Shown here in pieces: positions 1 through 64,000 of a stretch of DNA of 64,000 bases. This DNA comes from Actinomycetota bacterium (lineage in GTDB: Bacteria > Actinomycetota > Thermoleophilia > RBG-16-64-13), in the NCBI GenBank assembly GCA_018830645.1, contig JAHJSA010000093.1, positions 1-64,000 on the forward strand, written 5' to 3'. The notes beneath the pieces are model-generated. The model saw only the letters and a list, made by a program, of their open reading frames with translations, was not told the origin of the DNA and did no database searches. A program made the translations under genes and the position numbers. Numbering within the stretch: the first letter of the stretch is position 1; every line of letters starts with the position of its first letter.

Positions 1-1847
1 GGCAGGAGCACGCTGATGGCCTCGAAACAGCCGCACGAGGTCATCGGGTCTTCCATCATCGAGTAGGCGTTGAACCGCTCGACGGCGTTGTGTGAGCTCT
101 GGTACACGAACTCGTTCACACCCACCCACTGACCCTTGGCCGCATCAACGGGCGCACCTTTGACGATGGGCTGGTTGGGGCCGGTGGGGTTGATCTCGAA
201 GGCGGCTTTGCCGTCGAGCCAGTTGTACGCACCGCACAGACCCGGCCGCTCCGGCGTGATCACACACACGTGATCCGGCGCGAAGCTCTGGCAGAGGGTG
301 CAGCTGTAGAACGTCTCGACCGACTCGTCCGTGAGCGAGCCGATACGATCGTCGCGCTCTTTGTAGGCGCCTTGGGCCCGGTCCAACAGGGCAGATACCT
401 CAGGCTCTTGCGTGTAGACGGTCACCTGCACCTTGTCGAAGATGCCGCCGAAGTCGGCGTGGTACCGGGCGTGGATGATCTTGCCCACATGTTCGAACCT
501 GAACCCGGCGGCCACGGCCTTCTTGCTGATGCGCTCCCAGATGATGTCGCGCTGACCGACGTGCAGGAATCCCTCAGCTTCGTTGAGGAAGTGATGGATC
601 TGGCGTTCGAGGATCGGCTCGAAGTCCTTCTGCATCTTGCGACCGGACACCTCGACGAGAAGGGCGAACGGTATGGTCGAACCGGCCTCGATCTCGTCGA
701 CATCGGGACCGATAAGGGTGATCTTGCCGTCTTCCACGTTCTCGGCGATCACGGTGAGCTCGGCGCCGGTGGCCTTCGGCCCGGCCAGCTCCACGTGTAG
801 GTCTTCCTTGCGGATACGCTCACCCTCGAACGCGGGGCCGTACGCAACGGGCACCGGCACTTCCGTGATGACGATCTTGAGACCCCGCACCTCGATGGCC
901 TTCGCCACGATCTCGGTGGCGGGGATGTTGGAGACCACGTGCTCGTAGGTGGTGACACCCGTGGGCAGGATCTGCGGGATGTCGTCCTCGGCAATCGTGG
1001 GGAAGCCGTAGTTGATGGCTCCCGCAGCCGCGGCATACTTCAGGTCGTCGACTTCGCCCAGGGCGACGACGAACGCGAAGACACGATCCTTGTTGTACTT
1101 CAGGATGCTCTTGTAGTCCCCCGGCTTCACGCCACCGAAGGCCATGGCGGCGCGGGTGGCGAAGCCGATGGAGTAGATGTGGCTGAAGATCTCGGGCCCG
1201 AAGGGCACGAGACGAGTATCCCAGCCCATCTCGACTCCACCCTCGGCCAACTGATCGGCGAAGGTGGTGCCGCGCGAGCCGCCGGCGATGAACACGTAGA
1301 GAGACTTCTGCTGCATCTCACGAGCCATGGCGACCGCGGTCTCGACGTCGGGAGCGGCACCGGTGATAGCGGCGAAGCCAGGGGCCGAGCCGTCTACGAA
1401 CTCGACGCCTCGGGCACGCATGATGCTGTCGTCAGCCGCACCGAGCCAGATGCCGTCGACGGGGGCCGGGCCTACGCCCGCATACTTCAGGGCCTCGATG
1501 AGCTCGGCCAACCACAGAGCGGCCATACCTCCGTCGAGCGTCTCGCCGAGGTAGGGCAACCAGAGGTTGTCGGAGGGCACCGGCGGGAGGAGCCGCGCGG
1601 CCTCGTCGAGCACCCAACGCATGTCGTCGAGGGACTCGACCTTGTGGCCGGTGATCGCCTGGATCACGGGCAGTGCGTAGCCGGTGTTCGGGAAGAACTC
1701 CCGCTTCTGACCCGCGTCGTTGGAGGCGATGGCCTCCTCGAAGCGGCTGGTAGCAAGGTCGTAGTAGGCGCGGGCTCCGCGGGCAACGCCACCGGCTATG
1801 ATCTCGCGGATACCTTCGGGTTTCCTTTTTTGCGTCATAGTGGTCAT
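1..1847 (-). CDS. acsB: CO-methylating acetyl-CoA synthase (ACS alpha subunit), C-terminus cut by window edge
   Basis: This enzyme condenses CO, a methyl group from the corrinoid protein and CoA into acetyl-CoA, the last step of the Wood-Ljungdahl pathway. About 615 codons are present, against roughly 730 in the family, because the gene runs off the left edge. The A-cluster is visible: the iron-sulfur ligands lie in CTLCQSFAPDHVC followed by a further Cys in ERPGLCGAYN (nt about 225-302), and the distal nickel site Cys-Gly-Cys is encoded at 27-35. I chose the ATG at 1847, 7 bp after the cooS stop, with GGGGG about 9 nt upstream; an in-frame ATG at 1838 is the alternative. It is the last visible gene of a leftward operon. 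The missing corrinoid large subunit and methyltransferase genes may lie beyond the edge (inference). Confidence 0.97.
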   Translation of the reverse strand, partial: MTTMTQKRKPEGIREIIAGGVARGARAYYDLATSRFEEAIASNDAGQKREFFPNTGYALPVIQAITGHKVESLDDMRWVLDEAARLLPPVPSDNLWLPYLGETLDGGMAALWLAELIEALKYAGVGPAPVDGIWLGAADDSIMRARGVEFVDGSAPGFAAITGAAPDVETAVAMAREMQQKSLYVFIAGGSRGTTFADQLAEGGVEMGWDTRLVPFGPEIFSHIYSIGFATRAAMAFGGVKPGDYKSILKYNKDRVFAFVVALGEVDDLKYAAAAGAINYGFPTIAEDDIPQILPTGVTTYEHVVSNIPATEIVAKAIEVRGLKIVITEVPVPVAYGPAFEGERIRKEDLHVELAGPKATGAELTVIAENVEDGKITLIGPDVDEIEAGSTIPFALLVEVSGRKMQKDFEPILERQIHHFLNEAEGFLHVGQRDIIWERISKKAVAAGFRFEHVGKIIHARYHADFGGIFDKVQVTVYTQEPEVSALLDRAQGAYKERDDRIGSLTDESVETFYSCTLCQSFAPDHVCVITPERPGLCGAYNWLDGKAAFEINPTGPNQPIVKGAPVDAAKGQWVGVNEFVYQSSHNAVERFNAYSMMEDPMTSCGCFEAISVLL

Positions 1848-1854
1848 CTAGTCA

Positions 1855-3810
1855 CTACCCCCGCCGGTCGGCCATGTCGAACAGCACTCGCTCTTGCGCC
1901 TCGTGGATGCCGAGGGCTTCGCGCTTCTTGCGGATGTGGGCCATGGAGGCCTCGAATATCCCCTGCCAATCGGAGATGAACTCGAGCTTGCCGCCGAACT
2001 GCTCCTCCCACCCGGAGGTGTGGATGTCGGTGACAGCACCGGAGGCACGCACCGGGGACTCCACCCCACCGAAGATGACGTAGGCACCGCTGCCCACGCA
2101 GTACGTGGCGATCTCGAGTGCCTTCTCGCAGTAATACTCCGGCGAGATGCCCACGGCCGGCACCTGGTCGATGTCGTCGCCCAGACCACCGGTCTCTACG
2201 ATATCCGTGAGGATGGTGAGTATCCGGGTGTTGTCCACACAGCTGCCCACGTGGAGCACGGGCGGCATGCCGGTGGTCTCGCAGACCTCCGACAGCCCCG
2301 GACCGGCGTTCTCGAACATCTCGGGAGTGAGGAAGCCGTGCTTCCCGGCCGCGTGGGCCGCACATCCGGTCACGAGCACGAGTACGTCGTTCTCGATGAA
2401 GTTCTTGACCAGGTTGATGATGCCCTCGTCCTGGGTGGAGCGGGGGTTGTTGCAGCCGACGATGGCGACGGCGCCCTGGATCTTGCCGTTGATGATGTTG
2501 TCGTTCAGGGGCTGGAAACTCCCACGATACTTCCCGCCCAACATGTACCGGATGTACTCGTGGGAGAAGCCGGCGACGACGGGGCTCTTGATGTTCGGGA
2601 TGTGGACTTTGGCCGCGTCGCGGTTCTCGTAGTTGTCGATCGCCATCCTGACGATGTCCTTGGCAATCTCGAGCGCCCGATCCTCGTGGAACTCCACGCG
2701 AGTGGCTCCCTCGATGTGAGCCTTCTGTGACGTGGTGACCACGTGCGTGTGGAAGTTCTTGGCCACGCCCACGAGTCCCTGGAAGACACACTGGATGTCG
2801 GTGACCATGAGCTCCACCGCGCCCGTGAGGAGCGCCAGCTCCTGGTGCAGCGAGTTGCCTGCCGGCGGTACGCCTCGGCGCATCCAGATCTCGTTCGCCG
2901 TGCAGCAGATGCCGGCCAGAGTGATGCCGGCCGCGCCCTTGCTCTTGGCGTACTCGATGATCTCGCGATCTTGGGAAGCGTCAACGATCATCTCGGAGAG
3001 TACGGGCTCGTGTCCGTGGATGATGATGTTGACGTCCTCGACGTTCAGCACGCCCAGGTTGGCCTCGCTGGTGAGCGGCCTCGGAGTGCCCCAGAGGATA
3101 TCCGAGATGTCGGTGGCGAGCATGGAGCCGCCCCATCCGCTGGCCAGGCACATGCGCACGCACTGGTCCATGATGTGTTGAGCGTCCTGATCGCCACCGG
3201 CGTGGGTGCGGTGCATGGAGTCCACCACTTCGCGGTCGAACCCGCGCGGAGTGACCCCCAGCTTCTCCCACAGCTCCTGGCGCTTCTTGGGAGCGCGCTT
3301 CGCGTAGATCTGGTGCTCGTTCTGCTTGCCCCACTCGTTGAGCGCGGCCGTTGCCACTTCTACGGCAAGCTGATTGTCGTCCTTGCCCTCGACCGGGATG
3401 TCGAAGTAGCCGGCGACTGTACGCAGCTTGATGGGGTCTTTCACCCGGTAGTCCGCCGCCTCGCCCTTGCCCACCATCAGCAGGGTCTCGGCGATGGTGC
3501 GTCCGTGGTCGGCGTGCGCGGAGGCTCCGCCGGCGCAGGAGCGGATGAAGTTCCGCGCCGCGACAGTGGCCAGGTTCGCGCCGCAGACTCCGTGCTTCTG
3601 TTCCTTCTCCTTGCCCACGAAGCGGCAGGGACCCATGAAGCAGATCTTGCAGCAGGCACCTTCGGCTCCTATTGGGCACGCCGACACCTCGTCGACGCGG
3701 GAGAACATCGTGGAGATGCCCTTCTCATCGGCGATCTGGAGCATCTCCAGAGCAGCCGGATCGATCGACTTGGCGTAGTCGTTACCTTTTTTCTTCTTCT
3801 CATCAGACAT
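1855..3810 (-). CDS. cooS: anaerobic carbon-monoxide dehydrogenase, catalytic subunit (CODH/ACS type)
   Basis: The enzyme interconverts CO2 and CO at a nickel-iron-sulfur C-cluster and passes CO to acetyl-CoA synthase. The 651-residue protein shows the N-terminal Cys cluster for the B/D iron-sulfur sites (Cys45, CCKIC at 53-57, Cys62, Cys76) and the C-cluster segments GICCTANE, VGCNNPR, TGCAAHAAGKHG and GSCVDN, plus a Cys in YCEKALEIATYCVGSG. The length and gene order match the acsA-type CODH of acetogens. The ATG at 3810 has AAAGGAG 12 nt upstream; the 34 codons before it are not family-like. It lies between acsD (22 bp upstream) and acsB (7 bp downstream). CooC, encoded in the same operon, would serve its nickel loading. 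Confidence 0.97.
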   Translation of the reverse strand: MSDEKKKKGNDYAKSIDPAALEMLQIADEKGISTMFSRVDEVSACPIGAEGACCKICFMGPCRFVGKEKEQKHGVCGANLATVAARNFIRSCAGGASAHADHGRTIAETLLMVGKGEAADYRVKDPIKLRTVAGYFDIPVEGKDDNQLAVEVATAALNEWGKQNEHQIYAKRAPKKRQELWEKLGVTPRGFDREVVDSMHRTHAGGDQDAQHIMDQCVRMCLASGWGGSMLATDISDILWGTPRPLTSEANLGVLNVEDVNIIIHGHEPVLSEMIVDASQDREIIEYAKSKGAAGITLAGICCTANEIWMRRGVPPAGNSLHQELALLTGAVELMVTDIQCVFQGLVGVAKNFHTHVVTTSQKAHIEGATRVEFHEDRALEIAKDIVRMAIDNYENRDAAKVHIPNIKSPVVAGFSHEYIRYMLGGKYRGSFQPLNDNIINGKIQGAVAIVGCNNPRSTQDEGIINLVKNFIENDVLVLVTGCAAHAAGKHGFLTPEMFENAGPGLSEVCETTGMPPVLHVGSCVDNTRILTILTDIVETGGLGDDIDQVPAVGISPEYYCEKALEIATYCVGSGAYVIFGGVESPVRASGAVTDIHTSGWEEQFGGKLEFISDWQGIFEASMAHIRKKREALGIHEAQERVLFDMADRRG

Positions 3811-3832
3811 GATCGTCGGGGACTCCTTTCTA

Positions 3833-4774
3833 CTATTCGCCCTTGAGGCTGGAAATGGTCTTCCGGACCAGGGCGGCTGACTCCGGGTGGCGTAGGACGA
3901 CGATGTTCGCACCGGCCACCAAGAGAGCGACGGCGGTGAGCGATTCCCACATCAGACCGCGGGTGACCAGGTCGCCCGTTCCGGGGAGCTCGTCCTCGCT
4001 CACCTTGGTCTCTTTCGCCTTCCATGCTTCCTGGCCCACCGTGGCGATGATAGGCATCTGCATCTTCGCGTCGTTCTGCGAGAGCGCCGCCAAACGATCG
4101 CGTTCGAACACTGTGTACGCGTACTCCAGACCGTATCCGAGAGCGCCTGTGGTGGGGTCCATGAGGATCGAGCCCTCGTCCAGCCCGAGTTGCGAAAGAA
4201 GAACGTTCAGCTGCTTTGCGAGGTTCACGTCCATCGGGCTGAAGGCCACGACGCTGTGTTGATAGCCCATCGCGGCCGCACCCACGGAGCGGTAGGTGTC
4301 TTCCTCGGCGTTGCCGATGACCACCTTGCTGCCGCCCAGTGCCTCGGCGACCACCTTGAGCACTTCGGGGTCGCGTTCCACGTCGCCGCACCCGACCACG
4401 ATCACGGGCACGTCGACAGCGGCGACCACAGCTTTAGCCGTCGCGGCGGCGTCGGCCGCTGAGCGGTTGGCGCCGTTGGGATCGGTGCCGCGCAGGCGTA
4501 GATAGATCATGTCCGCGCCGAATTCGTCCACGACCTTCTTCGCCCAAGTCACCGCATCGCTGAACGCGCCGCCGTACACGTCGTTCAGCGTCACCGACCA
4601 GTCATCGGGGGCGATGTCCCACACCTCGAAAGCGATTCTCGGGTCGTTGGGCATCGCTCCTTCGAACGTGTGGAAGGGGAACGCCGACTCCCCACCGACG
4701 GCCACGCCGCCCACATCGATCTGACGGATCGCTCCCTTGTATGTTTCGACAGGAGCCTGAAAAGTCAACTCCAT
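3833..4774 (-). CDS. acsD: corrinoid iron-sulfur protein small subunit (ACS/CODH delta subunit)
   Basis: The protein forms the CFeSP heterodimer with AcsC and helps carry the methyl group on cobalamin from methyl-THF to acetyl-CoA synthase. The 313-residue length matches the family (about 310). The start MELTFQAPVETYKG and the internal segment with LRLRGTDPNGANRS followed by VPVIVVGCGDVERD are typical of the TIM-barrel delta subunit. The ATG at 4774 follows AAAGGAGTG with unusually short spacing. The 3' end is 22 bp before cooS. The large subunit acsC is not in this window, so the partner must be encoded beyond the left edge or elsewhere. Confidence 0.93.
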   Translation of the reverse strand: MELTFQAPVETYKGAIRQIDVGGVAVGGESAFPFHTFEGAMPNDPRIAFEVWDIAPDDWSVTLNDVYGGAFSDAVTWAKKVVDEFGADMIYLRLRGTDPNGANRSAADAAATAKAVVAAVDVPVIVVGCGDVERDPEVLKVVAEALGGSKVVIGNAEEDTYRSVGAAAMGYQHSVVAFSPMDVNLAKQLNVLLSQLGLDEGSILMDPTTGALGYGLEYAYTVFERDRLAALSQNDAKMQMPIIATVGQEAWKAKETKVSEDELPGTGDLVTRGLMWESLTAVALLVAGANIVVLRHPESAALVRKTISSLKGE

Positions 4775-4817
4775 CACTCCTTTCTTCGAGCGGTCCCGCT
4801 GCCTTCGCCGCGGGAGA

Positions 4818-5783
4818 TCAGGCGCCGGCCAGTAGTCTGGCGGCGCGCAGGGTGTTCTTGGCAAGCATCATGTTGGTGACCGATCCTACTCCTCCCGGCA
4901 CGGGAGTGATGGCCTTCGCCTTCGCGGCCACCTCGTCGTAGTTCACGTCGCCCACTGTCTTGGTCTCGGCCTCGGCCAGGTCGGTACTGCAGTTCTTACA
5001 GGGGTCCTTCTTCGAACGGTTGTAGGTGCTGCACTCGGGGCACACGATGACCCTGTTGATGCCCACGTCGATCACCACCGCGCCCTCCTTCACCTGTGCC
5101 GCATTGATCAGGTTGGGGAAGCCGGCGGCCACGATGACGTAGTCAGCGGTCGTCGTGTGCTTCTCGAGGTTGCCTTTCATCGAGGTGAACACGTGACTCG
5201 TGGTGACGGTCGCGTTGCGGTTCAGCGCGAGGAAGCTGACCGGCTTCCCTACGATGTTCGAGTGGCCGACCACGCAGATCTCAGCACCCTCGAAACCGTC
5301 CTTGACGTCGATGCCCTCAGCCTTCAGATAACGCTCCATCAGTTCGATGCAGGCCGAGGGGGTGGCCGGCGGGAACGTGGGCTCGCCCAGAGCGAGTTTC
5401 CCCATGTTGTACGGGTGGAAGCAGTCGATGTCCTTGTCGACGCTGATCGAGTTGATCACCGCGGAGTCGGAGATGTGCGCCGGGAATGGGCGCAGAGGAA
5501 GAATGCCCGAGACTTTGGGATCGGCGTTCAGCGACTCCACGATCTTGATGACATCCGCTTCGGTGAGATCGGAAGAGTGAGTCTCCTCCCGGTACCCGAA
5601 GCCCATCTCGGCGCAGAACTTCTCCACGGCGCCCCGGTACATCTTGGCGCCGAAGTCGTCGCCCACGAGTAGCGTGGCGATGCCGGGCTCGATGCCCTGC
5701 GCCTTCAGCTCAGCGAGCTCACGACCCAGTTCTTCTCTGATCTCGGCCGCTATGGCCTTACCATCGATGATCTTCGCTGCCAT
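4818..5783 (-). CDS. folD: methylene-THF dehydrogenase (FolD family) with zinc-ribbon insert and altered cyclohydrolase residues
   Basis: FolD enzymes oxidise or reduce 5,10-methylene/methenyl-THF and usually also hydrolyse methenyl-THF. The 321-residue protein has the dinucleotide-binding signature GHSNIVGKPVSFLALNRN and the C-terminal PVPGGVGSVT. By eye, the conserved Tyr is kept (Tyr49), but the catalytic Lys four residues later is Val53 and the conserved Gln of the GIL-V-Q-LPLP motif is Leu97; the Asp of the DVDGF motif is kept (Asp120). A four-Cys insert, CPEC (248-251) and CKNC (262-265), looks like a zinc ribbon and is absent from ordinary FolD. The separate cyclohydrolase gene fchA is the neighbour, so this FolD may act only as a dehydrogenase (inference). 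The start is the ATG at 5783. Confidence 0.92.
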   Translation of the reverse strand: MAAKIIDGKAIAAEIREELGRELAELKAQGIEPGIATLLVGDDFGAKMYRGAVEKFCAEMGFGYREETHSSDLTEADVIKIVESLNADPKVSGILPLRPFPAHISDSAVINSISVDKDIDCFHPYNMGKLALGEPTFPPATPSACIELMERYLKAEGIDVKDGFEGAEICVVGHSNIVGKPVSFLALNRNATVTTSHVFTSMKGNLEKHTTTADYVIVAAGFPNLINAAQVKEGAVVIDVGINRVIVCPECSTYNRSKKDPCKNCSTDLAEAETKTVGDVNYDEVAAKAKAITPVPGGVGSVTNMMLAKNTLRAARLLAGA

Positions 5784-5830
5784 CCCGTCTCCTTCTCCGT
5801 TGGTCGTGGCCGGATGCCGCTCGAGCGCGA

Positions 5831-6466
5831 CTATCCGAGTTTTTCGTATGTCAGGTCCATCACGGTGGTTCGAAGAGCTGCGGTCTCGGCGAGGATCTCC
5901 TGCACCCGGTTCCAGCTGCTCGTGTTGAAATCTTGGTCTTGGATCCAGCCGATGTTGATCTTCACGTTCAGTGCGCCGCTCTGCGCGGCCGTATCGGCGA
6001 GAAGTACCGCCACACCCGCGTCGCTGACCGCGTTCACGTTACCGATCTCGGCTGCGGTCAGGCTGAGCTGCGCAACAGCCAACGCCTGCTCGGATATCGC
6101 GAGCGGCACCTTGGCGGCCTCGATGAGGGCCGCCTGCATCAGGCGGTCGCGGACTTCTGTCTGCTCCTCTGTCTCTCGGGGGAGCTTCATCGCTTCCGAG
6201 ACCGCGCCGTAGACCTCGGTGTCCTTCTGCACCAACTCCTGCAACTCGGCCCTGATCGTCTCCGAGCGCGCCAGAAGGGCCTCGATGTCGCCCTGCACGT
6301 CGGCGTACTTCGCCTTGCCCACCGTCAGGCTGGCGACCATGCTCACCAAGCCCGCTCCAAGAGCACCTGCGAGTGCCGCCACACTGCCGCCGCCCGGTTC
6401 CGGGCTCGCCGTGGCCAACTTGTCGAGGAACGCCTCGATACTCCCGCCGATGTAGCCGTCTCCCAT
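5831..6466 (-). CDS. fchA: methenyl-THF cyclohydrolase / formiminotransferase-cyclodeaminase-type protein
   Basis: The 211-residue protein belongs to the FTCD-C (cyclodeaminase/cyclohydrolase) family, all-alpha dimers that convert between methenyl-THF and formyl-THF. The N-terminus has the family hallmark ASPEPGGGSVAALAGALGA at about residues 19-37, followed by a long helical body. The ATG at 6466 has GGGGAG about 8 nt upstream; the frame is open further upstream but reads into cooC sequence. Position between cooC and folD in a Wood-Ljungdahl operon fits FchA of Acetobacterium and clostridia, where FchA supplies cyclohydrolase activity beside FolD. This matters here because FolD seems to lack key cyclohydrolase residues. 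Confidence 0.92.
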   Translation of the reverse strand: MGDGYIGGSIEAFLDKLATASPEPGGGSVAALAGALGAGLVSMVASLTVGKAKYADVQGDIEALLARSETIRAELQELVQKDTEVYGAVSEAMKLPRETEEQTEVRDRLMQAALIEAAKVPLAISEQALAVAQLSLTAAEIGNVNAVSDAGVAVLLADTAAQSGALNVKINIGWIQDQDFNTSSWNRVQEILAETAALRTTVMDLTYEKLG

Positions 6467-6531
6467 CTGCCGTACTCCCCTCTCTCTCGTAGGCAAGAAG
6501 CCGCACGAGAGGACCGTCGTAGGACGACCCT

Positions 6532-7290
6532 CTAGATCTCCAGGTACCGTTCGATGAGACCGCGCACCGCTCCCAGGCTGATCGCGTCCTCGGGAAGAGC
6601 GAACACGTCTTTGCCCGAGAGGTCGTTCGAGAAGAGCGCGTCGTCCTGCGGCACGACGCCTCCGAGCGGCACTGTGGTGTGCTCCATCAGCCCGTCCACG
6701 GCCACGCCCTGGGGCACCCGGCTCACCACGACGTAGCGCTCCGCCACGACGAGTCCCATCTCGTCCACGAGCTCCGATATGCGCTCCACGGTCCGCATGC
6801 CGCGCACCGACGGGTCGGTCACTATGAACATGACATCGACGTCGCGGGTGGTGTGGCGGCTTAGGTGTTCGAGGCCTCCCTCGTTGTCCATCACGACCCA
6901 GGCATACTCGCTCGCCAAGGTCTTGATGTATTCGCGCAGCAGGTTGTTGGCGTAGCAGTAGCACCCAGGGCCTTCCGGCCGGCCCATGACCAGCAGGTCG
7001 TAGCCGGCAGCCTCCTCGATCGCCTCGTGCATCTTGTATTCGATCCAGCTCTGCTTGTCCCAGCCCGTTGGGATCTCGCGCACGCCCATGAAAGCCGCCT
7101 CACGCAACCCGCCCACGGTCACCGCCGCCCGCGTTCCAAGGAGCTCTCCCAGGTTCGCGTTCGGATCGGCGTCTACCGCCAAGATCGGGGCCTGACCCAT
7201 CCCCACGAGTTCGCGGATCAGAAGCGCGGCCAACGTGCTCTTGCCCGTGCCGCCCTTGCCGGCGACGGCCACTGTCTTCGTCGTCGCCAT
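6532..7290 (-). CDS. cooC: CO dehydrogenase nickel-insertion ATPase CooC/AcsF
   Basis: CooC is a MinD-type dimeric ATPase that binds Ni(II) and helps load the CODH C-cluster. The 252-residue protein starts with the deviant Walker A GKGGTGKST (about residues 11-19), has DADPNANLG (Walker A' region) and carries the metal-binding CXC motif in GPGCYCYANN (about residues 108-117), which joins the two protomers through the metal in CooC1. The ATG at 7290 directly abuts the stop of the upstream acsV-like gene (TAGATG), so the two are translationally coupled. Location in the acs operon supports service to CooS and possibly AcsB. Confidence 0.95.
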   Translation of the reverse strand: MATTKTVAVAGKGGTGKSTLAALLIRELVGMGQAPILAVDADPNANLGELLGTRAAVTVGGLREAAFMGVREIPTGWDKQSWIEYKMHEAIEEAAGYDLLVMGRPEGPGCYCYANNLLREYIKTLASEYAWVVMDNEGGLEHLSRHTTRDVDVMFIVTDPSVRGMRTVERISELVDEMGLVVAERYVVVSRVPQGVAVDGLMEHTTVPLGGVVPQDDALFSNDLSGKDVFALPEDAISLGAVRGLIERYLEI

Positions 7291-9249
7291 CTATCGGGCC
7301 TCGCCGACGCGCTCGGTAAGGATCTCTTCCATCCTGGGGAAGTACTTCATGTCCGTGTGGGGCAGGAACATCGCGGCTACGTAGCGGTCCATGAACATCG
7401 GGTTGTCCGACATGTCCACGTTCGTCATCGTGCGGGCGACCTGCTCGGCAGCCTTCAACATATCCTTGGAGAACGAGACCAACCTGGCTCCGAGGAGCGA
7501 TCCGTTGCCTACGAAGGTGAAGATGTCCAGGTCGACTTCGGGGAAGATGCCGATAGCCTGCGCCTGCTCGATGCGAAGGTACTTGCCAAAGCCGCCGGCT
7601 ACGTAGATCTGCTCGAGGTCCTTCCAGTCGAGTGCGACGCTCTCGAGAAGGGTCATGATGCCCGCGAAGATGGCGGCCTTTGCGCGCACCAGATTGTCGA
7701 TGTCGGACTCGGTGATGACGATGTCGTCGCCCGTGCCCGAGTAGCGGGCCTCCACCAGGACGTACTCGTTGGACCCGTCGATGGTCCTCACCCGGTCGGA
7801 TGGGAGCGAGACATCGAACCTGCCGTTCTGGGAGAGGACGCCGACCTTGAGTAACTCGGCGACCGCGTCGATGATGCCCGAGCCACAGATGCCTATGGGC
7901 ATAACGTCGCTTATGGTGAGCAGAGTGGGCTCGTACGTGACCGGGTCGATGCGCACGGTCTCGACGGCGCCGTCGGTGGCCCGCATGCCGTGCTTGATGC
8001 CGCCGCCCTCGAACGCGGGCCCGGCGGAACACGACGTGGCGATGAGCCACTCGCGGTTGCCGATGACCACTTCGCCGTTGGTGCCGATGTCGATATACAA
8101 CGTGATCTGTTCGGTGTCGAAGATGCCCGAGCCAAGGATGCCGGACACGATGTCGCCGCCCACGTAGCTCGCCACGCTCGGGAAGGTGTGCAGATGCACG
8201 TGCCGGCCGACCTTGATGCCGTCACCCAGGTTCACCGCACGCACCGGGGGGATGAAGTCCGCCGGAGGCACGTAGGGCGCCATCCTCAGATACTTGGGGT
8301 CGATGCCCAGCATCAGGCAGGTCATCGTGGTGTTGCCCGCGGCCACCATGTGGCTTATGCGTTCGCGCTGGATGCCGCTCTCGACCACGAGCTCGTCGAC
8401 GATCTCGTTGATCGTGTCGACGATCGCCTGCTGGAGCGTCTCGCGGCCGTTGGGCTTCTGCGAGAAGACGATGCGGCTGATCACGTCGTCCCCGTAGCTG
8501 ATCTGCTTGTTGTACCGGGAGGCCTGCGCCACGGTGACGCCTTCGCTGAGGTCGAGCAATTGGCCCCACACGGTCGTGGTGCCGATATCCATCACCACGG
8601 AGTAGTCCTCGCCGCAGTGGGATCCGGATTCGAGCTCGATGACCTTGGACCCGTACGACGTATCGACCACGGTCGCCGTGACCAGCCAATCCTGCTCGCG
8701 CAGGACGTGGGGCATGTTGCGGATCCAGATGGAGTCGATCGAGACGTTGCTCAGGCCGAACTCGTCTTTGAGAGCCTTCTTGAACCGGGCGAGGTCGTTC
8801 AGGTTGTCGCTCTCGCTCGGCGGGATCATCTGAACGCACAGTTTCTTCACCACCGGGTCCAACGACCAGCCCGCCACCAGCGACTCGAGCTGGGCAGGAG
8901 TGAGGAGGCGTCCCTTCCGGTCGCCGCGCATCTCACGCTCGAGGACGGCGGCGTTCCCCATCCTCGACGTCTCCGGCACGAACACCTCAAGATCGGACAC
9001 GATGTGCGACTGACAGGCCAGACGGTAGCCTTCGGACCATTCGTCGTCGGACAGCTTCGCCGAGCGCTCGCACTCGACCTCACCAGAGACGATCTTCACG
9101 CGGCACTTGCCGCAGGAGCCCGAGCCTCCGCACGACGCATTTATGTGCAGATCGGCCAGCATGGCCGCGCGGAGGATGGTCTCTCCGCGCGGCACATCGG
9201 CCGCGACCACGCCACCAGGTTTGAAGGTAAGCGTGTGCCGTTCTGTCAT
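7291..9249 (-). CDS. acsV: corrinoid activation/regeneration protein (ferredoxin-ASKHA, AcsV/RACo type)
   Basis: This family reductively reactivates the Co(II) form of the corrinoid iron-sulfur protein to Co(I), using ATP. The 652-residue protein has an N-terminal [2Fe-2S] ferredoxin domain (residues 1-95) with ligands CGGSGSCGKC and a distal Cys in YRLACQSH. A linker follows, then a large ASKHA-type ATPase region (about 210-640) with DIGTTTVWGQLLDL, YIDIGTNGEVVIGN and CGSGIIDAVAELLK. The ATG at 9249 lies 39 bp after the fhs stop and I see no good ribosome-binding site, so it may be translated by coupling. The gene name is assigned from architecture and operon position. Confidence 0.92.
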   Translation of the reverse strand: MTERHTLTFKPGGVVAADVPRGETILRAAMLADLHINASCGGSGSCGKCRVKIVSGEVECERSAKLSDDEWSEGYRLACQSHIVSDLEVFVPETSRMGNAAVLEREMRGDRKGRLLTPAQLESLVAGWSLDPVVKKLCVQMIPPSESDNLNDLARFKKALKDEFGLSNVSIDSIWIRNMPHVLREQDWLVTATVVDTSYGSKVIELESGSHCGEDYSVVMDIGTTTVWGQLLDLSEGVTVAQASRYNKQISYGDDVISRIVFSQKPNGRETLQQAIVDTINEIVDELVVESGIQRERISHMVAAGNTTMTCLMLGIDPKYLRMAPYVPPADFIPPVRAVNLGDGIKVGRHVHLHTFPSVASYVGGDIVSGILGSGIFDTEQITLYIDIGTNGEVVIGNREWLIATSCSAGPAFEGGGIKHGMRATDGAVETVRIDPVTYEPTLLTISDVMPIGICGSGIIDAVAELLKVGVLSQNGRFDVSLPSDRVRTIDGSNEYVLVEARYSGTGDDIVITESDIDNLVRAKAAIFAGIMTLLESVALDWKDLEQIYVAGGFGKYLRIEQAQAIGIFPEVDLDIFTFVGNGSLLGARLVSFSKDMLKAAEQVARTMTNVDMSDNPMFMDRYVAAMFLPHTDMKYFPRMEEILTERVGEAR

Positions 9250-9288
9250 GCGTCGGCCGTGAGGTTCGCGTGAGGAATGGGGCGACTC

Positions 9289-10950
9289 CTAGAAGAGGCC
9301 GACAATCGTACCGTCGACCAAGTCGATAGCCTCAGCCGCGGGCTTCTTGGGGAGACCGGGCATGGTCATCATCTTGCCGCAGACGGGCACGATGAAGCCC
9401 GCTCCAGCGGACAGTCGCACCTCGCGGACGGTAAGCCTCCAGCCCGTGGGACGGCCGATCTTGGTCTTGTCGTCCGACAGGGAAGACTGGGTCTTCGCCA
9501 TGCAGATGGGAAGCCCGGAGTACCCGTTCTTGGTGAAGCGCGCGATAGCCTCTTCGGCCTCCGGAGTGTAGTCGACACCGTCGGCGCCGTAGATCTTGGT
9601 GGCTATGGCCTCGATCTTCTCCTGGATGCTCTCGTCGAGCCCGTAGAGGAACTTGAAGTCCGGAGTCTCCTCGTCGCAGATGCGCACGACTTCCTTGGCC
9701 AGTTCCACACCGCCGTCGCCGCCCTTGGCCCACACGTCGGAGAGCACGACCTTGGAGCCCATGGCCTTGACCTTCTCGTCGAGAAGCGCCACTTCACTGT
9801 CGGTGTCGTCGGGGAAGCGGTTGATGGCCACGACCACGGGGACACCGTACAGCTGCATGTTCTCCACGTGTTTCTGCAGGTTGTCGAGGCCCTTCTCCAA
9901 CGCGCCCAGATCCTCGGCCTTCAGGTCGGCGAAGGCCACACCGCCGTGCGTCTTGAGCGCACGGATGGTGGCCACGAGCACCACGCAGTCGGGAGTGAGT
10001 TCCGCGTAGCGGCACTTGATGTCGAAGAACTTCTCCGCGCCGAGGTCGGCGGCGAAACCGGCTTCCGTGACGCAGTAGTCGGCCAGCTTGAGTCCGAGCT
10101 TGGTCGCCTGCACCGAGTTGCAGCCGTGGGCGATGTTGGCGAACGGACCGCCGTGAAGGATGGCCGGGGTGTTCTCGAGAGTCTGCACCAGGTTCGGCAT
10201 GAGGGCGTCCTTCAGAAGGACGGCCATGGAGCCCGAGACCTTGATGTCTTTCGCGGTGACCGGGGTGCCCGACTTCGAGTAGCCCAGGATGATGCGGTCG
10301 AGACGGGCCTTCAGGTCTTCGAGGTCGGTGGCGAGACACAGGATGGCCATGACTTCGGAAGCCACGGTGATGTCGAAACGGCTCTTGCGCTCGACGCCTT
10401 CACCTTCTTGGCCCACGGTGACACTACGCAGGGCCCGATCGTTCAGGTCGACGACGCGCGGCCACACGATGTTCTCGGTGTCGATGTCGAGCTCGTTGCC
10501 ATGGAACAGATGGTTGTCGAGCACCGCGGCGCACAGGTTGTGAGCGGTGGTGATGGCGTGCAGGTCGCCGGTGAAGTGAAGGTTGATGTCTTCCATCGGT
10601 ACGACCTGGGCGTAGCCGCCTCCCGCCGCGCCGCCCTTGATCCCGAAGGAAGGACCGAGGGAAGGTTCCCGAAGAGTGGTCACGACGTTCTTACCGATCT
10701 TCGCCAGACCCATGGAGAGGCCCACGTTGGTGGTGGTCTTGCCTTCGCCCGCGGGCGTCGGGGTGATCGCGGTGCACAGGATCAACTTGCCGTCAGGCTT
10801 GTCGGCCAGACGATCGAACACGTCGAGGTGGATCTTCGCCTTGTACTTCCCGTACAGGTCGATCTCGTCCTCACCGAGACCAAGGTCCTTCGCCACGTCC
10901 ACAATCGGCTTGAGCGTGGCTTCCTGGGCGATCTGGATATCGCTTTTCAC
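9289..10950 (-). CDS. fhs: formate--tetrahydrofolate ligase
   Basis: The enzyme activates formate with ATP and tetrahydrofolate to 10-formyl-THF, the first THF-dependent step of the methyl branch. The 553-residue length is family standard. The P-loop is [16 protein letters not shown] (about residues 63-78), followed by [18 protein letters not shown] and [12 protein letters not shown]. The start is a GTG at 10950 with AGGAGG 10 nt upstream. It is the first gene of the leftward Wood-Ljungdahl operon and lies directly behind a near-consensus promoter (10996-11023). Confidence 0.97.
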
Positions 10951-10982
10951 GCCTCCCGTTCCTCCTCTGATGGGGGGTCAAC

Positions 10983-10992
10983 CGTCCGGACG
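10983..10992. promoter_or_regulatory. 10-bp palindrome at the fhs transcription start (putative operator)
   Basis: CGTCCGGACG is a perfect palindrome placed 3 nt downstream of the -10 box, so it would overlap position +1 of the fhs transcript. A short regulator site is possible, but 10 bp of GC-rich palindrome can arise by chance in this composition. Confidence 0.35.
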
Positions 10993-10995
10993 ACC

Positions 10996-11023
10996 ATTAT
11001 AGTAACGACTGGCTCTAAATCAA
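10996..11023 (-). promoter_or_regulatory. strong sigma70-type promoter of the Wood-Ljungdahl operon
   Basis: On the minus strand a -35 box TTGATT (11023-11018) and a perfect -10 box TATAAT (11001-10996) are separated by 16 nt. The surrounding sequence is unusually AT-rich for this window. Transcription should start near 10989 and give a leader of about 40 nt before the fhs GTG. Confidence 0.8.
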
Positions 11024-11058
11024 TAGCCATTGTCCCGTGCAGCGGCCCAGTTCGCCGT

Positions 11059-12318
11059 TTAGCGGTCGCTCTGTACCACTGGTCGCTCCGCGAGCAGGCG
11101 GCGCGCGTTCTCGGCGGCCCGCGCCATGACTTCCTTGAGGGGCAGGTCGAGCACCTCGGCAGCCCGGGCGGCGTCTTCGAACTCAGTTGCCACCGTCACG
11201 GGAAGGCCGCCGCGCCGGCCGATCTTCACACCTATCGTCTGCCCATCCATCGACACGTGGATGATCTCCCTCTCGAGCAGGTGGCGGGACTTCTCCGATC
11301 GGCGCACCCCGAACGTCGTGGATTCGCGGAAGACGAGATCGACCAGCCGCGCCTCGTGCTCCGGACGGCACAACACCGAGAGCTCCAACCCGGGCCTGTT
11401 CTTCTTCATGAACACGGGCGACCACCAGGCGTCGAGCGCTCCGGCCTGCATGAGCAGGCCGAGGAGGTGCCCGGCGATCTCGGGAGAACCGTCGTCGATG
11501 GTGGCCTCAAGCACGACGACCATCTGCGCCTCCAGCTGCTCCCCACCAGGATCCGGCGCCGTGTCCGGATTCCACCCCGGGTTCGCGGTGGTCTCGCCCA
11601 ACAGCGCGCGGAGCACGTTGGGCCCGTGTTCGAGGTGGCGCGCTCCGCCCCCGAAGCCCACCCGCTCCACCACCATGGGCGGCACGCCCCGCAAAAGCCC
11701 TCCGGACTCGGTGAGCAACAGGGCGCCGGTCGGCGTGGTCACCTCACTCCGCTCGGGCCCCGCCAGCACGGGCACGCCCTTCAGGAGTTCAAGTGTGGCC
11801 GGAGCGGGCACCCCGAGCTTCCCGTGCTCGGTGTCCACGGTGCCCGACCCGAGTGGGACGGGGCCGTGAAACGCGCGATCCACCGCGAGGGCCTCGAGGA
11901 GCGCAAAGGTCCCCACCACGTCCACGATGGTATCGGCGCCACCGAGTTCGTGGAAGTGGACGGTTTCCGGCGACACGCTGTGGATGCCCCCCTCGACCTC
12001 CGCCAGCCGGCGTAGCGCCGCCAGCGAGCGTTTTCGCACCGCAGGCGACAGGGCGGTAGCCGCCTCAAGAAGACGCTCGAAGCCGGCCAGGTCGTGGGTG
12101 GGAGTGTCGGACGGCACGACCACGTCCACCCTCGTGCACCCAACACCCCGCGAGGTAGCTCGCCAGGCCTCGACCCGCACTCCCGGAAGGCCGAGAGCGT
12201 CCACTGCCTCTTCGAGGCGGCCGACAAGTCCCTCCCCGGAGTCGAGCGAGAGCAGCGCGCCGAGGAGCATGTCCCCAGAGGCCCCGGCCCACGGGTCAAA
12301 GTAGACGATGCGTGCCAC
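11059..12318 (-). CDS. larC: nickel insertion protein LarC (nickel-pincer nucleotide synthesis)
   Basis: LarC inserts nickel into the pyridinium bisthiocarboxylate nucleotide in a CTP-dependent way, completing the nickel-pincer cofactor of lactate racemase and related LarA enzymes. The 419-residue protein begins with the signature YFDPWAGASGDMLLGALL and has HFHELGGADTIVDVVG near residue 125. The C-terminal domain is present and the gene is full length. The GTG at 12318 has GAGG 6 nt upstream. It follows the cytochrome gene by 68 bp on the same strand. LarB, LarE and LarA are not in the window, so the target enzyme is unknown. Confidence 0.9.
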   Translation of the reverse strand: MARIVYFDPWAGASGDMLLGALLSLDSGEGLVGRLEEAVDALGLPGVRVEAWRATSRGVGCTRVDVVVPSDTPTHDLAGFERLLEAATALSPAVRKRSLAALRRLAEVEGGIHSVSPETVHFHELGGADTIVDVVGTFALLEALAVDRAFHGPVPLGSGTVDTEHGKLGVPAPATLELLKGVPVLAGPERSEVTTPTGALLLTESGGLLRGVPPMVVERVGFGGGARHLEHGPNVLRALLGETTANPGWNPDTAPDPGGEQLEAQMVVVLEATIDDGSPEIAGHLLGLLMQAGALDAWWSPVFMKKNRPGLELSVLCRPEHEARLVDLVFRESTTFGVRRSEKSRHLLEREIIHVSMDGQTIGVKIGRRGGLPVTVATEFEDAARAAEVLDLPLKEVMARAAENARRLLAERPVVQSDR

Positions 12319-12386
12319 CGGTCACCTCACCTTCCGATCCGGATGCGGCCGCTTCGGGATCGGCACCCGGGCCGAACCGGTCTCTC

Positions 12387-13262
12387 CTAGAACGCTTTGT
12401 ACTCTCCCGTGGTGTGGCAGTGCGCGCAGGTAGTGGAGTTGTGGCACTGGAAGCACGGGAGCACCCCCGCCTGCGCCACAACACCCCTGTGCTGCCTGGT
12501 CCAGGGCACGTCCCCCGCTTCGAACCCCGTGTGGTGGCATTCGTTGCACAAGGTGCGGGCCGGATGACAGGTGCCGCAGGCGCCTTCGCCCACGTCTCGA
12601 GCCGTCGCGGGATGGGCGGCGGTCCAGTCTCCCTGATGTGGCATGTCGACCTTGTGACAGTCGATGCAGAAGCCGGCGTCATGACACACCGAGCACTCTT
12701 CGGGCCCGCCCAGGCCGTCGATCGCGTGCAGTGCCGCGACGGCGTCGAGGCGTTCCAGGGCGGGGAGCCAATCGGCGTCGTCGTGCGAAAGCGGCACCAG
12801 CCCGAAGTCCGGTGGGTGACACGCGTCGCACGCCCCCGGAGGAGCGCCCGCCTCGTCCTGCGAGTGGCAACCGAAGCACTTGGCCATCGTGGGCTTCACG
12901 ATACCGTCCTCACGATGGGTGGGCACCAGGTGGCAGTCGGGACAGGACGCTCCGGAATCCAGATGCAGATCGTGAGTGAAGTTCGACACCAAGACGCCGT
13001 CGCGGCCCACCGACCCGTCGAACCGGCTGTGGCAGTCGGGGCACTGGGCGAAGTTTCCGGGAAGTTCGACACCCACGAGCGAGTCGCCGGTCGTGTCCTC
13101 GGTGGAGGCCGTGGTCGCGGTGGGCCCTGAATCGGTGGTCGAAGATGGAGGAACGGGATCGTCCGTAGCGGCGCGACATCCGGCGAACAGCACGAGGATG
13201 GTGGCCATCGCGGCGGTGACGGCGAACAGACTCCTCGCTCGGTTCTTCGTGTTCGCAGCCAT
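12387..13262 (-). CDS. multiheme c-type cytochrome lipoprotein with ten CXXCH motifs
   Basis: The 291-residue protein has a lipoprotein signal peptide with lipobox LFAGC (Cys29), a Ser/Thr-rich linker, and then ten CXXCH heme-binding motifs: CPDCH twice, CFGCH, CDACH, CSVCH, CIDCH, CGTCH, CNECH, CFQCH and CAHCH. Extra His residues (for example THDLHLD) could serve as distal ligands. It should be anchored on the outer face of the membrane and shuttle electrons. The ATG at 13262 has GGAGG 7 nt upstream, and a promoter lies at 13329-13357. No quinol oxidase or partner subunit is adjacent, so the role is open; I do not recognise a named family such as NrfH or NapC. Confidence 0.9.
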   Translation of the reverse strand: MAANTKNRARSLFAVTAAMATILVLFAGCRAATDDPVPPSSTTDSGPTATTASTEDTTGDSLVGVELPGNFAQCPDCHSRFDGSVGRDGVLVSNFTHDLHLDSGASCPDCHLVPTHREDGIVKPTMAKCFGCHSQDEAGAPPGACDACHPPDFGLVPLSHDDADWLPALERLDAVAALHAIDGLGGPEECSVCHDAGFCIDCHKVDMPHQGDWTAAHPATARDVGEGACGTCHPARTLCNECHHTGFEAGDVPWTRQHRGVVAQAGVLPCFQCHNSTTCAHCHTTGEYKAF

Positions 13263-13328
13263 CGGAGACCTCCGTGTACCGTGCCCGTCGGAAAAGCCGC
13301 CGCGGATCCCCGGGGCGCTCGCCGGGCA

Positions 13329-13357
13329 ATCATAGACTCACCCGCAGCCCATCACAA
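13329..13357 (-). promoter_or_regulatory. promoter of the cytochrome-larC unit
   Basis: On the minus strand TTGTGA (13357-13352) and TATGAT (13334-13329) are separated by 17 nt, a good sigma70-type match. The predicted leader before the cytochrome ATG is about 60 nt. Confidence 0.65.
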
Positions 13358-13369
13358 GGCGACGCCCGA

Positions 13370-13398
13370 TTGCATTCCACAGGATACCGCCATAGACT
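13370..13398 (+). promoter_or_regulatory. promoter of the XRE regulator gene
   Basis: On the plus strand TTGCAT (13370-13375) and TAGACT (13393-13398) are 17 nt apart. It is back to back with the cytochrome promoter, so the regulator could control the divergent cytochrome unit (inference). Confidence 0.5.
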
Positions 13399-13535
13399 GC
13401 AGCACATGGCGCGCAGACTGCGGCGGCCCTGCCGGGCCGACGGCTTGCTCCGCCACGATTCGACGGGCGGCCCACGATCGAGGTGTGCTCGCCTTCGATG
13501 GGCGCGTCCGCGACACGGTCCGCTCGGAGGCACTT

Positions 13536-13913
13536 TTGGCCCACAGGCGACTCGCAGACTACATCGGCATGACCATCCGCCGCCTCCGCACAGAGCGGGA
13601 ATTCACTTTGCAGGCGCTCGCCGACGAATCTGGCATCTCGAAGAGCTACCTGGGCGATATCGAGAAGGGCCGCAAGAACCCCACGACGGACGTGGTCGAG
13701 GCGGTGGCCGAGGCCCTCGGGGTCCCGGCCCGGCGCCTGCTCTATCACGCCGCCCTCGACGAGGACGACCCCCTCTTCGAGTCCGGCCAACTGACCCTCG
13801 AAGCCGATACGGAAGAGGCGCTCGAGCTGCGAGAGCTCACCCAGCTCGCCCGCCGCCTTCGCCCCGTGGACCGCCGCCTCGTGCTCGAACTCGTGCGCAG
13901 ACTATCCCGCTGA
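13536..13913 (+). CDS. XRE-family helix-turn-helix transcriptional regulator
   Basis: The protein has an N-terminal Cro/C1-type HTH: IGMTIRRLRTEREFTLQALA, then SGISKSYLGDIEKGRKNP as turn and recognition helix, and a leucine-rich helical tail containing LELRELTQLARRLRPVDRR. I chose the TTG at 13536 because GGAGG lies exactly 5 nt upstream; an in-frame GTG at 13485 and the ATG at 13569 are alternatives. With the TTG start it is 125 residues. It is divergent from the multiheme cytochrome and is followed after 5 bp by a CPBP membrane protease gene, so the latter may be co-transcribed. The ligand or signal is unknown. Confidence 0.85.
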   Translation: MAHRRLADYIGMTIRRLRTEREFTLQALADESGISKSYLGDIEKGRKNPTTDVVEAVAEALGVPARRLLYHAALDEDDPLFESGQLTLEADTEEALELRELTQLARRLRPVDRRLVLELVRRLSR

Positions 13914-13918
13914 ACCGC

Positions 13919-14680
13919 GTGCACGCCGGCGAGGAGCCCGAACCTACCCCCACGCCCCCTTCCCTTTCTCGGGTGGGCACCTGGCCCGTGGCCCTGGCTG
14001 TGCTGCTCCTGGCATATGTGGTGGGTTCGGGCGTCACCGCGTTGCTCGCCGGTCTCATCGGCGACGGAGCCACGACGCCGGGATTCGGAGCCCGCTCTCT
14101 CGGCGACCCGAGGGTAGTGGCTCTGGCCATACTCGCCACGGACGCCGCGCTGCTCGCCGGTGTGTACCTGGTCGTGATCCGGCGCGGCGTCGCCGGCTGG
14201 CGAGACCTCGGGCTCCGCGCCTCGGGAACGCGAAGACCGGTTGTCGTCGGCCTCGGGTACGGCCTTTTGTTCGTCTTGGCGTCAGGATCCATCTCCCTGC
14301 TGCTCGCCGCGTTCGGCGTGCAGCAGGACCAAGCAGCCTTGTTCCCGCTGACCGACGCCGGGCCGTGGGCCCGCGCCGCTCTGGTGACGGCGGGCGTCGT
14401 CTTCGCACCTGTCGCCGAGGAGGTGTTCTTCAGGGGGTTCGTCTTCCAGGCAATGGCCGCGCGGAAGGGACTGGTGCGCGGCCTGATCTACAGCTCCATC
14501 CTGTTCGCGGCGGTGCACGGGAACGTGGCGGCGTTCCTCCCCCTCATCGCCGGTTCCGCGGTGCTCGCGTACTCCTTACACCGCACCGGGACGCTCTGGG
14601 TGCCCATCTTCGCCCACGCGTTCAACAACGCGTTCGCGTTCGCCGCACTCCTGCTCTCTTCGAGCCCCCCGCCGAGCTAG
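13919..14680 (+). CDS. CPBP-family intramembrane glutamic endopeptidase
   Basis: A polytopic membrane protein of about 253 residues with the Abi/CAAX protease motifs: EEVFFRGFVFQAMAARKG (EExxxR type), FAAVHGN and FAHAFNNAFAF. At least six hydrophobic segments are visible, starting with VALAVLLLAYVVGSGV. These are presumed CAAX-like or self-immunity intramembrane proteases; the substrate cannot be deduced. The start is uncertain: the GTG at 13919 is the first plausible start after the regulator stop, but I see no ribosome-binding site, so coupling to the XRE gene is likely. Confidence 0.85.
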   Translation: MHAGEEPEPTPTPPSLSRVGTWPVALAVLLLAYVVGSGVTALLAGLIGDGATTPGFGARSLGDPRVVALAILATDAALLAGVYLVVIRRGVAGWRDLGLRASGTRRPVVVGLGYGLLFVLASGSISLLLAAFGVQQDQAALFPLTDAGPWARAALVTAGVVFAPVAEEVFFRGFVFQAMAARKGLVRGLIYSSILFAAVHGNVAAFLPLIAGSAVLAYSLHRTGTLWVPIFAHAFNNAFAFAALLLSSSPPPS

Positions 14681-14716
14681 GCCCGGCGCTCGCCGAACCC
14701 GGTCCAGCCCACCGAG

Positions 14717-15091
14717 CTAGGCCCAGCCCATCTCCTCCAGGCGCTCGTCGGAGATGCCGTAGAAGTGGGCGATCTCGTGGATCACCGTGTCGCGCACCTC
14801 TTCGCGCACCGCCTCGGCGTCGTCACCCGCGGCGGCTTCGATCGAGCCCTGATACAGGACGATGCGATCGGGGAGGGCGGCGTACGACGAGTCCCGTTCG
14901 GTGAGAGGCACGCCCAGGTAGAGCCCGAGCAGCGACGATGGGTCTTCTCCCGCCAGCCCGACCTCTTCCAGGTCTTCTTCGCTCGGCCACTCCTCGATCA
15001 CCACGTCGACGTTCTCCAGGTGCGCGAGGATCTCTTCGGGCAGGGAGTCGAGCGCCTCCGCCGCCAACTTCTCGAATCGCGCGTCATCCAT
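14717..15091 (-). CDS. zincin-like metallopeptidase family protein (DUF1025/MMP type)
   Basis: A 124-residue acidic cytosolic protein with the zinc motif HEIAHFYGISDERLEEMG near the C-terminus and the upstream strand LPDRIVLYQGSIE, which together define the small actinobacterial metallopeptidase family PF06262. The physiological substrate is unknown. Its ATG at 15091 overlaps the end of rdgB by 8 bp, so it is the last gene of the murI-rph-rdgB unit. It converges with the CPBP gene. Confidence 0.85.
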   Translation of the reverse strand: MDDARFEKLAAEALDSLPEEILAHLENVDVVIEEWPSEEDLEEVGLAGEDPSSLLGLYLGVPLTERDSSYAALPDRIVLYQGSIEAAAGDDAEAVREEVRDTVIHEIAHFYGISDERLEEMGWA

Positions 15092-15722
15092 CGGCGAACG
15101 CTCCCTCCTGCCGTAACGCTTCGAGGAGGGTGCTCACCGCGCGCCCCCGGTGCGAGATCTGGTCTTTGCTCTCTGGACCGGCCTCGGCGAGAGTGATGTC
15201 CCATCCGTTCGGAACGAACACCGGGTCGTAGCCGAACCCGTCGAGTCCCCTCGGGTGGTGCGTCACGGAACCGGGGAGCAGGCCTTGAGCTTCACGAAGC
15301 CCCCCCGAGGAAGGCGGGCCCGGCAGCACCAGTGCGAGTGCACACACGAACCGAGCCTCACGATCGGTGCACGCTCCCAAACGTTCCAAGAGAAGAGCCA
15401 CGTTGGCTTCATCCGAGGCGTCCTCGCCGGCGAAGCGGGCGGAGCGCACACCCGGAAGCCCGCCCAGAGCCGCCACCTCGATACCCGAGTCGTCGGCCAG
15501 CACCGCCACGGCTCCGCCGAGGGCATCGAACGCCCCGTACGCCTTCAGACGCGCGTTCTCGGCGAAGGTGACACCCGTCTCTTCCGGCAGCACCACGCCA
15601 GAAGGAAGGGGCTCGACGGAGAAGCGCGATCCAAGGAGGCGGCCGAATTCACGTGTCTTCCCCGGGTTAGCGGTGGCGACGACCAACCGCAGGACGGTCC
15701 GCATCTCCGCCGAAGTGGTCAT
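15084..15722 (-). CDS. rdgB: non-canonical purine NTP pyrophosphatase (RdgB/HAM1)
   Basis: The enzyme hydrolyses ITP, dITP and XTP to keep damaged purines out of nucleic acids. The 212-residue protein has the N-terminal VVATANPGKTREFGRLLG, the core LADDSGIEVAALGGLPGVRS and the tail GFGYDPVFVPNG, followed by SHRGRAV. The ATG at 15722 overlaps the rph stop (ATGA), showing tight coupling, and the 3' end overlaps the metallopeptidase start. Confidence 0.95.
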   Translation of the reverse strand: MTTSAEMRTVLRLVVATANPGKTREFGRLLGSRFSVEPLPSGVVLPEETGVTFAENARLKAYGAFDALGGAVAVLADDSGIEVAALGGLPGVRSARFAGEDASDEANVALLLERLGACTDREARFVCALALVLPGPPSSGGLREAQGLLPGSVTHHPRGLDGFGYDPVFVPNGWDITLAEAGPESKDQISHRGRAVSTLLEALRQEGAFADG

Positions 15723-16462
15723 TCCGCCGCGTATATCCGGCGCACCAGATCTGTCTGAGCGGCCGATATCTCCTCGATCCCCGCCGCGGCCAGGTCGAGG
15801 AGTTGGTCGAAGGCGATCCGATCGAACGCGTCGCCCTCGGCGGTGGCCTGCACTTCGATCAGGCGTCCGCTACCGGTCATCACCACGTTCATGTCTACGT
15901 CGGCCGTCGAATCCTGCGCGTAGTCCAGGTCGAGGAACGGCATGCCTCCCACGAGCCCCACGCTCACCGCTCCCACGGAGTCCGTGAGCGGCATGGCCTT
16001 CATCATCTTCCGGTCGACCGCCCGCTTCAGCGCGAGACACAGCGCGAGGTATCCACCTGAGATCGAGGCGCACCGCGTGCCCCCATCGGCTTCGATGACG
16101 TCACAGTCGACGTACACGGTGCGCTCCCCCATGAGCGAGAGATCGGTCACCGCCCGAAGGCTGCGCCCGATCAGACGCTGGATCTCGACGGTGCGGCCAC
16201 CCTGACGCCCGCTCACCGCTTCACGCGACGAGCGCTCAGACGTCGACCCCGGCAGGAGGGAGTACTCCGCTGTGAGCCACCCTCCCCCGGTCCCTCGCAA
16301 CCGGCGCGGGACACCACCCGTGATACTCGCCGTGCAGAGCACACGCGTGCGGCCCAACTCGAAGAGCACGCAGCCGTCCGCCGAGCGCACGAAGTCGGGA
16401 GTGATCACCAGCGGCCGCATCTCGGCGGGCGAGCGCTCTACCACGTCTGGTCCTGAACTCAT
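15719..16462 (-). CDS. rph: ribonuclease PH
   Basis: A phosphorolytic 3'-5' exoribonuclease that trims tRNA 3' ends. The 247-residue length is standard. Hallmarks include LFELGRTRVLCTASI, WLTAEYSLLPGST, VSGRQGGRTVEIQRLIGRSL and the C-terminal ATAEGDAFDR. The ATG at 16462 has AAAGG 8 nt upstream and lies 5 bp after murI. Confidence 0.95.
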   Translation of the reverse strand: MSSGPDVVERSPAEMRPLVITPDFVRSADGCVLFELGRTRVLCTASITGGVPRRLRGTGGGWLTAEYSLLPGSTSERSSREAVSGRQGGRTVEIQRLIGRSLRAVTDLSLMGERTVYVDCDVIEADGGTRCASISGGYLALCLALKRAVDRKMMKAMPLTDSVGAVSVGLVGGMPFLDLDYAQDSTADVDMNVVMTGSGRLIEVQATAEGDAFDRIAFDQLLDLAAAGIEEISAAQTDLVRRIYAAE

Positions 16463-16467
16463 ACAAG

Positions 16468-17364
16468 TTACCTTTCGTCTGTTGCCGCGAGCGAAGCGCG
16501 CTCCCGGGTCTCCCACAGGACGACTTCCCGTATGGGCAATTGGAGGAATCGAGCGCCCACTCTCCTGAACGACTCCGGATCCCCCGTGGAGTAGAAGCGA
16601 TACCCCCCTTCGCGTCCCGCCCTGTTGCCAACGCCCTTCCGCTCGAGGATCTCTCCCACCTCTCGAGCTATCTCCTCCGCCGAGTTGACCAACGACACCT
16701 GCGGACCGAGAAGCCGTCGCAACATGGGAGTGATCAACGGGTAGTGGGTGCATCCGAGGATCACGGTGTCCACTTCGCTCGCCTTGAGGGGGCCGACGTA
16801 CTGTCTCACCGCCTCTTCCACCTCCTCGGAGAACACGTCACCCTCCTGGATCAGGGGGGCAAGGCGCGGACACTCGACCGGATAGACGTTCACACCCGCG
16901 TCCAGCGACAGCAGAGCCTGCTGGTAGCTCTCCGAGCGCACCGTGGCCTCGGTAGCCATGAGGCCTACCCGTCGGGAACGAGTCTCCTGCACGGCAGCCC
17001 GGGCACCGGGCATCACCACGCCCACGATGGGTGTCTCGAACGCCGCTTGGAGCTGAGGGAGCGCGGCGGCGGCGGCCGAGTTACAGGCCACGACGATCAG
17101 CTTCACCCCCCGCTCCACGAGGAACGACACATTGCGGAAGGCGAGCGATCGCACCTCTTCGAGCGATCTCGACCCGTAGGGGAAGAAGCCCGTGTCACCC
17201 AGGTAGATGAAGTCCTCGGCGGGCAGGTTGACGAGGCACTCGTGAAGCACCGTGAGCCCCCCGACCCCAGAGTCGAAGACCCCGATCGGTCGCGAGTCGA
17301 ACGTCTCGCTGTCCACGGTGCGATCAGTGCGGCCGAGGGACGCATGTTCGGGTTCGGGCTTCAT
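16468..17364 (-). CDS. murI: glutamate racemase
   Basis: The enzyme makes D-glutamate for peptidoglycan. The 298-residue protein has the two catalytic cysteines in VACNSAAAAAL and ILGCTHYPL, and the N-terminal IGVFDSGVGGLTVLHE. I place the start at the ATG at 17364: an extended -10 box (TGA-TAGAAT) ends 8 nt before it and no Shine-Dalgarno sequence is present, so the transcript is probably leaderless. It is divergent from hypF and is the first gene of the murI-rph-rdgB-metallopeptidase unit. Confidence 0.94.
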   Translation of the reverse strand: MKPEPEHASLGRTDRTVDSETFDSRPIGVFDSGVGGLTVLHECLVNLPAEDFIYLGDTGFFPYGSRSLEEVRSLAFRNVSFLVERGVKLIVVACNSAAAAALPQLQAAFETPIVGVVMPGARAAVQETRSRRVGLMATEATVRSESYQQALLSLDAGVNVYPVECPRLAPLIQEGDVFSEEVEEAVRQYVGPLKASEVDTVILGCTHYPLITPMLRRLLGPQVSLVNSAEEIAREVGEILERKGVGNRAGREGGYRFYSTGDPESFRRVGARFLQLPIREVVLWETRERASLAATDER

Positions 17365-17372
17365 GGGGCCGG

Positions 17373-17381
17373 ATTCTATCA
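17373..17381 (-). promoter_or_regulatory. extended -10 promoter of murI
   Basis: On the minus strand TGA directly precedes TAGAAT (17378-17373), forming a TGN-TANNNT extended -10. No -35 box is evident. The box ends 8 nt before the murI ATG, so transcription should begin at or next to the start codon. Confidence 0.55.
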
Positions 17382-17447
17382 GAAGGCGCCGGCCCGCCTG
17401 CCGCACGACGCCTCGCGGGAAGTGAACCTGGGAGGCGGCTCTCTCCA

Positions 17448-17456
17448 TGGTACAGT
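17448..17456 (+). promoter_or_regulatory. extended -10 promoter of hypF
   Basis: TGG followed by TACAGT (17451-17456) gives an extended -10 box ending 7 nt before the hypF ATG. No Shine-Dalgarno sequence lies between. It is back to back with the murI promoter. Confidence 0.5.
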
Positions 17457-17463
17457 GCGCCCC

Positions 17464-20034
17464 ATGGACACAGCCGCACACGACTGCGGGAGCGGCGCTT
17501 CGACCATCTCACGGAAGATCTCGGTGCGAGGGGCCGTGCAGGGAGTCGGGTTCCGCCCGTTCGTGCACGCGCTCGCCACCACGCTTGGCCTGTCCGGCCG
17601 GGTGTGGAACACCTCGGAAGGCGTGGAGATCGAGGTGGCAGGGCCCGCCGATCGGGTCGGAGCGTTCGAGCAGCGACTCACCGACGACGCTCCCCCGCTC
17701 GCCCTCGTCGAGTCGGTTGTGGCGACGGCCACTCCGGCGGGCTCGTGGTGCGGCTTTTCGATCGCTCCGAGCACAGGCCAAGCCGGCTCGGCTACCCTGG
17801 TGACCGCCGACGCGGCCACATGCGCCGACTGTCTCGACGAGCTCTTCGACCCTGATGACCGTCGCTTCCGGTACCCGTTCATCAATTGCACCTCGTGCGG
17901 ACCACGTTTCACCATCACCAAGTCGGTGCCCTACGACCGCCCTGCCACGACCATGGCCGGCTTCACCATGTGCGCCCTCTGCTCCGCCGAATACGAGGAT
18001 CCCACCAACCGCCGGTTCCACGCCCAGCCCAACGCGTGCCCCACCTGCGGGCCGACGCTCGCGTACTACCATCGCCCCGACCGCCTCCCCGACCACCTCG
18101 CCGTGGCCCAGGGACCGAGCGCGACACGGGCCGTCGCCCAGGCGCCCCGTTGGCGCGCCGAGGACGCGCTCACTCGGGCGGTGGCGGAATTGGAGCGCGG
18201 CGGCATCGTGGCGGTGAAGGGTCTCGGCGGCTACCACCTCGCCTGCGACGCCACCAGGGAAGGGAGCGTGGCCACACTGCGCGCGCGCAAGCACCGCGAC
18301 GAGAAGCCCTTCGCCGTGATGGTGGACTCCCTCGAGGCGGCGGAACAGCTGTGCGTGGTCTCACCGGAAGAGGCGGCGCTCCTCACGTCTACGAGGCGTC
18401 CTGTGGTACTGCTCGAACAGCGTGACGTCCCACCCGCTCCGCCGGACGTCCCACCCGCTCCGCCGGACGTCCCACCCGCTCCGCCGGACGTGCGAGATAC
18501 CCGCCCGACCGTCCGGCTCGCCCCCTCGGTGGCTCCGGGTGTGACCACGTACGGCCTGTTCCTCCCCTACACCCCGCTCCATCACCTGCTGGCGCAAGAG
18601 GTGGGCGTCCCCCTCGTCATGACTTCCGGCAATCTCAGCGACGAACCCATCGCCTACGACGACGAAGACGCGCACCGGCGGCTCGGCCCCTTGGCCGACG
18701 GGTTCCTCAGCCACGACCGGCCGATCCACATACGCACCGACGACTCGGTGGCGCGCGTGTTCCGCGGGGAGCCCTACCTGTTGCGGCGGGCGCGAGGGTG
18801 GGCGCCGTTGCCGGTGAGGTTCAACGGCTCCGATACGTCGATACTCGCGGTGGGCGGCCACCTCAAGAACACCTTCGCGATCACCCGTGGGTCGCGCGCC
18901 TTCGTCAGCCACCACATCGGCGACCTGGAGAACCTGCAGACACTGCGGTCACTCGAGGAGGCGGTCGCGCATTTCCAGGGCCTCTTCGGCCTCGAGCCCG
19001 CGCTGGTGGCCCACGACCTTCACCCGGACTACCTGTCGAGCCGCTTCGCCCGTGACTTCGCGGCTGAGCACGGACTCCCACTCCTGGCCATACGGCACCA
19101 CGAAGCCCACATCGCCTCGGTGCTGGCCGATGCCGGGCACGAAGGGCCCGTGGTCGGCCTCGCGCTCGACGGGGCCGGCTACGGTGCCGATGGCACGATC
19201 TGGGGTGGAGAGGTGTTCGTGGGCGCAGCTGGATCTCTCAAGCGCGTGGGCCATCTCGACCACCTGCCTCTGCCGGGAGGAGACGCCGCCGTGCGCGAGC
19301 CCTGGCGACTCGCGATCGTGCTCTTGGACGCATGCGGCCGGGAGCCGGACGCGTCGCTCCCCGGAGGCGGCGACCTCCTCGAGCGGCCGTGGGAGCTGGT
19401 GCTCCAGGCGGCACGAGCCGGGCTGAACACGCCGTTGACGTCGTCGGCGGGACGCCTCTTCGACGCGATCTCGGCGCTCCTCGGCATCCGTCACGAGGTG
19501 AGCTACGAGGGGCAGGCGGCCATCATGCTGGAGACCGCGGCCCGACGGTGGTTCTCGCGCAACGGCCTCCCCGAGCCTGATCGGCGGCCCCGCTGGCTCC
19601 ACGACGACGGGGCAGGCTGGATCACGGCGGCCGCAGCGCACGCAGCGCCCGACTCGCCCGACTGGGATAGCGATGCTCCGATGACCCTCCTTCCGCTCCA
19701 ACCGTATGCGCGAGCCCTCCTCGCAGACGTGGCCGGGGGCAGGTCGCGAGAGGAGACCGCCGCGGCGTTCCATCACGCCCTCGCCTGGGTCTTCGCCCTC
19801 GTGGCCGAGCGAACCGCGGCGGACCACTCACTCGACACCGTGGCCCTCAGCGGCGGAGTGTTCCAGAACATCCTCTTCGCCGACCTCCTGGCGACGCGTC
19901 TGGAGCACACGGGCCTTCGGGTTCTTCGACACCGCAATGTCCCAACGAACGACGGGGGCATCTGTCTCGGACAAGCCGAGACCGCGGCGGCGGCCCTTCG
20001 CTCTGGGAGTCTCGGACCTGGAGTAGCGCCGTGA
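17464..20034 (+). CDS. hypF: hydrogenase maturation carbamoyltransferase HypF
   Basis: HypF makes the carbamoyl group, the source of the cyanide ligands of [NiFe]-hydrogenase, and transfers it to HypE. Domains: acylphosphatase (about residues 18-100, GAVQGVGFRPFVHALA), two zinc-finger units (about 115-195, with CADC, CTSC, CALC and CPTC pairs), a YrdC-like domain (about 235-425) and a Kae1-like domain to the end (HHEAHIASVLADAG, DGAGYGADGTIWGGE, SGGVFQN). At 856 residues it is longer than usual (about 750-770), partly through a proline-rich insert made of three DVPPAPP repeats (residues 321-341). The ATG at 17464 lacks a Shine-Dalgarno and sits 7 nt behind a -10 box. It is the first gene of the hyp operon. 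Confidence 0.96.
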   Translation: MDTAAHDCGSGASTISRKISVRGAVQGVGFRPFVHALATTLGLSGRVWNTSEGVEIEVAGPADRVGAFEQRLTDDAPPLALVESVVATATPAGSWCGFSIAPSTGQAGSATLVTADAATCADCLDELFDPDDRRFRYPFINCTSCGPRFTITKSVPYDRPATTMAGFTMCALCSAEYEDPTNRRFHAQPNACPTCGPTLAYYHRPDRLPDHLAVAQGPSATRAVAQAPRWRAEDALTRAVAELERGGIVAVKGLGGYHLACDATREGSVATLRARKHRDEKPFAVMVDSLEAAEQLCVVSPEEAALLTSTRRPVVLLEQRDVPPAPPDVPPAPPDVPPAPPDVRDTRPTVRLAPSVAPGVTTYGLFLPYTPLHHLLAQEVGVPLVMTSGNLSDEPIAYDDEDAHRRLGPLADGFLSHDRPIHIRTDDSVARVFRGEPYLLRRARGWAPLPVRFNGSDTSILAVGGHLKNTFAITRGSRAFVSHHIGDLENLQTLRSLEEAVAHFQGLFGLEPALVAHDLHPDYLSSRFARDFAAEHGLPLLAIRHHEAHIASVLADAGHEGPVVGLALDGAGYGADGTIWGGEVFVGAAGSLKRVGHLDHLPLPGGDAAVREPWRLAIVLLDACGREPDASLPGGGDLLERPWELVLQAARAGLNTPLTSSAGRLFDAISALLGIRHEVSYEGQAAIMLETAARRWFSRNGLPEPDRRPRWLHDDGAGWITAAAAHAAPDSPDWDSDAPMTLLPLQPYARALLADVAGGRSREETAAAFHHALAWVFALVAERTAADHSLDTVALSGGVFQNILFADLLATRLEHTGLRVLRHRNVPTNDGGICLGQAETAAAALRSGSLGPGVAP
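18424..18486 (+). repeat. three perfect 21-bp tandem repeats inside hypF
   Basis: The unit begins GACGTCCCACCCGCTCC and is repeated three times without a mismatch at 18424-18444, 18445-18465 and 18466-18486, encoding DVPPAPP three times in frame. A partial fourth unit start (GACGT) follows. The array lies in the YrdC-like region between two conserved segments. Confidence 0.95.
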
Positions 20035-21119
20035 GCCTACGGATCGCCGACGAGACGCCCCTCGCCCCCCTCACGACCCTCGGCATCGGAGGCCCCGCCC
20101 GCCACTTCGTGACGGCCGACGATGAGCCGACGCTGGTTGCCGCGCTCGAGTGGGCGCGCGACCGGGGGCTGCCCGTCTATCTCCTCGGGGGAGGGTCGAA
20201 CGTGGTCGTGGGTGACGACGGCGTCGACGGCCTCGTAGTCCACATGGCGCCGCGCGGGATCAGGTTCCGTCGCGAAGGGGACTTCACCTGCCTGACGGCC
20301 GGCGCGGGCGAGACCTGGGACCCCCTCGTGACTGAGGCGGTGCGCCGCGGCGAAGCCGGCGTCGAGTGCCTGGCGGGCATCCCGGGTTCCGTCGGCGCGA
20401 CTCCGGTGCAGAACGTCGGCGCATACGGCCAGGAGGCGGCCGACACGGTTCTCACGGTGCGCGTGCTCGATACCGCCACCCTGCGGACCACCGACCTCCC
20501 TTCGGCCGCCTGCGGGTTCGGGTATCGCGACTCCGTCTTGCGGCGGGAACCAGGCAGGATGGTGGTCCTGGCCGTGACCTTCGCGCTCACTCCCGGTGGA
20601 GGCCCGAAGGTGGAGTACGACGAGTTGCGCGGTGAACTCGGCTGGTCGGAGGTCGACGCGCCCGCGGTCCCGCCCTCGTTGGACGAAGTGCGAGAGGCTG
20701 TGCTCCGGCTGCGTCGGAGAAAGTCGATGCTGCTCGACCCGGCCGACGAGAACCACAGGAGCGCCGGCTCCTTCTTCACGAACCCGGTGGTCGCCACAGC
20801 CGCCGCGGCGCGCCTGAAGGAGCGTCTGCGTGCCGAAGGCGTACCCGGCGCCGAGAGTATGCCCGCCCACGCCGCCGGTTCCGGCCTCGTCAAGCTCTCC
20901 GCGGCCTGGTTGATCGAACGGGCCGGAATCGCCCGAGGCTATCGGCAAGGTCGCGTCGGAGTCTCAACCAGGCACGTCCTGGCCCTGGTGAACCTGGGGG
21001 GAGCTACGGCGGCCGAACTGATGACACTTGCGGCCTACGTCCGAGGCTCCGTGCACGACCGCTTCGGGATCTCGCTCGATATGGAGCCGGTGTGCTGGGG
21101 TTGCCCCAAGGTCTGGTGA
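20031..21119 (+). CDS. murB: UDP-N-acetylmuramate dehydrogenase (MurB)
   Basis: MurB reduces UDP-N-acetylenolpyruvylglucosamine to UDP-MurNAc with NADPH and FAD for peptidoglycan. The 362-residue protein has the FAD-binding LLGGGSNVVVGDDGVDGLVV, GIPGSVGATPVQNVGAYGQE and the catalytic-serine segment RSAGSFFTNPV. Its length and the C-terminal MEPVCWG-type ending resemble type I enzymes. The GTG at 20031 overlaps the hypF TGA, so translation is coupled to hypF. Presence inside a hydrogenase-maturation operon is unusual. Confidence 0.94.
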   Translation: MSLRIADETPLAPLTTLGIGGPARHFVTADDEPTLVAALEWARDRGLPVYLLGGGSNVVVGDDGVDGLVVHMAPRGIRFRREGDFTCLTAGAGETWDPLVTEAVRRGEAGVECLAGIPGSVGATPVQNVGAYGQEAADTVLTVRVLDTATLRTTDLPSAACGFGYRDSVLRREPGRMVVLAVTFALTPGGGPKVEYDELRGELGWSEVDAPAVPPSLDEVREAVLRLRRRKSMLLDPADENHRSAGSFFTNPVVATAAAARLKERLRAEGVPGAESMPAHAAGSGLVKLSAAWLIERAGIARGYRQGRVGVSTRHVLALVNLGGATAAELMTLAAYVRGSVHDRFGISLDMEPVCWGCPKVW

Positions 21120-21135
21120 CGCCGCCCGCTACGCG

Positions 21136-21141
21136 TATAAT
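21136..21141 (+). promoter_or_regulatory. consensus -10 box just upstream of hypD
   Basis: A perfect TATAAT starts 17 nt after the murB stop codon and ends 7 nt before the hypD ATG. No -35 box or Shine-Dalgarno is evident. A second, leaderless transcript for hypDEAB is likely. Confidence 0.6.
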
Positions 21142-21148
21142 CGGCTCC

Positions 21149-22294
21149 ATGCGATTCGTGGACGAATTCAGAGACGCCGCCGCCGCTGAGGCGGTCCTGG
21201 CCCAACTGCACGCAGTCCGTCTGCCCGAGCCGGCCACCTTCATGGAAGTCTGTGGGAGCCACACCATGGCGGTGTCCCGGTTCGGAATACGCTCGTTGCT
21301 CCCCGAGCAGCTGCGGTTGGTCTCTGGGCCAGGCTGCCCTGTGTGCGTGACGCCGCTCCGCAACATCGACCACGCCATCGCCCTCTCCCGCCTCCCCCAC
21401 GTCATCATCGCCACGTTCGGCGACCTGATACGGGTGCCCGGGTCGCAGACGAGCCTAGAGCAAGCCCGGGCCGCGGGCAGTGACGTGCGGGTGGTCTACT
21501 CCACGCTGGACGCCCTCGAACTCGCTCGGAGCCGACCCGAGCATCAGGTGGTATTCCTGGGCATCGGCTTCGAGACCACGGCACCCACAGTGGCTGCGGC
21601 GCTCCTGCAGGCGCACGAGGAGCACCTTCAGAACTTCTCGGTGCTCTCCGACCACAAGGTCATGCCGCCGCCCATGCGTGCTCTGATGGAGGCCCCCGAC
21701 GTGCACGTGAGGGGCTTCATCTGCCCCGGACACGTGAGCACTGTGATCGGGTCTGGGGCTTACCGCTTCCTCGCTGAGGAGTACGGCGCCTCCTCCGTGG
21801 TCGCCGGGTTCGAGCCTCTCGATATCCTGCACGCCCTCCTCCTCCTCGCCCGCCAGGCGGCGGAAGGTCGGGCCGCGGTGGAGAACGCCTACGGGCGCGC
21901 CGTCACGGAAGAGGGCAACCCTGCAGCCAGAGCCCTACTCGCACGCATGTTCGAGCCGTGTGATGCCGCCTGGCGCGGCTTCGGAGTGATCCCTGGGAGC
22001 GGGCTCGCCATCCGGGGGGAGTTCGCCCACCTGGACGCGGCCAAGCGGTTCGACGTGCAGGTGCCCGACGCCGAGGACGACCCGGCCTGCCGTTGCCCCG
22101 ACGTTCTCCGCGGCATCGTGGTGCCCACCGAGTGCGCGCTCTTCGCCCGGCGCTGCACACCGGAGGCTCCCAAGGGAGCCTGTATGGTGTCTTCGGAGGG
22201 CACCTGCGCCGCCTACTACCGGTACGAGCGAAGACGTCTGCCGATCGCAGGCGCCGCGGGTCCGGCCGACGAAGGGATCACCAGTGAGCGCTGA
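21149..22294 (+). CDS. hypD: hydrogenase maturation protein HypD
   Basis: HypD, with HypC, is the iron-sulfur scaffold on which the Fe(CN)2CO centre of [NiFe]-hydrogenase is built. The 381-residue protein shows MEVCGSHTMAVSRFGIRSLL, the redox pair in SGPGCPVCVTP, FEPLDILHA and the C-terminal [4Fe-4S] cysteines around CRCPDVLRG, CALFARRC and GACMVSSEGTCAAYYRY. The ATG at 21149 is chosen because the -10 box at 21136-21141 fits a leaderless start; 19 upstream codons overlap murB. The 3' end overlaps hypE by 11 bp. Confidence 0.96.
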   Translation: MRFVDEFRDAAAAEAVLAQLHAVRLPEPATFMEVCGSHTMAVSRFGIRSLLPEQLRLVSGPGCPVCVTPLRNIDHAIALSRLPHVIIATFGDLIRVPGSQTSLEQARAAGSDVRVVYSTLDALELARSRPEHQVVFLGIGFETTAPTVAAALLQAHEEHLQNFSVLSDHKVMPPPMRALMEAPDVHVRGFICPGHVSTVIGSGAYRFLAEEYGASSVVAGFEPLDILHALLLLARQAAEGRAAVENAYGRAVTEEGNPAARALLARMFEPCDAAWRGFGVIPGSGLAIRGEFAHLDAAKRFDVQVPDAEDDPACRCPDVLRGIVVPTECALFARRCTPEAPKGACMVSSEGTCAAYYRYERRRLPIAGAAGPADEGITSER

Positions 22295-23297
22295 AGAGCG
22301 GGTGCTCCTCGCTCACGGCGGCGGCGGTTCGCTCTCTGCACGCCTCGTGCGGGACGTGTTCCTTCCCGCGTTCGACAACCCCGAACTCAGGAGACTCGGC
22401 GACTCGGCCCTCATCGACCTGGGCACAGGCCGCTTCGCCTTCACCACCGACGCGTACGTGGTTTCGCCGCGGTTCTTCCCCGGTGGCGACATTGGCACCC
22501 TGGCTGTGGCCGGCACGGTGAACGACCTCGCCGTGGTAGGAGCCGTGCCTCGCTATCTCTCCTGTTCCTTCGTGCTCGAAGAAGGCCTGCCCTTAGACGA
22601 CCTGCGCCGCATCGCGGCCTCCATGGCCGCCACCGCGGCCGAGGCAGGAGTCGTGCTCGTCACCGGCGACACCAAGGTGGTGGAACGCGGCGGAGCCGAC
22701 GGCCTTTTCATCACGACCGCCGGCCTCGGCGCGATGCGCGAGGAGCTCCCGGCCGGTTGGGGTGAACCTCGGGCGGGAGACATAGTCCTGGTGAACGGCA
22801 CCCTCGGCGACCACGGCATGGCTGTCATGTCGGCGCGCGAGGGCCTGCGCTTCGACAGCCCCATCCAGAGCGACTGCGCCCCCCTCAACGGATTGATAAC
22901 CGCGCTCTTCGACGCCGGCGTCAAGCTCCGCTTCCTGCGCGACGCCACCCGCGGTGGCCTCGCGGCCGTCACCAACGAGCTGGCCGCCGGCCGTGACTGG
23001 GGTGTCGCGTTGTCCACCAAGGCGCTCCCGGTCTCCCCAGCGGTGCGCTCGCTATGCGAGATCCTCGGCATCGACCCGCTCTTCGTGGCCAACGAGGGCA
23101 AGGTGGTCGTCGTGGTGGCGCCGGAGGACGAGGCACGGGCGCTCGATGTGATGCGCGGCCACCCCTACGGGGCCCGGGCGGCCGCCATCGGCGCTGTCGA
23201 AGCGGGACTCGGTGGCCTCGTGACCCTGGACACCGAGCTGGGAGGGCGGCGGATACTCGACATGCCGCTCGGCGAGCAGCTTCCCCGGATCTGCTGA
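22284..23297 (+). CDS. hypE: hydrogenase maturation protein HypE
   Basis: HypE dehydrates the carbamoyl group received from HypF into a thiocyanate on its C-terminal cysteine. The 337-residue PurM-like protein begins LLAHGGGGSLSARLVRDVF, contains VVGAVPRYLSCSFVLEEG and ATRGGLAAVTNELA, and ends PRIC with the functional terminal Cys. The GTG at 22284 overlaps the hypD end by 11 bp. Confidence 0.96.
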   Translation: MSAEERVLLAHGGGGSLSARLVRDVFLPAFDNPELRRLGDSALIDLGTGRFAFTTDAYVVSPRFFPGGDIGTLAVAGTVNDLAVVGAVPRYLSCSFVLEEGLPLDDLRRIAASMAATAAEAGVVLVTGDTKVVERGGADGLFITTAGLGAMREELPAGWGEPRAGDIVLVNGTLGDHGMAVMSAREGLRFDSPIQSDCAPLNGLITALFDAGVKLRFLRDATRGGLAAVTNELAAGRDWGVALSTKALPVSPAVRSLCEILGIDPLFVANEGKVVVVVAPEDEARALDVMRGHPYGARAAAIGAVEAGLGGLVTLDTELGGRRILDMPLGEQLPRIC

Positions 23298-23301
23298 AGC
23301 C

Positions 23302-23655
23302 GTGCACGAGATGACACTGGCCGCCGGGGTGGTCACCGAGGTCGAGCGCTGTCTGGGAGACTTCAAGCCCGGGGCATCCGTGGTCTCTGTGACCCTGCAG
23401 GTAGGAAAGTTGAGAGCCGTCGTGCCCGACGCCCTCACCTTCTGTTTCGAGGTGGTGAGCCAGGGGACGCCTGTGGAGGGCGCGCGCCTGATCATAGAGC
23501 AGATACCCGTGCGTGTTCGATGCGCCCCGTGCGCGAGCGAATGGACGGTGACCGAGGTGGAGTTCATGTGCCCTGTATGCGAGGGCCCGGTGGAGGTACT
23601 CCAGGGCAAGGAGCTCCTCCTCAGAGCCATAGAGATCGACGACGGGACGGAGTGA
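23302..23655 (+). CDS. hypA: hydrogenase nickel incorporation protein HypA
   Basis: HypA delivers nickel to the hydrogenase large subunit with HypB. The 117-residue protein starts MHEMT, the N-terminal His2 nickel site, and has the zinc site formed by CAPC and CPVC (about residues 74-96). The GTG at 23302 follows hypE by 4 bp. In anaerobes HypA can also serve other nickel enzymes; that is open here. Confidence 0.95.
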   Translation: MHEMTLAAGVVTEVERCLGDFKPGASVVSVTLQVGKLRAVVPDALTFCFEVVSQGTPVEGARLIIEQIPVRVRCAPCASEWTVTEVEFMCPVCEGPVEVLQGKELLLRAIEIDDGTE

Positions 23656-23662
23656 GCCACCG

Positions 23663-24475
23663 ATGGACTACTCGCACAGACGGCACACCAGAGACACCGG
23701 ACGTTTCCCGTGCGCCGCAGGCCGGTCCACCGGAATGAGGTATCACAAGGGTGGTCACGGAGCCGGGGGCACTTCGGGAGGAGAGCGCGGCCCGCACGAG
23801 GTAGAACTACACCAGAACCTGCTCGCCGCCAACGATCGGCACGCACAGGTCATCCGCGGACTCCTGCGTGCTCACGGCGTCTTCTCGGCGAACCTGATGA
23901 GTTCGCCAGGTGCTGGGAAGACGGCATTGCTCGAGGCCACCCTCAAGCGCGGATTGGACGGCTTTGTGATGGGGGTGATCGAAGGCGACATCGAGACCAC
24001 GGCGGACGCGGACCGCATCGCCCCCTTCGGCATCCAGGTGGTTCAGGTGAACACCGGCCCCTTCGGCGGCGATTGTCACCTCGCGGCGCCGCTGGTGGCG
24101 GGAGCCATCCACCAGCTCGACCTTCATTCTCTCGACGTGCTCGTCGTAGAGAACGTGGGCAACCTGGTGTGCCCGGCCGAGTTCGACATCGGCGAGGACG
24201 CCAAGGTGGTGCTCCTGTCGGTGACCGAGGGGGAAGACAAGCCCCTCAAGTACCCTCTCATGTTCCACGAGGCGTCCCTGGCCCTGGTGACCAAGACCGA
24301 CCTCCTACCCCACCTCGACGTCGATCTCGGCACGATACTCGCCAACATCAGGCGGGTGAACCCGTCGGCCCGGATCATCCCGCTATCCGCCCGCACTGGG
24401 GACGGCCTCGACGAATGGATCACCTGGCTCGTAGACGGCGCCAAGAAGGCCCGCACCGCGCAGACCGACGACTGA
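23663..24475 (+). CDS. hypB: hydrogenase nickel incorporation GTPase HypB
   Basis: HypB is the GTPase that drives nickel insertion into [NiFe]-hydrogenase. The 270-residue protein has a His/Gly-rich N-terminal extension of about 45 residues, Walker A SSPGAGKTALLE near residue 80, the metal-site Cys-His in FGGDCHLAAPL and the guanine-specificity motif TKTDLLPHLD. The ATG at 23663 follows hypA by 7 bp. It is the last gene of the operon; no hypC and no hydrogenase structural gene follows. Confidence 0.95.
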   Translation: MDYSHRRHTRDTGRFPCAAGRSTGMRYHKGGHGAGGTSGGERGPHEVELHQNLLAANDRHAQVIRGLLRAHGVFSANLMSSPGAGKTALLEATLKRGLDGFVMGVIEGDIETTADADRIAPFGIQVVQVNTGPFGGDCHLAAPLVAGAIHQLDLHSLDVLVVENVGNLVCPAEFDIGEDAKVVLLSVTEGEDKPLKYPLMFHEASLALVTKTDLLPHLDVDLGTILANIRRVNPSARIIPLSARTGDGLDEWITWLVDGAKKARTAQTDD

Positions 24476-24553
24476 TCCCCTCGGGGGCGTTGCGCCGTCC
24501 TTCGCCGGGTCCGGCTCGAGAGCTATCCGAAGGCAAATCCGGATCGCGCCCTG

Positions 24554-25483
24554 TTACGCGAGCGGCTCGGCAGCGTGGGCATCTTCCTTCACGACCCCTT
24601 CGCGCGGAGGTCGACCGAGCGCCCTCCCCACGGCATCGTTGACCTCCGCGCCGATCAGGACCGCGAGCCCCATCAGGTACATCCAGAACAAAATCACGAT
24701 GACCGTGCCGATCGCTCCGTAGGTGAACCACTTCAACTCGAAGAGGTTGAGCCCGATGAACCACGAGAATCCCAGGGACGATCCGATGACCGCCACGACC
24801 GCGAAGAAGCTTCCCGGCAGCACGTGCATCGCCCTCTGAGGAGTGTTTGGCGCAAAGTAGTAGATCACCGCGAGGCCGATGGTCAGGAACACCACAACGG
24901 CCGGCCAGCGCACCGCGGTCCACACCGCGTGTACGGCCCACTCCACTCCGAGGAGACGACCTAGCGTCTCACCGAAACTCGGGCCCAGGAGCACGAGCGT
25001 CACGCCCACCGGTATGAAGAGGGCGGTCATGAAGGTCATGGCCACCGCGAGGAGTCGCCTCCGCTGCCAGGAGCGCGTCTCCCGGATACTGTAGGCCCGG
25101 TTGATGGCCTTGATGAGCACGGCGAAGGAGCTCGACCCGCCCCAGAGCGTGAGCAGCACACCCACAGACAGCAGGGTGGAACTGCCGGCATCGAGCTGAT
25201 CGACGATGTTGTCGCGCACGATCTCGTACAGACGGCTCTCCGGAGTCACCAGCAGTTCGAGCCCGTGAAGCGTGCGTTCGATCACCTGGCCCTTACCGGG
25301 CAGATGAGGCACCAGGGCCCGCAAGAACAGCAAGAAGGGAAAGAGTGAGAGCAGACCGTAGTACGCGATCTGAGCAGACATGCCGAGACAATCGTCTTCC
25401 ACCGTGCCCCAGAAGACCCTCTTCGGTACCGCCAGCAGGCGGCTGCGCAGAGTTGGCTCGAGCGGAGTCTCAGTCGCCGACAC
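24554..25483 (-). CDS. YihY/UPF0761 family inner-membrane protein
   Basis: A polytopic membrane protein of about 309 residues of the YihY/BrkB family (once called RNase BN, now regarded as of unknown function). Visible features are AQIAYYGLLSLFPFLLFLRA (first membrane helix), the conserved LWGGSSSFAVLIKAINRAYS, five further hydrophobic segments including FFAVVAVIGSSLGFSWFIGL, and a charged C-terminal tail. The start is uncertain: the GTG at 25483 is preferred because the frame upstream overlaps the winged-helix gene in another frame. It converges with hypB. Confidence 0.82.
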   Translation of the reverse strand: MSATETPLEPTLRSRLLAVPKRVFWGTVEDDCLGMSAQIAYYGLLSLFPFLLFLRALVPHLPGKGQVIERTLHGLELLVTPESRLYEIVRDNIVDQLDAGSSTLLSVGVLLTLWGGSSSFAVLIKAINRAYSIRETRSWQRRRLLAVAMTFMTALFIPVGVTLVLLGPSFGETLGRLLGVEWAVHAVWTAVRWPAVVVFLTIGLAVIYYFAPNTPQRAMHVLPGSFFAVVAVIGSSLGFSWFIGLNLFELKWFTYGAIGTVIVILFWMYLMGLAVLIGAEVNDAVGRALGRPPREGVVKEDAHAAEPLA

Positions 25484-25808
25484 GGAGTCCGGGAAAGAGA
25501 CTGGAGTAGCTCTCGACGACGGTGTTGAGGCGGGTGACAAGGCCTTTCGAGCGGAGAGCATCGAGTATCTCGCGCAGCTCTTCGGAGCCTAGGTCCGTAC
25601 GCGCACGCAGCACGCCGATCGAGATGTGTCGCGCTTCAGACATGGCACTCAAGACACGTGACTCGTCTGCGCTCAGAGAAGGCAGCGACTGGGCGGACCC
25701 CTCGGCGGGAATCGCGGATCGGACTCCGCTACGCGCCACCGGAGCGTCTGTGGCGTGCCCGGTGACATCCATGGGAGTCCTGTCGTCCTGTGACGGTACC
25801 GTGGCCAT
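25470..25808 (-). CDS. small winged-helix-like protein
   Basis: The 112-residue protein has a low-complexity N-terminal half (about 45 residues) and a C-terminal helix-turn-helix or winged-helix-like domain: LSADESRVLSAMSEARHISI, then GSEELREILDALRSKGLV. It may be a DNA-binding regulator, but no specific family was recognised. The ATG at 25808 has AGGGGG about 7 nt upstream. It overlaps the start of the YihY gene, suggesting co-transcription. Confidence 0.65.
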   Translation of the reverse strand: MATVPSQDDRTPMDVTGHATDAPVARSGVRSAIPAEGSAQSLPSLSADESRVLSAMSEARHISIGVLRARTDLGSEELREILDALRSKGLVTRLNTVVESYSSLFPGLRVGD

Positions 25809-25906
25809 GACACACCCCCTACGTGCTTGGCTCGCGCAGGCGCCGAGCCCGCCCTCTGGTCACGTCATGCCCGCTGAACCCCAGACGCAAACCAGGTGGT
25901 GATGTT

Positions 25907-25936
25907 CTCCGGAAGCCCGGCACCGGGCTTCCGGAG
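25907..25936 (-). terminator. perfect 14-bp-stem hairpin after the SOD gene
   Basis: CTCCGGAAGCCCGG and its exact reverse complement are separated by 2 nt, directly downstream of the superoxide dismutase stop. No T-run follows on the minus strand, so it is either a GC-type terminator or an mRNA-stabilising end. Confidence 0.7.
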
Positions 25937-25946
25937 CTTATCGATC

Positions 25947-26534
25947 CTACGAGGCCGCCGCCAGGTTCGCCGCCACGAAGTCCCAGTCGACGAGTTCCGT
26001 CAAGTAGGTCTCGATGTACTTGGGGCGGGCGTTCCGGTAGTCCACGTAGTAGGCGTGTTCCCACACGTCCATGGTCAGGAGCGCGACCTGGCCGTGTTTC
26101 AGCGGCAGGTCGGCGTTCGCGGTCTGGGTGATCTTCAGCGCGCCGCCCTCGAGCACCAACCATGCCCATCCTGATCCGAACAGAGTGGCTCCCGCCTTGC
26201 TGAACTGCTCCTTGAAGGAATCGAACGACCCGAAATCGCGCTCGATCATCGCCGCGAGGTCTCCAGCGGGCGAACCCCCGCCCCCCGGCTTCATGCATTT
26301 CCAGTAGAAGGAGTGATTCCATACCTGTGCGGCGTTGTTGAACACGCCTCCTTCGGCTGCGGCGATGATGTCCTCGAGGGTCTTATCGGCGAGTTCTGTG
26401 TTCTCCACAAGAGCATTAAGGTTGGTCACGTAAGCATTGTGGTGTTTGCCGTGGTGGAACTCCAGAGTCTCGGCGCTCACGTGTGGTTCGAGGGCGTCCT
26501 TTGCGTACGGGAGATCGGGCAGCGTGAATGCCAT
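25947..26534 (-). CDS. sodB: superoxide dismutase (Fe type by sequence)
   Basis: The enzyme dismutes superoxide in the cytoplasm. The 195-residue protein has the metal ligands in LEFHHGKHHNAY, QVWNHSFYW and MDVWEHAYYVDYRNARPKY. The NNAAQVWNHSFYW stretch and GATLFGSGWAWLV favour the Fe-SOD subgroup, although metal choice cannot be fixed by sequence alone. The ATG at 26534 has AAGGAG about 10 nt upstream. It indicates protection against oxygen in an otherwise anaerobic gene set. Confidence 0.95.
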   Translation of the reverse strand: MAFTLPDLPYAKDALEPHVSAETLEFHHGKHHNAYVTNLNALVENTELADKTLEDIIAAAEGGVFNNAAQVWNHSFYWKCMKPGGGGSPAGDLAAMIERDFGSFDSFKEQFSKAGATLFGSGWAWLVLEGGALKITQTANADLPLKHGQVALLTMDVWEHAYYVDYRNARPKYIETYLTELVDWDFVAANLAAAS

Positions 26535-26815
26535 CGTCGTCGTGTCTCCTTCCGGATCGTTCTCCCGCGTCGCCGCGGGCCTGTGGTGTGCGCACGGGGA
26601 GTAGCCTCCCGAGTCGAGCGCGGTGCTCCCATGGGTACCCTGCGCCTGAGGCCCTCCAAACCACCATCGGTTCTTTCTTGGTAAGCTTCAGGTGCGGCGC
26701 ACGGCTGCTCACAAGGGTACATGCGCAAGGACGGAGTTTGTGAGAGTACGACCACAGGGAACAGGTGCAGGCACGACGGGAACGCCTCGTCACACACAGA
26801 CACGAGGAGGCAGTC
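26535..26815. other. 281-bp divergent intergenic region between SOD and the PfpI gene
   Basis: Both flanking genes read outward, so promoters for each must lie here, but I see no convincing -35/-10 pair. A GGGTACCC palindrome is near the middle and the GAGGAGG ribosome-binding site of the PfpI gene is at the right end. No coding frame was recognised. Confidence 0.5.
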
Positions 26816-27673
26816 ATGCCCTTGAACGGAAGGCGCATCGTCATCTTGGCGGCGCAGGAGTATGAAGACCTTGAGCTCTGGTACCCGAAGCTGCGCCTGC
26901 AGGAGGCCGGAGCCAACGTGATAGTGGCCGGCCTCGGGGGGGCTAGCTACTCCTCGAAGCATGGGTATCCGGTGGAACCCGACGCCGTGATCGACGATCT
27001 CGACCCCTCAGAATACGACGGGGTGATCGTGCCCGGCGGATGGGCTCCGGATGCGCTGCGACGGTCAGAAGCGGTCAAGAGCTTCGTGGCGTCGATGGAT
27101 GAAGCCGGCGGCCTGGTCGCCGCGATCTGTCACGGCGGCTGGGTGTTGGCCTCCGCCGGAGTGGCATCCGGCCGCAGGGTCACATCGTCTCCCGCGATCC
27201 GCGACGACCTCTCGAACGCCGGCGCCGAGTGGGTTGATGCTGCTGTGGTCGTGGACCGCAACCTCGTCACCTCGCGCCGGCCTGCCGACCTCCCCGCCTT
27301 CATGCCCGCCGTCATCGCGATCCTCGCCGAGAAGGGCAAGCTTGCTACCGCCGTGCCGGACGCTCGTCTACTGGTCGACGGCGACCTCATCAGCATCTCG
27401 ATGTCGGCTGAATCCCTCGAGTACATGCTCGACATGCTCAACCGCATGCCCGCGGCCAAGGGCTACCGGGAACGAATCCCTCTCGCCGACCATGACGTCA
27501 TCGCGATCGTGCGCGACTTTGCGACCCACTCAGACCCACGCGGCCAACTCGAGGTGGATGCTTCTCAGATCGTCGACGTGAGCCCTGCCGGTGACGGTTG
27601 GAGAGTCCAGGGCAACCTACGCGCCCTCACCGTACTCGAAGGAGCCGACGTGCCCGGCATCGCCAAAATGTGA
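26816..27673 (+). CDS. DJ-1/PfpI family protein with C-terminal extension
   Basis: Residues 1 to about 170 form a DJ-1/PfpI class I amidotransferase-like domain: the N-terminal IVILAAQEYEDLELWYP with the conserved Glu, and the nucleophile elbow AAICHGGWVLASAG (Cys about 106). Members include general stress protein 18-type proteins, peptidases and deglycases. About 115 further residues (SMSAESLEYMLDMLNRMPAA and beyond) are not part of the usual 170-residue domain and were not recognised. The ATG at 26816 has GAGGAGG 5 nt upstream. It is divergent from the SOD gene and ends 2 bp from the next gene. Confidence 0.88.
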   Translation: MPLNGRRIVILAAQEYEDLELWYPKLRLQEAGANVIVAGLGGASYSSKHGYPVEPDAVIDDLDPSEYDGVIVPGGWAPDALRRSEAVKSFVASMDEAGGLVAAICHGGWVLASAGVASGRRVTSSPAIRDDLSNAGAEWVDAAVVVDRNLVTSRRPADLPAFMPAVIAILAEKGKLATAVPDARLLVDGDLISISMSAESLEYMLDMLNRMPAAKGYRERIPLADHDVIAIVRDFATHSDPRGQLEVDASQIVDVSPAGDGWRVQGNLRALTVLEGADVPGIAKM

Positions 27674-27675
27674 CG

Positions 27676-27966
27676 TCAATCCCAGGCTCGGGATCGAAGA
27701 ACGATCCCCTCGACAAGGTTACGTACCGCCTCGTCGAGGTCGCCGTCGCCCAACTCTAGCTGCTCCTGCTCGGCGACGGCCTGCAGCATGCCGCGGAGGG
27801 CGGCGATACTCGAATGCCACAGCACGTTGTCGAAGCGGAAGTTCTCCGGAGTGAGCGAGAGGAGTTCGCGATAGCGGCGGTGTCGGCGCAAGAACTGCTC
27901 GGTCAACCGGAAGCTCACAGACAGCGCATCGGTGAACAAGGCATCGCTGAAGTCGTCTTCATCCAC
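27676..27966 (-). CDS. hypothetical protein, 96 residues
   Basis: A small, acidic, probably all-helical protein (VDEDDFSDALFTDALS at the start, then FLRRHRRYRELLSL and LGDGDLDEAVRNLVEGIV). No family was recognised. The GTG at 27966 has a strong ribosome-binding site (AAGGAGG 5 nt upstream), which favours a real gene over the longer upstream frame that would run into the rnpB terminator hairpin. It lies just downstream of rnpB on the same strand and overlaps nothing. Confidence 0.6.
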   Translation of the reverse strand: MDEDDFSDALFTDALSVSFRLTEQFLRRHRRYRELLSLTPENFRFDNVLWHSSIAALRGMLQAVAEQEQLELGDGDLDEAVRNLVEGIVLRSRAWD

Positions 27967-27985
27967 GGTTCCTCCTTCCCAGATA

Positions 27986-28020
27986 CGTGAAAGCCCCTCC
28001 CAAAGGGAGAGGCCTTCACG
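27986..28020 (-). terminator. 16-bp-stem hairpin at the 3' end of rnpB
   Basis: Two 16-nt arms (CGTGAAGGCCTCTCCC on the minus strand and its partner) pair fully, with two G-U pairs and a 3-nt loop. It begins next to the rnpB 3' end. No T-run follows, so it may terminate inefficiently or act as a processing signal, and the following small gene starts only 20 bp later. Confidence 0.75.
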
Positions 28021-28395
28021 CAAGCAGCCCTGTAAGCCGGATTCTGTCGAGGGTAGCCATCCATCTGCGACACACGTTACCGTGCGCCTGTTGCAGCCAA
28101 CCCGGGGGCATCGGACGAGCAGCCCTCGAACGCCCCCCTATTCGGCCTTGCACCAGGTGGGGTTTGCCTGGCCGTCGTGTCACCACGACGCCGGTGCGCT
28201 CTTACCGCACCATTTCACCGTTGCAGCCGATCAAGGCGGACCCTGACCAACGTGCTGTGTAATTTCTGTGGCACTTTCCCGCGGGTCTCCCCGGCTGGAC
28301 GTTATCCAGCACCCTGCTCTATGGTGTCCGGACTTTCCTCGACGGACGGGGTGCCGTCGCCGGCACTCCTCCGCCGCGACTACCCGGGCTACGAT
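28020..28395 (-). ncRNA. rnpB: RNase P RNA (type A)
   Basis: The RNA subunit of RNase P, which cleaves tRNA 5' leaders. On the minus strand the conserved GAGGAAAGTCCGGACA element appears near the 5' end, AAACCCCACCTGGTGCAAGG in the middle and ACAGAATCCGGCTTACA near the 3' end. Helix P1 can be drawn between GTAGCCC (28392-28386) and GGGCTGC (28030-28024). The exact ends are estimated from P1 and the -10 box. Confidence 0.95.
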
Positions 28396-28398
28396 TCG

Positions 28399-28407
28399 AG
28401 TATACCA
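28399..28407 (-). promoter_or_regulatory. extended -10 promoter of rnpB
   Basis: TGG followed by TATACT (28404-28399) on the minus strand forms an extended -10 element 6 nt before the P1 5' strand. No -35 box is apparent. Confidence 0.6.
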
Positions 28408-28532
28408 TCGTGAAAAGAGAGCGCCGCAGGTGGACGCCGGTCGCGGTGAGTGACGCGAGCACACCTGTGGGCCGTCGACTCGAGCGGCTGCCACCGATGG
28501 GACGGCGGCGGCGAGCGGCCGGCAGTGGGAGG

Positions 28533-29569
28533 TCAGGCGTCGCGGTCGAGCGGGAAGAAACAGGCGGCTTGGTGGCCCGGGCCGTGGTCGGTCCTGGGCG
28601 GCACCTGCTGGGAGCAGATCGCCTTCGCCCGGAAGCAACGAGGGTGGAACACGCAGCCCGAGGGCGGATTGCTCGGGCTCGGCACGTCTCCCTCGAGCAC
28701 CCGATGTTCGCGCTTCTTCTGCACCGCGGGGTCGGGGATCGGGATCGCCAGGAGGAGTCCGTGGGTGTACGGGTGCACCGGGTGAGCGTAGAGCTCTTCG
28801 CTCGAGGCGATCTCCATGATCTTGCCGAGGTACATCACCGCCACCCTGTCGGAGATGTGCTTGACCACCGAGAGGTTGTGCGCAATGAAGAGGTAGGCGA
28901 GACCGAGCTCCTTCTGCAGCAGGTCGAACAGATTGAGGATCTGCGCCTGGATCGACACGTCGAGCGCCGACACCGGCTCGTCGCAGATGATCAGCTTCGG
29001 ATTCAGCGCGAGCGCGCGGGCCAGGCCGATGCGCTGGCGCTGACCGCCCGAGAACTGGTGCGGGTAGCGGTTGGTGAACGACGGGTTCAGCCCGACCAGG
29101 TCGAGGAGTTCCCGCACCCGCTCCTTCCGCTCGGCTCTCGTGCCGAGGTGGTGGATCACCAGTGGCTCCGCCACGATGGTGCCCACGGTCATGCGCGGGT
29201 TCAAGGAGGCATACGGGTCCTGGAAGACAATCTGCATGTCGCGGCGCATCGCGGCCATCTCGTCGCGCTTCAGGGTGGTCAGCTCAGTGCCCTCGAAGCG
29301 CACCGAGCCGGATGTGGGCCGGTGCAACTGAAGGATACAGCGACCGGTGGTGGTCTTCCCGCATCCGGACTCCCCAACCAATCCGAGGGTCTCTCCCTCG
29401 TCGATGTGAAAACTCACGCCCTCTACTGCGTGCACCATCCCCACGGTACGCTGGATAACGACCCCTGAGGTGATCGGGAACCTCTTCACCAAGTCGGTCA
29501 CCTGGAGCAACGGACCGTCCGACGACGTCCCTGCCGGCGTCCGCAGCTGATCGAGCAGAGTCTGGGCGC

Positions 29570-29573
<4 letters not shown>
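28533..29573 (-). CDS. oppF: oligopeptide ABC transporter ATP-binding protein OppF
   Basis: One of the two ATPases driving peptide import. The 346-residue protein has Walker [13 protein letters not shown], the Q-loop [14 protein letters not shown], signature [20 protein letters not shown] and Walker [15 protein letters not shown]. The C-terminal oligopeptide-transporter domain has the Cys set in [15 protein letters not shown]. The GTG at 29573 overlaps the oppD stop (GTGA) and has GGAGG upstream; the 44 codons before it overlap oppD. It is the last gene of the opp operon. Confidence 0.93.
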
Positions 29574-30561
<988 letters not shown>

Positions 30562-30565
<4 letters not shown>

Positions 30566-31500
30566 GTGGTCTCCTTAGTCTTCGGGTCGATGGCGTCCCT
30601 GAACCCGTCGCCCACGAAGTTGAACGCCAGCACCGTGATCCCGATGAACAGGCCAGGGAGGATGATGAGCCACGGATGTGACCTCAACGCCTTCCACCCC
30701 TCGGAAGCCAGCGTGCCCCACGATGCGTCGGGAGCAGATATCCCGAGGCCCAGGAACGACAGAGTCGCTTCCCCGATGATCATGCCCGGCACTTCCAGGA
30801 ACATGGCGACAACGATGATGCCGAGCGTGTTGGGCATCAGGTGGCGGAACACGATGCGCCGCCGACGCGCCCCCAGCGCCCTCGCGGCTTCCACGTACTC
30901 ACTCTGCTTGAGCGTGAGTATCTGCCCTCGCACGAGGCGTGACGGCGTGAGCCACGACACGATCGCCAGGGCCAAGAGCATGGGGACGATCCCCGCTCCC
31001 AAGATCACCAGCAAGATGATGGCGAAAGGCAGGTACGGGAGACCGTAGAGGATATCGACGAACCGCATCATGATGTCGTCCGTCTTCCCGCCGACGAACC
31101 CGGAGATCGATCCGTACAGCACACCCACCACGAGCACGATGCCCGTCGCCGCGAAGGCCACCAGCAGAGACACCCGACCGCCCAGAGCCATGCGCACGAA
31201 GAGGTCGCGCCCGAACATGTCCGTGCCGAACCAGTGTGCCGCTGTGGGGAGAAGATGAGCCCGGGAGTAGTCGATCTCGTCGAACGGATACGGCCGGAGA
31301 TAGGGGCCGACAGTGGCATACGCGATCATCAGCACGAGTATCGTGAACGCCGCCATCGCCGCGCGGTTGCGCGAGAAGCGCCGCACCACGTCGCCCCACA
31401 GGGTGGTCTGCTTCAGGACGAGGGGTTCCCCCGCGTCGATCAGTTCAGCGTCCGTGACGCCGGTCGGTTCGGTCGATTCTTTCGATCCGGGCGCCGGCAT
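30562..31500 (-). CDS. oppC: oligopeptide ABC transporter permease OppC
   Basis: A 312-residue membrane permease with an N-terminal helix (MAAFTILVLMIAYATVGPYL), five further membrane segments and the EAA-loop EAARALGARRRRIVFRHLMPN that contacts the ATPases. The N-terminal cytoplasmic tail of about 45 residues is typical of the DppC/OppC group. The ATG at 31500 directly abuts the oppB stop. Confidence 0.92.
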
Positions 31501-32418
31501 CTACTCGTACCGTATCCGCGGGTCGAGGAACCCGTAGACCACGTCTACGACCAAGTTGGCCACGATCACCACAGAGGACAACAGCACCGCCGTGCCCATC
31601 ACCACGGAATAGTCCCGATTCGACACGCTCGTGACAAAGTACTTCCCGAGCCCGGGGATGGAGAATATGTACTCGGTGAGGAAGGAGCCGGTGATGACGA
31701 ACCCAAGCAACGGTCCCGCCTGCGTCACCACCGGGATGAGAGAGTTGCGCAGCACGTGGCGGATCACCACCGTGTGGTACGGCAGACCTTTCGCCATGGC
31801 GGTGCGCACGTAGTCCTGCTGGAGCGTCTCCAACATGCTGCCCCGAGTGAGTCGGGCGAAGTAGGCGGAAAGCGCCGTTCCGAGCGTGATGGTGGGCAGC
31901 ACCCAGTGCCGCCACGTCTCCCATCGAGAGGTCGGGAACCACCCCAGTCTGAGCGCGAAGTAGTAAATGAGAACAGGGCCTATGATGAAGGTAGGTATAG
32001 CCCAACCGATAGTGGCGTAGAACATGGCCGCGTAGTCGAGCCACGTGTTGTGCTTGAGGGCGGAGATGATGCCGGCTGGTATCCCCATGACGACCGCGAG
32101 GCCGAAAGCCAACATCCCAAGATGGATCGAGACGGGGAACGCGTCTCCAATGACGTCGACGACCGTACGACCCTTCTGGGTCATCGACACCCCGAAATCA
32201 CCTTGCGCCGCATGCCAGACATAGCGGACGTACTGCTCGAGCCACGACTTGTCCAGACCGTACTTGGCGTTCATGTTCGCGAGTATTGCTTCCGGGATGC
32301 CCTTTTCACGCGTAAAGGGCCCCCCGGGTATCCCCTTCATGAGAAGGAACGTGAAGAGGACGACCACCAGAAGCACCGGGATCGTCCACAGGACGCGCCG
32401 GGCGATGAACTTGACCAA
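31501..32418 (-). CDS. oppB: oligopeptide ABC transporter permease OppB
   Basis: A 305-residue permease starting with the family-typical FIARRVLWTIPVLLVVVLF and containing DFGVSMTQKGRTV and YVRTAMAKGLPYHTVVIRHV. Six membrane helices are visible. The start is a TTG at 32418 with AGGAG 8 nt upstream. A 224-bp spacer with two hairpins separates it from oppA. Confidence 0.92.
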   Translation of the reverse strand: MVKFIARRVLWTIPVLLVVVLFTFLLMKGIPGGPFTREKGIPEAILANMNAKYGLDKSWLEQYVRYVWHAAQGDFGVSMTQKGRTVVDVIGDAFPVSIHLGMLAFGLAVVMGIPAGIISALKHNTWLDYAAMFYATIGWAIPTFIIGPVLIYYFALRLGWFPTSRWETWRHWVLPTITLGTALSAYFARLTRGSMLETLQQDYVRTAMAKGLPYHTVVIRHVLRNSLIPVVTQAGPLLGFVITGSFLTEYIFSIPGLGKYFVTSVSNRDYSVVMGTAVLLSSVVIVANLVVDVVYGFLDPRIRYE

Positions 32419-32546
32419 GAGGCGCTCTCCTTGCCTTTCGTGACTGGTTCGCTGGAGCCGAATCCATCAAGCAACGCGCGACTTCAAGCCGAGCCACGCG
32501 CGGTCGTTCAGGGAGTTAGCCTACCACACGGCGCTGGAGGTCTGCC

Positions 32547-32594
32547 GCTCCCCGCGGGGGAGCAAAGGACCAGCGGCGGCCTTACGGCCGCCGC
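32547..32594 (-). terminator. two tandem GC hairpins between oppA and oppB
   Basis: A 7-bp stem (32547-32563, GCTCCCC and GGGGAGC) and a perfect 9-bp stem (32573-32594, GCGGCGGCC with TTAC loop) lie between the oppA stop and oppB. Such intercistronic hairpins commonly give partial termination or protect the upstream message, so that binding protein exceeds permease. Confidence 0.7.
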
Positions 32595-32642
32595 CGGTAT
32601 GCATCAGTCACACGCGATGAACAGCGCGCTACTTCTTGAGAA

Positions 32643-34301
32643 CTACTTCTTGAGGATCTGCACGGTCCAGAAGTTGGTGGTCTCCCCGATAACGCTCGGC
32701 TCGTAGCCCGTTACGTGGTCGGCGACCAGTTCCTGATTCACGTACCAGTAGAGAGGAGCGATCGGCACCTCTTCCTGCAGGATCTTCTCCATGTCGGCGT
32801 AGAGATCCCAGCGCGCCTGGTCGTCAGCAGCTTCGAGAGAAGCCCCGAGAGCCGCGTCGTAGTCGGCGTTGCCCCAGCGGGTGTAGTTGTTACCGCTGTC
32901 GGTGCGGAAGAGCTCGAGCATGTTGTAAGCATCGAGATAGTCGATGACCCAGCCCATGCGGTACACCATGACGTCGTCGTTGTTCTGCACGAAGTCGAGG
33001 TACTGCGCCCACTCCATGTTCTTCAAGGTGGTGTTCACCCCGATCGCTTTCCACTGCGACTGGATAGCCGTAGCGATCGCGGCGTGGCTCTCGCTGGTGT
33101 TGTAGTAGATCACGATCTCGGGGAGTCCGGCGCCCTCGGGATATCCGGCCTCTGCCAGCAGGGCCTTCGCGCCTTCTACGTCGGCAGTGGGGGATCCCAT
33201 GCCCTGCTTGATCGTGTCGTAGCCTGCCATGCTATTGGGGATGAAGTCCACCGCCGGGAGCTGGCCACCCTTGGTGATGTTGTCCACGATCGACTGACGG
33301 TCGATCGCCAACGACAGCGCCTTACGCACCTTGGCATCGTCCAACGGGGGCTTCTTGGTGTTGAAGCCGAAGTAGTACGTACCGGTGAGCGGCACGACGC
33401 GGTACTGCGGGAGAGTCTTCAGACGGTCGATGTCGGCGGCCGGAAGGGCCTTCTGAACATCGATCTCTCCGGCTTCGAACGCCGCCACGCCGGTGGTCTC
33501 CTCGGCGATCATGACCATCTTGACGTTCTCGAGGGTGACTGTGTCGGCTTCGCGCCAGTCCGCCCGCTTGGTGAGCAGGATGTCGGAGTCGTGGTTCCAG
33601 GTGTCGAGCAGGTACGGGCCGTTGGTGACGATGTTCGCGGGCTCCGTCCAGGCGTCGCCGCCGGCATCCACCGTCGCCTTGTGGATCGGGAAGTAAGCTT
33701 GGTGGGCCATCATCGGCACGAACCACGGAGTCGGGGACACCAGGGTGACCACGAGTTTGGCCGGGTCGGTGGCGTCGATGCCCAAGTCTTCCATGGTGCC
33801 TTCACCGGAGTTGAATGCCTCGGCTCCTACGATGAAGTAGAGCATGTAGGCGTAGTCGGCGGCGGTCTCGGGATCGAGGATACGCACCCAGGATTCCTTG
33901 AAGTCGGCCGACGTCACCGTGTCACCGTTGGTCCAAGTGTCGGTGCCGCGAAGGTTGAAGGTGTAGACGAGGCCATCGTCGGAGACGTCCCAAGACTCTG
34001 CCACACCGGGGAAGACCTCACCAACAGGGTCGATGTGAACCAACCCTTCGAAGATGTTGTTGATGACCATGGACGACGTCGTGTCCGTTGCTAGGTTCGG
34101 ATCCAGGCTCGGCGGCTCCGAGGTGATGTTGATGGTGAGGGTCTGGTCTTCGGCCAGATCACCAGCGGCAACAGTCGTGTCAGTGCCACCTGCCGCTGTG
34201 GTGGTCGTCGTGTCCCCACATCCCACCGCCACCACGCCGAACATCGCCGTCAAGGCGATCACCAGCATGGCGACTACCCAAGTGCGCTTCCATCCGTCCA
34301 A
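32643..34301 (-). CDS. oppA: oligopeptide ABC transporter substrate-binding lipoprotein OppA
   Basis: A 552-residue extracytoplasmic peptide-binding lipoprotein. The signal peptide (WVVAMLVIALTAMFGVVAV) ends in the lipobox VAVGC, followed by a Thr-rich tether. SBP-family-5 landmarks are NITSEPPSLDPNLATDTTS, then VFPGVAESWDVSDDGLVYTF and the long peptide-binding body to the end. I place the start at a TTG at 34301 because AGGAGG lies 8 nt upstream and the signal peptide then begins normally; the ATG at 34334 adds an acidic stretch that is the translated ribosome-binding site. Peptide substrates are inferred from the family; nickel is less likely. Confidence 0.93.
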   Translation of the reverse strand: MDGWKRTWVVAMLVIALTAMFGVVAVGCGDTTTTTAAGGTDTTVAAGDLAEDQTLTINITSEPPSLDPNLATDTTSSMVINNIFEGLVHIDPVGEVFPGVAESWDVSDDGLVYTFNLRGTDTWTNGDTVTSADFKESWVRILDPETAADYAYMLYFIVGAEAFNSGEGTMEDLGIDATDPAKLVVTLVSPTPWFVPMMAHQAYFPIHKATVDAGGDAWTEPANIVTNGPYLLDTWNHDSDILLTKRADWREADTVTLENVKMVMIAEETTGVAAFEAGEIDVQKALPAADIDRLKTLPQYRVVPLTGTYYFGFNTKKPPLDDAKVRKALSLAIDRQSIVDNITKGGQLPAVDFIPNSMAGYDTIKQGMGSPTADVEGAKALLAEAGYPEGAGLPEIVIYYNTSESHAAIATAIQSQWKAIGVNTTLKNMEWAQYLDFVQNNDDVMVYRMGWVIDYLDAYNMLELFRTDSGNNYTRWGNADYDAALGASLEAADDQARWDLYADMEKILQEEVPIAPLYWYVNQELVADHVTGYEPSVIGETTNFWTVQILKK

Positions 34302-34404
34302 GATATCTTCCTCCTCTTCTCGACAACACTTCATGATTCGTGAAACAACGGCCTCGCGGCCGCCTCCTGCCCGAAGGCCTCTGCGTGTGCCGAAGCCTTC
34401 GCGG

Positions 34405-34626
34405 TCAGACCAAGAACCCAAGAGCGATCGTCACCACGAAGAACGCGATAGCCGTACCGATAGTGAGACGATCGAGGTTCTTCTGCACGACACCCGTGCC
34501 CCCAACAGACTGCAGCCCTCCACCGAACGCCCCAGAGAGGCCGGCGTCCTTCCCCGAGTGCAGGAAGATAAGCACGAGGACGGCTACTCCCAGCAGGGTG
34601 TCCAGCAAAGCAAGCACATATACCAC
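34405..34626 (-). CDS. secG: preprotein translocase subunit SecG
   Basis: A 73-residue membrane protein with two helices (VYVLALLDTLLGVAVLVLIF and the C-terminal AIAFFVVTIALGF) separated by the Gly-rich GLSGAFGGGLQSVGGTG typical of SecG. The GTG at 34626 is chosen because GGAG lies 8 nt upstream; the GTG at 34635 overlaps the ribosome-binding site. In many Actinobacteria secG follows tpiA, and here a sigma/anti-sigma pair and gpmI intervene. Confidence 0.92.
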   Translation of the reverse strand: MVYVLALLDTLLGVAVLVLIFLHSGKDAGLSGAFGGGLQSVGGTGVVQKNLDRLTIGTAIAFFVVTIALGFLV

Positions 34627-34884
34627 GCGAGTCACTCCTTCTGATGCCCGAAGACCGCCTTAGCGGCGAACCCGAGAAGATTACCACACGCGCACCAGGC
34701 TTCCGGGCTTTGGAACGGACTGTGGCAGCAGTGCCACGGCAGCGATCACCCCGCGACCGTACCCACCCATAGGTATAAGACGAGTGAGCACCAATGGAAG
34801 TTGGCAGGCGCCTCAGCCGGAGTTGACAGGTTCCTCAACCCGGCCGAATAGCGATCGCCCCGTTCGCCACCACAAGCCCCCAAG
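34627..34884. other. 258-bp non-coding region upstream of secG
   Basis: No coding frame was recognised. A weak minus-strand promoter (TTGGTG, 17 nt, TATGGG near 34760-34790) could serve secG. The right end adjoins the hairpin after the anti-sigma factor gene. Confidence 0.4.
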
Positions 34885-34920
34885 GAGCCGGCGCGACCAG
34901 GGGGCACCGGTTGCCGGCTC
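34885..34920 (-). terminator. hairpin overlapping the stop of the anti-sigma factor gene
   Basis: GAGCCGGC (34885-34892) and GCCGGCTC (34913-34920) form a perfect 8-bp stem with a 20-nt loop that can itself fold. It lies over and just past the stop codon. No T-run is present. Confidence 0.5.
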
Positions 34921-35584
34921 AGAGGTTCTCGGGGCGGTAGTGGACCTCGTCGTACAGCGACATCGGAGTCAGCCCCATCATCCACTTCTCCCAGTACGGA
35001 TCGTCGGCAAGGCGACGGGGCACCCACGAAGCGAGGATCGACACTCGTTCCTGCACGTCCGTGCCGGGATCGAGTGTGCGCGAGGCGATGATACGCGGCG
35101 AGCCGAGCGGATACCCGGCTTCATCGGCAACGGTGTCTTGCGTGAGTGTCCAGACTCCCAGCCCGCCGATGAAGATGCCCAGCGACATCGCCGCTACAAG
35201 CGCCGCCGCGGCGAACGCGGAGCGAGGGGCCACGGGCCCCGCCTCTCCCTCCGACCTCTCCTTCATCATCGAAGCCAGGCGGGCGGCTAGTTCCTGCTCT
35301 CGCCCTCGAGCGGACGCGTTCCGGCGGCGCCCGTGCCTCGTTCCCGAAACGACCACCTGAGTGCTGAATCCCTCAGCGTGCAGGACGGCGCCGGTGCGCT
35401 GGGCGAACGACTGGAAGCTCCGACAGGAGGCACAGCCGGCGAGATGGCGCGCCGCCCTGGCTCGCTCGAGATCGTTGGCCTCGTGGTCAACGATGAGGGA
35501 CAGCAGCGACCTGACTTCGGAGCACGACGAAGCGAGCGAGCCACCGCCTGCTCCATGGCCTTCACGTGTTCCTCGCAACCACAT
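34919..35584 (-). CDS. zinc-finger anti-sigma factor, single-pass membrane protein
   Basis: The 221-residue protein has an N-terminal cytoplasmic zinc-binding anti-sigma domain with the HLAGCASC motif (His-x3-Cys-x2-Cys) preceded by CSEVRSLLSLIVDHEAND. One membrane helix (AFAAAALVAAMSLGIFIGG) follows near residues 125-150, then a C-terminal extracytoplasmic part of about 70 residues with no recognised domain. It should hold the adjacent ECF sigma factor inactive at the membrane. The ATG at 35584 is 6 bp after the sigma gene. Confidence 0.88.
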   Translation of the reverse strand: MWLRGTREGHGAGGGSLASSCSEVRSLLSLIVDHEANDLERARAARHLAGCASCRSFQSFAQRTGAVLHAEGFSTQVVVSGTRHGRRRNASARGREQELAARLASMMKERSEGEAGPVAPRSAFAAAALVAAMSLGIFIGGLGVWTLTQDTVADEAGYPLGSPRIIASRTLDPGTDVQERVSILASWVPRRLADDPYWEKWMMGLTPMSLYDEVHYRPENL

Positions 35585-35590
35585 CCCGCC

Positions 35591-36160
35591 TCACGACTCC
35601 AGTATCGACCGGCCCGCGCCGGAATCCGCGGCCGAACCCTCGAGGTAACGTGCGTGCACCTGCGCGCGCGCCTGGTAGATGCGCCACTTCACGGTGGAGA
35701 GCGTCGCGTCTACGATCTCGGCGATCTCCTTGTAGGAGAACCCGTGCACGTCGCGCAAGATCAAGGCCGACCGCAGGTCGACATCAAGAGTCGCGATGCA
35801 GGACCACAGTAACTCCGTCTCCTCGACACCATACTCGGGGGGATCGACCACGATGGACGCCGCGGACACCCGCTCCAGCGGCACTCGTTCTACCTCGTGC
35901 CGTCGGAGGAAGTCGATGCCCTGGTTCTTCGCGATCCGGAAGAGCCAGGTGGTGAACTTCGACTTCGCTGCGAAACCGGGAAGCCCCCGGGCCATGCGCA
36001 TGAAGACCTCTTGCGTCAGGTCTTCGGCGTCGGCCTCGTCGGATACCATCCGCGCGAGATAGCCCTGGATGGGACCCCAATACATGCGGACGAGGGTCTC
36101 GAGCGCTCGTTCTTCACCGCGAGCGGCCCTGCCGATCAGTCTCGCCGAGGGTTGCTCCAC
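35591..36160 (-). CDS. ECF-type RNA polymerase sigma factor
   Basis: The 189-residue protein has sigma region 2 (MVSDEADAEDLTQEVFMRMA and KFTTWLFRIAKNQGIDFLRR) and region 4 (LILRDVHGFSYKEIAEIVDA, then LSTVKWRIYQARAQ), without regions 1.1 or 3. This is the extracytoplasmic-function layout. The GTG at 36160 has AAGGA 9 nt upstream. It is co-transcribed with the downstream membrane anti-sigma factor. The regulon and signal are unknown. Confidence 0.92.
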   Translation of the reverse strand: MEQPSARLIGRAARGEERALETLVRMYWGPIQGYLARMVSDEADAEDLTQEVFMRMARGLPGFAAKSKFTTWLFRIAKNQGIDFLRRHEVERVPLERVSAASIVVDPPEYGVEETELLWSCIATLDVDLRSALILRDVHGFSYKEIAEIVDATLSTVKWRIYQARAQVHARYLEGSAADSGAGRSILES

Positions 36161-36214
36161 CCGCCGATCCTTCCTCTTGCAGGTTCCGACGACTCCAGCA
36201 TACAGGAAGTTAGT

Positions 36215-37846
36215 CTACGTTCGCCCAGCCGAGGTCCCCGGCACGCAGAGAGGTTCGCCCGTCATCTCCGGCGGCACCTCAAGGCCGAGGAGGCAAAGCA
36301 CGGTGGGCGCGACGTCTGCGAGGCCCGCACCCTCGCGAAGTGTGACCCCGTCCTCCAGGCACACCAGGCGCACCGGGTTCGTCGTATGGGCCGTCTCGGG
36401 AGCGCCGCTGACCGGGTTGATCATCCGCTCCGCATTGCCATGATCGGCGGTCACGAAGATGCGTGCTCCGAACGGGGCGAGGGCTTCGATCACCACGCCG
36501 AGACACGTATCCACATGCTCGGCCGCCTCGATGGTAGCTCCAAGATCGCCGGTGTGACCCACCATGTCGAGGTTCGCGAAGTTCAGGACCACGAAGTCGG
36601 GTCGCTCGGTCTCGAATGCTTCCTTGAACGCCTCCGCCACCTTGTACGCGCTCATGGCCGGCCGCTGGTCGTACGTAGCGATGTCGGTGGGCGATGGGAT
36701 CAAACGCCGGGTCTCCCCTGGGAACGGCTCCTCGCGCCCCCCGTTGAAGAAGAAGGTGACGTGAGCATACTTCTCGGTCTCAGCGATGTGCAGCTGGCGA
36801 AGCCCCGCATCGGAGAGCACTTCAGCCAGAACCCGCAGCGGGGGCTTGTCGGCGAACGCCACCGGGATCTCGAACTCGGCGTCGTACTCGGTCATGCCCA
36901 CGAAGTGCACCCGCGGCGGGGCGCCTCCGCGGTCGAAGCCCTCGAATGCGTCGTCGATGAACGCCTGGGTGAGCTCCCGAGCCCGATCGGGCCGGAAGTT
37001 GAAGAACACCACCGTGTCGCCGTCGCGCACTCGGGAACGCGGGTCGCGACTGGTGATCGTGGGCTCGATGAACTCGTCGGTGACCCCCGCCTCGTACGAC
37101 GCCGCAACAGCCTCGGCCGCGGAACCGGCGGAACCGACGGAGCCGGCGGTGGACCCTGCCCCGTGCACCAGAGCGTCGTACGCCAGCTTCACGCGCGGCC
37201 AGCGAAAGTCCCGGTCCATGGCGTAGTAGCGCCCTACCACAGTCGCGATCTCTCCCAGACCGGCGCCGGCCAAGAAGCGCTCGAGGTCGGCTATGAAGAC
37301 GGCCCCGGCGTTCGGCGATGTATCCCGGCCGTCCATGAACGTGTGCACGAACACCCGCTCGACGAAGTGCGACTTCGCGAGTTCCACCAGCGCGTGCAGA
37401 TGCTCGATCGCTGAGTGGACGCCTCCGTCGGAGAGGAGCCCCATCAAGTGCACCGAGCCGTTCGTCGAGGCGGCGGCGGTCATGGCATCGCCGAGGACCT
37501 CGTTGTCGAAGAAGGAACCGTCGGCGATCGCGTGGTTGATACGAGACAGGTCTTGGAACAGCACACGACCGCAGCCCAGCGTGAAATGACCCACCTCCGA
37601 ATTACCCATGACGCCCTCGGGCAGGCCCACGGCACATCCGCTGGCCTCGAGAAGCACCCAGGGGTAGTGTCCAAGCAGTCCGTCGATCACAGGGGTCCGG
37701 GCCAAGGAGATCGCGTTGCCGGGGCCTGGCTCCGCATACCCCCAGCCGTCGAGAACGATCAGCGCGACCGGTCGCCTCCCCGCGGGCGCCGCTTCTGCAC
37801 CGGCGTCACCGGTGCTCTCGGCGGCATCGGGGACCCGCGCCGTCAT
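36215..37846 (-). CDS. gpmI: 2,3-bisphosphoglycerate-independent phosphoglycerate mutase
   Basis: Interconverts 3- and 2-phosphoglycerate in glycolysis and gluconeogenesis. The 543-residue protein begins with the metal site ALIVLDGWGYAEPGPGNAIS, has the phosphoserine motif GVMGNSEVGHFTLGCGRVL, and FVTADHGNAERM at the second metal site. The N-terminus is about 25 residues longer than most. The ATG at 37846 is 3 bp after tpiA, and the gene belongs to the gap-pgk-tpiA-gpmI string. Confidence 0.95.
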   Translation of the reverse strand: MTARVPDAAESTGDAGAEAAPAGRRPVALIVLDGWGYAEPGPGNAISLARTPVIDGLLGHYPWVLLEASGCAVGLPEGVMGNSEVGHFTLGCGRVLFQDLSRINHAIADGSFFDNEVLGDAMTAAASTNGSVHLMGLLSDGGVHSAIEHLHALVELAKSHFVERVFVHTFMDGRDTSPNAGAVFIADLERFLAGAGLGEIATVVGRYYAMDRDFRWPRVKLAYDALVHGAGSTAGSVGSAGSAAEAVAASYEAGVTDEFIEPTITSRDPRSRVRDGDTVVFFNFRPDRARELTQAFIDDAFEGFDRGGAPPRVHFVGMTEYDAEFEIPVAFADKPPLRVLAEVLSDAGLRQLHIAETEKYAHVTFFFNGGREEPFPGETRRLIPSPTDIATYDQRPAMSAYKVAEAFKEAFETERPDFVVLNFANLDMVGHTGDLGATIEAAEHVDTCLGVVIEALAPFGARIFVTADHGNAERMINPVSGAPETAHTTNPVRLVCLEDGVTLREGAGLADVAPTVLCLLGLEVPPEMTGEPLCVPGTSAGRT

Positions 37847-37849
37847 GGG

Positions 37850-38614
37850 CTAGGCGACCGCGATCTCGACGAGACGCGCGAATGACTCCACGTCGAGACT
37901 GGCGCCCCCCACGAGGCCTCCGTCGATGTCCGGCTGCGCCATCAACTCAGCGAAGTTGTCGGGCTTGACACTGCCGCCGTAGAGTATCCGGACGTACTCG
38001 GCCTCTTCGGCACCCACGATCTCGGCCAGCCGGCGGCGGATGAGAGCACACGCCTCCTGCGCCATCTGCGGCGTCGCGGTGCGGCCCGTGCCGATCGCCC
38101 AGACGGGCTCGTAGGCAACGACCAGCTCGGAACACCCGCCTGCGCTGAGCTCCCCGAGGCCTTTCGCCACCTGGCTCGTCAGTCGTTCCTCGGTGAGGTC
38201 GGCGTCGCGTTCTTGTTCGGACTCACCCACGCAGAGGATCGCGCGGAGACCGTGATCGATCGTCGCCCGCACCTTCCGCGCCACAGCCTGATCGGTCTCG
38301 CCGAACAGCTGCCGCCGCTCCGAATGCCCGATGATCGCCCAGCCCACACCCAGGTCCGCCAGCATGCCCGGCGCGATCTCGCCCGTGAAGGCGCCCTGCT
38401 CCTCCCAGAAGATGTTCTGAGCGGCGACCTCCACGGAGGAACCTTCAGCGGCGGTGACCGCCGCGGCGAGGCCCGTGAAGGGAGGCGCCACGAGCACCTC
38501 GACGCCCACCGGAATCCCGATGCGACTCGCGAGCGCGCTCACAAAGGCTGCGCCCTCCGAGGGCGTCTTGTACATCTTCCAGTTCCCGGCGACCACCGGG
38601 ATGCGTGCGGTCAC
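37850..38614 (-). CDS. tpiA: triose-phosphate isomerase
   Basis: Interconverts dihydroxyacetone phosphate and glyceraldehyde 3-phosphate. The 254-residue TIM barrel has PVVAGNWKMYKT at the N-terminus, IIGHSERRQLFGE with the catalytic His, the catalytic-Glu loop VAYEPVWAIGTGRTATP and LYGGSVKPDN. The start is the GTG at 38614 with AGGAGG 5 nt upstream, 9 bp after pgk. Confidence 0.96.
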   Translation of the reverse strand: MTARIPVVAGNWKMYKTPSEGAAFVSALASRIGIPVGVEVLVAPPFTGLAAAVTAAEGSSVEVAAQNIFWEEQGAFTGEIAPGMLADLGVGWAIIGHSERRQLFGETDQAVARKVRATIDHGLRAILCVGESEQERDADLTEERLTSQVAKGLGELSAGGCSELVVAYEPVWAIGTGRTATPQMAQEACALIRRRLAEIVGAEEAEYVRILYGGSVKPDNFAELMAQPDIDGGLVGGASLDVESFARLVEIAVA

Positions 38615-38623
38615 ACCTGCCTC

Positions 38624-39808
38624 CTAGAGATCGGCCAACGCCGCCACGCCGGGTAGGACGCCACCCTCGACGAACTCGAGTGCGGCCCCACCGCCCGTGG
38701 AGACGTGGTCCATTCGATGCTCCAACCCGAACGTGCGAAGTGCGGCCACCGAATCGCCACCGCCCACGACAGTGAGACCGTCGGCCTCGGCCATGGCCTG
38801 CGCGATCGCACCCGTGCCGTGAGCGAAGGGCTCCATCTCGAACACGCCCATAGGGCCGTTCCAGAAGACCTCGCCGGCCTCCGCTATCTTCTCGGCGTAG
38901 TGCGCCGCGGTTCGTGGGCCGATGTCGAGGCCCATCCAACCTTCGGGTATCTCTTCCACAGACACGACCTTCGACGCAGCCTCAGCCTTGAACTCGTCGG
39001 CCACAACGACATCGGTGGGGAGTACGAGTTCGCACCGACTCTCGGCGGCGATGCCCAGGAGGCGCCGCGCGACTTCGATGCCCTCCGGCCCTTCCACCTT
39101 GGAAGAGCCGACGGAGAGGCCACGGGCCAGCAAGAACGTGAAGCACATGGCTCCGCCCACGAGCAGGGAATCGGCCAGCTCGAGGAACCGCTCGATCACG
39201 GCGATCTTGTCGCTCACCTTGGCGCCTCCGAGTACCACGACGAACGGCCTTCGCGGCGCCGCGAGCAGAGAGCCCAGGGTGTGCAGTTCGCGCTCCAGCA
39301 GCATGCCCGCCACCGACGGCACGTGCTCGGTGATGCCCACCGTGGTGGCGTGCGCCCTATGGCTTACCCCGAAAGCGTCGTTGACGAAGATGTCGGTGAA
39401 GCGCGCCATCTCGGCGGCCAGCTTCGGATCGTTGGCCTTCTCCCGGGGGTCGAAGCGAGAGTTCTCCAAGAGCATGATCTCGCCCGGCTCCAACTGATCG
39501 ACGGCCTCTTCCACCGCCGGGCCCGATAGCTCGTCCATCTTCCGCACCGGCATCCTCAGAACGTGGGCAAGATGGGCAGCCACCGGATCGAGCCGGTACT
39601 TCTCGGGAGACCCCTGCTCCGGCCGGCCCAGATGAGACACGAGCACGATGCGCGCACCCCGCTTGCGCAGATGCTCGATCGTGGGGAGCGCCGCGGTTAT
39701 GCGGGTGTCATCCGCCACACGGCCGGCGTAGAGCGGAACGTTGAAGTCCACACGCACGAGTACGCGTTTGCCCGTGACATCGACGTTCCGGAGGGTCTGC
39801 TTCGGCAT
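38624..39808 (-). CDS. pgk: phosphoglycerate kinase
   Basis: Transfers phosphate between 1,3-bisphosphoglycerate and ADP. The 394-residue protein has KRVLVRVDFNVPLYAGRV, the substrate-binding SHLGRPEQGSPEKYRLDPVA region, VLGGAKVSDKIAVIERFLE and the C-terminal GGGDSVAAL followed by TGGGAALEFVEG. The ATG at 39808 has GAGGGG upstream and lies 10 bp after gap. Confidence 0.96.
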   Translation of the reverse strand: MPKQTLRNVDVTGKRVLVRVDFNVPLYAGRVADDTRITAALPTIEHLRKRGARIVLVSHLGRPEQGSPEKYRLDPVAAHLAHVLRMPVRKMDELSGPAVEEAVDQLEPGEIMLLENSRFDPREKANDPKLAAEMARFTDIFVNDAFGVSHRAHATTVGITEHVPSVAGMLLERELHTLGSLLAAPRRPFVVVLGGAKVSDKIAVIERFLELADSLLVGGAMCFTFLLARGLSVGSSKVEGPEGIEVARRLLGIAAESRCELVLPTDVVVADEFKAEAASKVVSVEEIPEGWMGLDIGPRTAAHYAEKIAEAGEVFWNGPMGVFEMEPFAHGTGAIAQAMAEADGLTVVGGGDSVAALRTFGLEHRMDHVSTGGGAALEFVEGGVLPGVAALADL

Positions 39809-39818
39809 GCCTGCCCCT

Positions 39819-40838
<1,020 letters not shown>

Positions 40839-40851
40839 TCAGACCGGCTGG

Positions 40852-40860
40852 ATTCTACCA
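40852..40860 (-). promoter_or_regulatory. extended -10 promoter of gap
   Basis: TGG followed by TAGAAT (40857-40852) on the minus strand, about 38 nt before the gap ATG. This leaves room for a short leader with a Shine-Dalgarno site. No clear -35 box is present. Confidence 0.55.
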
Positions 40861-40924
40861 TACCCCCCTGGCGCTCCCGGAATCCGCGCCCGGTCGAGGA
40901 AGCTTCCGCGCGTCGAAGCTACGT

Positions 40925-40960
40925 GCCGGAATCCAGGCCGGAATCCAGGCCGGAATCCAG
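40925..40960. repeat. three 12-bp tandem repeats between whiA and gap
   Basis: GCCGGAATCCAG is repeated three times without a mismatch (40925-40936, 40937-40948, 40949-40960). It lies about 65 bp upstream of the gap -10 box and downstream of the whiA stop, so it could be a regulator array or neutral slippage. Confidence 0.85.
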
Positions 40961-40986
40961 GCTCAGCGCTCCTTGATATTCGCAGC

Positions 40987-41964
40987 CTACTTGTCGGAAT
41001 CGAGGCCCGGTGCGCCCTCGTCTACGGCGGCCTTGACCAGTCGGCGGAAGCGGTGGTTCAGCGCCGACCGGCTCAACCCGCCAGGCGCCGCTTCCGCAAG
41101 GTCGGTGAGGCTCAGATAGGGATGCTCCCTGCGCAGTCCGGCGGCCTCACGCAGGGCCGCGGGCATGGTCTCCAGCAGGCCGATCTCGTCGAGGAACTCC
41201 ACGGCCCGCAGCTGCCGCGTGACCGCATCACTCGTGCGGCGGGTGTTGGCCTCGTCCCAGTTGGCCAGCCGGTTCGCGCGCGCCCGCACGTCCTTGACCA
41301 CCGACTGCTCCTCCACTTCGAGAGCCGCTTCGGGCGCTCCGGCGAAGGCGAGCAGAGCCGCCACCTCGTCGCCGGTCTTGAGGTAGACCACATGCGTCCC
41401 GCGTCTCACGTAGACCCCGGGAGAATAGCCCAGGGTCGCGAGCAGGCGGGCCAGGTCGGCGGCGAAGGCCTCGTGCGGGCTCAGGATCTCGAGATGGGCG
41501 TCGCGCGTGGGAGGATTCACCGACCCGGAGCCGACCAGACAGCCCCGGATGAAAGCGCTGCGACAACACCGGCCGCGCAGCAACCGCTGCGATATGCCGG
41601 GCTCCAGTCGAAAACTGTCGCTCAGGATGCCGAGCTCGTTGAGTGATTGCAGCACGGCGGGACTACCCGTCAGGTGCACCTCGTAGAGGAGCCTACGTTT
41701 GAACCGGGGCTCACGCCGGGTCAACAGTTGAGCCTCCGCTCCAAAGCTCTTGAAATACGAGTACACCAGTTGCGCGGCCGGACGCAGGGGCGTAGAGAGC
41801 TGGAGTCCGTAGCGCGCTTCCTCGTCCCCCGATCCGCCCCTGATGCTGAAGGTGCCCGTGGCTCGAACCAACGCGGCCACTTCCGCGGCCCGACAGCACG
41901 ACCTTCCCGTCTCCATGCGCATGAGCTCTTCCCGCACCCGCAGTGAGAAGCTCACCGTGCTCAC
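40987..41964 (-). CDS. whiA: DNA-binding protein WhiA
   Basis: WhiA combines a degenerate homing-endonuclease-like domain with a C-terminal helix-turn-helix; in streptomycetes it controls sporulation with WhiB, and in other Gram-positives it affects division. The 325-residue protein has SFSLRVREELMRMETGRSCC at the N-terminus, AFIRGCLVGSGSVNPP in the LAGLIDADG-like region and SDAVTRQLRAVEFL with HPYLSLTDLAEA in the DNA-binding end. The GTG at 41964 overlaps the yvcK stop (GTGA); the 69 upstream codons overlap yvcK. Confidence 0.94.
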   Translation of the reverse strand: MSTVSFSLRVREELMRMETGRSCCRAAEVAALVRATGTFSIRGGSGDEEARYGLQLSTPLRPAAQLVYSYFKSFGAEAQLLTRREPRFKRRLLYEVHLTGSPAVLQSLNELGILSDSFRLEPGISQRLLRGRCCRSAFIRGCLVGSGSVNPPTRDAHLEILSPHEAFAADLARLLATLGYSPGVYVRRGTHVVYLKTGDEVAALLAFAGAPEAALEVEEQSVVKDVRARANRLANWDEANTRRTSDAVTRQLRAVEFLDEIGLLETMPAALREAAGLRREHPYLSLTDLAEAAPGGLSRSALNHRFRRLVKAAVDEGAPGLDSDK

Positions 41965-43037
41965 TGCCGACGCACCCTCGCCATCGACGCCAAGCACGCC
42001 GCAAGGATGTCGGGATCGTGACGGGCGTGGTCGGTGATGTGCAAGAGGTCGCGACGGATCACCGGCACTCCTTCGATCCGCTCCACATCGGCCGGTGGGT
42101 TCCGGACGTCTCCCACCGCGGCGGACGATGCCTCTGCGGATGCCGCTGCGGCTCCGGTCGGCTCCGGCCACCTGAGCGGCTCGGCTCCCTCTTCGTCGTA
42201 TCGCTCGAGAAGCCCCGTGGGCACCGGAGTGGAGTTCACGAGCACCGCGTCAAGCACGCCTCGGCCGAGATGCCCGATGAGCGCACGCAGATGGTCGGGT
42301 CCGCTGAACGCCGCGGTCTCGCCCGGCTGGGTCATCACGTTGGCCACGTACACGATGGGCGCGTCGGCGGCGGCCAAGGCCTCGATCAGGCCCCCCGCCA
42401 GCAGGTTGGGCACCACGCTAGTGAACAGGCTCCCCGGCCCCAGCACCACGATGTCGGCCTGCGCGATGCGCTCCAGGGCCAGCGGAAGGGCGACGGCGCC
42501 CTCCGGCTCGAGCCACACCCGCTGCACCGAGACCGGCGAGCGCCCGATGAGGGATTCCCCCACGAGGTGGCGACCATCGCTGAGAAGTGCGTGCAGGCGC
42601 ACGTCGGAGGTGGTGCTGGGCAGTACCGTGCCGCGGATCGCCAGGACCTTGCTCGACTCTTTGATCGCCCGGTCGAAGTCACCGGTGACCTCGGTCAGCG
42701 CGGCGAGGAAGAGGTTACCGAAGCTGTGGCCCGCCAACGCCCCCGCCTTGAAGCGGTACGAGAAGAGGGCGCTCAACAGTGATTCATCGTCAGCGAGGGC
42801 AACCAGGCAGTTACGTATGTCGCCCGGCGGGAGCACGCCCAGTTCCGCGCGCAGGCGACCCGACGAACCCCCGTCGTCGGCCACCGTCACGATGGCGGTG
42901 AGGTGGGGCGTGAGACGCTTCAGCCCGCGCAGCAAAGCGGACAGACCCGAGCCGCCACCGATGGCCACCACTCGGGGCGACTGCGCGCCGAACGGCGTGT
43001 GCACGTTGGCCGCGCCCGAAGTCGCCGTGACCGTCAC
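41961..43037 (-). CDS. yvcK: gluconeogenesis factor YvcK / CofD-like protein
   Basis: A 358-residue CofD-like protein, linked in Bacillus to growth on gluconeogenic carbon and cell-wall homeostasis and known to bind UDP-sugars. It shows the nucleotide-binding start VVAIGGGSGLSALLRGLKRL, TVADDGGSSGRLRAELGVLP, AGHSFGNLFLAALTE and VLGPGSLFTSVVPNLL. An Ala-rich linker lies near residue 300. The GTG at 43037 follows rapZ by 7 bp. The whiA-yvcK-rapZ order is conserved in Actinobacteria and Firmicutes. Confidence 0.94.
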   Translation of the reverse strand: MTVTATSGAANVHTPFGAQSPRVVAIGGGSGLSALLRGLKRLTPHLTAIVTVADDGGSSGRLRAELGVLPPGDIRNCLVALADDESLLSALFSYRFKAGALAGHSFGNLFLAALTEVTGDFDRAIKESSKVLAIRGTVLPSTTSDVRLHALLSDGRHLVGESLIGRSPVSVQRVWLEPEGAVALPLALERIAQADIVVLGPGSLFTSVVPNLLAGGLIEALAAADAPIVYVANVMTQPGETAAFSGPDHLRALIGHLGRGVLDAVLVNSTPVPTGLLERYDEEGAEPLRWPEPTGAAAASAEASSAAVGDVRNPPADVERIEGVPVIRRDLLHITDHARHDPDILAACLASMARVRRQ

Positions 43038-43044
43038 CGCTGCC

Positions 43045-43926
43045 TCAGCCGGTACGTTCTACATCACGGTGCCGGACGCGGGTCTCCACCGTCGAGTCCT
43101 TGGAGAGCGAAGCGGCCAGGACCTCGGCGAGCGCCACAGACCGATGCCTCCCCCCCGTGCAGCCCAAGGCCACCACCAACTGCGTCTTCTGCTCCGCCAC
43201 GTAGGCCGGGGCAAGGTACGAGATGAGCGCCGCCGCCCGCTCGATGAAGCCGTGCGACTCCGGTCGGGCCACCACGTAATCGCGCACCGCAGGGTCCAGT
43301 CCCGTGAGCGGACGCAGCTCTTCCACCCAGTGCGGGTTGGGGAGGAAGCGTACGTCGAGCACCATGTCCGCCTCGATCGGTAGGCCGAACTTGAAACCGA
43401 ACGACAGGAACGTGATCAACACCTTGTCGGCGAGCTCGTCGGCGAACAGAGTCTCCTGAAGGCGCGTGCGCAGCTCGTGCACGTTGAGCGACGTAGTGTC
43501 GATCACCACGTCCGCACGCTCGCGCAGGGGCGCGAGGATACGCCGCTCTTCCGCGATCCCCGTGTGCACGGGCCTGTCGTGGGCCGTGGGATGCGGGCGT
43601 CTCGTCGACTGGTAGCGGGCCACCAAGGCATCGTCCGACGCTTCGAGGAACACGATATGGGGTTGGATGCCCCGTTCCGCCATCTCGTCGAGCGCGGCCA
43701 TCAACTCCACGAAGTACTGCGCCCCCCGCGCGTCGAACACCACCGCCAGACGATCGACCCGGCTCCCCTCCAGAGAGAAGAGGTCGACCACACGGTCGAG
43801 CATCTGCGGCGGGAGGTTGTCGATGCAGAAGAACCCCATGTCCTCGAACGTGGCCACGGCCTGAGATTTCCCCGCGCCCGAGAGGCCGGTGATCACCGTG
43901 AGGTGGAGCTCGCGTCCTTTGGTCAT
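43045..43926 (-). CDS. rapZ: RNase adapter protein RapZ / nucleotide-binding YvcJ
   Basis: A P-loop protein of 293 residues. The Walker A is TVITGLSGAGKSQAVATFED, followed by FFCIDNLPPQML; the C-terminal half has FGFKFGLPIEADMVLDVRFL and ALGCTGGRHRSVALAE. In proteobacteria RapZ guides decay of the GlmZ RNA; in Gram-positives the role is less clear. The ATG at 43926 overlaps the ogt stop by 3 bp. A longer in-frame start at 43965 would lie inside ogt and is less likely. Confidence 0.94.
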   Translation of the reverse strand: MTKGRELHLTVITGLSGAGKSQAVATFEDMGFFCIDNLPPQMLDRVVDLFSLEGSRVDRLAVVFDARGAQYFVELMAALDEMAERGIQPHIVFLEASDDALVARYQSTRRPHPTAHDRPVHTGIAEERRILAPLRERADVVIDTTSLNVHELRTRLQETLFADELADKVLITFLSFGFKFGLPIEADMVLDVRFLPNPHWVEELRPLTGLDPAVRDYVVARPESHGFIERAAALISYLAPAYVAEQKTQLVVALGCTGGRHRSVALAEVLAASLSKDSTVETRVRHRDVERTG

Positions 43927-44498
43927 GTCATCGACCCTTCCATCGAGAGCAAGAGCGGCTTCCAAGCGTCGCCGAAACCGTAGTGACCGAGCGAACCGTC
44001 GCTCCTGACGACACGGTGGCAGGGCACGACGACGGCGATGGGGTTCGTCGCCATGACCGTACCGACCGCCCGGGCGGCGCGAGGATAGCCCGCCAGCCGG
44101 GCGAGTTCCCCGTAACTGACGACGGCGCCCGGCGGCACCGTCATGAGTGCCCGATATACTGCCGCCTGGAACGGCGTGAAGCCGTAGCGCTCGAGGCCGA
44201 TCTCATCAGGCGACCAGGTGCGGCGCTCGCCCCGGAAGTAGGCCGCGAACTCCTTGGCCCATCGCGCGGCGATCTCGCCGGAGGGATCGCGTTCCGTGGA
44301 GGGACCGAGCGCGCTCTCCTCCGTCTCGGCCGCCTCGGCCGCCTCGATCATCGCGGCCGTCTCGGCCGACGAGGTGGTCCGCGCGCCCACAGTGGGCGCC
44401 TCACCGAGGCGCGGCAGGCGCACCTCTACGAGCAGACCGTCTTCGACGAACACGCGGCCGTCGCCGTGAGGGGTCGGGAATGTGGCTTCGCGGCGCAT
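43923..44498 (-). CDS. ogt: methylated-DNA--[protein]-cysteine S-methyltransferase
   Basis: A suicide DNA-repair protein that removes O6-alkyl groups from guanine. The 191-residue protein has the helix-turn-helix region SYGELARLAGYPRAARAVGT and the active site VVPCHRVVRSDGSLGHYGFG. Between the N-terminal domain and the active-site domain it has an Ala/Glu-rich linker (about residues 40-70) absent from typical Ogt. It ends with overlap into rapZ and follows uvrC by 9 bp, so two DNA-repair genes head this operon. Confidence 0.93.
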   Translation of the reverse strand: MRREATFPTPHGDGRVFVEDGLLVEVRLPRLGEAPTVGARTTSSAETAAMIEAAEAAETEESALGPSTERDPSGEIAARWAKEFAAYFRGERRTWSPDEIGLERYGFTPFQAAVYRALMTVPPGAVVSYGELARLAGYPRAARAVGTVMATNPIAVVVPCHRVVRSDGSLGHYGFGDAWKPLLLSMEGSMT

Positions 44499-44507
44499 AC
44501 TCCAAGT

Positions 44508-46379
44508 CTACCCGTTCTTGTGCACGTAGTCGTAGACCGCGCGCGCGACCTTGCCGGGAAGACCGGGCACCGCCTCGAGCTCCTCGCGCCCCGCCTCCAG
44601 GAACCTCTCGGGCGAGCCGAAGTGCGCCAGGATCGCCCCCTTGCGCTTCTCTCCCACTCCGGGAAGCCCGTCGAGGAACGACTCCGTGGTCTTCGTCGAC
44701 CGGCGTGCCCTATGGAAACCGATCGCGAACCGATGCGCCTCGTCACGCACCCGTTGGAGCAACAAGAGACCCGCGTCGTCGCGCGGGAGGCGCAGCGGCT
44801 CCCGGCTCCCGGGCAGATACACCTCCTCCTCGCGCTTCGCCAGCGAGATCACCGGGACCACCTCGTCCAGGCCCACTTCGCTCAACGCCGCGAGGGCTGC
44901 CGACAACTGACCCCGGCCTCCATCTATCAGCACCAGATCGGGGACAGCCTCGAACGAGGGATCGTAGGTGGACATCTCGTCCGGGTCTTGATTCCTCGAG
45001 AAACGGCGCAGGACGACCTCGTTGATGGCAGCCACGTCGTCGGGACCGCTCAAACTCCGCACCGAGAACTTGCGGTAGTCCGACTTCTTCGGGGCGCCTC
45101 CCTCGAACACCACCATGGAAGCCACGATGTGCTCTCCACCGAGGTTCGAGATGTCGAACCCCTCGATGCGCATGGGCGACTCCTCCAGACCGAGGACGGC
45201 CTGAAGCGAGGTCAGCCCACCGTATCTGCGCTCCCGGCTCCGCTCGCTCCGCAGGCGCTCGTGCTCGAGTCCGAGGGCCGCGTTACGATCGGCGAGTTCC
45301 TGCAATCGACGTTTGTCCCCGCGCTCGGCGTGACGCACCTGCACCCGCGTGCCCCTCAGCTTCTCGAGGAAGAGCGAAAGCTCCTCGAGGCGCGCCACCG
45401 AGCGAGGCACGACGATCTCGGGAGGCACCATCACGGCCGTCGAGTAGTACTCTCCTATGAACCGCTCGAGCACGTCCTGCTCAGTGGCTCCCTCGACGCC
45501 GAGCAGGGTGAAGCTCCGCCGGTCGGAGAGCAGGCCATCACGCGTGAGGAACACCTGCACGTTCGCGCCGCGCTCGTCGAGGGCAAGGCCGACCACATCG
45601 ACGGTGCCCTGTACCGCCCCCTTCACCTGTTGGCGCTCGAGCACGTGGCGCAGAGCATCGAGCCGGTCGCGCAAGAGCGCTGCCTTCTCGTAGTCGAGCG
45701 ACACGGAGGCGGACTTCATCGTGATCTCCATGCTGGAGAGCACCTTCGCGTGGCGACCCGCCAGGACATCGGCGACCCCCTGCAGCATCGCTCGGTACTC
45801 CTCGGGGGTGGCGCCTCCCACGCAGGGCGCGCCGCAGCGCTTGATGTGGAACTGCAGGCACGGTGAACCGTTGCGTCGGCCGGGCTTCGGGCCGCGGCAC
45901 TTACGGTAGGGGAAGACGCGACCAAGAGTGTCGAGGGTCTCACGCACCTTCGCGGCACTGCCGTACGGCCCGAAATAGAGGTTGCCGCGACGGTGAGGTT
46001 GGCGGGTGAACATCACGCGGGGGAACTCTTCCTCCATCGTGATCACGATGTACGGATATGACTTGTCGTCGCGCAGCGCGATGTTGAAGCCCGGGCGGTG
46101 TCTCTTGATCAGGTTGTGCTCGAGGAGCAGGGCCTCCACCTCATTGGAAGTGACGATCCACTCCACGGACTCCGCGCGCTGCGCCATCTCCGACACCTTC
46201 ACAGGCACGCGTGATCCCTCGTGACCTATGACGGCGGGAAGGTAGCTCAGGAGGCGCTTGCGCAGGGACAAAGCCTTGCCCACGTAGAGCACGTCCCCTG
46301 TGGTGTCGCGGAAGAGATAGACGCCCGGAAGGTCGGGCGCTTCTCTTATCTGACGCTCGAGCTCGGCGACGTCCATCAC
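44508..46379 (-). CDS. uvrC: excinuclease ABC subunit C
   Basis: UvrC makes the dual incisions in nucleotide-excision repair. The 623-residue protein has the GIY-YIG nuclease domain (LPGVYLFRDTTGDVLYVGKA), a Cys-rich segment with CLQFHIKRCGAPCVGGATPEE, the UVR motif near residue 205-240, the RNase-H-like nuclease (IEGFDISNLGGEHIVASMVV, LVLIDGGRGQLSAAL) and two terminal helix-hairpin-helix motifs (LPGVGEKRKGAILAHFGS, VPGLPGKVARAVYDYV). The start is a GTG at 46379 or the adjacent ATG at 46376. It is the first gene of the uvrC-ogt-rapZ-yvcK-whiA operon. Confidence 0.96.
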   Translation of the reverse strand: MMDVAELERQIREAPDLPGVYLFRDTTGDVLYVGKALSLRKRLLSYLPAVIGHEGSRVPVKVSEMAQRAESVEWIVTSNEVEALLLEHNLIKRHRPGFNIALRDDKSYPYIVITMEEEFPRVMFTRQPHRRGNLYFGPYGSAAKVRETLDTLGRVFPYRKCRGPKPGRRNGSPCLQFHIKRCGAPCVGGATPEEYRAMLQGVADVLAGRHAKVLSSMEITMKSASVSLDYEKAALLRDRLDALRHVLERQQVKGAVQGTVDVVGLALDERGANVQVFLTRDGLLSDRRSFTLLGVEGATEQDVLERFIGEYYSTAVMVPPEIVVPRSVARLEELSLFLEKLRGTRVQVRHAERGDKRRLQELADRNAALGLEHERLRSERSRERRYGGLTSLQAVLGLEESPMRIEGFDISNLGGEHIVASMVVFEGGAPKKSDYRKFSVRSLSGPDDVAAINEVVLRRFSRNQDPDEMSTYDPSFEAVPDLVLIDGGRGQLSAALAALSEVGLDEVVPVISLAKREEEVYLPGSREPLRLPRDDAGLLLLQRVRDEAHRFAIGFHRARRSTKTTESFLDGLPGVGEKRKGAILAHFGSPERFLEAGREELEAVPGLPGKVARAVYDYVHKNG

Positions 46380-46429
46380 CTTCCCACCGGCTCGACGGGA
46401 ACCGACGTCCCCGCCAACTCGTTAGACTC

Positions 46430-47224
46430 CTACTCCACGTCCTCGGCGGCGGGCGGCACGGCCACCGAGTGGTAGCCCCCGTCCACGTGCACGATCTCGC
46501 CGGTGATCGACCGACCCCAGTCGGAGAGGAGCATGAGGGCGGCGTCTCCCACCTCGTCCTGGGTGGTCGCCCGTCGCAGGGGAGCATTCTGCTCGTACCA
46601 GTCGAGGATCTTGCGAAAGTCACCTATGCCTGCGGCTGCCAGAGTGCGCACGGGGCCGGCGGAGATGGCGTTGATCCGCACTCCGCTCGGGCCGAGGTCG
46701 GCGGCCAGATACCGCACGGCGGATTCGAGCGCGGCCTTGGCCACACCCATGACGTTGTAGTGGGGGATCGTGCGCTCGCCCCCCAGGTAGGTCATCGTGA
46801 GGATGTTCCCCCCGGGTCGGAGCAGGGGCAGCGCGGCCCGCACCGTGGCTATCAACGAATACACCGACACGTCGAGAGCAAGGGCGAACCCATCACGGGT
46901 CGTGTCGACGAATCGACCCTTCAGATCGTCACGGTTTGCGAACGCGATGGAGTGCACCAGGAAGTCGAAGGAATCCCAGTGCTCTCCCAGCGAGTCGAAC
47001 GCCGCCTCGATGTCCGAGTCCACCTGCACGTCGCAGGGCAGGACGATCTCGGAGCCGAGCTCGGCCGCCAGGGGTCGCACACGCTTCTCCAGCATCTCCC
47101 CCGCGAAGGTGAGCGCGAGTTCGGCTCCTTCGCGCTGTGCCGACTTCGCGATGCCCCACGCGATGCTGCGCTCGTTCGCGATACCCATGATGAGGCCACG
47201 ACGGCCCTCGAGAAGTCCAGCCAC
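46430..47224 (-). CDS. fabI: enoyl-[acyl-carrier-protein] reductase (NADH), FabI type
   Basis: Catalyses the last reduction of type II fatty-acid synthesis. The 264-residue short-chain dehydrogenase has GRRGLIMGIANERSIAWGIA, FLVHSIAFANRDDLKG and the FabI Tyr-x6-Lys site in HYNVMGVAKAALESAVRYLA. The start is the GTG at 47224, giving the usual N-terminus, with GGAGG 6 nt upstream; the 80 open codons upstream are not FabI-like. It lies 50 bp before uvrC on the same strand. Confidence 0.95.
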   Translation of the reverse strand: MAGLLEGRRGLIMGIANERSIAWGIAKSAQREGAELALTFAGEMLEKRVRPLAAELGSEIVLPCDVQVDSDIEAAFDSLGEHWDSFDFLVHSIAFANRDDLKGRFVDTTRDGFALALDVSVYSLIATVRAALPLLRPGGNILTMTYLGGERTIPHYNVMGVAKAALESAVRYLAADLGPSGVRINAISAGPVRTLAAAGIGDFRKILDWYEQNAPLRRATTQDEVGDAALMLLSDWGRSITGEIVHVDGGYHSVAVPPAAEDVE

Positions 47225-47540
47225 GTACTTCCTCCCTTCGCCACACCGCTCCGGCCGCACGGCCGGGACCACCCGAACCAGGGGATGCAGGATACCACGC
47301 ACACCATCTCCGAGCGCCCAGGGACAGGCGCGCCGCGTCGTCCGTGAGCAGGCGCGCGGCGCGGCGTAGCCCGTGAGCGAGCCCGCGGCTCCGTCCGTGA
47401 AGCGGCGCGCACCGAACCTGTGAAGGGGAGGCCGAGGTTCGTTCCAGGGCGTCACACGGTACACTCACTCGACAGCCGTACCGCCGAACACACGTAGCGC
47501 ACGACCTGGGACCCCGGGTCTGCATCGAAGGGAGAACCCG
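47225..47540. other. 316-bp divergent intergenic region between fabI and the M42 peptidase
   Basis: It carries promoters for both flanking genes: an extended -10 for fabI at 47289-47297 and a possible -10 (TACACT) for the peptidase at 47460-47465. The middle (about 47320-47410) is a very GC-rich stretch of degenerate GCGCGGCG and CCGTGAGC runs with no recognised gene. Confidence 0.55.
47289..47297 (-). promoter_or_regulatory. extended -10 promoter of fabI
   Basis: TGG followed by TATCCT (47294-47289) on the minus strand, predicting a leader of about 58 nt before the fabI GTG and its Shine-Dalgarno site. Confidence 0.45.
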
Positions 47541-48596
47541 ATGGAAGAGCTCCGCCGACTACTCACCCTGCTCGCCGACGCCCACGGCGTCTCGGGTTAC
47601 GAGAGCGAGGTCTCGGCGCTCGTCGCCGAGGAACTGCGGCCGTTCGTGGACGAAGTCTCGGTAGACCTCATGGGCAACGTCATCGGCACGAGGAAGGGTG
47701 AGGGGCCGACGGTGATGATCGCCGCGCACATGGACGAGATCGGCTTCATGGTGAAGTACATCGACGAACAGGGCTTCCTACGCTTCGTGCCCCTGGGCGG
47801 CTGGTTCGATCAGATGGTCCTCGGCCTGCGCGTGATGGTGCACACGCCCAACGGTCGCATCCCCGGGGTCGTCGGCTCGAAGCCTCCGCACATCATGGAC
47901 GCCGAAGACAGGAAGAAGGTCGTCAAGATCAAGGACATGTTCATAGACGTGGGCGCCACCAGCGCGGACGACGCCCGCGCCCTCGGGGTGGAGATCGGCG
48001 CGCCCGTAACGGTGGACCGCTCGATGGTCTCACTCGCCAACGGGCTGGTCACGGGGAAGAGTTTCGACGACCGGGCCGGGGTGGTCATGATGATCTCGGC
48101 CATGCAGCGGCTTAAGGACAAGGACGTCAAGGCCACCGTGCACGCGGTAGGTACCGTGCAGGAGGAAGTGGGCTTGAAGGGCGCCCGCACGAGCGCCTAC
48201 GGACTCGATCTCGACGCGGCCCTCATCTCGGAGGTGACCATCCCCGGCGATCACCCGGGGGTCACCAAGGACGAACGACATGTCGAGATAGGCAAGGGTC
48301 CGGTGTTCACGATCGCCGACGCCGACGGCCGCGGCGTCCTTGTGCCGCGGACCATCGTCGACTGGCTCAAACGGTCCGCCGACGCAGCCTCGATCCCGTA
48401 TCAGCTGGACGTGGGAAGCGGCGGGACGACCGACGCCACCGCGATACATCTCACCAAGACCGGCGTGCCTTCCGGCGTGGTCAGCGTGGCGACCCGTTAC
48501 ATTCACTCGCCCATCGAGGTACTCTCACTCGCCGATCTCGACCTGGGAGCCGAGCTCCTCGCTCAGGCCATACTCAGCGCGCACGAGCACCTGTAG
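47541..48596 (+). CDS. M42 family metallopeptidase (glutamyl aminopeptidase/endoglucanase-M type)
   Basis: A 351-residue cytosolic di-zinc aminopeptidase that usually forms tetrahedral dodecamers. Metal and catalytic motifs are IAAHMDEIGFMV, SFDDRAGVVMMI, VGTVQEEVGLKGARTSAYGL and SGGTTDATAIHLTKTGVPSG. The ATG at 47541 has GGGAG upstream. Together with the Opp importer it could take part in peptide use (inference). Substrate preference cannot be read from sequence. Confidence 0.92.
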   Translation: MEELRRLLTLLADAHGVSGYESEVSALVAEELRPFVDEVSVDLMGNVIGTRKGEGPTVMIAAHMDEIGFMVKYIDEQGFLRFVPLGGWFDQMVLGLRVMVHTPNGRIPGVVGSKPPHIMDAEDRKKVVKIKDMFIDVGATSADDARALGVEIGAPVTVDRSMVSLANGLVTGKSFDDRAGVVMMISAMQRLKDKDVKATVHAVGTVQEEVGLKGARTSAYGLDLDAALISEVTIPGDHPGVTKDERHVEIGKGPVFTIADADGRGVLVPRTIVDWLKRSADAASIPYQLDVGSGGTTDATAIHLTKTGVPSGVVSVATRYIHSPIEVLSLADLDLGAELLAQAILSAHEHL

Positions 48597-48634
48597 CGCC
48601 TCCCGGCCGCTGACCCGACGCTGACCCGACGCCT

Positions 48635-48659
48635 GACCCGACGTCGTCCACGACGGGTC
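48635..48659. terminator. possible bidirectional terminator hairpin
   Basis: GACCCG and CGGGTC flank an inner TCGT/ACGA stem between two convergent genes. Just before it, the phrase CTGACCCGAC is repeated three times (48610-48642). Confidence 0.4.
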
Positions 48660-48671
48660 GAGCGGCTGCGG

Positions 48672-50114
48672 TCACCCAGCCGGCTCGGATGGCGGCGCGG
48701 ATGGCTGGCCGGTCGGCGGTACGGACGGCGGCGCCGGGAGATAGTCGTCACGCGGTGGGCTGAACGCCTCCACGATCACGGCCCCTCCCACGCTCCGCGC
48801 GCCGTGCGGAGCGTCTCCCGGTATCGACCAGCTGTCCCCTGGGCGCACCGACCACGACCCGTCGACCCCCACGAGCTCCGCGTCACCGGAGACGAGATGG
48901 CCGGTCTGCTCGTGGGGATGCGCGTGAAGCGGGATATCCGCACCGGGCTCGAGTTCGAAGCGCACGAGGGTCGTGCGCGACCCGGCAGCGAGAGTGGTGC
49001 GTGTGACGCCCGGCGCCGCCTGCACGGCTACTCCGGCGGCGGACTGCACCACGATCGGAACAGGCGGTGCCTGGGTCACTCCCCCCGTCGCGAGTGCCGC
49101 CCCCTGCTCGACGCCGCCGGTCGGCGCCCCGTTCGCGGCGGGCGTCTGACTCCCGCTTGACGCTGCTGCCGCGCGCGCTTTCAGGAACCCGGCCAACGCC
49201 TCGTCGCGCTCTCGTTCGAGCGACGCCGCCGACCGCCCGGCCAGCGCGTCGACCAGACCGGCCTCCAAGATGTCGGTCGTGTCGGCGGGGAACTCGGTCC
49301 AGGTGGCGATGTCGCGCAGCATGCCTTCCTTCACGTGCCCCAGATGCTCGATGTGACCGCGCATACCTCCGGCGCCGCCGCCGAGATGGTACAGCGTGTG
49401 CGGTCCCATGGCCGCCCAGCGCAGTCCCGGCCCGCTGGCGATGGCGCGGTCGACGTCGGCCACCGAGGCCACGCCGGAGCGCACGAGCTCCACCGCCTCC
49501 CTCCACAATGCCGCCGACATGCGGTTGGAGAGGTAGCCGGGGAGGTCGCGGGCGAGCACGACAGGGTCCTTGCCCACCGACTCGTAGATGATCCGCGCCG
49601 TCTCCACGGCCTCCGGCGAGGTGTCCATTCCGGGCGCGATCTCGACGAGAGGTATCAGGTGAGGCGGGTTGTACGGATGGGCGGCCACGCAGCGGGCCGC
49701 TCCGGGGAGGCCCTCCTGGATCCTGCTGATCGAGAGGCCGCTCGAGCTCGTGGCCAGGATCGCGTCCGGCGGCGCCGCCGCATCGGCTTCGGCGAACACA
49801 GCCCGCTTCACGGCGAGGTCCTCGGCGACCGACTCCTGCACGAGCACCACTCCCGCCACGGCGGAGGCTATGTCTGACTCGACCCGCAACGCCCGCAATC
49901 CCCGCTGCGCCGGTTGGGGCGGCGCCAAGTCGTGCGAAACGAGGAACTCGACGGCTTCTCGCACCCGGGGCAGGGCCGCGCGAGCCGCGTCGCCGTCACG
50001 GCCGTAGAGGCGCACCTCCCGCCCGTGGGCAGCGAAGAGGGCTGCCCAACTCGCGCCGGTCAGGCCCGCTCCCACCACCGCCACGGGGCCCACACCGATG
50101 TCAGGGCTCGTCAT
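48672..50114 (-). CDS. 3-hydroxyacyl-CoA dehydrogenase-family protein fused to a cupin domain
   Basis: The 480-residue protein joins two parts. Residues 1 to about 310 are a 3-hydroxyacyl-CoA dehydrogenase-like module: Rossmann start VAVVGAGLTGASWAALFAAH, catalytic-type AAHPYNPPHLIPLVEIAPG and the C-terminal domain with DLPGYLSNRMSAALWREAVE and GPGLRWAAMGPHTLYHLGGG; this resembles L-carnitine or L-gulonate dehydrogenase rather than a fatty-acid enzyme. After an Ala-rich linker, about residues 365-460 form a cupin (LEPGADIPLHAHPHEQTGHL, WSVRPGDSWSIPGDAPHGAR). The ATG at 50114 has GGAGG 8 nt upstream. The substrate is unknown. Confidence 0.85.
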   Translation of the reverse strand: MTSPDIGVGPVAVVGAGLTGASWAALFAAHGREVRLYGRDGDAARAALPRVREAVEFLVSHDLAPPQPAQRGLRALRVESDIASAVAGVVLVQESVAEDLAVKRAVFAEADAAAPPDAILATSSSGLSISRIQEGLPGAARCVAAHPYNPPHLIPLVEIAPGMDTSPEAVETARIIYESVGKDPVVLARDLPGYLSNRMSAALWREAVELVRSGVASVADVDRAIASGPGLRWAAMGPHTLYHLGGGAGGMRGHIEHLGHVKEGMLRDIATWTEFPADTTDILEAGLVDALAGRSAASLERERDEALAGFLKARAAAASSGSQTPAANGAPTGGVEQGAALATGGVTQAPPVPIVVQSAAGVAVQAAPGVTRTTLAAGSRTTLVRFELEPGADIPLHAHPHEQTGHLVSGDAELVGVDGSWSVRPGDSWSIPGDAPHGARSVGGAVIVEAFSPPRDDYLPAPPSVPPTGQPSAPPSEPAG

Positions 50115-50142
50115 GACGCTCTCCTCCATCTCCGATAACGAC

Positions 50143-50176
50143 ACCGGCCGCTCCGAAGGACGGCCGGTCGATTGTA
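50143..50176 (-). promoter_or_regulatory. -10 box and 5' hairpin of the dehydrogenase-cupin gene
   Basis: A -10 box TACAAT (50176-50171, minus strand) is followed by a hairpin with a perfect 8-bp outer stem (ACCGGCCG, 50143-50150 with 50161-50168) at the predicted transcript start. It may stabilise the message or act as an attenuator. Confidence 0.5.
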
Positions 50177-50210
50177 TCGCGCCGGTGTACCGGTAGCTCC
50201 ATGGACGGCG

Positions 50211-50224
50211 GCTCCCGGGGGAGC
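50211..50224. terminator. short GC hairpin downstream of the acyl-CoA synthetase
   Basis: GCTCCC and GGGAGC pair with a 2-nt loop 23 bp after the synthetase stop codon. No T-run. Confidence 0.35.
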
Positions 50225-50246
50225 ACGGAGGCACCCGGAAGGCTCA

Positions 50247-52145
50247 CTACTCTTTGGCGTACCCCACCCTACGAAGCCGCTCGGCGACCTCGTCGAGGAT
50301 CACCGGATCGTCGATGGTGGAGGGCACCGTGAACTTCTCGCCGTCGGCGATCTTGCGCATGGTGCCCCGCAGGATCTTGCCCGAACGTGTCTTGGGGAGT
50401 CTCAGCACGACGGTCGCCACCTTGAAGGACGCCACGGCGCCCACCTGGTCGCGCACCATCTGCACGACCTCCTTGGCGATCTCGGTGTCGTCTCGATCGA
50501 CCCCCGCCTTCAACACGCACAAGCCGAGCGGCACCTGTCCTTTGAGCTCGTCGCCCACGCCGAGGACCGCGCACTCAGCCACGTCGGGATGAGTGGCGAT
50601 CACCTCCTCCATACGCCCCGTGGAGAGCCTGTGCCCGGCGACGTTGATCACATCGTCGACGCGACCCATGATGTAGAGGTACCCGTCTTCGTCAAAGTAG
50701 CCTCCGTCACCGGTGAAGTAGTAGCCCGGATAGGCGCTCACGTACGATTCGATGAAGCGCTCGTCGTCCTCCCAGAGGGTGGGCAGGCATCCGGGGGGCA
50801 TGGGCAGCTTCATCGTCACGATGCCCTCGATACCCGCCGGCACCGACCGGGCCTCGGCGTCGAGCACCTGCACGTCGTACCCGGGCACCGGCTTGGTGGG
50901 CGACCCGGCCTTGATCGGGAAGGGCTTGATTCCCATGCAGTTCGCGGCGATCGGCCAACCCGTCTCGGTCTGCCACCAGTGATCGATCACGGGGACGCCC
51001 AGCAGGTCGGACGCCCAGTGATACGTATCCGGGTCGAGCCTCTCCCCCGCCAGGAAGAGGTAGGTGAAGTGCGAGATGTCGTACTTCTTGAGGAACTCCC
51101 CGCTGGGGTCTTCCTTCTTGATCGCTCGGAAGGCGGTGGGGGCAGTGAAGAGCACCTTGACCTTGTGATCTTGGATCACGCGCCAGAACGCCCCGGGGTC
51201 CGGAGTGCCCACCGGTTTACCTTCGTAGAGGATGGTGGTGCAGCCGGCGAACAGGGGCGCGTAGACGATGTAGCTGTGCCCCACGACCCATCCGACGTCC
51301 GAAGCCGCCCAATAGACGTCACCCGGCTGCACGTCGTAGACGTACTCCATCGACCAGCGGAGGGCTACCGCATGGCCGCCGTTGTCGCGCACGACCCCTT
51401 TGGGCTTGCCCGTGGTGCCCGACGTGTAGAGGATGTAGAGAGGGTCGGTGGCCTCGACGCTCACGCAGCCGGCCGGGGCGGCTTGGGACATCACGTCGGC
51501 CCAATCATGGTCGCGTCCATCGATCATGGAAGCCGTGGCCATGGGACGCTGCAGGATCACGCAGCTCTCCGGCTTGCTCTCCGCGAGCTCGATCGCTTTG
51601 TCGAGCAGAGGCTTGTACTCGATCACCCGCGCCACCTCGATGCCGCACGAGGCCGATACGATCACCTTGGGCTTGGCGTCGTCGATGCGCACAGCCAGCT
51701 CCTGCGGTGCGAAGCCGCCGAAGACCACGGAGTGCACGGCGCCGATGCGCGCGCAGGCCAGCATGGCCACCACGCCCTCCGGCACCATGGGCATGTAGAT
51801 GACCACGGTGTCGCCTTTGCCCACACCCAGGGTCTGCAAGGCGCCGGCACAACGCGCGACCTCATCGGTGAGTTCCGCATAGGTGTAGGTGCGCGTTGTG
51901 CCGGTGACCGGGCTGTCGTATATGAGAGCCGCCTGCTCTCCGCGGCCCGCATCAACATGGCGGTCGAGGGCGTTGTAGCAGGTGTTGAGGCGGCCGCCGC
52001 GGAACCAGCGATAGATGGGGGCGGCGCTGTCGTCGAGCACCGCGTCCCACTTCTTGTCCCAATGGATGGCCTCGGCAGCCTCCGCCCAGAACCCCTCGGG
52101 GTCTTCCAGAGAACGGCTGAATACCTCGGCGTAGTTCGCGCTCAT
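50247..52145 (-). CDS. propionate/acetate--CoA ligase (PrpE/ACSS3-like)
   Basis: An ATP- and CoA-dependent acyl-adenylate-forming ligase of 632 residues. The adenylation motifs are LYILYTSGTTGKPKGVVRDN, WWQTETGWPI and GYYFTGDGGYFDEDGYLYIM, and the acetylatable lysine motif is RLPKTRSGKILRGTMRKIA. The phrase ASDVGWVVGHSYIVYAPLFA with VGTPDPGAFWRVI is closer to propionyl-CoA synthetase PrpE than to standard Acs. The ATG at 52145 has AAGGGGG 7 nt upstream; a promoter lies at 52250-52278. It could recycle acetate or propionate next to acetyl-CoA metabolism (inference). Confidence 0.9.
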   Translation of the reverse strand: MSANYAEVFSRSLEDPEGFWAEAAEAIHWDKKWDAVLDDSAAPIYRWFRGGRLNTCYNALDRHVDAGRGEQAALIYDSPVTGTTRTYTYAELTDEVARCAGALQTLGVGKGDTVVIYMPMVPEGVVAMLACARIGAVHSVVFGGFAPQELAVRIDDAKPKVIVSASCGIEVARVIEYKPLLDKAIELAESKPESCVILQRPMATASMIDGRDHDWADVMSQAAPAGCVSVEATDPLYILYTSGTTGKPKGVVRDNGGHAVALRWSMEYVYDVQPGDVYWAASDVGWVVGHSYIVYAPLFAGCTTILYEGKPVGTPDPGAFWRVIQDHKVKVLFTAPTAFRAIKKEDPSGEFLKKYDISHFTYLFLAGERLDPDTYHWASDLLGVPVIDHWWQTETGWPIAANCMGIKPFPIKAGSPTKPVPGYDVQVLDAEARSVPAGIEGIVTMKLPMPPGCLPTLWEDDERFIESYVSAYPGYYFTGDGGYFDEDGYLYIMGRVDDVINVAGHRLSTGRMEEVIATHPDVAECAVLGVGDELKGQVPLGLCVLKAGVDRDDTEIAKEVVQMVRDQVGAVASFKVATVVLRLPKTRSGKILRGTMRKIADGEKFTVPSTIDDPVILDEVAERLRRVGYAKE

Positions 52146-52249
52146 GTGCAGGCCCCCTTGTGCGGATCGCATCGTCCCCCGGAGCGGCGGAGCACCGGCC
52201 AAGGCCCCACGCTGAGGCCGGCGTCCCCGACGAGGATGCTGGTTGGAGG

Positions 52250-52278
52250 AGCATAGTAAGCTCGGATACGCCCGTCAA
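52250..52278 (-). promoter_or_regulatory. sigma70-type promoter of the acyl-CoA synthetase
   Basis: On the minus strand TTGACG (52278-52273) and TATGCT (52255-52250) are 17 nt apart. The leader before the ATG would be about 100 nt. Confidence 0.6.
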
Positions 52279-52387
52279 CAGCCTGCCGTGTATGCGGTTG
52301 CAGGGGCCGGTCGGACGGTCCGCACGACGTGGGAACGGCCCCCCGTCATCCAGCCCGGAGTCCGTCAGTCGTGCGGGGCGGCGGCCC

Positions 52388-53758
52388 TCAGTGGTGCAGG
52401 GCTGCTTCCTTCTGAGCCCGGCGCCACGCGCGGGCGGACTCGGCGAGTTCCCCGGCTATCGTAGGCGCGACCCGACCGTGCACTCGCACATCGGCGTCGC
52501 CGTACTCGAAGTGCACCACGCCGCGCTCACGCACCCGCGCCAGGAGCGCGCCTTCAGTGTAGGGCAGACGCAGATCGACCTCGACCCACAGCTCGGCCAG
52601 CACCGAAGCGAGTGCGCTACGCAACTGGTCGAGTCCTGCGCCCGTGAGCGCCGAGACCGCGACTGCCTGCGGGTCGCCTCGCGGAGCGTTGAAGGCGGCC
52701 CCATCTACGGTCTTTACAGCGTCGACCTTGTTGTAGGCGACAAGGCGAGGCTTGTGGCCCGCCCCGAGTTCGTCCAGGACCTCTTGCACGGCGCGCCGGT
52801 GGTCGCGGAAGTGGGCGTCGGCGGCGTCGACCACCTCGATGAGCACGTCGGCGCGCACCACCTCCTCGAGGGTCGCACGAAACGCATTCACGAGCTGATG
52901 AGGCAGCTTGTGGATGAACCCGACGGTATCGGAGGCCACCACCACCTGCCCCTCACCTAACTCCACCCGGCGGCTGGTTGGGTCGAGCGTGGCGAACAGC
53001 TTATCCGCCGCCGCGGCCACCTCGCTCCCCACCAGGGAGTTCAGCAGGGTCGATTTCCCCGCGTTGGTGTAGCCGACGATCGCGACCGTGGGCAACACCC
53101 GGCGGGCGCGTTCGCGCGAGGCCGTGCTTCTTTGCAGGCTGATTCCGGCAACCTGCTCCTTCATCTTCTTGATGCGCTCCCTGATCACGCGGCGGTCGGT
53201 CTCAAGCTGGGTCTCCCCCGGTCCGCGGCGCGTGCCAATGCCGCCACCCATGCGGGAGAGGTGCGTCCACATGCGCGTGAGTCGAGGCAGCTGGTACTCG
53301 AGGCGGGCCAACTCGACCTGGAGGCGACCCTCGTGAGTGCGGGCGCGCTGGGCGAAGATGTCGAGGATCACCCCCGACCTGTCCAGCACCTTGACATCGA
53401 GGAGTTTCTCCAGCGAGCGCTGCTGCTTGGGTGAGAGTTCGTCGTCGGATACAAGAAGGTTGAAGTCGTGGGCGGCTTTCGCCTCCTTCAACTCCTTGGC
53501 CTTGCCCGGGCCCAAGTACCAGACGGGATGCGGGGTTTGGCGGTTCTGGACTACCGAACCCACCACTTCCCCGCCTGCCGTCTCGACGAGAGCGGCGAGT
53601 TCCCGAAGCGACTCCTCCGCGGTCCAGGAGGTATCTTTTCCCGTGTCCACAGCGATGAGATAGGCCTGCTCACGCGCCTTCGCGGTAGGGAAGGGGGAAG
53701 CCTGAGCCGGGTCGGCCTTTCGCGTTTGAGGATCTGATGCTTCGCGGTCGCTGGTCAC
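52388..53758 (-). CDS. hflX: ribosome-associated GTPase HflX
   Basis: HflX binds the 50S subunit and rescues or splits stalled ribosomes under stress. The 456-residue protein has an N-terminal HflX domain (GEVVGSVVQNRQTPHPVWYL), the glycine-rich MGGGIGTRRGPGETQLETDR linker and the GTPase domain with G1 GYTNAGKSTLLN, G3 SDTVGFI and G4 AYNKVD. I chose the GTG at 53758: an extended -10 (TGC-TACAGT) ends 9 nt upstream and there is no Shine-Dalgarno site, so the start may be near-leaderless. Confidence 0.93.
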   Translation of the reverse strand: MTSDREASDPQTRKADPAQASPFPTAKAREQAYLIAVDTGKDTSWTAEESLRELAALVETAGGEVVGSVVQNRQTPHPVWYLGPGKAKELKEAKAAHDFNLLVSDDELSPKQQRSLEKLLDVKVLDRSGVILDIFAQRARTHEGRLQVELARLEYQLPRLTRMWTHLSRMGGGIGTRRGPGETQLETDRRVIRERIKKMKEQVAGISLQRSTASRERARRVLPTVAIVGYTNAGKSTLLNSLVGSEVAAAADKLFATLDPTSRRVELGEGQVVVASDTVGFIHKLPHQLVNAFRATLEEVVRADVLIEVVDAADAHFRDHRRAVQEVLDELGAGHKPRLVAYNKVDAVKTVDGAAFNAPRGDPQAVAVSALTGAGLDQLRSALASVLAELWVEVDLRLPYTEGALLARVRERGVVHFEYGDADVRVHGRVAPTIAGELAESARAWRRAQKEAALHH

Positions 53759-53767
53759 TGTGGGGCA

Positions 53768-53776
53768 ACTGTAGCA
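53768..53776 (-). promoter_or_regulatory. extended -10 promoter of hflX
   Basis: TGC followed by TACAGT (53773-53768) on the minus strand, ending 9 nt before the hflX GTG. Confidence 0.45.
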
Positions 53777-53976
53777 CCCCGTGCTCGGCACCGTCGGTCA
53801 CATCATCCGCGGCAGAATCGGTCATGGCGGCGCCGGCGGCGCCAACCGGCCCCCCGTGCAACGACTCCGCCGGGGCCCCCGTGGATCGAGGCGACAGAAC
53901 TCCGGAGAGCAAACCAGCTACAATCCTCACGTGCGACACGTCGTGGTAGGCTCTTCTCCGACCCCCCGGTCACGAG

Positions 53977-56055
53977 GTGCATGTGGTTCCCAGCGACAGG
54001 GACATGGATCCTGACTCCGATACGATCACCGATTGTGCCCTCGTTGAGGTATTGCGTGATGCGCCCATCGGTATCTCAATCGCGCGCGCGACAGTGCTGC
54101 TCTGGGCGAACCAGAAGTATGCATCGCTCTTCGGATACGACTCTCCCACCGAACTCCTCGGCCGTTCGTTCCTCGACCTGGTGGCACCCGAGTACCGAGA
54201 CGAGGTTAGGGAACGTGCGAGCAGCAGGGAGAGTGGCGCACGTTCATCCGACTCCTACGAGGTGGAGGGCATTCGGAAGGACGGAACGCTGCTCCCCTAC
54301 CACGTCGAGGCGACCCGCCTAGACTTGCGCGGGGGCCCGGGGACCGTAGCGTTCCTCACCGAGACAGGCGATCGGATCGCAGCCGACCTGCGACTCAGGG
54401 CGAGCAGGGAACACTATCGCTCACTCTTCAACCATTCCCCGGTCTCACTGTGGGAGGAGGACTTCTCAGAAGTCAAGAAGTATCTCGATTCCCTGGTGGA
54501 GTCTGGCGTCTCCGATCTCAGGGCGCACTTCGGCGAACACCCGTCGGCCCTGATCCAATGCCTTACCTTGGCCAAGGTCGTGGACGTGAACGACGCCACC
54601 CTCCGGATGTACAAGGCACGAGATGTCACGGAATTCGCCACCCGTATGGGGGAAGTGGTCGATCCGGCGTACTATCTGGAATTCGCGGAGTCGGCGCTTT
54701 CACTGTACGAGGGAGACACCTTCTTCGAGCGGGAAGTCAAGAACCGCACCCTCACCGGAGAGCCCCTCGACGTGGTCGTGCGGGCATTCGTGGCTCCGGG
54801 CCACGAGGCCACCATGTCCCGGGTCCTGGTATCGATCATGGACATGACTCGGCGGAAACAGGCCGAAGAGGCTTTGCGGAAGCACGAGGAGCAGGCGCTC
54901 CACGCGCAGAGGATGGAAGCGATCGGACGGCTTGCGGGCGGCGTCGCCCACGACTTCAACAACCTCCTCACCACGATCGCGGGCTACACGGGCATCCTGC
55001 TCGACTCGGCTCCGATCGGGGAGCGCGGCCGGGTCGAACTGCAGCACATCCTCCGAGCCGCCGAGCAGGGGGCTTCCCTCACTCGTCAACTCCTCGCCTT
55101 CGGCAGGAAGGAGCCAAGGACTCCGCAGACCATCGATCTCGTCGGGATGCTTGAAGGCATGCACGGCATGCTGGAACGTGTGGTCGGAACCCAGATTCGG
55201 CTGACCACTCGCCTCTCGGCTGACACTCCCAGCATCGAAGCAGATCGGGCTCAGATCGAGCAGGTCGTCTTGAACCTGGTGGCAAACGCGCGCGATGCCA
55301 TGTCCGCCGGAGGAGCCCTCGCCATCGAGGTTGGACCCCGCCGCTTGGAGGCCGCTGAGGTCTTTGGCGACGGAAGTCTCCCGCCGGGCGACTACGCCGA
55401 ACTCTCCTTCCGAGACACCGGCCTGGGTGTGCTGACCGAATTCGAATCGAGAGTCTTCGAGCCGTTCTTCACGACCAAGCCCCGGGGCGGGGGCACAGGG
55501 CTCGGGCTCTCGACGGTGCACGGCATCGTGGTGCAGAGCGGAGGAGGCGTCCGCCTTGAGAACCAGCCCGGCGACGGAGCGCTCTTCCGTATCCTCCTCC
55601 CCGCCGCCGCACGCCGGACCCCGACCGCGTCGCCTTCCGATCCGAATCGACCGATCGATGACTACGCGGGTTCCGAGACCATCCTTCTCGCGGAAGACGA
55701 GCCCACCGTACGGGCGCTCATGACCAGAGTGCTCGAGAGACTCGGTTACACGGTGGTAGCGGGCGCCAACGGGTTCGAGGCCTTATCGCTTGCCTCCGAA
55801 CTGGCGATCGAGATAGATTTGCTCGTCACCGATCTGATGATGCCCGTCATGAACGGCCGCGAACTCGCGGAGAGCATGCGGAAGAGCCGCCCGGCCTTAC
55901 CGGTGGTGTTCGCGACCGGGTACGCCGACGACGAGGCGATGCCCAAGTCTGCGGAAGGATCGAACGGCCCGCTGCTGCGGAAACCGTTCTCTCCGCTGGA
56001 TCTAGCCCGTTGCGTGCGAGAGACGCTCGATGCTCGTACCCCCCCGGCCCACTAG
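53977..56055 (+). CDS. hybrid PAS-domain sensor histidine kinase with C-terminal receiver
   Basis: A soluble 692-residue signalling protein. It has two PAS-like regions (about 20-130 and 140-300, the latter ending [18 protein letters not shown]), a dimerisation/phosphoacceptor helix with [20 protein letters not shown], an ATPase domain ([14 protein letters not shown] as N-box, [24 protein letters not shown]) and a receiver domain with [11 protein letters not shown], the phospho-Asp in [13 protein letters not shown] and the Lys in LLRKPFSP. No membrane segment is seen. The start is uncertain: the GTG at 53977 or the ATG at 54004. A -10-like TACAAT is at 53919-53924. No partner regulator is adjacent. 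Confidence 0.9.
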
Positions 56056-56202
56056 GGGAGGCGCCGAAAGAGCACGGCGCTCGGGACTCTCCGTAGCGAC
56101 CGCAGCATTGCTCACCCGGCCGTGCGGGTCTGATCGACAACGTCGCCGAGCGGTCGAGGCGGGCGGTCACCCGATGTGGTGGAGGCGCGACCCGTGCTCC
56201 CG

Positions 56203-56211
56203 TGCTAGCAT
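56203..56211 (+). promoter_or_regulatory. extended -10 promoter of the DUF1638 gene
   Basis: TGC followed by TAGCAT (56206-56211), ending exactly 7 nt before a GTG codon in the DUF1638 frame. No Shine-Dalgarno is present. Confidence 0.45.
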
Positions 56212-56218
56212 CGGTGAC

Positions 56219-57094
56219 GTGGAAGACGCCCCCTCACGCATTTCAGACCCACCCGGCGAACTCGCGCCCCCCTTCGCACCCGGCCCCGGCCCGGGCGCCG
56301 TGATACTCGCCTGCGAGATGATCGAGGATGAGGTCGGGTCTGCCCTCGAGCTGGCAGCTGCGCGCGACGGCCGCGACGCATCCGCCGCTGGATCCCTGGT
56401 GTGGATCGAGAGCGGCCTTCACGAGCGTCCCGAGAAGCTGCGAGACCATATCCAGTTGCTCGTCGATCGCCTGGACGAGGCGGCCGAAACGGGGACTCCC
56501 GCCGAGCTACCCTCGGTGCGCCCCGGGATGGGTCCGGCCGCCACACGCGGCGAGACCGTGATCGTCCCCCCGCCGGGCGCCGCATCCTCAGCCGAGCCGG
56601 GTCGCGACATCCTCCTCGCCCTGGGCTACTGCGGCAACGGCCTGCAGGGCCTCGTCTCCAGGCATCACCGGCTCGTGTTCCCCCGGGTGGACGACTGTAT
56701 CTCCCTCTTCCTCAATCACGGGTGTACCCGAGAGGAGATCGTGCGCGACGCCCACGCCTTCTACCTCACCAAGGGCTGGCTCTGCCACGACAATCCGGTG
56801 CAGGAGTCACTCGAGATGTGGACGGAGCGCTTCGGCGCCGAGAAGGCCCGGCAGTTGCGCAAGACCACTCTGGCAGCCTACGAACGGGTGACGCTGATCG
56901 ACACCGGCGCCTACGACGTTGCCGCCACGCTTCCCGAGAGTCACGCTTTCGCCCGCGACCTCGACCTGGAACACACCGAGACCCCCGGCTCAATCGTGCT
57001 CCTCGAACGCCTTTTCGCGGGCCCATGGGACTCCGAGATCGTGGTGGTGACTCCCGGCGAGGCCATCACCATCCTCCACTTGTTCGAAGCCTGA
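56219..57094 (+). CDS. DUF1638 domain-containing protein
   Basis: The 291-residue protein has the DUF1638 pattern: VILACEMIEDEVGSALELAA near the N-terminus, then LALGYCGNGLQGLVSRHHRL, VFPRVDDCISLFLNHG and YYLTKGW-like YLTKGWLCH. The conserved Cys residues in YCGNG and DDCIS suggest a metal or cofactor site. DUF1638 proteins are often encoded with methylotrophic or corrinoid-dependent methyltransferases in anaerobes, but the biochemical role is not known to me. The GTG at 56219 is chosen from its position 7 nt after a -10 box; the frame is open 63 codons further upstream without family similarity. Confidence 0.82.
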   Translation: MEDAPSRISDPPGELAPPFAPGPGPGAVILACEMIEDEVGSALELAAARDGRDASAAGSLVWIESGLHERPEKLRDHIQLLVDRLDEAAETGTPAELPSVRPGMGPAATRGETVIVPPPGAASSAEPGRDILLALGYCGNGLQGLVSRHHRLVFPRVDDCISLFLNHGCTREEIVRDAHAFYLTKGWLCHDNPVQESLEMWTERFGAEKARQLRKTTLAAYERVTLIDTGAYDVAATLPESHAFARDLDLEHTETPGSIVLLERLFAGPWDSEIVVVTPGEAITILHLFEA

Positions 57095-57172
57095 CAACGG
57101 CCGCTCCGCCGGCTGCGAACCGGCGCCGGCCGGCCTGATTGCGGGCGTGCCGCCGCTGGAATGCCCGTCAGG

Positions 57173-57237
57173 GCGGGGCAACGGCGCTATCCAGGCAGGG
57201 CAACGGCGCTATCCAGGCAGGGCAACGGCGCTATCCA
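57173..57237. repeat. three 22-bp tandem repeats between DUF1638 and OsmC genes
   Basis: The unit GGCAACGGCGCTATCCAG plus 4 nt (GCAG) recurs at a 22-bp period three times (cores start at 57181, 57203 and 57225), with one mismatch before the first core. It lies between two convergent genes. Confidence 0.85.
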
Positions 57238-57262
57238 GTCGAGGCGCGCGAACCACGCCGTC

Positions 57263-57706
57263 TCACTCTTCGAGGAGCGCTGCCGCCAGAACGATGTTCA
57301 CGCCCGTAAGTGCGTTGGACACAGGGCAGCCCGTCCTCGCGCCTTCGGCGGCCTCTCGGAAGCCCGCTGCGTCGAGTCCCGAAACCCTTCCGCGCACCTC
57401 CAGGGTCATGGTGGTGATGCGGAGGCCCGCATCGGTGGCGTCGAGGGTCGCGACCGCGCTCACTTCGAGCCTCTCCGGTGGAGTGCCGGCCTCAGCCAAC
57501 CCGTGAGCGAGACCCATCGAGTAGCAGGATGCGTGCGCCGCTGCGATAAGCTCCTCGGGGCTGGTCTTGCCCTCAGACCGCACCGTACGTGACGCCCAGG
57601 TGACCGGGAACTCGGCCAGAGCGCCGCTCGCCACCGCTACGCTTCCCGCGCCGTGTGCGAGATCGCCTTCCCACACTACGTTCGCCTTGCGTTCCGCCAT
57701 GGCCAT
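57263..57706 (-). CDS. OsmC/Ohr-family peroxiredoxin-like protein
   Basis: A 147-residue protein of the OsmC family, thiol-dependent hydroperoxide reductases. The two reactive cysteines are in [15 protein letters not shown] and [24 protein letters not shown] is characteristic of the OsmC rather than the Ohr branch. The ATG at 57706 has GGAG 6 nt upstream. With SOD it adds to oxidative-stress defence. It is preceded by the remnant of an MTH865-like gene on the same strand. Confidence 0.92.
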
Positions 57707-57779
57707 GCCGTCTCCTCCTCGTGAGTCTCTCCTGAGTCTCCGGGCCGTCGGTGCGCAGCCCGTGTCTCGGGAATCTACC

Positions 57780-57929
57780 CCACGCCCTCCGTTCCCATTC
57801 GCCCGCGGAGCACGTAGTGTCCGCGCCCTGAGGGAAGGCTCCGAGCAGGGCCTCCGGCGTCGCGAGTGGGAAGTCCGCCCCCGCGAGCGCGCCTACGATC
57901 TGGTTCGTGAGCTCTTGCTTGATGTCCAT
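57780..57929 (-). pseudogene. N-terminal half of an MTH865-family gene (truncated)
   Basis: The first 43 codons from the ATG at 57929 match the MTH865 family well: [20 protein letters not shown], then [20 protein letters not shown]. The family continues for about 35 more residues with an acidic, helical C-terminal half, but here the frame turns into Arg-rich sequence ([15 protein letters not shown]) after Gly43 and runs on into osmC out of frame until 57573. I found no continuation in the other two frames. A good ribosome-binding site (GGAGG 6 nt upstream) is still present, so the gene decayed recently or encodes a short product. The family comparison is from memory. Confidence 0.6.
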
Positions 57930-58032
57930 TGTGTGCCTCCACTCGGTGATGGTTGACGGCCCGGAGCGGGAAGCCGGCGGACCGCTTCACCACCATCCTA
58001 GTCGCTATGACGTCGCTCTGTCGTAGCATGGG

Positions 58033-60966
58033 CTACAAGTCGGCCATTACCGCGCCACGCCCCGCGAGGACTCGCCGAAGGTACACGCCGGTGTGACTCG
58101 TTGGCACCCGCGCCACATGCTCCGGCGTGCCCTCGGCGATCAAGAGGCCGCCGGCATCGCCGCCCTCGGGGCCCAAGTCGATGATCCAATCGGCGCACTT
58201 GATCACGTCGAGATTGTGCTCGATCACCAGCACCGTGTTGCCCGCATCCACCAGACGTTGGAGCACCACCAACAGCTTCTCCACATCGGCGAAGTGCAGA
58301 CCGGTAGTGGGCTCGTCCAAGATGTAGAGAGTGTTCCCGGTGGCCACCTTCGACAGCTCGGTGGCCAGTTTCACGCGTTGAGCCTCGCCCCCCGAGAGGG
58401 TGGTGGAAGGCTGGCCCAGTTTGATGTAGTCGAGGCCCACGTCGTGCAGGGTCTGTAGACGGCGCTTGATCTTCGGCTGGTTCTCGAAGAACGGGAGCGC
58501 TTCTTCGACGCTCATAGCCAGCACCTCGGCGATGTTCTTGCCCTTGAAGCGCACCTCCAGGGTCTCCTGGTTGTAGCGGCGGCCGTGGCACACCTCGCAG
58601 GGCACGTAGATGTCGGGCAGGAAGTGCATCTCGATCTTCAGGGTGCCGTCCCCCCGGCACGACTCGCAACGCCCGCCCTTGACGTTGAAGCTGAAGCGCC
58701 CCGGCTTGTAGCCGCGCACCTTCGACTCCTTCGTCTGCGTGAAGAGTTCGCGGATATGGTCGAAGACACCCGTGTAGGTGGCCGGATTCGAGCGCGGCGT
58801 CCGCCCGATGGGCGACTGATCGATATCGATGACCTTGTCCAGCTGCTGGATGCCCTCGATGCGGTCGTGGTCGCCGGGACGCACCGCCACCCGGTTCACA
58901 AGGTTCGACAGGCTGCGGTACACGATGTCGTTCACCAGAGTCGACTTGCCCGAACCCGACACCCCGGTGACACACACGAACATGCCTGTGGGGATACGCA
59001 CGTCGATGCCGCGCAGGTTGTGTTGTCGCGCCCCACGCACCATGATCTCGCCGCGGCCTTCTCGCCGAGTGGCCGGCACGGCTATGGAACGTTCGCCCGA
59101 CAGGAAGCGGCCGGTGACGGAGCGGGGCTCGGCCAGCACGTCGGCCAGAGTACCGCTCGCCACCACCTCTCCCCCGTGCTCTCCCGCTCCCGGCCCCATG
59201 TCGACGATGTGGTCGGCAGTCTGCATGGTCTCTTCGTCGTGTTCCACCACGATCACCGTGTTGCCGAGGTCGCGCAGCCGCAGCAGGGTCTCGATGAGAC
59301 GCCGATTGTCGCGCTGGTGAAGGCCGATGGAGGGTTCGTCGAGGATGTAGAGCACGCCAACCAGGCTCGAACCGATCTGAGTGGCCAGACGGATGCGCTG
59401 GGCTTCGCCGCCGGAGAGGGTGCCCGCGTTGCGGTGCAGGTTGAGGTACCCCACCCCCACGGACTCGAGGAACGAAAGCCGCTCTCGGATCTCCTTGAGG
59501 ATACGACCCCCGATGAGTTGCTCGCGCTCGGTGAGTTCGAGATCTCGGAGGAAACTCACGACCCCGGTGACCGGCAGCAGGCTGAGATCGTGGATGCTTT
59601 TCTCCCCCACCGTCACAGCCAGACTCTGGGGCTTGAGCCGCGCCCCCTTGCACGCCGCGCACGGCACCTCGGCCATGTACTCCTCGATGCGCCCGCGCAT
59701 GTACTCGGAGTCTGTCTCGCGGTACCGGCGCTCGAGATTGCGCACCAGGCCCTCGAAGCGGGTCATGTAGCTGCGGTGGATGCCCCGGCGGTTCTTGAAC
59801 GAGATGTACAGCTTGTCGTCGCCCGTGCCGTAGAGCACGACGTCGCGCACCTTCTGCGACAGGTCCTCCCAGGCCGTGTCGAGCGACGCTTCGTACTTGT
59901 CGACGATCGCCTGCATGATCTGTTCATAGAACTCGGAAGAGGTGCCACTCCAGGGCAGCACGACCCCTTCGGCGATTGAGAGCGTGGGGTTGCCGATGAG
60001 CAGTCCGGGGTCGATCTCCCGCCGGGCGCCGAGGCCGCCGCATGAGTCGCAGGCGCCGTGGGGCGAGTTGAACGAGAAGATGCGCGGCTCGATCTCGGGC
60101 AGAGAGACCCCGTGCTCGGGGCAGGCCAGGTTCTCGGAGAAGAGGAGCGTGGAGGAACGACCGTCTGATGCCGGCGCCGAAGAGCCCCCATCGCCGTGAC
60201 CTTCTTCGTGACGGCCATCGTCGTGGCGGTCCGACGGGAACCCGTTGAACACATCGACCTCGAGGAGCCCGCCGGCTTCGCTCAGGGCGGTCTCGACCGA
60301 TTCGGAGAGTCGACGCCGAACACCCTCCTTCATCACCAGCCGGTCGACCACGATGCTTATGTCGTGGCGAACGTTCTTGTCGAGTTCAGGCAGAGGCTCA
60401 TCCATGACGAACTGCGTGCCGTCGATCTCGATGCGCGCGAAACCCTCTTGGCGGATGCGCTCGAAGACCTCCTTGTGCCACCCCTTCTGCCCCCGCACCA
60501 CGGGGGCGCGGAGCACGAACTTGGCGCCCGCGGGCAGGCTCAGGATCTGCTCGACGATCTGCTCTCGGCTCTGACCCTCGATCAGGCGCCCACAGATCCA
60601 GCAATGCGGCTGGCCGATGCGCGCGTACAGCAGGCGTAGGTAGTCGTAGACCTCGGTGACGGTACCCACGGTGGAGCGCGGATTCCGCGAGGTGGTCTTC
60701 TGGTCGATGGAGATTGCCGGGGAGAGGCCCTCGATGGAGTCGACGTCGGGCTTGTCCATCTGCCCCAGGAACTGGCGGGCGTACGAGGAGAGGCTCTCCA
60801 CATAGCGACGCTGACCTTCGGCGTAGATGGTATCGAAGGCGAGGCTCGACTTCCCGGACCCGGAGAGGCCGGTGATGACGATGAAGCGGTCGCGGGGCAG
60901 CCGGAGGGAGATGTCCTTCAGGTTGTGTTCCCGCGCGCCGACGATGACGAGGTCGCTGGTGCTCAT
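58033..60966 (-). CDS. uvrA: excinuclease ABC subunit A
   Basis: The damage-recognition ATPase of nucleotide-excision repair. The 977-residue protein has two ABC modules: the first Walker [21 protein letters not shown] and signature [19 protein letters not shown], the second [18 protein letters not shown] and [18 protein letters not shown]. Zinc-binding Cys pairs are seen, for example [20 protein letters not shown] and [11 protein letters not shown] His/Gly/Asp-rich insert of about 30 residues (near 245-275) interrupts the first module. The ATG at 60966 lies 10 nt behind an extended -10 box and lacks a Shine-Dalgarno site. Confidence 0.97.
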
Positions 60967-60976
60967 GGGGAGTCAG

Positions 60977-60985
60977 ATTCTACCA
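60977..60985 (-). promoter_or_regulatory. extended -10 promoter of uvrA
   Basis: TGG followed by TAGAAT (60982-60977) on the minus strand, 10 nt before the uvrA ATG, predicting a leader of only a few nucleotides. Confidence 0.5.
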
Positions 60986-61075
60986 CCGGGGTCGGACGGA
61001 AGACGGGATACCCGGCCGCGGCAGGCTGGGCCACTCGTTATCCGTTCACGCAGGATGCGTCCGACGAGCCGACGC

Positions 61076-61107
61076 TTGCAATTCTGCATTCGTAATGCAT
61101 AATTGCA
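61076..61107 (+). promoter_or_regulatory. 31-bp AT-rich palindrome overlapping a promoter of the DUF4143 ATPase gene
   Basis: Two 14-nt arms (61077-61090 and 61094-61107) are reverse complements with one mismatch, around the trinucleotide CGT. On the plus strand -35 TTGCAA (61076-61081) and -10 CATAAT (61098-61103), 16 nt apart, lie within it. A dimeric repressor bound here would block the promoter. It is the most AT-rich patch of this part of the window. Confidence 0.65.
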
Positions 61108-61156
61108 GAACACGCCCTTACACACGGCGGTCCACGAGGATCCACCGGAGATCACC

Positions 61157-62374
61157 ATGAGCTACATCGTCCGCTCGCTTGAACCCGTACTGCTGAGGGC
61201 CGCCGCGGAGTTCCCCGCCGTGGTACTCACCGGCCCTCGTCAGTCCGGCAAAACGACCCTGCTCATGCATTGCTTTGGGCAGACGCACGGGTACGTATCC
61301 CTCGAGCCTCCCGACGTGCGTTCGGCGGCGGCGGCCGATCCGCGGGGCTTCCTCGATCTGCACCCTGCTCCCGTCATCCTCGACGAGGTGCAGTACGCCC
61401 CCGATCTCCTCCCCTACATCAAGGAGCGCATCGACCAACGGAGGATGGACCGCGGACGGTTCGTTCTGACCGGGTCGCAGAACCTGCTCGTAGCCGAGCG
61501 CGTCACCGAGTCACTCGCCGGGCGCGCCGCCGTTTTGCGGCTGCTTCCGCTCTCCAACCGGGAGGCCGAGCGACGACCGGACGCGTCGTTGCCGTGGGAA
61601 GCCTCGTCGAGGACCACATCTCCAGCGCGGCGCGGAGGCCTGTGGCTCGACATCCTGCGGGGAGGATACCCCGAACTCGTGACGGAACCTCAGCGCGATC
61701 TCAACCTCTGGCACTCGAGCTACATCCAGACTTACCTCGAGCGCGACGTGCGCTCGATCAGGCAGGTGGGTGATCTCGCGGTCTTTCAGAGCTTCATCCG
61801 AGCACTTGCCGCCCGCAGCGGGCAGCTGCTCAACCTCGCCGACCTGTCTCGCGACCTCGGAGTAGCTTTGAATACGGTGAAGTCGTGGCTTTCGGTACTG
61901 GAAGCCACGTACCAGGTCTTCGTGCTCCGTCCCTATCACGCGAACACAGGCAAGCGCTTGGTCAAGACGCCGAAGGTCTACTTCGCCGACACGGGGACAC
62001 TCTGCCATTTGGTTGGGCTGCGCGATCCCGAACACGCAGCGGCAGGGCCGATGGCCGGCGCCCTCTTCGAGACTGCCGTGGTGGTGGAGGTGCTGCGTAC
62101 CCTGGTACACCGGGGCGAGGAACCGAGGCTCTACTTCTGGCGCACGTCGACGGGGAGCGAGGTCGATCTCGTCATCGACGCCGGCGAAGCTCTCATCCCA
62201 ATAGAGATGAAGCTCTCCAGCACGCCACGAACCCAGATGGCGGAAGGGATCACGTCACTACGAGCGGCGCTCGGCGACCTCGTGGGCCCCGGATACGTGG
62301 TGCACCAAGGCGACATCCGTCTCTCTCTGGCGCCCGGAGTCACCGCGGTGCCAATCGGCGATCTCTGGCGTTGA
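61157..62374 (+). CDS. AAA ATPase with DUF4143 domain (AAA_14 family)
   Basis: A 405-residue protein with Walker A VVLTGPRQSGKTTLLMHCFG, Walker B APVILDEVQYAPDLLPYIK, sensor FVLTGSQNLLVAERV and the C-terminal DUF4143 nuclease-like domain (ARSGQLLNLADLSRDLGVAL, YFWRTSTGSEVDLVIDAGEA, PIEMKLS). The VDLVID...PIEMK part resembles a PD-(D/E)XK core. Such genes are patchily distributed and of unknown function. The ATG at 61157 has CGGAG 7 nt upstream; the start 18 codons further upstream lies just after the palindrome and is less likely. It is divergent from uvrA. Confidence 0.88.
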   Translation: MSYIVRSLEPVLLRAAAEFPAVVLTGPRQSGKTTLLMHCFGQTHGYVSLEPPDVRSAAAADPRGFLDLHPAPVILDEVQYAPDLLPYIKERIDQRRMDRGRFVLTGSQNLLVAERVTESLAGRAAVLRLLPLSNREAERRPDASLPWEASSRTTSPARRGGLWLDILRGGYPELVTEPQRDLNLWHSSYIQTYLERDVRSIRQVGDLAVFQSFIRALAARSGQLLNLADLSRDLGVALNTVKSWLSVLEATYQVFVLRPYHANTGKRLVKTPKVYFADTGTLCHLVGLRDPEHAAAGPMAGALFETAVVVEVLRTLVHRGEEPRLYFWRTSTGSEVDLVIDAGEALIPIEMKLSSTPRTQMAEGITSLRAALGDLVGPGYVVHQGDIRLSLAPGVTAVPIGDLWR

Positions 62375-62587
62375 GCCTGGAGCCTCGCACCTGAACGTTC
62401 GGCGAGCGCGCCTGAGATTCGCGGCACCACGTGGTTTCCACCCCAGCCACTCAGGGAACAGGCTCGGACATCCCGCGAGCTCCCCCCGCACCGCGTCCCC
62501 TCGGAGGCGAAGCCGTCTCACGGTGGAGGTGGCCCAGACGAGCCTGCGGAAGGCGCAGCCTGACTGCCTCGTGGTGCCGTTCAGCTC

Positions 62588-63163
62588 CTAGCCCGATTCC
62601 CCCGAACCCCTCCGACGCTTGAGTGTCTGAAGCAGCACCCAGCCCGGACCGGTGAGCCGGGTCATGAACAAGCCCTCCCGGCCGAAGAGTACCCGGCGTG
62701 CACCGCGCACGCCCACGATGTCGTAGTCCACTTCCTTGGCGAAGGCGGCGAGGTTCCCAGTGCTCACCACCAGCTGTTCGCCCGGCGCCAGTTCCCGCTC
62801 GTCGAAGTCACCACTCCCGTGGATGAGCACCACCCCCTGTCTGCCCGAGATCTGCTGGAGGAAGAGTCCCGCGCCGCCGAAGAAGGCGGCGCCGGCGCGA
62901 CGGGCCACGTTCACGTCGATGTCGATACCCTCGCCCCAGGCGGCAACGAAAGCTCCCCTCGTGGTGACCACCGGTCCGCGGGCAAGATCCCACGTCGCGA
63001 TGTGCCCCGGCTGATTCGCGGAGAGGACGCAATGCTGATCGGGAGCGTCCGCCGTGACGACGGCCAGGCTGACGCCTTCCCCCGAAAGAGAGCGGCGTAC
63101 CGCCCCATCCAGTCCTCCTGGGATTCGAAGGTCCCAGCGGACCGCGGCGCTGTGGGCCACCAT
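62588..63163 (-). CDS. AIM24/TIGR00266-family protein
   Basis: A beta-rich protein with the AIM24-family pattern of repeated Gly-rich strands (FFGGAGLFLQQISGRQGVVL, LAPGEQLVVSTGNLAAF, LFGREGLFMTRLTGPGWVLL). The first ATG, at 63163, gives 191 residues, yet the conserved family N-terminus continues in frame upstream as ARIDLERGEELWTAKGS (to about 63214) without any ATG, GTG or TTG before the in-frame stop near 63297. The true start is therefore unclear: a non-canonical codon such as ATC at 63208, an error, or a disrupted 5' end. Function is unknown; bacterial members are small and often paired with signalling genes. Confidence 0.75.
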   Translation of the reverse strand: MVAHSAAVRWDLRIPGGLDGAVRRSLSGEGVSLAVVTADAPDQHCVLSANQPGHIATWDLARGPVVTTRGAFVAAWGEGIDIDVNVARRAGAAFFGGAGLFLQQISGRQGVVLIHGSGDFDERELAPGEQLVVSTGNLAAFAKEVDYDIVGVRGARRVLFGREGLFMTRLTGPGWVLLQTLKRRRGSGESG

Positions 63164-63305
63164 CGATCCCTTGGCCGTCCATAGCTCCTCACCGCGTTCG
63201 AGGTCGATCCGCGCAGTCGAAGGATGCTCTTCCCTTGACGCCGAGGCTCCGGCTTGGTAGGTTTGTTGCGCAAAGTCCTTTGTGCTTATCGCGATCGGAG
63301 ACTAC

Positions 63306-64000
63306 ATGCGACCGATGGACGCACGCTCCCCGGCCATTCTTGGCTCCGCGCTTGTCCTGGGCGTGGCGGGTGACTTCCTCCTGCGAGGCGGGAGACTGGG
63401 CATCGGGTTCGCCCTATGGGCGTGGGGCGCACTTGTGGTCTATCTCGTGCTTTCGCGCCGCATGAGAGTGCGCTTCCCCGCGGACGCCCTCCCGTTCGCC
63501 GCGCTCGCCTTCATCTGTTCGGCACTGGTAGCAGTCCGAGCCTCCCCGGCGCTGACGGCGCTGAACGTCGTCGCCACCCTGGCGGCGGCGACTCTCCTTT
63601 CCGCTCAGACCAGAGCGGGCGGTCTCCGTCGCGCGCCCCTTCTGGGCTACACGGTGAGCATCGCGAGAGTGGCTCTTCACGCGATCGCGGGAGCCTTCCG
63701 GCCGCTCGCGCGCGGTCTGGCACGGCTCTTCGGCAATCTGCCGACAACCCGGTCGAGATCCCTCGCCCTACTCCGAGGAGCATTACTGACCGCCCCCGCT
63801 CTCCTCTTCTTCGGAGTCCTCCTTCTGGCGGCAGACGCTTCATTCGAACGCGTGGTGCTGGAACTCATCGACATCGATGTCTTGACACCCCTCGACCATC
63901 TCTTGGCGGTGGGCGTGCTCACCCTCGGATTCGCGGGCGTATTCCACGGACGTCTCGAGGACCGAGAAGGCGGAGCGGCGGACCCGCCCGCCGCAAAGTC
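63306..64000 (+). CDS. polytopic membrane protein, DUF4153/DUF4173-like, cut by right edge
   Basis: An open frame of 231 codons runs from the ATG at 63306 off the right edge, with GGAG 5 nt upstream. It starts with hydrophobic segments (ILGSALVLGVAGDFLLRGG, IGFALWAWGALVVYLVL), and has further helices around ALAFICSALVAVRA and LTAPALLFFGVLLLAADASF. The layout, with the last segment followed by DIDVLTPLDHLLAVGVLTLG, resembles DUF4153/DUF4173 membrane proteins; the assignment is tentative. It is divergent from the AIM24 gene, only about 140 bp away. Confidence 0.75.
   Translation, partial: MRPMDARSPAILGSALVLGVAGDFLLRGGRLGIGFALWAWGALVVYLVLSRRMRVRFPADALPFAALAFICSALVAVRASPALTALNVVATLAAATLLSAQTRAGGLRRAPLLGYTVSIARVALHAIAGAFRPLARGLARLFGNLPTTRSRSLALLRGALLTAPALLFFGVLLLAADASFERVVLELIDIDVLTPLDHLLAVGVLTLGFAGVFHGRLEDREGGAADPPAAK

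Follow-up and report, generated by a model that had tools for sequence, protein, structure and literature searches.

A FolD without the catalytic lysine and glutamine, encoded beside fchA and carrying a Cys4 insert in its active-site loop

The FolD protein encoded in a Wood-Ljungdahl operon of an actinobacterial genome is very probably the dehydrogenase half of a split FolD that is paired with a separate FchA, and the Cys4 insert that it carries is most likely a structural zinc site. The stretch of DNA that was analysed comprises 64,000 nucleotides and is hereafter called the window. The folD gene (4818..5783, minus strand) starts with ATG and encodes 321 amino acids, and its product is predicted to be a monofunctional 5,10-methylene-THF dehydrogenase.

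Fold, active-site residues and operon

The two FolD Pfam domains, PF00763 (THF_DHG_CYH, 6e-31) and PF02882 (THF_DHG_CYH_C, 1e-50), span the whole protein. The AlphaFold2 model has a mean pLDDT of 94.9, and its best fold matches are FolD structures (Z 37-39.2, rmsd 1.4-1.8 Å). In phmmer alignments, the catalytic helix and the GIL strand match FolD of Escherichia coli (1b0a) and Pseudomonas aeruginosa (4a5o) without gaps, and in the MAFFT alignment Tyr50, Lys54, Gln98 and Asp121 of the E. coli enzyme correspond to Tyr49, Val53, Leu97 and Asp120 of the window FolD. The protein thus shares both domains, the whole fold, the catalytic tyrosine of the YxxxK motif and the pterin-binding aspartate with the bifunctional FolD/MTHFD enzymes (E. 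coli 1b0a and human DC301). However, it differs from them in having Val53 and Leu97 in place of the catalytic lysine and the lysine-positioning glutamine, a cysteine (Cys121) in place of glycine, and the Cys4 loop insert. The first-pass annotation had read Tyr49, Val53 and Leu97 in the same way, and both alignments agree with it. Across the 17 members of an alignment covering several families, Val53, Leu97 and Arg98 do not vary, and their invariance, together with that of the four cysteines described below, indicates that the residue pattern is not due to chance. The window genome encodes a single FolD; a second, normal FolD was ruled out by the PF02882 match count of one. Cys121, which follows the pterin-binding aspartate where E. 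coli FolD has glycine, occurs in nearly the whole clade of relatives. The window FolD also has a three-residue insert at the cofactor site (T-S-x-x-G-N).

The operon runs on the minus strand in the order fhs (formate-THF ligase, 9289..10950), acsV/RACo (corrinoid activation protein, 7291..9249), a CooC-like P-loop ATPase for CODH maturation that is named from its context (6532..7290), fchA (5831..6466), folD, acsD (corrinoid Fe-S protein small subunit, 3833..4774) and cooS/acsA (CO dehydrogenase catalytic subunit, 1855..3813). The fchA gene, whose ATG start at 6466 was inferred from the reading frame, lies one gene upstream of folD; the first-pass annotation had noticed it as a neighbour. We assign its product as a methenyl-THF cyclohydrolase of the FTCD_C family from its profile (PF04961, 3.5e-60) and from its nearest solved relative, the methenyl-THF cyclohydrolase 7vg4 (residues 5-202, 2.1e-41); its score for the NCBIfam MthfCyhylaseFchA equivalog is 209 bits, below the cut-off of 275 bits. 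Further upstream, a 291-residue open reading frame (12387-13262, minus strand) precedes larC (11059-12318, minus strand); it is rich in CxxCH and resembles a multihaem cytochrome c. A strong AcsC/CdhD-like match lies on a separate contig of the same genome (C106:549-1679).

The lysine-less subfamily and its fchA neighbour

Relatives were sought in 396 genomes of the phylum and in 84,980 species genomes; none was found in viral contigs. The clade that shares about 57% identity or more spans Actinomycetota, Bacillota, Spirochaetota and Nitrospirota. Lysine and glutamine are both absent at all 68 readable clade loci, where the lysine position is occupied by Val, Ile or Gly and the glutamine position by Leu, followed by Arg. 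The loss is therefore not peculiar to the window FolD but subfamily-wide over several phyla. The fchA gene adjoins folD at 65 of the 68 loci, and at the other three (L061, L103 and L119) folD begins at a contig end. All 33 clade genomes of the sampled phylum have the clade FolD alone, their other FolD matches being weak (<28 bits) or a fragment. FchA is present in 32 of them, within 400 bp of folD in 31; the exception, G330, has a completeness of 84% and a folD that is broken off at a contig end. As a control, FTCD_C was found in 12 of 47 sampled other genomes, and the FolDs read from FchA-less genomes keep both lysine and glutamine (30/30).

Further Lys-less FolDs ('YERRV ... LVLRPLP') occur outside the clade among FchA-bearing genomes. 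Several of them directly adjoin fchA (G041, G011, G026, G098, G012 and G027), and in several of the FchA-bearing genomes a normal FolD coexists with the Lys-less form. G041 has two copies of a Lys-less FolD-FchA pair, which score identically and lie at different chromosomal positions (L148 and L154), in addition to a normal FolD. The sole FolDs of G027 and G012 (L145 and L147) are far diverged, with Ala at the lysine position and 'LRPLP', and adjoin fchA. In four loci of Armatimonadota-related MAGs (L125, L127, L132 and L134), FolD has Gln at the position of the catalytic lysine and fchA is nearby.

A tree built with a quick method is compatible with all Lys-less FolDs lying on the same side of one branch (support 77), and they may all trace to a single old loss. 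Because a single ancestral loss is possible, the clade loci do not count as separate tests of the link with FchA, and the Fisher value calculated for this link overstates its strength; a test of lysine loss against FchA by independent pairs yielded one pair only and had no power, and the data are compatible with a single loss. Judging from the sequences, the loss of lysine and glutamine marks an ancient FolD subfamily that is present in several phyla. The fchA-folD pair occurs in three settings, namely the Wood-Ljungdahl operon, an fhs-fchA-folD-MTHFR cluster (followed at L067 by a dihydrolipoamide dehydrogenase-like gene) and an xseA-ispA-fchA-folD-dxs cluster, which at L068 of a Bacillota MAG belongs to a housekeeping xseA-ispA-dxs-tlyA-nadK-recN cluster. 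The persistence of the pair in such varied contexts argues for functional coupling. At L068 (842-7253), the cluster is preceded by two genes, one for a GltD-like protein that contains a NuoF-like stretch and the other for a 695-residue NuoG-like protein, whose products may form an electron-transfer pair.

The lysine has been proposed to act as the acid-base in the cyclohydrolase reaction and is positioned by the glutamine (PMC3338484). In E. coli FolD, the K54N mutant has undetectable cyclohydrolase activity and about 19% of the dehydrogenase activity, and Q98H retains about 1% and about 8%, respectively (PMC5688156). Since these mutants tie both residues to the cyclohydrolase, the reading of the Lys/Gln-less FolD as a putative dehydrogenase, paired with FchA as the cyclohydrolase, is well supported. 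Alternatively, FolD could still be bifunctional, with Arg98, Arg50 or water replacing Lys54 and Gln98, and FchA could merely add flux or serve, for example, formimino-THF cyclodeamination. In Bombyx mori MTHFD, the K53A and Q97A mutants have cyclohydrolase kcat/Km values close to or above that of the wild type (PMC6443876). Residue loss is therefore no proof of activity loss, and Arg50 and Arg98 are both invariant in the clade. Some proteins of the FTCD_C family are cyclodeaminases; 1tt9 and 1o5h are also among the structure matches of the window FchA, and the genome encodes four FTCD_C proteins, three besides FchA. Nevertheless, we regard a bifunctional FolD as unlikely, given the severe E. 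coli mutants, the retention of both residues in every FolD read from FchA-less genomes, the adjacency of fchA across phyla and the cyclohydrolase as the best solved match of FchA. On balance, the genomic link with FchA favours a dehydrogenase only, and we infer that the cyclohydrolase activity has been lost in the window FolD, a division of labour that the first-pass annotation had also proposed and that the literature on the mutants and the genomic linkage now back. The 92% loss of dehydrogenase activity in Q98H implies that Leu97 must be compensated in the window FolD.

In the predicted scheme, FolD would use a pyridine nucleotide, probably NAD(H), for the interconversion of methylene-THF and methenyl-THF, and FchA would interconvert methenyl-THF and 10-formyl-THF; with Fhs, the two would be the core of the methyl branch encoded in the Wood-Ljungdahl operon. 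E. coli FolD reaches NADP through residues other than those used by the human enzyme. In the latter, the 2′-phosphate of NADP is contacted by Arg173, His196 and Ser197 (PMC3368264). The aligned residues of the window FolD are His174, His197 and Val198, and the change of two of the three ligands (His174 and Val198) suggests NAD(H) as the cofactor.

The Cys4 insert in the active-site loop

A zinc-ribbon-like insert, CPEC-x10-CKNC, occupies residues 248-265 in the active-site loop that follows GINR (4989..5042, minus strand, computed from the start at 5783). Cys248, Cys251, Cys262 and Cys265, already singled out in the first-pass annotation, form a CPxC-x10-CxxC pattern, and the loop that bears them is about 26 residues longer than that of E. 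coli FolD. The model is confident here, with a pLDDT of 91-95 over residues 241-270. The insert starts at the fourth residue after Arg244. This arginine aligns with Arg234 of E. coli FolD, which belongs to a flexible active-site loop; in the empty enzyme, this loop touches Asp121 (PMC3338484). The spacing of the cysteines is common to zinc ribbon and double zinc ribbon knuckles (PF12773, DZR), but the match of the insert to this family is weak (14.4 bits against a cut-off of 27.3 bits, E 0.045), and the insert is embedded in the active-site loop of an enzyme.

All 14 FolDs of the ribbon clade have the CPxC-x10-CxxC pattern, and these ribbon FolDs are monophyletic with 100/100 support. In the 13 ribbon genes that were read at the codon level, all four cysteines are invariant, with synonymous TGC/TGT changes only. 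A search of the 396 phylum genomes for the cysteine pattern retrieved four, all from the family of the window genome, and the ribbon as a common trait of Lys-less FolDs was rejected on this ground. Sister families have a 22-residue hairpin, VLDEKGEPVLNEKGKPKTK, in the same loop, so that the Cys4 insert appears as its lineage-specific replacement. A hairpin homologue is also encoded by Ca. Geothermincola (L084). The ribbon is best read from these sequences as having arisen once, in one actinobacterial lineage, within the active-site loop. The initial view that FolD had lost residues and gained a ribbon therefore holds for both features but not for a joint event: the loss of lysine and glutamine is older, and the ribbon came later, separately and in one lineage, which makes them two stories.

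Zinc ribbons are often purely structural. Most simply, the Cys4 insert would hold a structural zinc and thereby stiffen the loop, and the model and the conserved cysteines make a zinc site stabilising the active-site loop likely. Given that the insert lies in this loop, docking is no more likely than a structural or gating role. The ribbon might instead dock FchA (or Fhs) at the mouth of the FolD active site, allowing direct transfer of methenyl-THF; its position close after Arg244 and the status of fchA as the sole constant neighbour would fit such a role. However, the hairpin-only relatives share the linkage with fchA, so that the FolD-FchA pairing needs no ribbon, and with the frequent structural use of zinc ribbons this makes docking of FchA improbable. 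We give as little credence to the related scenario in which a two-activity site was split and later re-coupled to FchA through a metal-stabilised contact, with the ribbon as an evolved gate or docking knob. Docking of a redox protein or a CODH/ACS subunit that delivers electrons, the partner role raised in the first-pass annotation, is highly improbable despite the position of the window folD in a CODH/ACS operon, because the ribbon FolDs L062-L067 and L120 lie in an fhs-fchA-folD cluster with no acs genes beside folD, non-ribbon relatives sit in the same operon, the four cysteines suit zinc better than an electron carrier, and the hydride partner of FolD is a soluble nucleotide. A tie of the ribbon to the CODH/ACS operon was likewise rejected from L062-L067. 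Our literature search found no paper on a zinc ribbon in FolD.

Relation to known systems and implications

The split of dehydrogenase and cyclohydrolase is known in acetogens and methylotrophs and is a widespread old arrangement. Monofunctional methylene-THF dehydrogenases have been purified from Peptostreptococcus productus and Acetobacterium woodii; we liken them to the window FolD by the predicted activity of the latter. Yeast Mtd1 (1edz), another monofunctional methylene-THF dehydrogenase, matches the fold of the window FolD with a Z of 29.1, and the window FolD would likewise be a dehydrogenase only, but their identity is only 25%. In acetogens, the combination of fchA with folD has been described before (PMC10213532, PMC3584212). 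Compared with known pairs of FchA (7vg4/7vg5) and a separate dehydrogenase, the window FchA matches 7vg4 over residues 5-202, but it lies under the NCBIfam cut-off and adjoins a Lys-less FolD that is the sole FolD of its genome.

The present analysis adds a residue signature that is constantly linked with fchA, the lineage-specific Cys4 loop and a likely correction of a published assumption. A 2020 paper assumed a bifunctional FolD for UBA1414, UBA9087 and RBG-13-55-18 'given the absence of fch' (PMC7325909). In Geothermincolia MAGs, the Lys-less FolD adjoins an FchA-family gene, and on the residue pattern the assumption looks wrong for this group. The FchA-family gene could have been annotated as ftcD; from the abbreviation list of that paper, it is plausible that such naming lies behind the 'absence' of fch.

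The results suggest a sequence rule: a FolD that keeps Lys54 and Gln98 would be bifunctional, and one that has lost them, with x-L-R-P-x-P beside fchA, would be a dehydrogenase only. As a probable metal site added to the mobile active-site loop of a central enzyme, the ribbon also lends itself to experimental study. The rule bears on reconstructions of the methyl branch of the Wood-Ljungdahl pathway in uncultured Actinomycetota, Nitrospirota and Spirochaetota.
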